A stretch of DNA of 22,048 nucleotides, taken from the IMG/VR virus record IMGVR_UViG_3300025137_000340, positions 1 through 22,048 of that record; one strand, written 5' to 3'. The stretch is from a virus. The position numbers were made by a program, and so were the translations under genes. The notes under the pieces were generated by a model, which saw only the letters and a program-made list of their open reading frames with translations, had not been told where the DNA came from and did not search any database. Numbering within the stretch: position 1 is the stretch's first letter; each line of letters opens with the position of its first letter. This document shows positions 1 through 22,048 of the stretch, piece after piece.

Positions 1-183
1 TTCCCAAAGGGTAGAGGAAAATGGGTAGAAGTAGTGCATAAGATGGAGGTTGGAGATAGTGTTCTTGTTAAAACCACCTCCGAAGCCCTCTCTCTAGGGC
101 TAGCCATGAAGCGAGCAGTGAACGGCAAAGTGATCACCGCAAAACAAGCTTGTGGCAACATAAGAGTTTGGAGGAAGACATGA
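1..183 (+). CDS. C-terminal end of a small phage protein ending in RVWR
   Basis: The reading frame is open from the first base and stops at TGA 181-183, leaving 60 residues with the start outside the window. The visible part has a motif MEVGDS, a basic stretch, and ends IRVWRKT. This pattern (Met-acidic-Val-Gly-Asp-Ser, about 40 residues, then RVWR) matches a widespread small phage family that I believe is catalogued as DUF7303; that number is from memory and unchecked. The function is unknown. A second gene with the same layout lies at 12817-13044, at the other end of the rightward array. No catalytic residues are recognisable. Confidence 0.6.
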   Translation, partial: FPKGRGKWVEVVHKMEVGDSVLVKTTSEALSLGLAMKRAVNGKVITAKQACGNIRVWRKT

Positions 184-198
184 GTAGTTTAAAACTAC
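184..198. repeat. 15-nt inverted repeat after the first stop codon
   Basis: Seven bases (GTAGTTT) are mirrored exactly around a single A, starting directly after the TGA at 181-183. With a 1-nt centre it is more likely a protein-binding palindrome in DNA than an RNA hairpin. It lies 24 bases before the GGAG of the next gene. Whether it is an operator cannot be told from sequence alone. Confidence 0.4.
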
Positions 199-234
199 AG
201 AATTATAACACTAAAACAAAATGGAGAATAACTA

Positions 235-1203
235 ATGGGAACTAATATAAATATGAACATACCGTTCGTGAAAGACTTGTCAGAAGTGACAGGTGATTTA
301 TGGAAAGCAAAAGTCTTTGCATATGGAGAGGAGCATTTTCTAAACGAGCAACAGCAAAACATGATGAAGTTTGCAGGAGCGATCCAGTTCGAGAAGAAAC
401 GCTACAAGTTTGGCTTGGGTAAGAAAGATTGGAATGGCTCGTTGTATGTCTACCGAGAGGGTGATCAGTATGCAATGGGTATGATTGACTATGCCGATTT
501 CAGAGACACTGGTGACGCTGTGAATAGATTTTGCTTGTTCAGTCCTAACATAGACAACGGCAAGTATTCACATGGTAAGCGAACTAACATGGCAGAAAGT
601 GTGAACATACCTAGAGCAATGTCAAACGTGCGTAGGTATCTGCGTCCTCTTACTGTCAATCAAACTTGTGGACTGTCTTACAAAGACGTGAACCGTTCTA
701 TCAGTGAGAGCGTAGAGAAGCTTGTGACAGCGGCTAAAGTAGTCAGAAACAAAGTTATCAATTCCGATACTTTGGATGTAACGAACGCTTACGCAAACTT
801 GACTACAATGCCGAGAACTGATCCGCTTACTAACGAACTCAAACATCTTGTGGAGAGTGGCTATCAGTTTATTGATCGGGAACTAGGTGAACACATGGTT
901 GATTTTTTCAAACACCGTGACGTTGTTACCAAGGCTAAAACAAACGCTCGTGACAGCTTGTGGACTTTTGTCGAGACCCAGATGAATACGTTTGGCGATA
1001 CAATGTTTCGTGTGGCAACAGATCTGGAAGTGAACAAGTGGACTATGGATCACATACCACCTGAGAAGACGTTTATGTATACGCAACAAGACTTGCCGCA
1101 GGAGCTGGAAGGTAAGTTGGCAGTCGTGCAGATGTTGGAAGACGGACAGTTTGTCGAAGACATTGGTTATCGTGTGAACAGTAAGGCGTTCTATGTCCTA
1201 TGA
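235..1203 (+). CDS. Conserved-type phage protein of unknown function, 322 aa
   Basis: I do not recognise a named domain. ATG 235 is preceded by GGAG at 223-226, 8 bases away, a good start. The protein is soluble-looking with no signal peptide or membrane segment. A helical stretch rich in Ser, Glu and Lys lies near residues 150-175 and could form a coiled coil. The C-terminal 40 residues (a DLP motif, then KLAVVQ, then IGYRVN and a final FYVL) resemble the C-terminus of the next gene, so the two may share a small domain. The stop overlaps the next start by ATGA. It sits at the head of the replication gene array, but that does not prove a role in replication. Confidence 0.8.
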   Translation: MGTNINMNIPFVKDLSEVTGDLWKAKVFAYGEEHFLNEQQQNMMKFAGAIQFEKKRYKFGLGKKDWNGSLYVYREGDQYAMGMIDYADFRDTGDAVNRFCLFSPNIDNGKYSHGKRTNMAESVNIPRAMSNVRRYLRPLTVNQTCGLSYKDVNRSISESVEKLVTAAKVVRNKVINSDTLDVTNAYANLTTMPRTDPLTNELKHLVESGYQFIDRELGEHMVDFFKHRDVVTKAKTNARDSLWTFVETQMNTFGDTMFRVATDLEVNKWTMDHIPPEKTFMYTQQDLPQELEGKLAVVQMLEDGQFVEDIGYRVNSKAFYVL

Positions 1204-1463
1204 ATGACATATCAGAACCATACGCACTACCACTAGAAGGAAACGTTTACCGCGTTTCCTTCACAAAACATACAGGAGATGTTTATATAACATGTTTAGG
1301 TATGAAATGTATTGACACGTCAGTAAAAGGTCATTATATCAATATTTCCGAGATCCCTTTATGGTTACAAGAAAAGGTTGCATTGTTGATGATTACTGAT
1401 CGTATTCAAGGAATTGGCGCACGTCATAATAAATACAGGAATGTATTTTATATATACGAATAA
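1200..1463 (+). CDS. Small hypothetical phage protein, 87 aa
   Basis: It starts at ATG 1200, overlapping the preceding stop (ATGA), so translation is probably coupled. No named domain is recognised. The second half, with EIPLWLQEKVALLM, then a GxG-like turn, and a final NVFYIYE, aligns by eye with the C-terminal 40 residues of the preceding 322-residue protein. The shared order is acidic-(I/L)-P, L, K-(V/L)-A, G, R-x-N, F-Y. I infer a shared small domain, possibly from a local duplication. It ends in two consecutive TAA codons, followed by a hairpin. Confidence 0.75.
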   Translation: MNDISEPYALPLEGNVYRVSFTKHTGDVYITCLGMKCIDTSVKGHYINISEIPLWLQEKVALLMITDRIQGIGARHNKYRNVFYIYE

Positions 1464-1475
1464 TAACGAAGAGCA

Positions 1476-1500
1476 AATTGGTAGTTAGACACTACCAATT
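1476..1500 (+). promoter_or_regulatory. 10-bp perfect hairpin between genes
   Basis: AATTGGTAGT at 1476-1485 is exactly complementary to 1491-1500 with a 5-nt loop. There is no T-run after it, so it is not a classical terminator. It lies 15 bases before the strong GGAGG of the VRR-NUC gene. It could be an RNA-processing or translational control site, or protect a transcript end; this is inference. Confidence 0.5.
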
Positions 1501-1523
1501 ATGCCAGTTCCCACGGAGGGAAA

Positions 1524-1820
1524 ATGACACCAGAAGCAAAAGTTAAAAAGAAAGCGGTGCAGATACTAAAACAGCATGGCGCGTATTACTTCTACCCAGT
1601 CACAGGTGGTTATGGTCGTAGCGGTGTGCCTGATATTATTGCATGCTATAAAGGTCGTTTCATAGGCATCGAGTGTAAAGCAGGTACAAACAAGCCTACC
1701 GCATTACAACAAAAGAACTTGACAGATATCGAAACAGCCGATGGCGTGGCGCTAGTGGTGAACGAAGAAAACATAGCAGACATTGAGGAACTATGCCGAA
1801 CATTAGAAACTATTGGATAG
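1524..1820 (+). CDS. VRR-NUC family nuclease (PD-(D/E)XK fold)
   Basis: This 98-residue protein is a stand-alone VRR-NUC domain, a family of small nucleases that includes Holliday-junction resolvases and structure-specific nucleases. The core is visible: GVPD at about residues 34-37 supplies the metal-binding Asp, and ECK near 50-52 supplies the Glu and Lys of the (D/E)XK motif. The usual helix with a Gln (TALQQKNL) follows. The length fits phage versions, which lack the extra domains of eukaryotic FAN1. A strong GGAGG at 1516-1520 precedes ATG 1524. With the polymerase and SSB nearby, a role in resolving replication or recombination intermediates is likely, but the substrate is not shown. 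Confidence 0.92.
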   Translation: MTPEAKVKKKAVQILKQHGAYYFYPVTGGYGRSGVPDIIACYKGRFIGIECKAGTNKPTALQQKNLTDIETADGVALVVNEENIADIEELCRTLETIG

Positions 1821-2086
1821 AGCATCACTTTGCTTCGCAAGACCCAAGGCATCCAGAATACACTGGACTGGAAGGGATGTACTTTGATACTGGTGAAGGA
1901 TCGACAGATAGAATTTTGTTTGAAGAATTGGGTATACCAATGTCTAAACGTAGTATCAGGTTAAAAAGTATGCCTGACATCCCAACCCCACAGTGGAAGA
2001 ACCAATTACGCCAAGCGAATAGAAGACATCGTAAAGTCTCTCTGAAAGATGACAAAAACCTTAAAGGAGATAGTCATGGGAAATGA
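1793..2086 (+). CDS. Small hypothetical protein, 97 aa
   Basis: No family is recognised. The first ATG (1793) lies inside the end of the VRR-NUC gene, a 28-base overlap, with GAGGA only 3 bases upstream. A later Met at residue 29 is an alternative start, so the N-terminus is uncertain. The C-terminal third is strongly basic (RQANRRHRKVSLK), which could contact nucleic acid. The gene belongs to a string of tiny overlapping genes between the nuclease and the polymerase. The reading frame is kept open by the compact arrangement, and the following gene has its own ribosome binding site inside it. Confidence 0.6.
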   Translation: MPNIRNYWIEHHFASQDPRHPEYTGLEGMYFDTGEGSTDRILFEELGIPMSKRSIRLKSMPDIPTPQWKNQLRQANRRHRKVSLKDDKNLKGDSHGK

Positions 2087-2297
2087 GCAGTTAAGTATGT
2101 TTCAAGCTTCACAGTTAAAGTGGCTGAAACGACAGGTAGATAGTTTACGAGACGAGAGTGGGCGTAAAGACGCCAGACCGAGAATAGACCAAGAGATATT
2201 TGCCGCGATGGAAGAGTTAGATGACTTCGTGGACGGCCTGAAGGCGGCGGGCATTGTAATAGAACATAGGAGAAGATCTTGGCAGGGTGTAGTATGA
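2076..2297 (+). CDS. Small hypothetical helical protein, 73 aa
   Basis: I chose ATG 2076 because AAAGGAG ends at 2069, 6 bases upstream. An in-frame ATG at 2049 lacks such a site. With this start the gene overlaps the preceding one by 11 bases. The product is charged and predicted mostly helical: a SMFQASQLKWLKRQ segment, then an acidic stretch (EELDDFVDGL) and a basic tail. No domain is recognised. The stop overlaps the next gene's ATG (ATGA at 2294-2297). Confidence 0.65.
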   Translation: MGNEQLSMFQASQLKWLKRQVDSLRDESGRKDARPRIDQEIFAAMEELDDFVDGLKAAGIVIEHRRRSWQGVV

Positions 2298-2464
2298 GCC
2301 GTTGGACCAAGAACCAGAAAGAGATGCAAGGGTATAGACGTAAACTAGCATACGGACATCAAAAAGTTAGCCTTTCAAAAGCCCCTTGGGATCAAAAAAA
2401 TAAAGAAGTGGGGCAAGTCAAGAGAGAGGAAACGCAACAAGAAAGGACTAAAAAACTGCGTTAG
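2294..2464 (+). CDS. Very small basic protein, 56 aa
   Basis: It starts at ATG 2294, overlapping the previous stop by ATGA; coupling to the upstream gene would explain the absence of its own clear ribosome binding site. The product is dominated by Lys, Arg and Gln (for example QKEMQGYRRKLAYGHQK near the N-terminus). A role in binding nucleic acid or protein is possible but not shown. I recognise no family. Its position in an unbroken chain of overlapping genes is the main support for it being real. Confidence 0.5.
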   Translation: MSRWTKNQKEMQGYRRKLAYGHQKVSLSKAPWDQKNKEVGQVKREETQQERTKKLR

Positions 2465-2508
2465 AAACTCGCCCCTATAAATATAATACATAAAAATGTG
2501 GAGTTGTC

Positions 2509-2715
2509 ATGGAATTTTTTACTTTGTTGACGGTGGGCTATACCCTTGTGGAACATCAGATGTATCTTACTGTCTGGTTTCCTAGTGAGGATGCTTGTTG
2601 GGATGTACTGCTAGTTAGTGGTGGGTTCTACGATCAGATTAGCGCAACAGAAGGTCATTGTGATGTAAGCGAGGTCGCGTCACATTTAGTAAGACCTAAA
2701 TTAAGACCTTGGTAG
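2509..2715 (+). CDS. Small hypothetical protein, 68 aa
   Basis: ATG 2509 has GGAG at 2500-2503, 5 bases upstream. The protein has a hydrophobic N-terminal half (FFTLLTVGYTL), two Cys, and ends in a basic-proline tail RPKLRPW. The first 12 residues are too short and polar-flanked to call a membrane anchor with confidence. No family is recognised. A 44-base gap before it is AT-rich and contains TATAAT at 2482-2487, a possible but weak promoter element. Confidence 0.55.
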   Translation: MEFFTLLTVGYTLVEHQMYLTVWFPSEDACWDVLLVSGGFYDQISATEGHCDVSEVASHLVRPKLRPW

Positions 2716-2726
2716 GAGAACAGCAA

Positions 2727-2837
2727 ATGGATAATTTAAAAGAAATGCTTATAGAATACTTAAAAGACATGACCGAACGTGGTGATGAAAAAGCTAAACT
2801 TTTATTAAGCTTGGTTGAGGATGAATATAATGACTAA
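2727..2837 (+). CDS. Hidden 36-aa ORF with good ribosome binding site
   Basis: ATG 2727 is preceded by AGGAG ending at 2718, 8 bases away, and the frame runs to TAA 2835-2837. The product is acidic and helical (MDNLKEMLIEYLKDM at the start, SLVEDEYND at the end). It fills what would otherwise be a 100-base gap and overlaps the next gene by 8 bases, as is usual in this array. It is too short for family recognition, and its reality rests on the ribosome binding site and spacing. Confidence 0.5.
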   Translation: MDNLKEMLIEYLKDMTERGDEKAKLLLSLVEDEYND

Positions 2838-3267
2838 AAAAGAGAGCAAGGTATGGGAGTACTTAATTAACAACCGCAAAGCCGATTACGCATCGGTAGC
2901 GGATGAATGTGGTGTCGATATAGAATTTGTAAAAAATATAGTGTCACGGATAAGTTCAGATAATTGGCGTGACGAAATTAACGCTACGGACGCAGCCGGG
3001 AGAAGTACGATACTGGACACAGCAAAAGATCTTGTCACTAGAGACAGAGCCGAGCAGCACGGCGACGCTGAAGAGAACTTTAGGATGATGGCTACGTACT
3101 GGAACACGCACCTTGGCCTTATAGATTTTATAAAGGTAGATGATGTTCCGATTATGCTGACCCTGATGAAGATCGCAAGACTGCACGGGGACGGCACGAA
3201 GAACCTAGACAACTACATAGATGTTTGTGGGTATATGTCACTGGGCGGTGAGATAGCTGAAACCTGA
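2830..3267 (+). CDS. DUF6378-like protein with an N-terminal helix-turn-helix-like segment
   Basis: I place the start at ATG 2830, 9 bases after GAGG 2817-2820; in-frame upstream TTG and ATG codons have poor spacing. The C-terminal 90 residues match the DUF6378 pattern seen in many phages: LVTRDRAEQHGD, then a Tyr-Trp helix, a helix ending MKIARLHGD, and NYIDVCGYMSLGGE. The function of that family is unknown to me; its helical, Asp-rich layout recalls MazG-like nucleotide hydrolases, which is only a guess. The first 50 residues (ASVADECGVDIEFVKNIVSR) look like a helix-turn-helix. Its stop overlaps the polymerase start by one base (TGATG), suggesting linked expression. Confidence 0.75.
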   Translation: MTKKESKVWEYLINNRKADYASVADECGVDIEFVKNIVSRISSDNWRDEINATDAAGRSTILDTAKDLVTRDRAEQHGDAEENFRMMATYWNTHLGLIDFIKVDDVPIMLTLMKIARLHGDGTKNLDNYIDVCGYMSLGGEIAET

Positions 3268-5093
3268 TGGATATTTATACGCTAGACTTTGAAACGTATT
3301 ACGCTCAAGACTATTCGTTATCAAAGCTGACAACTGAAGAATATGTGCGAGACAAAAGGTTCGAGGTTATTGGCCTTGCGATCAAGAAGAACGACAAGAA
3401 GACTAAATACGTACGTGACCCAGCGCTGCTGGACCGTTTGTTAGCGCACATAGACTTCTCTCAGTGTGGTATTCTCTGTCATAATACTATGTTTGATGGG
3501 TCAATACTTACATGGCGGTATGGAGTAAAACCAAAAGCTTGGTTCGATACGATGTGTATGGCTCGTGCTTTGCATGGTGTAGAGACTAGCGCGTCTCTCA
3601 AAGCAGTGGCAGAAAGATACGGTGTCGGTGTTAAAGGAACTGAAGTACATAATGCCAAAGGTAAACGCAGAGCCGATTTTACCGAACAAGAAGCCCTACG
3701 TTATGGTGAGTATGCCAAGAACGATGTAGATTTAACCTACAGTCTTTTTAAAAAGATGGGCGCAAAGTTTCCCAGACAAGAGTTAAAACTTATTGACCTT
3801 ACACTACGTATGTTTATTGAGCCTACACTCGACCTTGATCTTGGACTTCTGGAACAGCATCTCGAAGATACCAAAGAACGTAAAGACAAGTTGTTACGCG
3901 ATGCGGATATAGAAGATAAAAAAGATCTGATGAGCAACCAAAAATTTGCCAACATGCTAATAGATCTTGATGTAGAACCACCTATGAAAATCAGCGCCAC
4001 GACAGGCAAGGAGACTTACGCTTTTGCAAAGTCTGATGAAGGTTTTAAAGCACTGCAAGAACATGACGATGATAAGGTACAGTCTTTAGTAGCGGCTCGG
4101 TTAGGTAGCAAAAGTACATTAGAAGAAACCCGTACCGAACGGTTCATCAATATATCTAAGAGAGGTATGTTGCCAGTTCCCGTGCGATATTATGCTGCAC
4201 ACACAGGTAGATGGGGAGGTTCTGACAAGATAAATCTACAAAACCTACCAAGCAGAGGGCCGAACGCCAAGAAGCTAAAGAAGGCCATTATTGCACCCGA
4301 AGGTTACACCATAGTAGAGGCTGACAGTTCGCAGATTGAAGCGCGAGTATTGGCATGGTTTGCAGGGCAAGATGATCTTACGTCATCATTCGCTAAAGGT
4401 GAGGATGTATATGTAAAGATGGCGTCACGTATATACCAATGTGATGAGGCGGATGTCACAAAGGATCAGCGGTTCGTTGGAAAAACTACAATTCTAGGCG
4501 CAGGGTATGGCATGGGTGCTGAGAAGTTTGGCACACAGCTAAAGACGTTTGGGTATGGAGTCGAACCTCACGAGGCCCGGAGGATAATACAAATATATCG
4601 TGACGCTAACTTTAAAATTAGCAAGGTTTGGCGAGATGCTAACTTTATGGTCAAGCAAATGGCTAGTAACAGGCAAGTAGCGTTTGGGCGAAAAGGCATT
4701 ATACAGGTAGATGCCGCTAGACAAGCACTCGTGATCCCAAGTGGACTTAGTATATTATACGATCAGTTGGGCGCAGAGCAAACCGAAAGTGGTTTGGAAT
4801 ATACCTATAAAACAAGGCGTGGGCGCACTAAGATATACGGCGGTAAGGTAATAGAGAATGTGTGTCAGGCGATAGCACGTTGTATTATAGGCGAACAAAT
4901 GTTAAGAATTAATAAGAAATATAAAGTGGTGTTGACGGTACACGACTCAATAGTTTGCTGTGTGAAAGACAACGAAGTAGCAGCGGCTCAAGCGTATGTA
5001 GAAGAGTGCATGAGATGGACACCCGATTGGGCAACAGGCTTACCTGTAGATTGTGAAAGCGGTACAGGGAAATCATATGGAGACTGCGAGTAA
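3267..5093 (+). CDS. Family A DNA polymerase with 3'-5' exonuclease
   Basis: This 608-residue replicative polymerase has a proofreading domain and a polymerase domain, without the 5'-3' nuclease domain of bacterial Pol I. Exonuclease motifs are complete: DFET (Asp7, Glu9), HNTMFD (72-77) and YAKND (149-153). Polymerase motif A is DSSQIEAR (353-360), motif B is Arg402-x3-Lys406 leading to Tyr414-Gly415, and motif C is HDS (559-561). Motif B carries Leu410 at the position equivalent to E. coli Phe762 and T7 Tyr526, a variant I recall as common in marine viral polymerases. The ATG overlaps the upstream stop (TGATG), and the stop overlaps the next start (TAATG). It most likely copies the phage genome with the primase-helicase and SSB encoded downstream. 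Confidence 0.98.
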   Translation: MDIYTLDFETYYAQDYSLSKLTTEEYVRDKRFEVIGLAIKKNDKKTKYVRDPALLDRLLAHIDFSQCGILCHNTMFDGSILTWRYGVKPKAWFDTMCMARALHGVETSASLKAVAERYGVGVKGTEVHNAKGKRRADFTEQEALRYGEYAKNDVDLTYSLFKKMGAKFPRQELKLIDLTLRMFIEPTLDLDLGLLEQHLEDTKERKDKLLRDADIEDKKDLMSNQKFANMLIDLDVEPPMKISATTGKETYAFAKSDEGFKALQEHDDDKVQSLVAARLGSKSTLEETRTERFINISKRGMLPVPVRYYAAHTGRWGGSDKINLQNLPSRGPNAKKLKKAIIAPEGYTIVEADSSQIEARVLAWFAGQDDLTSSFAKGEDVYVKMASRIYQCDEADVTKDQRFVGKTTILGAGYGMGAEKFGTQLKTFGYGVEPHEARRIIQIYRDANFKISKVWRDANFMVKQMASNRQVAFGRKGIIQVDAARQALVIPSGLSILYDQLGAEQTESGLEYTYKTRRGRTKIYGGKVIENVCQAIARCIIGEQMLRINKKYKVVLTVHDSIVCCVKDNEVAAAQAYVEECMRWTPDWATGLPVDCESGTGKSYGDCE

Positions 5094-5389
5094 TGAAAAA
5101 GTATGAAAATGCACATACAGCAACGATGCTTGGGGCTACTACTCCAACGGAGGGGAAAGACTTTGTTAAGGTAAGTAGCGGAGAGCTAATTTGCTGCCCA
5201 CGCTGTGACGGTGTCGAATTAACAATGCAGACTTGGGAGTTACGGAACGGCCTTGTTATGGGGTACAGCGGTATGGTCGCAGACTACTACTGTAGAAACT
5301 GCGATAAGATGCTCACGCTAGGGTTCTTCAATCAACCTCTAGGCGATGATAAGCTAGCCGCAAGGATCAACTGGGTGGTAGAGGAATGA
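5093..5389 (+). CDS. Small protein with two CxxC knuckles (putative zinc ribbon)
   Basis: The 98-residue product has CPRC at residues 35-38 and CRNC at 67-70, 28 residues apart, the classical layout of a zinc ribbon; an extra Cys34 adjoins the first pair. Zinc ribbons bind nucleic acid or protein partners. The start overlaps the polymerase stop by one base (TAATG) and the stop overlaps the nuclease start by ATGA, so it is made in step with both. This context suggests an accessory replication role, but nothing in the sequence fixes it. No specific family is recognised. Confidence 0.8.
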   Translation: MKKYENAHTATMLGATTPTEGKDFVKVSSGELICCPRCDGVELTMQTWELRNGLVMGYSGMVADYYCRNCDKMLTLGFFNQPLGDDKLAARINWVVEE

Positions 5390-6057
5390 GCATAGCACCT
5401 TGGTCATTTAGTAAAGCAAAAGCTTTTGAAACGTGTCCGAAACAGTTTTACCACGAAAAGATTTTGAAAGAATATCCTTTTGAAGAGACAGAAGCTATGC
5501 GGTATGGCACTGAGTTTCACAAAGCATGTGAAGATTATATAGACAAAGATAAATCATTATCAAAAAAGTTTGGTTTTATAGAACCTACGCTAAACGCCCT
5601 GAATAATAAGAGGGGTGTAAAGCTATGTGAAAAGAGGTTGGGGTTAACTGAAGATCTGGAACCCTGTGGTTTTTTTGATAAGAAGGTATGGTTTAGAGGT
5701 ATAGCCGATCTAATAATAGTTGATGTATTGGCAAGAGTGGCTTGGGTGGTTGACTACAAAACAGGCCGATCATCTAAGTACGCTGATAAAGGACAGCTAG
5801 AACTCATGGCTCTTTCGGTGTTTAAACATTACCCAGAAGTAACAAAAGTAAAAGCGGGTTTGCTTTTTGTAGTTGCAGGAAGTTTAATAAAAGAGACTTA
5901 TGAAATTGACTCTGAGTCAATTCTTTGGGAGAAATGGTTGGCAAAGTATGCTAACATGAAAATAGCGTTTGACAAAGATGTGTGGAATCCCCGCCCTTCT
6001 GGTTTATGCAAACGTCATTGTCCAGTGTTGGAGTGTCTTCATAATGGGAGTAACTAA
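5386..6057 (+). CDS. Cas4/RecB-like PD-(D/E)XK exonuclease
   Basis: Motifs of the RecB-type nuclease fold appear in order: SFSKAKAFETCPKQF near residues 7-21, GTEFH with His45, GIAD with Asp108, DYKTG with Asp123 and Lys125, and GQLEL with Gln137. These form the metal site that cuts DNA. A Cys at 17 and a C-terminal cluster (Cys208, Cys212, Cys217) match the idea of a Cas4/AddB-type iron-sulfur cluster tying the two ends together, although the CX3CX4C spacing is somewhat unusual. There is no CRISPR array or cas1 nearby, so this is a phage recombination or end-processing nuclease rather than part of an immunity locus. It lies between polymerase and helicase genes with overlaps on both sides. 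Confidence 0.9.
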   Translation: MSIAPWSFSKAKAFETCPKQFYHEKILKEYPFEETEAMRYGTEFHKACEDYIDKDKSLSKKFGFIEPTLNALNNKRGVKLCEKRLGLTEDLEPCGFFDKKVWFRGIADLIIVDVLARVAWVVDYKTGRSSKYADKGQLELMALSVFKHYPEVTKVKAGLLFVVAGSLIKETYEIDSESILWEKWLAKYANMKIAFDKDVWNPRPSGLCKRHCPVLECLHNGSN

Positions 6058-6320
6058 TGCCATATAAAAACAAACCCAGACCTTATAAAAAAGAATATAA
6101 GCAACAAAAATCTAGAGGCGAACACGCTGACCGTATGGAAAGACAACGCGCTCGTAGAAATATGGACAAGAAGGGTGTCAACAGAAAAGGTAAGGACATC
6201 GCGCACAAGAAAGCACTAAGCAGGGGTGGATCAAATAAAGATGGCGTAAAGCTACAAAGTCCGTCAAAAAACAGAGCAGCAGGTGGGAAGATGAGTAAAC
6301 CACCACGTAAAAAGAAGTAG
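6057..6320 (+). CDS. Small basic HNH-like protein
   Basis: The 87-residue product is about one third Lys and Arg. Its middle (GKDIAHKKALSRGGS, followed by a conserved NR near residue 72) follows the treble-clef pattern of small HNH endonucleases, in which a DH pair, a GGS turn and later Asn residues build the site. Here the residue just before the His is Ala rather than Asp, and the zinc-binding Cys residues of many HNH proteins are absent. It may be an inactive or divergent nuclease, or simply a DNA-binding protein. The start overlaps the nuclease stop (TAATG). Confidence 0.55.
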   Translation: MPYKNKPRPYKKEYKQQKSRGEHADRMERQRARRNMDKKGVNRKGKDIAHKKALSRGGSNKDGVKLQSPSKNRAAGGKMSKPPRKKK

Positions 6321-6331
6321 CTACAAGCTAC
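6317..6331 (+). promoter_or_regulatory. 6-bp hairpin overlapping a stop codon before the helicase gene
   Basis: GTAGCT at 6317-6322 pairs with AGCTAC at 6326-6331 around a 3-nt loop, and the left arm contains the TAG stop of the basic protein. GGAG of the helicase follows at 6335-6338. It is short and could be chance, but the placement repeats what is seen at other open junctions. Confidence 0.35.
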
Positions 6332-6344
6332 CACGGAGAACAAC

Positions 6345-7880
6345 ATGAAAATAATAAGGGATAAGGCGTTACTGCTTAAAGTTCGTAACCCTAAACAGAT
6401 AACAACTGTAATCCCAAAGAGTAAGGAAGTATCTATGAATGAAGTTGTCGTGAATTGGGGTATTGACGAAGTCCATACTTTGAAGAATTTAAATATAGAC
6501 ATGCCGTCTCCTATTACCAGACGTTACAACTGGCCCGGACAGTACAAGCCGTTTGAACATCAGAAAGATACAGCATCGTTTCTCACTATGAATAAGAAAG
6601 CGTTTTGTTTTAACGAACAAGGTACGGGAAAAACAGCGTCTTCGATATGGGCTGCTGACTATCTAATGAACCAAGGCAAGGTGAACAGAGTTCTTGTCGT
6701 ATGTCCACTATCTATTATGGACAGCGCATGGAGAAACGATTTGTTCTCTTTTGCTATGCACAGAACGGTTGACGTAGCGTACGGATCTAAAGAAAAGCGT
6801 AAAAAAATAATCGAGGCGGGCGCAGAATTTGTAGTTATAAACTACGACGGTGTGGAGATTATAAAAGACGATATAGCCAACGGTGGGTTTGACCTTTTTA
6901 TAGTTGACGAGGCTACACATTATAAAAATGTGCAGACAAAACGGTGGAAGACGCTCAATAAAATCATAGGAGAAGATGATTGGCTGTGGATGATGACTGG
7001 TACACCCGCAGCTCAAAGCCCTCTGGATGCCTATGGCTTGGCTAAAATGATTAGCCCCTTATCTGTGCCGAGGTTTTTTGGTTCTTGGCGCGATATAGTA
7101 ATGTGGAAGGTGACACAGTTTAAATACAAGCCAAAAGAAACAGCTAAAGATACTGTGTTCAAAGCATTGCAACCCGCCATTCGGTTTACTAAAGACGAGT
7201 GTTTAGATCTACCTGATATGGTTTACACTAAGCGCTTTGTCGATATGACAACACAACAAAAGAAGTACTACGAAACACTACGTAAGCAAATGGTCATGAA
7301 AGTAGCAGGTGAAGATGTCACCGCAGCCAACGCTGCTATAAGCCTGAACAAGTTGTTACAGATAAGTGCAGGGGCAATATATACAGACGAAGGTGACACG
7401 ATACAGTTTGATATTAAGAATAGGTATCAAGTTTTAAAAGAAGTTATAGATGAGAGTAGCCAGAAAGTTTTGGTATTTGTGCCGTTTAGACATACAATCG
7501 ACATGCTATCCGACAGGCTGCTGCAGGACGGGGTCACGTCCGAGATCATACGAGGAGATGTTTCCGCGCATAAGCGTACTGATATATTCCAACGCTTTCA
7601 GTCAGATCCTGATCCTCGTGTTTTGATAATACAACCACAAGCCGCTGCTCATGGTGTTACGCTTACCGCTGCTAACACTGTTGTGTGGTGGGGGCCAACC
7701 TCATCACTAGAAACATATTTACAGGCAAACGCACGGGTTCATAGGTCAGGGCAGAACCATAAGTGTACTGTTATACAGATAGCGGGATCAAGCGCTGAAA
7801 AACGTATTTACCGTCTTTTAGATGATCGTATCAACATACATACCGAAATGATAAATTTATACAAAGAAATACTTGACTAA
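6345..7880 (+). CDS. SNF2-family DNA helicase/translocase
   Basis: This 511-residue protein has the two RecA-like lobes of superfamily 2 SNF2 enzymes, which use ATP to move along double-stranded DNA and remodel bound complexes. Visible motifs: YKPFEHQ (68-74), Walker A GTGKT (93-97), VVCPLS (motif Ia, 118-123), Walker B DEAT (188-191), TGTP (motif III, 218-221), and motif VI ANARVHRSGQ (461-470). The RxHRxGQ form is typical of SNF2. The length is near that of compact phage versions, with no extra domains. GGAG at 6335-6338 lies 6 bases before the ATG. In phages this gene often travels with polymerase, RecB-like nuclease and SSB genes, as here, which suggests a role in replication or recombination. 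Confidence 0.95.
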   Translation: MKIIRDKALLLKVRNPKQITTVIPKSKEVSMNEVVVNWGIDEVHTLKNLNIDMPSPITRRYNWPGQYKPFEHQKDTASFLTMNKKAFCFNEQGTGKTASSIWAADYLMNQGKVNRVLVVCPLSIMDSAWRNDLFSFAMHRTVDVAYGSKEKRKKIIEAGAEFVVINYDGVEIIKDDIANGGFDLFIVDEATHYKNVQTKRWKTLNKIIGEDDWLWMMTGTPAAQSPLDAYGLAKMISPLSVPRFFGSWRDIVMWKVTQFKYKPKETAKDTVFKALQPAIRFTKDECLDLPDMVYTKRFVDMTTQQKKYYETLRKQMVMKVAGEDVTAANAAISLNKLLQISAGAIYTDEGDTIQFDIKNRYQVLKEVIDESSQKVLVFVPFRHTIDMLSDRLLQDGVTSEIIRGDVSAHKRTDIFQRFQSDPDPRVLIIQPQAAAHGVTLTAANTVVWWGPTSSLETYLQANARVHRSGQNHKCTVIQIAGSSAEKRIYRLLDDRINIHTEMINLYKEILD

Positions 7881-7890
7881 CTATTATAAG

Positions 7891-7907
7891 TTACTATATG
7901 TCAGTAA
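7891..7907 (+). promoter_or_regulatory. Weak 5-bp hairpin in the 52-base gap
   Basis: TTACT at 7891-7895 pairs with AGTAA at 7903-7907 around a 7-nt loop. The gap also carries a direct repeat of about nine bases ending TATAAGT (ending at 7891 and 7920). No promoter stands out. GGAG of the next gene is at 7921-7924. Confidence 0.25.
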
Positions 7908-7932
7908 AGTGACTATAAGTGGAGAATAAAAA

Positions 7933-8325
7933 ATGGCCGTTAGTGTCGATAAATTATTAAAGACCTTTATAAAAATAAGAACTAAAAGGTCTGAGTTGTC
8001 TGCAGAGTTCAAAGAAGCAGACGAAAAGTTATCCAGACAACAGGATAAGTTAAAGACTGCTATGTTGGACTATTGCAAGGACCAAGGGGTAGACAGTGTT
8101 AAAACTACCAGTGGTATGTTCTATCGCACTGTCAAGCAACGCGTTTGGACTAACGATTGGGAATCTATGTTTGAATTTGTAAAGAAACATAACGTTCTCG
8201 AATTTTTTGAAAAGCGCCTTAACCAAACTAACGTAAAGCAGTTCTTAGAAGAGAACCCTGATCTTCAGCCTTTGGGTTTAAACGTGGACAGTGAATACGT
8301 TGTTTCTGTGAGGAAAAACAAATGA
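7933..8325 (+). CDS. Coiled-coil phage protein of unknown function, 130 aa
   Basis: GGAG at 7921-7924, 8 bases from ATG 7933, supports the start. Residues 5-50 are helical with heptad-like hydrophobic spacing, consistent with a coiled coil. A compact second half follows (VDSVKTTSGMFYRTVKQR, then a Trp-rich helix and a C-terminal VDSEYVVSVRK strand). Similar small proteins occur among phage replication genes. The layout loosely recalls Gp157 or Gam-like proteins that shield DNA ends from nucleases, but the match is by eye and weak. Its stop overlaps the next start (ATGA). Confidence 0.75.
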   Translation: MAVSVDKLLKTFIKIRTKRSELSAEFKEADEKLSRQQDKLKTAMLDYCKDQGVDSVKTTSGMFYRTVKQRVWTNDWESMFEFVKKHNVLEFFEKRLNQTNVKQFLEENPDLQPLGLNVDSEYVVSVRKNK

Positions 8326-8555
8326 TGGACTTTAAATATAGTGCTGCACCGAAAGATACTGAAGATACTCCATACGTACCTATCAATAAGGTCGCGGACT
8401 ACTTCCAAGTATCTGTCTCTACTGTTCGTAAGTGGGTAAACAACGACTACATACCTGATGACACCTACATAAAAGTCGGTGAGGTATACCGTTTTCGCTT
8501 AAACGATGTGGAGTCGGCATTGTCACGAGTGAGTAAATCAGGGCAAGCTGAGTAA
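8322..8555 (+). CDS. Small helix-turn-helix DNA-binding protein (excisionase/MerR-like)
   Basis: Residues 20-45 (VADYFQVSVSTVRKWVNN within them) form a clear helix-turn-helix of the HTH_17/MerR type, followed by a Tyr-Arg-Phe wing and a short helix. Proteins of this size act as excisionases, replication-control proteins or repressors. No integrase is seen in the window, so an excisionase role has no support here; control of replication or early transcription is at least as likely. It starts within the preceding stop (ATGA), with a second in-frame ATG immediately after, and its stop overlaps the next start (TAATG). Confidence 0.8.
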   Translation: MMDFKYSAAPKDTEDTPYVPINKVADYFQVSVSTVRKWVNNDYIPDDTYIKVGEVYRFRLNDVESALSRVSKSGQAE

Positions 8556-9271
8556 TGTCAGATACAGCGTTTAACAATATAACTCTTGGGGACAGTCATT
8601 TTAAAAGGGCTGTTAATGGGGAACATATAGGTGTGATTGCAGATCCGCTGAACGTGGTTATTGTAAATGCTGCTAAGTTGGCGCGTACTTATTATGAGGC
8701 AAAGTACGATCCGACAAATCCATCTGCTCCTACATGTTGGTCGTCAGACACCGTAGTACCTTCCCCTGATGTGCCGTCAGGACAGCGGCAAGCGCACAGA
8801 TGTATGAGCTGTGAGCAAAACATCAAGGGATCAAGCACTGGGGGTGGTCGAGCTTGTAGATACTCACAACGTTTGGCTATCGTACTTGAGGAGCAGATGG
8901 ACACTATTTATCAAATCCGTATTCCTGCGACATCTATATTTGGAAAGGCGCAGGACGGTAACATGCCGATGCAAGCTTACGCAAAGTATCTTCATGGGCA
9001 TAAGACAAGTTCTATTTCGGTGGTAACGCAAGTTAGCTTTGATGCTAAGAGCGATATCCCTAAACTATTTTTTAAAGCTTTGCGTCCGCTCAACGATAAA
9101 GAGCAACGAATGGCTTTAAAACAGAAGAGTAGCCCTGCCGCAAGCATGGCTACATTGCAGACTATGGTTGTCTCAGAAAAGACTTCTATAGATAAATCAC
9201 CGTTCGAAGTAATGGACGGGTTCAAATATAAGGAGAGCGACAATGGCGGAAGCCAATTTACATTTGATTGA
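8555..9271 (+). CDS. Four-cysteine phage protein next to SSB, 238 aa
   Basis: I recognise this as a recurrent type of phage replication-region protein but cannot name a family. Cys61, Cys83, Cys86 and Cys101 lie in a loop-rich insert (CMSC at 83-86), a probable zinc site. Before and after it are beta-rich stretches (NVVIVNAA, RLAIVLEE, TSSISVVTQVSF). The last 60 residues are polar. The gene overlaps the SSB-like gene by 29 bases and the helix-turn-helix gene by one base (TAATG). A DNA-binding or annealing role together with the SSB is a reasonable guess, not something the sequence proves. Confidence 0.75.
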   Translation: MSDTAFNNITLGDSHFKRAVNGEHIGVIADPLNVVIVNAAKLARTYYEAKYDPTNPSAPTCWSSDTVVPSPDVPSGQRQAHRCMSCEQNIKGSSTGGGRACRYSQRLAIVLEEQMDTIYQIRIPATSIFGKAQDGNMPMQAYAKYLHGHKTSSISVVTQVSFDAKSDIPKLFFKALRPLNDKEQRMALKQKSSPAASMATLQTMVVSEKTSIDKSPFEVMDGFKYKESDNGGSQFTFD

Positions 9272-9950
9272 GAGAGTTGAAGCCCTGTATCCAAAGTTGG
9301 ATCAAACTTACAGGTATGATAAAAAGATACCACCTAAAGGTAAGACAGTGCCTTGCGGACCTACTGAGGACGGCGCAAAGTTTGAGATGGACTTTAAAAT
9401 GACAAAAAGTCAGGCTAAAGAATTGTATAGTCATATGGAAGCGGCATACAAAGCTGAAGCGGATAAAGACTGGCCTGATATGCCTAAACATACGGAAATC
9501 TTTAATAGGGATGACGAAGGCAATTTTATAGGTACAGTGCAATTAAAAGGGCAGTTCAATGGTAATGTTACTGAGCCACCGTTAATTGTGGACTCAAAGA
9601 ACAAGAAGTTGCCACCTGAGTTTAGGCTCACAACCGGTAGCCTCGTAAACTTGGGGGTAAACCTAATTCCCTATAACATGAGTACTAATGGTGTATCGTT
9701 ACGTATAAAAGCTGTGCAAGTAATTAAACTTGTCGAGAAGAAAGCACATTCTCCTTTTCGTGCGATTGACGATGGTTGGGTTATAGAAGATGAAGACGAT
9801 CCATCCACAGTATTTTTAAGTACAGCAGATACTGCTCCTGTCGAAGAGGACGAAGTACCTGCACCGAAAAAGGTCTCCAAGAAAACAGAGGGCGCTGCTC
9901 CGCCACCTGATGAAGACCTTGCGTCTATTGTTGATGATTGGGACGATTGA
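9243..9950 (+). CDS. Single-stranded DNA-binding protein (phage, OB-fold type)
   Basis: The 235-residue product has the layout of phage SSBs of the gp2.5/DUF2815 kind. A beta-rich body (GTVQLKGQFNGNV, then TTGSLVNLGVNLIPYN, then VSLRIKAVQVIKLVEK) is followed by a linker rich in Ala, Pro and Lys and an acidic C-terminus ending VDDWDD. Acidic tails of this sort recruit polymerase and helicase partners. It would coat single strands exposed during replication. AAGGAG at 9230-9235 precedes ATG 9243 inside the previous gene, giving a 29-base overlap. Family assignment is by pattern, without a search. Confidence 0.8.
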   Translation: MAEANLHLIERVEALYPKLDQTYRYDKKIPPKGKTVPCGPTEDGAKFEMDFKMTKSQAKELYSHMEAAYKAEADKDWPDMPKHTEIFNRDDEGNFIGTVQLKGQFNGNVTEPPLIVDSKNKKLPPEFRLTTGSLVNLGVNLIPYNMSTNGVSLRIKAVQVIKLVEKKAHSPFRAIDDGWVIEDEDDPSTVFLSTADTAPVEEDEVPAPKKVSKKTEGAAPPPDEDLASIVDDWDD

Positions 9951-9978
9951 CCCATTGGGAACCATTAACAATAGTCAT

Positions 9979-10020
9979 TACCGTGGTGGGGTTTCTATAC
10001 TTCTCCACTCCACCACGGTA
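9979..10020 (+). promoter_or_regulatory. 14-bp hairpin before the primase gene, possible terminator or attenuator
   Basis: Bases 9979-9992 pair with 10007-10020 over 14 positions with a single G-U pair and a 14-nt loop (9993-10006). It is the strongest inverted repeat in the rightward array. CATTTT follows, a short T-run, so it may act as a weak rho-independent terminator that lowers primase expression relative to SSB. GGAG of the primase gene lies just after it at 10027-10030, so it could also affect translation. Confidence 0.6.
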
Positions 10021-10037
10021 CATTTTGGAGCAGCATT

Positions 10038-12842
10038 ATGGAAACAACAGAATTTTTACGGGGGGTACTGAGTAGTAACGGAAACTACTGCGTATTCGCT
10101 GCGAGGGCGAAAGATAATATAAGAATACAAAAGTTCTACGCTACCATAGAAGAGGTAGAACAAGCGGCGCACAAGTATGATAATGATGGCCTAGATGTAT
10201 ACTTCGCACTCAGCACATTTAAAGAACCTACTAATCGTAAGGGTGACAACGCTCAAGAACTGAAAGCTTTGTTCCTTGATCTGGACTGCGGACCTTCGAA
10301 GGAATACGCGACACAACAGCTCGCCGTGTCCGCGTTGCGTGACTTCTGTAAAGATCTCTCTCTACCTAAACCTACAATGGTCAACAGCGGGCGGGGTGTT
10401 CATGTTTATTGGTCTCTAACCGAAGCGGTTTCGGCGGAGATATGGGTAGACGCGGCAGAACGACTGAAGCAAGCCTGTGTCGATAAAGGTTTGCTTGCAG
10501 ATCCTGCAGTAACGGCTGATGTGGCTCGTATACTAAGAGTGCCGAATACGAATAACTATAAAGATGACAACCCTCTGCCTGTTATGTTGTACGGTGTAGA
10601 GCCTGTAAAGCCTGTGGTTCTTTCAAAATTTATTGACAAACTAGGCGTTGATTTGAAGCCAGTTAGTAACGTTGATCTAGGTACTGACGCGCTATACGAA
10701 GCGTACGCTGAGAACTCCGAGAATGTTTTTAAAACTATTATGCAGAAAACGTTACAAGGGCGTGGATGCAAACAACTACAGTACATAGCTACCAAGCAAG
10801 ACGAAATAAGCGAACCTATGTGGAGAGCAGGGCTATCGATTGCAAAGTTTTGTGTAGACAGCGAAGTAGCTGCAGAAAAAATATCTAGTAGGCATCCCGA
10901 TTATGATGCAACAACTATGTACAAAAAGATGGACGAGATAAAAGGGCCGTACACTTGTGACAGGTTTAACGAACTAAACGAAGGTGTTTGCAGCAAATGC
11001 CCCCTTAGAGATCAAATAAAATCTCCGATTGTTTTGGGTAAGCGTATAAAAGAAACAGATGGTGAAGTTACCATAGAAGCCCCTGTATCAGGTAAGTTAT
11101 ACGATATACCTATATTTCCTAAACCGTATTTTAGAGGAACAGCAGGGGGTGTTTTCCTGCGTGGCAGCAACGCTGACGGGGATATAGAAGAAGAGCTAAT
11201 ATACCATCACGATATTTATATTACTCGCCGTTTACATGACGAAGAACTTGGCGAAACGCTAGTGTTTCGCTTACACTTACCTCGTGACGGTGTACGTCAA
11301 TTCACTGTACCACTTACACATGTAACTTCTAGAGAGGAGTTTCGTAAAAGTATGGCACGAGAAGGCGTCACTGCATGGGGCAAAAATTTGGATAAACTTA
11401 TGGCATACACAACAAAATGGGTAGATGAACTACAGCACACATCAACAGCATCGGAAGCACACAGACAGTTTGGTTGGGTTGACGAAAACATGGCATCTTT
11501 TGTACTAGGGGAGCAACTTGTCGAAGGGAGTGAGATAACGTATAACCCACCTTCTTCCAAAACATCGGGGTTTATGGATAACTTTGAGCCGAAAGGGTCA
11601 GAAGAAAAGAACATAGAACTTCTAAACTTCTATGACAGAGAGGGGTTTGAGATGCATCAATACGTGGTTGGTGTAGGTTTTGGGTCTCCTCTTATGGCTC
11701 TAACAGGTCTAAATAGCATGGCTATACATCTTTACGGTGGTACAGGTGTAGGTAAAACAACAGCGCAGTATGCGGCTATGTCAATATGGGGCAACCCAGA
11801 ACTTCTGACACTGCAAAAAGATGACACACACAACTCGCGTATGAACCGTGGTGAAGTCATGCACAGCCTACCTTTGGTTTCTGATGAGATGACTAACGTC
11901 ACAAGTGGGCAGATGTCTGAGTATGTGTATCAAGTATCGGGTGGTCGTCAGAAGAACAGGCTGTCAGCAAATGGTAACGAAGAGCGTGTACGTGGTAAGC
12001 CTTGGAAACTATTAGCTCTTAGCTCTGGCAACACTAGCGCATGGGAGATATTGAGCCGTGACAAAGCTACGCCGAAAGCAGAGATGCAGAGGCTATTCGA
12101 GATAAAAGTTTTAAAACTAATATCTGGTGCAAAGGATACAAAGGTTACAACAGCCTTACATGAAGATATTCAAGTAAACTACGGTTGGATAGGGCCGAAA
12201 TACATACAGTGGGTGATAAACAATAAAGATGAGGCTCGTAAGATTGTACAGTCTATAAAGACAAAACTAGACGAAGCGGCAGGGCTTGGACCTGAGAACC
12301 GTTTCTGGTCAAACGGTAATGCTGTAATAATAGCAGGGCTGATGATTGCCAAAAAACTAGGGTTTGTTAACTACGATGTAGGTAAGGTTTATAAATGGGT
12401 AGTCCAAGAACTGATACGTAGAAATAGCTTTGTAAATGATATAGGCGCTTCCGTAGATGAGACACTAGGTAACTACATATCAGAAAACTACAACAACATA
12501 CTTAGGATCGAAAGCACTGAAGACCTACGGGGTAAGCACGATAATGGTCTGGATCAGTTAGTACCCGTGACAGCTTCACCTCGTGGACAGTTGATAGCTA
12601 GATATGAACCTGACACCAAAGCACTATTCTTGCGGATAAAACCTTTTAAGGACTGGTGTACAGATCAGCAGATAAACTACGCGTCTTTAGTCGATGATCT
12701 TAAACAAAAGAAAAATGCAAAACGTGTGAAGAAACGTTTGACTAAAGGCACAGACTTTAACATGCCGCCGCAAGATGTATTGCAGATGACGTTTGATGGT
12801 TTTGATGAGGTTCCAGATGGATCAGAAGGTGATGAGGCTTGA
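10038..12842 (+). CDS. Primase-helicase: AEP-like prim-pol fused to DUF927-type ATPase
   Basis: This 934-residue protein combines two activities. Residues 1-200 look like an archaeo-eukaryotic primase: DLD at 81-83, SGRGVHVYW with His122, and DVARILRVPNTNN (161-173) supply the metal, nucleotide and basic residues. A middle helical region ends in a Cys motif (Cys307, Cys318, Cys321) before SPIVLG. The C-terminal half is a DUF927-like P-loop ATPase: Walker A GGTGVGKT (567-574), Walker B LPLVSDE (Asp616, Glu617) and an arginine-rich segment after it. It should lay primers and unwind DNA at the fork for the family A polymerase. The extreme C-terminus is acidic. GGAG lies 7 bases before the ATG, and a large hairpin stands upstream. 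Confidence 0.93.
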   Translation: METTEFLRGVLSSNGNYCVFAARAKDNIRIQKFYATIEEVEQAAHKYDNDGLDVYFALSTFKEPTNRKGDNAQELKALFLDLDCGPSKEYATQQLAVSALRDFCKDLSLPKPTMVNSGRGVHVYWSLTEAVSAEIWVDAAERLKQACVDKGLLADPAVTADVARILRVPNTNNYKDDNPLPVMLYGVEPVKPVVLSKFIDKLGVDLKPVSNVDLGTDALYEAYAENSENVFKTIMQKTLQGRGCKQLQYIATKQDEISEPMWRAGLSIAKFCVDSEVAAEKISSRHPDYDATTMYKKMDEIKGPYTCDRFNELNEGVCSKCPLRDQIKSPIVLGKRIKETDGEVTIEAPVSGKLYDIPIFPKPYFRGTAGGVFLRGSNADGDIEEELIYHHDIYITRRLHDEELGETLVFRLHLPRDGVRQFTVPLTHVTSREEFRKSMAREGVTAWGKNLDKLMAYTTKWVDELQHTSTASEAHRQFGWVDENMASFVLGEQLVEGSEITYNPPSSKTSGFMDNFEPKGSEEKNIELLNFYDREGFEMHQYVVGVGFGSPLMALTGLNSMAIHLYGGTGVGKTTAQYAAMSIWGNPELLTLQKDDTHNSRMNRGEVMHSLPLVSDEMTNVTSGQMSEYVYQVSGGRQKNRLSANGNEERVRGKPWKLLALSSGNTSAWEILSRDKATPKAEMQRLFEIKVLKLISGAKDTKVTTALHEDIQVNYGWIGPKYIQWVINNKDEARKIVQSIKTKLDEAAGLGPENRFWSNGNAVIIAGLMIAKKLGFVNYDVGKVYKWVVQELIRRNSFVNDIGASVDETLGNYISENYNNILRIESTEDLRGKHDNGLDQLVPVTASPRGQLIARYEPDTKALFLRIKPFKDWCTDQQINYASLVDDLKQKKNAKRVKKRLTKGTDFNMPPQDVLQMTFDGFDEVPDGSEGDEA

Positions 12843-13044
12843 TGACCTAAACCCTGACGGGCTTAGAGTTACTATAAATTGGGAGAACATGGACGTAAGT
12901 TCCTCGTTCTTTTTGCCATGCATAAACACAGAAAAAGGCACAAAGCAGCTAAAAAGTGTTGCAAAAATGAAAGGATGGGAGTTTGAAGTGCAGATTTGCG
13001 TAGAAAGCAAAAAATTAGGTTTACGTGTGTGGAGAACTGTGTGA
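12817..13044 (+). CDS. Small phage protein ending in RVWR, 75 aa
   Basis: I prefer ATG 12817, 6 bases after GAGG 12807-12810; ATG 12832 is the alternative. The gene then overlaps the primase end by 26 bases. The product has MDVSSSFFLP, a Lys-rich middle, a WEFEV strand and ends GLRVWRTV. This matches the layout of the cut gene at 1-183 and the small phage family I believe to be DUF7303 (unverified). The function is unknown. It is the last gene of the rightward array, followed by two hairpins, the second a terminator. Confidence 0.7.
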   Translation: MDQKVMRLDDLNPDGLRVTINWENMDVSSSFFLPCINTEKGTKQLKSVAKMKGWEFEVQICVESKKLGLRVWRTV

Positions 13045-13057
13045 TATACAAAATATG

Positions 13058-13079
13058 ACAACTCGATACTCGATGTTGT
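13058..13079 (+). repeat. 9-bp hairpin with one bulged base
   Basis: ACAACTCGA (13058-13066) pairs with 13070-13079 around a 3-nt loop, with T13074 bulged. It starts 14 bases after the last rightward stop codon. There is no T-run, so termination is left to the next hairpin. The rest of the 108-base spacer contains only a short CTAC/GTAG inverted repeat at 13097-13109. Confidence 0.4.
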
Positions 13080-13112
13080 TCTCCACTTAGACTTACCTAC
13101 TATATGTAGAGT

Positions 13113-13154
13113 ACCCCCGATTTCTAGCGTGATGTCTGTGATCGGGGGTTTTTT
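13113..13154 (+). terminator. Rho-independent terminator of the rightward array
   Basis: ACCCCCGAT at 13113-13121 pairs exactly with 13141-13149 (9 bp, very GC-rich), followed by six T from 13149 to 13154. The loop is 19 nt, long but workable. On the other strand no T-run follows the stem, so it should act mainly on rightward transcription. The T-run reaches into the stop codon of the leftward 2012-residue gene (13153-13155). Confidence 0.85.
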
Positions 13155-16100
13155 AAAACAGGTCGAACCCTTGATCGTACTCTCTTAGACTTTTCTCCAT
13201 GAATGGAGTGTAAGTCATACCACCACGCATCTTGCCAGTTGTTCTACCAAAAGAGGCAGCGGATCGTCGTTTAGTATCACTTGATATAATTGATTTCTCT
13301 GCACCCCTAGGTAAAGATTGATTGAACTCCATAATAGCTCTGTCTATTTCATTCACTTCTTGAAAGTCACCCTCACGTCTCGCCATGTTACGTTTACGTA
13401 GCAACTTGGTGCGCCTATTATTTATAGCTTCTTGTCTACGGCGGTTGTTTTTATTAAACTCTAGAGCTTGAATGTAGGACTGAGGTGCAAATCCAAGCCC
13501 CTGCATGACTAGGTTGTAAGGGTTAATCTCTTCTGTAATTGGATCGCCTCTACGTGTGGTGGCTCCGTCTCTGATAAAGCGTAACGTCTTCATACCGTTT
13601 CGCACGGCTGCGGGAACCATTGACTCGATGCCTCTATAAACTTCGCCGTCAAACATGTCCTTTACACCACGCTCTACGCTCAAACCAACACCCACAACAG
13701 GACCACCAAGTTGTTCTATAAGTGTCCATAAGTTGCTTTGATCTTTATCGATAATAGGTTTACGGTATAGAAGGCTGTTCATAGATATGCGGTTAGCTAT
13801 ATCTGCTCCTAGGACTTGATTTGTTAGTCCACCGTATACACCTTCACCCACTAACTTACGTGTGGCTGCTTCGAAGTCATCTTCATCTTCATCTGCAAAC
13901 ATGTTGTACAGTACACCGAAAGCTCCCATGAGGGGCATACCGCCAAGACCTGCCATAAGTCCTGTCATCGCCATAAAACCCGCCAACCCTTTCTGCGCCG
14001 CTCTACGCTCTTCAGGGTTCATGTTGCTCATAGCATCTTTCCCTAAACGCATCATCATATAGTACTTACTGATAGCAAAACGCTTAAATAAGAACAGAAT
14101 GTTACCTACACCTGTTTGTGCTACAGTAGGTCGCCCTGCTGCTGCTGTACCGCCTAGAGTAAACTCTGTATCGTTGATGGCTTGTTGAGATAACTCTCTT
14201 ATTAAATCACCATCTAAAGTTTTACCGTCTTGCTGTGCTTTTCTAGCAGATGCAAGATACGCGGCTACAAACGTAGCTTCTCTATTAAAGCGTTCTGAGT
14301 GATGAAACATAAAGCTCGTAAAGCGATTAAAAGTTTCTAAAGGGGCATCTCTACCCACTTCCAAAGCTTCTTGAGTAAACGATTGATTAAACTGCCCTTG
14401 GCTTGTAGCCATTTCTATTGCTATATCTAATCCTTCTGCCTTAAAATTTGCGGGTAGGTCATCTCCATAGTTTGCTCCCGACTTACCAGCATAACCCATA
14501 TTTATCTCTTGAGGTACTAATGTACCGTCAGCATCGGGAACCATAGCTGTACGTGTTTTAGGAGCTTTGGCAAATAATTTAGCCGCATCCGCGTAGGCTC
14601 TTGTCACATTGCTAGTGCCGTACTTACCTACAAGCACAGGCATAGAAGACATGGCTACGTCAAAGAATGTAATAAACGCGGACGAAAAGTTTAGCCCCAT
14701 AGTGTAGGCAAAACCTAGGCTGTTAGTCATTTGAGACCATCTCGGTATGTTTGGAGATTGAGCAAATTTTGCCATTTGATCCATTTTTGTCGCCATTGCA
14801 GAAGTTTCAGGATCAGTTAGATAACTTTGCTCAGAACCTTCTTGTCTAGGCTCTGCTAATTTCTTCCTAAAGCCCTCCAGCTTAGCTGCAAACTGCATCT
14901 GGACTAGCTGTCTGTTTAGATCGCGGCCCTTCTCTTTTAACATTGTGTAAGAGTCAAAGTCTATACCACCCATACCTGTAGGTGTAGTGTCTCCAATAAA
15001 ACCTCTCACATCGCCACGGCGTCTGAAATTCTGCATGAAAGATCGTTCGGGCATGGCGTCTAAGGCTAGGTCTACTAACGCTTGCATTGCTTCCTGATAA
15101 GATTCTTTTGAATCAAAAGACGATTCTCGCAGTGCCACAGTATTTAGCACGTCTTGTACAAATCTCGGAGGTGGAGTCCTTTGCAAGTCCATTGGTTTAC
15201 TAGCTTCACTAACTTCTGTAGCAGAACCACCAAGCTCTAATGCTTTGTCTCTGGCTTGCTGCGCTTTGCGTAATGTAGGGTAATACTCTATAAAGCGTTC
15301 ACCCGTTTTATTATCTGGGTTTAATGGGTCAGGTGCGGTGTATGCTAGCCTATACTTACCCTTACGTGTAAGTGGAAAATACGGACGTATTATACCCCCT
15401 TGAGACCGTAATGTTTCTGTCAACTTCTGCATAGCTGATGTTCTTGTCGCAGCATCAGGCATGGTAAGTTCTAATCTTGTCTCTAATGCTTTCATTACGT
15501 CATTATACGTATCTTGAAAATAATTTCTCATCTGTTGATATAAAGTCTTACCCTTATCATCTAGCTGATTGTATATCTCCAGTAGCTGTGCGTGGGATTG
15601 TGTTTTTTCACGACTATCAGAGTACTGCCCGACATCTGCGGATGGATCAACGCGTAAATATGTACTTCGCGGTACTAGGTTATTCAGCGCTTTCATCTGT
15701 TTTGGATTTGCTTTTTGCCAATCAAATAGATCTCTAGACAAAGAGTTTAGCATGTCTGTTTTGTTTCGAAGCGTACCGCTCATTTCGTTTATTAATATAT
15801 TTAACTCAGGTGCAAATGGTATTTTAGCCTTTGCGATATCAGACAAAATGTTCGATGGCATTAGGGATAGCAGGGCGTTCTTTAGTTTTGGGCTAACATT
15901 CTCGTTATATGCTATATCTGCGAAGTCTACCACAGTTTCGGTAGTGCTTTCAGGAACTACATTTGCCACACTACTAAGAAGTTTACCCGCTCCTGATTTT
16001 GTTGCAGCAATAAGCGGTATTCTTGGAGCGTCACGATATTCTGGAGCAGGTGCTATCATACCCTCTATTATACGATCTACTTCTGTTAGAGCAGATGATC

Positions 16101-19100
16101 GTGGTAAGCCTAACACGCGGCGCACAACCTGACGAATTGCATCGGTAAACTTATTCCATAATGTTGTGTTACCTTTATTAGTTTTGGTAAGTGCTAACAT
16201 TGTTTGAAACTGAGGATTACTTAGAGCTTCAGCAACAAACTCGTTTAGGTCTCTAGTACCGTACACTTCACCGATTTGCTCACGAGCTACGTTGAACACA
16301 TTCTCTAACTGCTTTGTAGTCGGTGAAGACTTATTAGCTATAGAAGCCGAAGTAACCGCATGGGTCATCTCATGCAGTACAGTATGTGCGTTCATACCAG
16401 TATTTCTGTTTACATAAATAGTATTTGTTTCAGGTTCAAAGAACCCCGCACCTTCGCGTCCCAATATAGGTTCAAGACTATCAAGCACTTGTACTTGTGT
16501 ATTACCTGTAGCTTTATCCAACTTAGCCGCAATCTGACGTACACGCTTTACAGGGTTAGTAGCCGCTATAGAACGTAGTACTACGCCTAGCTGATTATTC
16601 TCTAACGCATTTATCATGCTAGGTAGCAATCGTAAGTCCAATGAAGCCACTGGGTTTTCTAAAAAGAATCCATCTCTGCGACGCAATGCAGCTTCTCGTG
16701 TATCCTCACCTTTAACAGTTTTAAGTTGGAACTCTTGGGCTAACTTGTTCGAAGCTTGTTTTGGCTCGGCCTGTATTATGGCCTCCGCTCGTCTTGTTTC
16801 TATCTGAGCATCTATGCGCTCAGAAGTAGCTTTGGATTGCGGATCGCGCCCATATATTACTATGTTCTTTGACACAATAGCTTGAGCTTCGGGGGACATA
16901 TTATTTTTTACCCATATAGCTGCTAAACGTCCGTTATCCCTAGTTTGGTCTTGGTAAAATAAATACTCTGCATCAGAGTTTACATCCTCCCGTGTGTAGC
17001 TTTGTTTAGGTTGGCTAATACTTGCGGCTCCTAGGGCTGCTAGCGCATCTGCAGGTCTTCTTATTTTACTAAAAAATATGTTTGCCGCTTTTTGTTCTTT
17101 GCTTTTATTTGGGGCATCCAATAAATTTAACACAGCCTGTTTATCTGCCACTGTGGTTGTATCAACTTCTCCAGACTCAGCTTCTGTCTCAGCGAACTCT
17201 CTAGCTATTTGTGTATCTTCTCTAGATACTCCTCCCACTTTTGCTCTTGGTTGTTTAGTAAACCTTTCGTCTATTCTTTGTTGCAGTTCTTGCTGAGCTA
17301 CAGAGTTTTCGTCTTCTACAGCTTTCTTAACAGAATCAACAAGAGTGGTATCTGGAGCGACAGGGGCAGGGGGCGTAACGTCTATACCTGCAGGTATAAC
17401 TTGCCCTGCACGAGTTACGTCCATTCCCGGTTCAAGCTTGAGTGTAGGTTTCGGCACAACAGGCGCACGTAGATTAGGTGGGTCTGCTAGGGGTTTGGCG
17501 GTTTGTTGTTCTGTAGTCTTTTTAAGAGCTTCTACTTTTGCCTCTTCTTTAGCCATTTTTGCCGCTATATCAGCTTCCATTTCAGCCGTTGTCTCAGCTA
17601 TCCCGTCCATCATAGGTTTGTTTCTGGCACGTATCTCTGCCATTTCTTTATCATGCACTTGTTTTGCGGTTAGTGTATCTGACTTTGCTCCTGTTGTGTC
17701 TGTAGTATCATCAGTAGCTGGCACACTATTTCCCACTGCTCCATCGTCAGATGATACAGGCTCTTTGGCACTCTCAACTCCACTTCCAGTCCCTTCGATT
17801 CCAACCACGCTAGATCCACTACTCTCAGCGCGTCTTCCAGCTCCTGTGACGTTAGCTGTAGCTCCTGCTCCAGTAAGTAATCGCTCAATCCTATCTCCTA
17901 TATCAGGTACTTTTTTCTTTACTTGTGAGTTTTTAGCGTAACTCCGTAGTCTTTTTTGCACTTCTGGATCAGAGAGAGGTTTATTTACAATTTTTTTACG
18001 TAATGGAGCCGCTTTCATTACTCCCACTTCTGTAAGTATTTCATTAGTGACAGTGTTTAAATCTAGTTCTAATTGTTCGGATTGTTGATTTTGCTCAGTT
18101 GTTTCAGTTGTTTCAGTTACAGTGCCTTCTCCTGCGGGCTTTATCTGTTCAGGTAGGTTAGGAAACAACTCTCCTTGTGGGTCAATTTGTGTGGTATCTT
18201 TACCAGTTTTTGTAGCCGCTGTAGCACTCTGCGCTTTGTTACCTGTATTCTTTTTAGTAGTGTCTACATCTCCAGATGCAAAGGCGTCTCCAACCGCGCC
18301 GATAGTGCTTCGTGTGCCGCCACCAACTAACCCACCTGCAATAGCTGCTTCGCGGTATTCTGCAATAGCATCTTCGCTGTCAATAGGTAATCCTGCTTGA
18401 GCGCGTTCAAGCATTTGTTGTCCGACCTCAGTTAAACTTTCTGTCCCTGCACCTGTACCTAAACGAGTTGCTGTTCTCGTAAAGATGGATTTGCCCAGCG
18501 GACGTAACACACCACCTAACAAGACCTTGTCAGCTAAACCCTCAAGGGCTGCTTGTCCAAACGTAGCTCGGAGAGCCGCACCTACATCAACACTATCTAA
18601 CTCTCCCGCTGCTACTCGATCTTCTTGTCTCTGAATATTGTTACCAAATAGTATAGGCGCAGTCGCAACGCCCGCCGCTGCTACACCTGCTACAAATGGT
18701 GCTGCGGGGGCGAGGACAGCCGTTGTAGCTGCTGCGCCAAGACCTGCACCTAACTGTGGTATTTGTTCGCCAAAGACTTCTCCTGCATAGGTAAGTCCCG
18801 AACTCAGTCCTGTTACATCTGTAGACTGCATACGCTTCGGCTGTTGTAGTAGTAATTCGTTAAGTTCCTGACGGGCGTTTTCTTCTACATCAAGACCGTA
18901 GTCTTTTAGGAAATCAACCCCTGTCTCTTCGCCTATTGTACCTATCGTTTCGCCAATAGCTTCTTTAAATTGCTTCTTACCACGAGAGAACCCACGACCT
19001 AACGCAGTACCGTCATCAAATTCGGCGGTTCCCTCTCCAAATTGCTCCTCTAAACGTGCTTTTACGGCATCACGGTCTTGATTTAAAACCTGATTTATTC

Positions 19101-19191
19101 TAGCAAATTCAGTATCGCTAGGGGCATCGCCTTTAATAGTAAAATTATATGCTTGTCCTGTTTGCTGATCAATATAGTTGTATAAGCCCAT
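13153..19191 (-). CDS. Giant polyvalent virion protein with zinc-protease motif, 2012 aa
   Basis: This looks like an internal virion protein of the polyvalent type, ejected with phage DNA in some podoviruses. Residues 1-40 resemble the small N-terminal domain of such proteins. A glycine-alanine-rich hydrophobic stretch follows at about 147-183 and could insert into membranes. Residues 305-640 are a low-complexity Thr-, Ala- and Lys-rich linker with probable coiled coil. HEMTH at 940-944, with a candidate third ligand in NEFVAEAL (Glu984 or Glu988), forms a zincin-type protease site. The C-terminal part, with FKRFAISKYY near residue 1704, a hydrophobic Gly-Met segment after it and a basic tail, recalls the large polyvalent protein-associated (LPD38/PLxRFG) regions. 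It lies 10 bases after the preceding gene on the same strand. Confidence 0.85.
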   Translation of the reverse strand: MGLYNYIDQQTGQAYNFTIKGDAPSDTEFARINQVLNQDRDAVKARLEEQFGEGTAEFDDGTALGRGFSRGKKQFKEAIGETIGTIGEETGVDFLKDYGLDVEENARQELNELLLQQPKRMQSTDVTGLSSGLTYAGEVFGEQIPQLGAGLGAAATTAVLAPAAPFVAGVAAAGVATAPILFGNNIQRQEDRVAAGELDSVDVGAALRATFGQAALEGLADKVLLGGVLRPLGKSIFTRTATRLGTGAGTESLTEVGQQMLERAQAGLPIDSEDAIAEYREAAIAGGLVGGGTRSTIGAVGDAFASGDVDTTKKNTGNKAQSATAATKTGKDTTQIDPQGELFPNLPEQIKPAGEGTVTETTETTEQNQQSEQLELDLNTVTNEILTEVGVMKAAPLRKKIVNKPLSDPEVQKRLRSYAKNSQVKKKVPDIGDRIERLLTGAGATANVTGAGRRAESSGSSVVGIEGTGSGVESAKEPVSSDDGAVGNSVPATDDTTDTTGAKSDTLTAKQVHDKEMAEIRARNKPMMDGIAETTAEMEADIAAKMAKEEAKVEALKKTTEQQTAKPLADPPNLRAPVVPKPTLKLEPGMDVTRAGQVIPAGIDVTPPAPVAPDTTLVDSVKKAVEDENSVAQQELQQRIDERFTKQPRAKVGGVSREDTQIAREFAETEAESGEVDTTTVADKQAVLNLLDAPNKSKEQKAANIFFSKIRRPADALAALGAASISQPKQSYTREDVNSDAEYLFYQDQTRDNGRLAAIWVKNNMSPEAQAIVSKNIVIYGRDPQSKATSERIDAQIETRRAEAIIQAEPKQASNKLAQEFQLKTVKGEDTREAALRRRDGFFLENPVASLDLRLLPSMINALENNQLGVVLRSIAATNPVKRVRQIAAKLDKATGNTQVQVLDSLEPILGREGAGFFEPETNTIYVNRNTGMNAHTVLHEMTHAVTSASIANKSSPTTKQLENVFNVAREQIGEVYGTRDLNEFVAEALSNPQFQTMLALTKTNKGNTTLWNKFTDAIRQVVRRVLGLPRSSALTEVDRIIEGMIAPAPEYRDAPRIPLIAATKSGAGKLLSSVANVVPESTTETVVDFADIAYNENVSPKLKNALLSLMPSNILSDIAKAKIPFAPELNILINEMSGTLRNKTDMLNSLSRDLFDWQKANPKQMKALNNLVPRSTYLRVDPSADVGQYSDSREKTQSHAQLLEIYNQLDDKGKTLYQQMRNYFQDTYNDVMKALETRLELTMPDAATRTSAMQKLTETLRSQGGIIRPYFPLTRKGKYRLAYTAPDPLNPDNKTGERFIEYYPTLRKAQQARDKALELGGSATEVSEASKPMDLQRTPPPRFVQDVLNTVALRESSFDSKESYQEAMQALVDLALDAMPERSFMQNFRRRGDVRGFIGDTTPTGMGGIDFDSYTMLKEKGRDLNRQLVQMQFAAKLEGFRKKLAEPRQEGSEQSYLTDPETSAMATKMDQMAKFAQSPNIPRWSQMTNSLGFAYTMGLNFSSAFITFFDVAMSSMPVLVGKYGTSNVTRAYADAAKLFAKAPKTRTAMVPDADGTLVPQEINMGYAGKSGANYGDDLPANFKAEGLDIAIEMATSQGQFNQSFTQEALEVGRDAPLETFNRFTSFMFHHSERFNREATFVAAYLASARKAQQDGKTLDGDLIRELSQQAINDTEFTLGGTAAAGRPTVAQTGVGNILFLFKRFAISKYYMMMRLGKDAMSNMNPEERRAAQKGLAGFMAMTGLMAGLGGMPLMGAFGVLYNMFADEDEDDFEAATRKLVGEGVYGGLTNQVLGADIANRISMNSLLYRKPIIDKDQSNLWTLIEQLGGPVVGVGLSVERGVKDMFDGEVYRGIESMVPAAVRNGMKTLRFIRDGATTRRGDPITEEINPYNLVMQGLGFAPQSYIQALEFNKNNRRRQEAINNRRTKLLRKRNMARREGDFQEVNEIDRAIMEFNQSLPRGAEKSIISSDTKRRSAASFGRTTGKMRGGMTYTPFMEKSLREYDQGFDLF

Positions 19192-19201
19192 AATCCAGCC
19201 C

Positions 19202-21901
19202 TTACGTGTCTTGTATTTCTACATTTTTAGCCTTTGTTCCAGATGGCATTAAACTATCGAACATGGATTTGAGTCTTATATATTCTAGTTTTTGTGCGTT
19301 TGTCGCTTTATCGTTTTCTACATCAAACCTTAATGCGTTTAGCTTATCAATCCCGCCTAACATTTCAAAATCTGCAACCTCTCTTTCTCTAGCTGCTTTA
19401 GCCGCACTTCCATCTGCTAACTCTTTTCTTAAATCTAAGTTAGCCAGTTGTATATTCATCCCCATCTGTGACCGTAAAGCAGCGGCTTTCGAAGCATCTA
19501 TCTTTTCTTGCAATCCTAAAATAGCTATCTTGTTTCTGTTATATTCTTTCTTACGATCTTTAGAGCCTTTCAGCACATTTTTAAGCGCATTGCCCGCGCC
19601 TTCCCCAAAGGTAGCTGTAGGCTTCATAAGCTCTGCACCGAAATCAACCATCTTCATAGCTGTTTCGTACTTCTTATCTTTCTCTAGATCTTTGTAAAAA
19701 TCCATTAACGACCCAGTAGACTCCGCAGACCTAGCGTCCAACTTCCGTAACAATTCCTGTTCTGAGGTTAGAGGTGGTGTGTCATCTGGAATTATAGGTG
19801 GTGTGTCATCTGGAGTTTCTTCAGATTTTGTAGTATTCTCTGCGGCTGTTAAACTGCCTTCATCTTGCTTAGTAAAATTAACATTTTTAAATATATTAAT
19901 GGCTTCTTGTTGTTTTTTAATGTCTTCTTGTTGTTTTTTAATATTGCTATCGTATAAGTCTGAAAGCACAGGTATTTTTGCTTTACTAAGCGGCTCAGAC
20001 TTTCCAACTACATTAGCTGCAATGCTTGGGTCTCCACCCGCAGTCACACCTACAAGACCAGTCTCTAGATTTGGTGGTTGCGACAACCCTGAAGGCCCGA
20101 CTAGCATGTCTCCAAAATATCCTGCGCCATCAGATTTTCTCTTAGCAGGTGGAGCAACATTGGTTACGGGGGCAGAACCTGCTTTTACCCCTAAGATACT
20201 TGCTAAATTAGCTATTGGTTCTTTAATTAAGTCGGGGGTTGTAAGATCACCTATATTAAGCTCAGCTTTTTTAAAAGTTTCGGGAATTACGTTTCCTTCA
20301 GCGTCAACTTGATTTGAACCAATGGGTATGTTTGTAATGTCTGGGAGAAAGTTAAGCGATGGACCTACAGTATCTGTACCAATAAGCGGGAGTTTACTTG
20401 TAGGGAGAGCGCCACCCGCAGTAAAATCTTCTCCTGCTTCCTGTGCAGAATTAATAGCTTGTATAGCTTTACCACCTTGCACAAGTTCACCGCTACTATC
20501 GTATGTGTTACCTATAGGCGTTACAAAAAACTCTTTGCCATCTATAATTTGCTTAGTTGCGCCTAACTCAGAAAACTGTTCTTCTGGTGTTTTTAATTTA
20601 TCTTCAGGAGTACGGTTAAACCGATCACTACTCATAAAGTTTTTCTTTTTAAAGTAATCAGCCATTTCTGCAGCTTCTTTAATTAGCCTTTGATTTTCGC
20701 TTGGTAGATAGCCGCCCGGAACACTACCGCCTTGGTAACGTGGTTTTTGACTGGCTAGAAACCTAGTAAGGTCTGCGGGGTCAGGACTGTTATTAAACGG
20801 AACCATTAACTCATCAGGTGTAAGCCTTGATTTTTCAAATTCTGCTTTAACGTTTGCTTGACGAGCTTGTTCTGCTTGTTGTCGCATAAGACCTAGAGCA
20901 TTATAAGGTTGTCCTGTTGTTGGATCTATGACAGCAGGGTCTCTCATAGCGGGCATAGTCATCATTGATGGTGGGAAGACAGTTTTAGCGTTAGCTGCAG
21001 TTGGAGCTAGTTGATTACTAGTAGGTTCAAAACCACGAATCCCTGATTTAAGAATCCCTGATTCAAACTCAGGCTTAACAGTTTCAGCCATTGATGCTAT
21101 TGGAGCTAGTTGACTAGCGGTAGGTTCAAAGCCACGACTTGGAGAAACAACAGTTTCAGCCGTTGCCGCTACTGGAGCTAGTTGACTAGCGGTAGGTTCA
21201 AAGCCACGACTTGGAGAAACAACAGTTTCAGCCGTTGCCGCTACTGGAGCTAGTTGATTACTAGTAGGTTCAAAACCACGAAGTCCTGATTGTTCTAATA
21301 CGCCGCTGGCCCTTTTAGCACCTTCTTTTACTTCATCTCCATATTCACCTGCAAGTGCTTTAGATAAAACCTCACGCTGTAGTTCAGGGCCAAGTTCACC
21401 TGCGATTGCAGCTTGAACCACTTGTCTTTGTGCTTCCTTCCCATAACTACCCTTTAATGACAATTCTGTAATAGCGGGTTGTAAAGTATTTGTAATGCTA
21501 TTTGGGTTCGCTCGCGCTTCTGCCATAATCTTGTCAATTTGTTCTTGAACACTACCTGCCTCCTGCATCTTCACTACACCACCTGTAGCCATACGTGTGG
21601 GTTGTTTCGGCATCATTGCAGCAATACCTGTGTTTTCAGCCATACTTGTTTTTGGAGCCATAGCTTGTGCCATCTGCGCTACTCCACCCATAGGCATACC
21701 TGCCGCTGTAACGGCCTCTTGTGCTACAGTCGGAGTGTTAGCGGCTTCGGCACGGGCTTGCTCTGTCTGCATTCTCTTTCTACGACTTAGCTCACTTAGG
21801 ACTAGGAACTGAGGTACGTTACCGGACGGCCTTTGCATTTCTGTGACAAGTTGTTGTTGTGAAAAGTTCTTTAGATCGTCTTGTACCTTTAGAATATTCA
21901 T
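19202..21901 (-). CDS. Repeat-rich phage protein, probably structural, 899 aa
   Basis: The N-terminus (LKNFSQQQLVTEMQ, then QFLVLSELSRRKRM) matches a type I know from uncultured marine phage contigs, where it lies among virion genes; its exact role is unknown. A glycine-rich ATGGVVKMQ motif follows at 105-113. Residues 141-191 hold three degenerate 17-residue repeats. Residues 208-312 hold four RGFEPT-type repeats of 24, 24, 33 and 24 residues. Later there are short tandem copies DDTPP (near 700) and KKQQE-(D/A)-I. The C-terminal 200 residues are helical and charged. The start overlaps the upstream stop by one base (TAATG on the minus strand). Its place next to the giant protein suggests both are virion components. 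Confidence 0.8.
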   Translation of the reverse strand: MNILKVQDDLKNFSQQQLVTEMQRPSGNVPQFLVLSELSRRKRMQTEQARAEAANTPTVAQEAVTAAGMPMGGVAQMAQAMAPKTSMAENTGIAAMMPKQPTRMATGGVVKMQEAGSVQEQIDKIMAEARANPNSITNTLQPAITELSLKGSYGKEAQRQVVQAAIAGELGPELQREVLSKALAGEYGDEVKEGAKRASGVLEQSGLRGFEPTSNQLAPVAATAETVVSPSRGFEPTASQLAPVAATAETVVSPSRGFEPTASQLAPIASMAETVKPEFESGILKSGIRGFEPTSNQLAPTAANAKTVFPPSMMTMPAMRDPAVIDPTTGQPYNALGLMRQQAEQARQANVKAEFEKSRLTPDELMVPFNNSPDPADLTRFLASQKPRYQGGSVPGGYLPSENQRLIKEAAEMADYFKKKNFMSSDRFNRTPEDKLKTPEEQFSELGATKQIIDGKEFFVTPIGNTYDSSGELVQGGKAIQAINSAQEAGEDFTAGGALPTSKLPLIGTDTVGPSLNFLPDITNIPIGSNQVDAEGNVIPETFKKAELNIGDLTTPDLIKEPIANLASILGVKAGSAPVTNVAPPAKRKSDGAGYFGDMLVGPSGLSQPPNLETGLVGVTAGGDPSIAANVVGKSEPLSKAKIPVLSDLYDSNIKKQQEDIKKQQEAINIFKNVNFTKQDEGSLTAAENTTKSEETPDDTPPIIPDDTPPLTSEQELLRKLDARSAESTGSLMDFYKDLEKDKKYETAMKMVDFGAELMKPTATFGEGAGNALKNVLKGSKDRKKEYNRNKIAILGLQEKIDASKAAALRSQMGMNIQLANLDLRKELADGSAAKAAREREVADFEMLGGIDKLNALRFDVENDKATNAQKLEYIRLKSMFDSLMPSGTKAKNVEIQDT
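19772..19814 (-). repeat. Two 19-nt direct copies encoding DDTPP
   Basis: 19772-19790 and 19796-19814 are identical, 24 bases apart, giving two DDTPP copies in the protein. The near-identity at DNA level points to recent slippage or duplication. Confidence 0.85.
19903..19942 (-). repeat. Two 19-nt direct copies encoding a KKQQE heptad
   Basis: 19903-19921 and 19924-19942 are identical with a 21-base period, so each copy adds exactly seven residues (KKQQEDI, KKQQEAI). A seven-residue step keeps a coiled-coil phase. Confidence 0.85.
20966..21280 (-). repeat. Four tandem coding repeats (RGFEPT units)
   Basis: The region encodes residues 208-312 as four units beginning RGFEPT, with QLAP inside each. 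Three units are 24 residues (72 bases) and one is 33, the extra residues coming from a further small duplication (12-nt copies at 21037 and 21052). The two middle units share an 85-nt exact match (21101-21185 and 21173-21257). Confidence 0.92.
21329..21481 (-). repeat. Three degenerate 17-residue repeats
   Basis: Residues 141-157, 158-174 and 175-191 align as three 17-residue units. All begin with Gln, have a helix, then Gly at position 11 and a (Y/L)G-x-E close. They are conserved at protein level only, so they are older than the RGFEPT repeats beside them. Confidence 0.65.
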
Positions 21902-22048
21902 TACATCATCCCACGATAGAGACCTAACCCTGCTATACCTGCGCCTAGCGCTTGCTGCATTGGATTATAGTTTTGGAAGTTAGATACTTCTTTATTTGGT
22001 GCTATTGGTACACCTTGCAGTATGTTAGACAAGAAGCCTAACTGATCT
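21901..22048 (-). CDS. C-terminal end of another leftward phage gene (partial)
   Basis: The frame enters from the right edge and stops at TAA (complement of 21901-21903), giving 48 residues. The tail is glycine- and alanine-rich (QALGAGIAGLGLYRGMM), a form I have seen at the C-termini of proteins encoded beside this 899-residue type in marine phage contigs. It overlaps the next gene's ATG by one base. The product cannot be named from this fragment. Confidence 0.7.
   Translation of the reverse strand, partial: DQLGFLSNILQGVPIAPNKEVSNFQNYNPMQQALGAGIAGLGLYRGMM

What the first reader, a model, noticed from the sequence alone, without database searches (positions are those of the whole stretch)
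13153..19191. Zinc-protease motif inside a giant ejection-type protein
HEMTH at residues 940-944 with a downstream Glu (984 or 988) gives all expected ligands of a zincin. It sits between a membrane-active-looking N-terminal part and a polyvalent C-terminal part. A protease delivered into the cell could cleave host defence or envelope proteins, or mature the giant protein itself. I know such domains in polyvalent phage proteins, but the target here is unknown.
Basis: partly seen in the sequence, partly recalled or inferred. Interest (0 to 1): 0.55.

Follow-up and report, generated by a model that had tools for sequence, protein, structure and literature searches.

The report
Zinc protease in phage ejection protein
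A virus of bacteria carries a giant protein, built like those that such viruses push into the cell together with their DNA, and it contains an intact-looking protein-cutting zinc enzyme of a kind already predicted for such proteins, whose target is unknown.

Summary
Confirmed, and mostly a known kind, with one sharper point. The 2012-residue minus-strand ORF (13153-19191) has HEMTH at residues 940-944; 0.0017 HExxH motifs are expected by composition. AlphaFold2 gives a zincin layout; the best structural match is the HExxH domain C1 of phage N4 virion RNA polymerase, then anthrax lethal factor's protease domain. The third ligand is Glu984: H940, E941, H944 and E984 are invariant in 16 divergent proteins, position 988 is Glu in 12. 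In a search with the region downstream, 76 of 80 loci reach the domain and all 76 keep HExxH plus Glu. In a near relative the giant gene follows a DNA-ejection gene and a homologue of the window's P0002; P0001 and P0002 contain no cysteine, like proven ejection proteins. LPD39 and PLxRFG regions follow the zincin. Zincins in polyvalent phage proteins were published in 2017. New here: profiles link the domain to the large core proteins of phiKMV and PhiM1, whose region in PhiM1 was described as endolysin-like. Catalysis, target and timing are untested.

The parts
13153..19191 (-). P0001, 2012-aa giant protein: virion-type N-terminal part, variable linker, zincin, LPD39, PLxRFG region
16042..16644 (-). 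zincin domain, residues about 850-1050
   Evidence: model of residues 836-1100, mean pLDDT 81.7 and block means mostly 83-98 for residues 846-1040; structural matches
16360..16374 (-). HEMTH, residues 940-944: two His ligands and the general-base Glu941
   Evidence: invariant in 16 of 16 divergent proteins
16240..16242 (-). Glu984, third zinc ligand
   Evidence: invariant in 16 of 16; lies on the next conserved helix but one, model 147-156
16228..16230 (-).
   Evidence: Glu in 12 of 16; S, G, W, Y in the rest
18145..19035 (-). N-terminal part, residues 53-349, like a virion structural protein; hydrophobic Ala-rich stretch 153-183
   Evidence: phrog_6958 E 1.9e-8; hydropathy
17122..18291 (-). 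variable linker, residues 301-690
   Evidence: identity to the nearest relatives falls to 0.38-0.42 here against about 0.7 or more in the domains on either side, L001 excepted
15442..15888 (-). LPD39, residues 1102-1250
   Evidence: Pfam PF18858 E 2.5e-12
13234..15384 (-). PLxRFG region, residues 1270-1986; DarB-like PHROG at 1625-2004
   Evidence: NF032893 E 3e-89; phrog_10089 E 7e-42
19202..21901 (-). P0002, 899 aa, gene directly upstream; no Cys, His or Trp
   Evidence: a homologue precedes the giant gene in 39 of 50 relatives with enough upstream DNA

Best explanation
P0001 is the large ejection (pilot) protein of a short-tailed phage, comparable to T7 gp16, phiKMV gp37, PhiM1 gp48 and N4 gp50, made late, stored in the capsid and pushed into the Gram-negative-type envelope ahead of or with the DNA. 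Residues about 850-1050 are a zinc metallopeptidase: His940, His944 and Glu984 hold the zinc, Glu941 activates water. Shown: motif, conservation, predicted fold, gene order, absence of cysteine. Inferred: zinc binding, catalysis, ejection of this particular protein. Proposed working: the enzyme is silent while packed or threaded, refolds after delivery, and then cuts a protein at or inside the cell envelope. A host or envelope protein cut in trans is my first choice (about 0.45), cutting of itself after delivery to free the LPD39/PLxRFG part second (about 0.3), other roles share the rest.
For: Zincin layout and match to N4 C1 (Z 7.9, 173 aligned, rmsd 4.2) and lethal factor (Z 5.7). Active-site quartet invariant in 16 of 16 divergent proteins, and in 76 of 76 loci found through the downstream region; the general base Glu941 being invariant argues for catalysis and not only for a structural metal site. 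The window-family profile alone, which holds no T7-type member, finds two solved ejection proteins: 9sfn_G E 1.5e-9 and 8vb2_A (PhiM1 gp48) E 1.6e-5. Same gene order: ejection protein, P0002 homologue, giant, with terminase, portal and head genes on the same strand of that record. No Cys in 2911 aa of P0001+P0002 against 52 in 3900 aa of the 15 plus-strand ORFs; ejection proteins of T7, P22, phiKMV and N4 have 1 Cys in 10280 aa, 43 other head, tail and packaging proteins of these phages 119 in 17064. A relative with the domain, Cellulophaga phi14:2 gp076, is a virion protein by MS/MS according to its record. Against cutting before ejection: N4 gp50 showed no degradation (passage).
Against: No zinc, activity or virion measurement exists for this protein. 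Foldseek against the PDB gave nothing at E <= 0.001 for either model, and Z 7.9 lies in the range the tool calls common for unmatched models. Pfam peptidase matches of the window are below cut-off, and non-peptidase families match as many members as some of them (20 of 48 for a type III secretion family). T7 gp16 does not match the zincin profiles. The LPD39/PLxRFG core found no PDB relative by sequence. Vibrio phage douglas has the LPD39 core without any HExxH, so the enzyme is not indispensable to that core. Choice between trans and self cutting rests on inference.
Confidence: 0.72

Rival explanations
1. Self-processing protease: the zincin cuts P0001 itself, before packaging or after delivery, to free the C-terminal effector-like part.
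For: A long variable linker (301-690) precedes the enzyme. Iyer et al. propose this for polyvalent proteins and point to P1 DdrB, which is processed before packaging (section read).
Against: N4 gp50 stays whole; the PhiM1 core protein is modelled in the virion as one chain across this region (chain range 290-864). No proline-proline site enrichment in linkers: 141 found, 214.7 expected in 74 proteins. One conserved island in the linker, 674-686, is only a lead.
Confidence: 0.3
2. Metal-site scaffold or pseudo-enzyme: the fold serves assembly of the internal core, and proteolysis is lost.
For: In N4 the C-terminal region holding this domain is needed for packaging (Iyer et al.), a structural role.
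Against: The general base Glu941 is invariant in all 16 lineages compared and in the 76 of 76 loci, which a structural metal site would not require.
Confidence: 0.15
3. Cell-wall enzyme: the domain takes the place of the lytic transglycosylase of T7 gp16 and opens peptidoglycan; 'endolysin-like' would then be right.
For: Pfam finds no transglycosylase in P0001; PhiM1 authors called this region endolysin/exotransglycosidase-like from BLASTP and DALI.
Against: A Limnohabitans phage relative has both an SLT transglycosylase (16-118) and the zincin (609) in one protein; the fold relatives found are protein-cutting; phiKMV gp37 has no Pfam cell-wall domain.
Confidence: 0.08
4. Chance HExxH in a helical protein.
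For: T7 gp16 carries an HERLH at 559 that matches neither zincin profile, so chance motifs do occur.
Against: Expected 0.0017 per protein, conserved quartet, matching fold.
Confidence: 0.02

Closest known systems
Zincin-like MPTase domains of polyvalent phage proteins (Iyer et al. 2017, PMC5512222)
   Same: three strands, HExxH helix, later Glu helix; joined to an LPD (LPD39) in a giant late phage protein
   Different: no Pfam or NCBIfam model reaches its cut-off on the window's domain; placement among the paper's 12 clades not tested
Phage N4 virion RNA polymerase gp50, domain C1 (2124-2375)
   Same: fold match Z 7.9-8.2 exactly over C1; HExxH and Glu; ejected; no cysteine
   Different: P0001 has no polymerase domain at E <= 1 in Pfam
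Large core proteins of phiKMV (gp37; 9sfn_G is identical by eye in the printed stretch) and PhiM1 (gp48, 8vb2_A)
   Same: significant profile matches over the zincin with HExxH and Glu; last of three ejection genes in phiKMV
   Different: 1337 and 1263 aa, no LPD39/PLxRFG match seen in phiKMV gp37 by Pfam; PhiM1 authors named the region endolysin-like
T7 gp16
   Same: third of three internal virion genes; no cysteine
   Different: has an SLT transglycosylase and no zincin match
DarB-like / PLxRFG proteins of Bcep22-like podoviruses
   Same: C-terminal region; a DarB-like protein is virion-associated by mass spectrometry in phage JC1 (passages)
   Different: LASTA and POI1126 carry an HExxH that the family profile does not recognise; douglas carries none

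Membership tests
zincin metallopeptidase | HExxH on a helix | tested here: met
   HEMTH 940-944 on model helix 100-116
zincin metallopeptidase | third ligand downstream (Glu), conserved | tested here: met
   Glu984 invariant in 16 of 16
zincin metallopeptidase | fold | tested here: met
   layout; N4 C1 Z 7.9, lethal factor Z 5.7; Foldseek E-values weak
zincin metallopeptidase | zinc binding and proteolysis | not testable with these tools
   needs protein
polyvalent-protein MPTase | helix, three strands, HExxH helix, Glu helix, in a giant protein with LPD domains | tested here: met
polyvalent-protein MPTase | falls in one of the published clades | not tested
   the paper's alignment files are not held
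T7 gp16-type large ejection protein | last gene of an ejection cassette among late genes | tested here: met
   in L004's record; the window itself ends before the first gene
T7 gp16-type large ejection protein | lytic transglycosylase domain | tested here: not met
   no SLT at E <= 1 in Pfam; also absent by Pfam from phiKMV gp37
T7 gp16-type large ejection protein | core fold | tested here: inconclusive
   8vb2_A Z 9.4 but rmsd 20; T7 core Z 5.0 and 4.8
T7 gp16-type large ejection protein | presence in virion and ejection | not testable with these tools
   indirect only: no cysteine
N4-type virion RNA polymerase | RNA polymerase domain | tested here: not met
   no such Pfam match in P0001, found in N4 gp50
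lethal factor-type peptidase (Pfam ATLF) | curated family score | tested here: inconclusive
   18 of 48 members match at E <= 0.1, not the window

The most novel reading that the evidence does not exclude
A catalytically intact zincin is a shared cargo module of the largest ejected protein in several unrelated-looking lineages of short-tailed phages (this marine PLxRFG group, phiKMV- and PhiM1-type phages, N4-like phages, crAss-like phages), so these phages inject a protease as part of the ejection core; the 'endolysin' label on the PhiM1 region and on phiKMV gp37 would then be wrong.
Probability: 0.55. Interest if true: 0.62.

Novelty: new member of a known kind. Interest (0 to 1): 0.42.

Why it matters
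What the large ejection proteins do once inside the envelope is an open question. If a protease is a standing part of them, two solved cores (phiKMV-type 9sfn, PhiM1 8vb2) already hold the site, and replacing one glutamate in a laboratory phage would show whether proteolysis is needed at entry. Lack of cysteine, known for N4 virion RNA polymerase (PMC3915230, passage), here extends to the ejection proteins of four phages and could help to recognise ejected proteins in metagenomes.

Tried and rejected
Glu988 as ligand: rejected, 12 of 16 only. Pro-Pro endopeptidase-like self cutting in the linker: fewer PP pairs than expected. Common descent of the LPD39/PLxRFG core with solved cores by sequence: no match; by fold inconclusive. 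First profile (8 rows) against the PDB gave only E 0.0046 and 0.1, with single-stretch values of 1.1 and 2.6; the larger profile made it firm. The 16-row profile contains T7-type members and a Vibrio vRNAP, so its E-values for phiKMV, PhiM1 and N4 are not independent. The Vibrio K479 vRNAP row came in at tblastn E 0.07 and is not found by the family profile; the independent N4 link is the fold match. The count of 88 of 88 is biased: most of those loci were fetched with patterns from the motif itself, so the count from the downstream search is the one to use; it is capped at 80 of 329 and many are contigs seen before; by reading contig names, 27 of the 80 were not, and 23 of these reach the domain, all 23 with both motifs. 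P0002 has no relative in the phage collection, and 11 of 50 upstream ORFs do not match it. Genome contigs gave one relative. Papers: no passage naming a zincin in phiKMV- or PhiM1-type core proteins was met in searches (listings, capped) and the terms sought in PMC11440229; this is not proof of absence. Absence of 8vb2 from the domain-only list means nothing, as that list is preselected.
Full report
What is there. The window is a 22,048-base virus record, linear, probably a fragment. Its plus strand holds replication-type genes; the minus strand holds P0002 (19202-21901, 899 aa) followed by P0001 (13153-19191, 2012 aa). P0001 has HEMTH at 940-944 and Glu at 984 and 988. Seven His in all, none expected to make HExxH by chance: 0.0017 by composition, 10 of 5000 shuffles.

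Domains. Residues 53-349 match a virion structural PHROG (1.9e-8), 1625-2004 a DarB-like one (7e-42). LPD39 lies at 1102-1250 (2.5e-12) and the PLxRFG model at 1270-1986 (3e-89). For the zincin itself Pfam gives only matches below cut-off: Tox-MPTase4 and DUF6782. Over the 48 members of the domain alignment, 40 match DUF6782, 30 Tox-MPTase4, 18 ATLF and 6 SprT-like at E <= 0.1, but 20 also match a type III secretion family, so these are hints only.

Conservation. Twelve relatives found with peptides from other parts of the protein all keep HEMxH and both Glu. Eighty-eight distinct loci keep HExxH and the first Glu; this is biased by how 75 of them were found. A search through the downstream region removes that bias: 76 of 80 loci reach the domain and all 76 have HExxH and Glu, four are too short. 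tblastn of the domain against 50,697 phage records gave 76 records at E <= 1 (40 listed): Rhizobium TM3_14A 5e-7, crAss-like cr130_1 8e-8, Cellulophaga phi14:2 2e-5, Limnohabitans YIMV22061 2e-4, Pseudomonas ErraM 4e-4, and weakly Vibrio K479 vRNAP 0.07. All six carry HExxH there. Aligned with ten proteins of the window's family (one from a bacterial MAG contig, L094), only five columns are invariant: H940, E941, H944, E984, F985. Position 988 is E in 12 of 16 and 936 is H in 11 of 16 (rows counted from the printed columns).

Fold. The model of 836-1100 (48 sequences) has mean pLDDT 81.7, with strands 64-68, 81-84, 89-93, HExxH helix 100-116 and Glu helix 147-156, the order that Iyer et al. 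describe. Second-look structural alignment puts N4 vRNAP 2124-2367 first (Z 7.9, rmsd 4.2, 173 aligned), then lethal factor (Z 5.7) and, lower, PPEP peptidases (about Z 4). N4 authors name exactly 2124-2375 as C1 with a conserved HExxH (passage). Foldseek alone was weak in the PDB (best E 0.063); in the viral library 17 matches reach E <= 0.001, among them a Pseudomonas 'internal core protein' (1.8e-5), Bordetella 'internal protein D' (1.4e-4) and a Vibrio virion RNA polymerase (4.3e-4). The second model, 836-2012 (pLDDT 75.8), puts PhiM1 gp48 first (Z 9.4, rmsd 20, 246 aligned), N4 next (8.2), and T7 core protein at 5.0; outside the zincin I count this as inconclusive.

Link to solved ejection cores. 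The family profile without any T7-type member finds 9sfn_G 'internal virion protein' at 1.5e-9 and PhiM1 gp48 at 1.6e-5. The printed stretch of 9sfn_G is identical by eye to phiKMV gp37, which the profile also finds, E 1.1e-13 in a set of 12 proteins. The wider profile adds a third, 23sg_S gp10 (2e-6), and reaches lethal factor (4.6e-4), N4 vRNAP (6.1e-4) and IrrE (0.0093). The PhiM1 paper describes residues 268-528 of this protein as endolysin/exotransglycosidase-like and the terms protease, HExxH and metallo do not occur in its text; my match is to 349-525. PhiM1's own HExxH and Glu are visible in the alignment.

Setting. In the record of L004 (69% identical) the order is: protein like a DNA ejection protein (phrog_4287, 6.3e-11), P0002 homologue, giant, with terminase, portal and head genes on the same strand. 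All 50 relatives with at least 2.5 kb upstream have an ORF of 150 aa or more ending by the giant; 39 of these 50 ORFs match P0002. The window ends before the place of the ejection gene. T7, P22, phiKMV and N4 show three ejection genes in a row.

No cysteine. P0001 and P0002: 0 in 2911 aa; the 15 plus-strand ORFs: 52 in 3900. Cassette of L004's record: 0 in 3171, 29 other late ORFs 23 in 7713, chance of zero 7.7e-5. Distinct zincin-to-end parts of relatives: 0 in 98,937 aa, 78 parts; whole frames: 78 of 88 with none. Ejection proteins of T7, P22, phiKMV and N4: 1 in 10,280 against 119 in 17,064 for 43 other head, tail and packaging proteins, which I chose from the annotation. For N4-type vRNAP the absence of cysteine and its meaning for passage through the tail are in print (passage).

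How it may work. I take P0001 to be the largest ejection protein. A His-His-Glu site needs no cysteine and can re-form after passage; this is inference. N4 gp50 stays whole and PhiM1 gp48 is modelled as one chain in the virion, so cutting before ejection is unlikely by analogy; cutting after delivery, of a host protein or of itself, remains. Iyer et al. listed the same choices in 2017.

Verdict. The link to the phiKMV/PhiM1 cores is the part I have not found in print, within the searches named in Tried and rejected.

Papers seen: PMC5512222 (passages and section 8), PMC11440229 (abstract, outline, section 7, first part of section 9, passages), PMC12633501, PMC9144972, PMC9024508, PMC8954989, PMC3915230, PMC8472413 (passages only).

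Noticed in passing
window 13153-21901; L185-L188 ejection genes: Ejection proteins of T7, P22, phiKMV and N4 have 1 Cys in 10,280 aa, far fewer than other structural proteins of these phages; the same holds for the window's two proteins. Known for N4 vRNAP only, as far as I saw.
   Followed up: partly
L007 giant protein, residues 482-539: A stretch like the FtsK gamma DNA-binding domain (E 3.1e-4, below cut-off) in the longer N-terminal part of the 2.7-kb-larger relatives.
   Followed up: no
window 19202-21901: P0002 has no Cys, His or Trp in 899 aa and repeats of a short segment near residues 206-310 (read); only its first 120 residues or so are conserved.
   Followed up: no
L097 (Rhizobium phage TM3_14A) and L182 (Vibrio phage douglas): Giant proteins of the same kind carry an inorganic pyrophosphatase domain (Pfam InPase, E 2.2e-48 and 2.8e-55).
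   Followed up: no
window residues 674-686 of P0001 (17134-17172): A short conserved island, GEVDTTTVADKQA, inside the otherwise variable linker; could be a cleavage site or the start of the folded part.
   Followed up: no
L187 phiKMV gp37: Annotated 'internal virion protein with endolysin domain', but Pfam finds no cell-wall domain in it; the zincin is the only enzyme-like part recognised here.
   Followed up: partly
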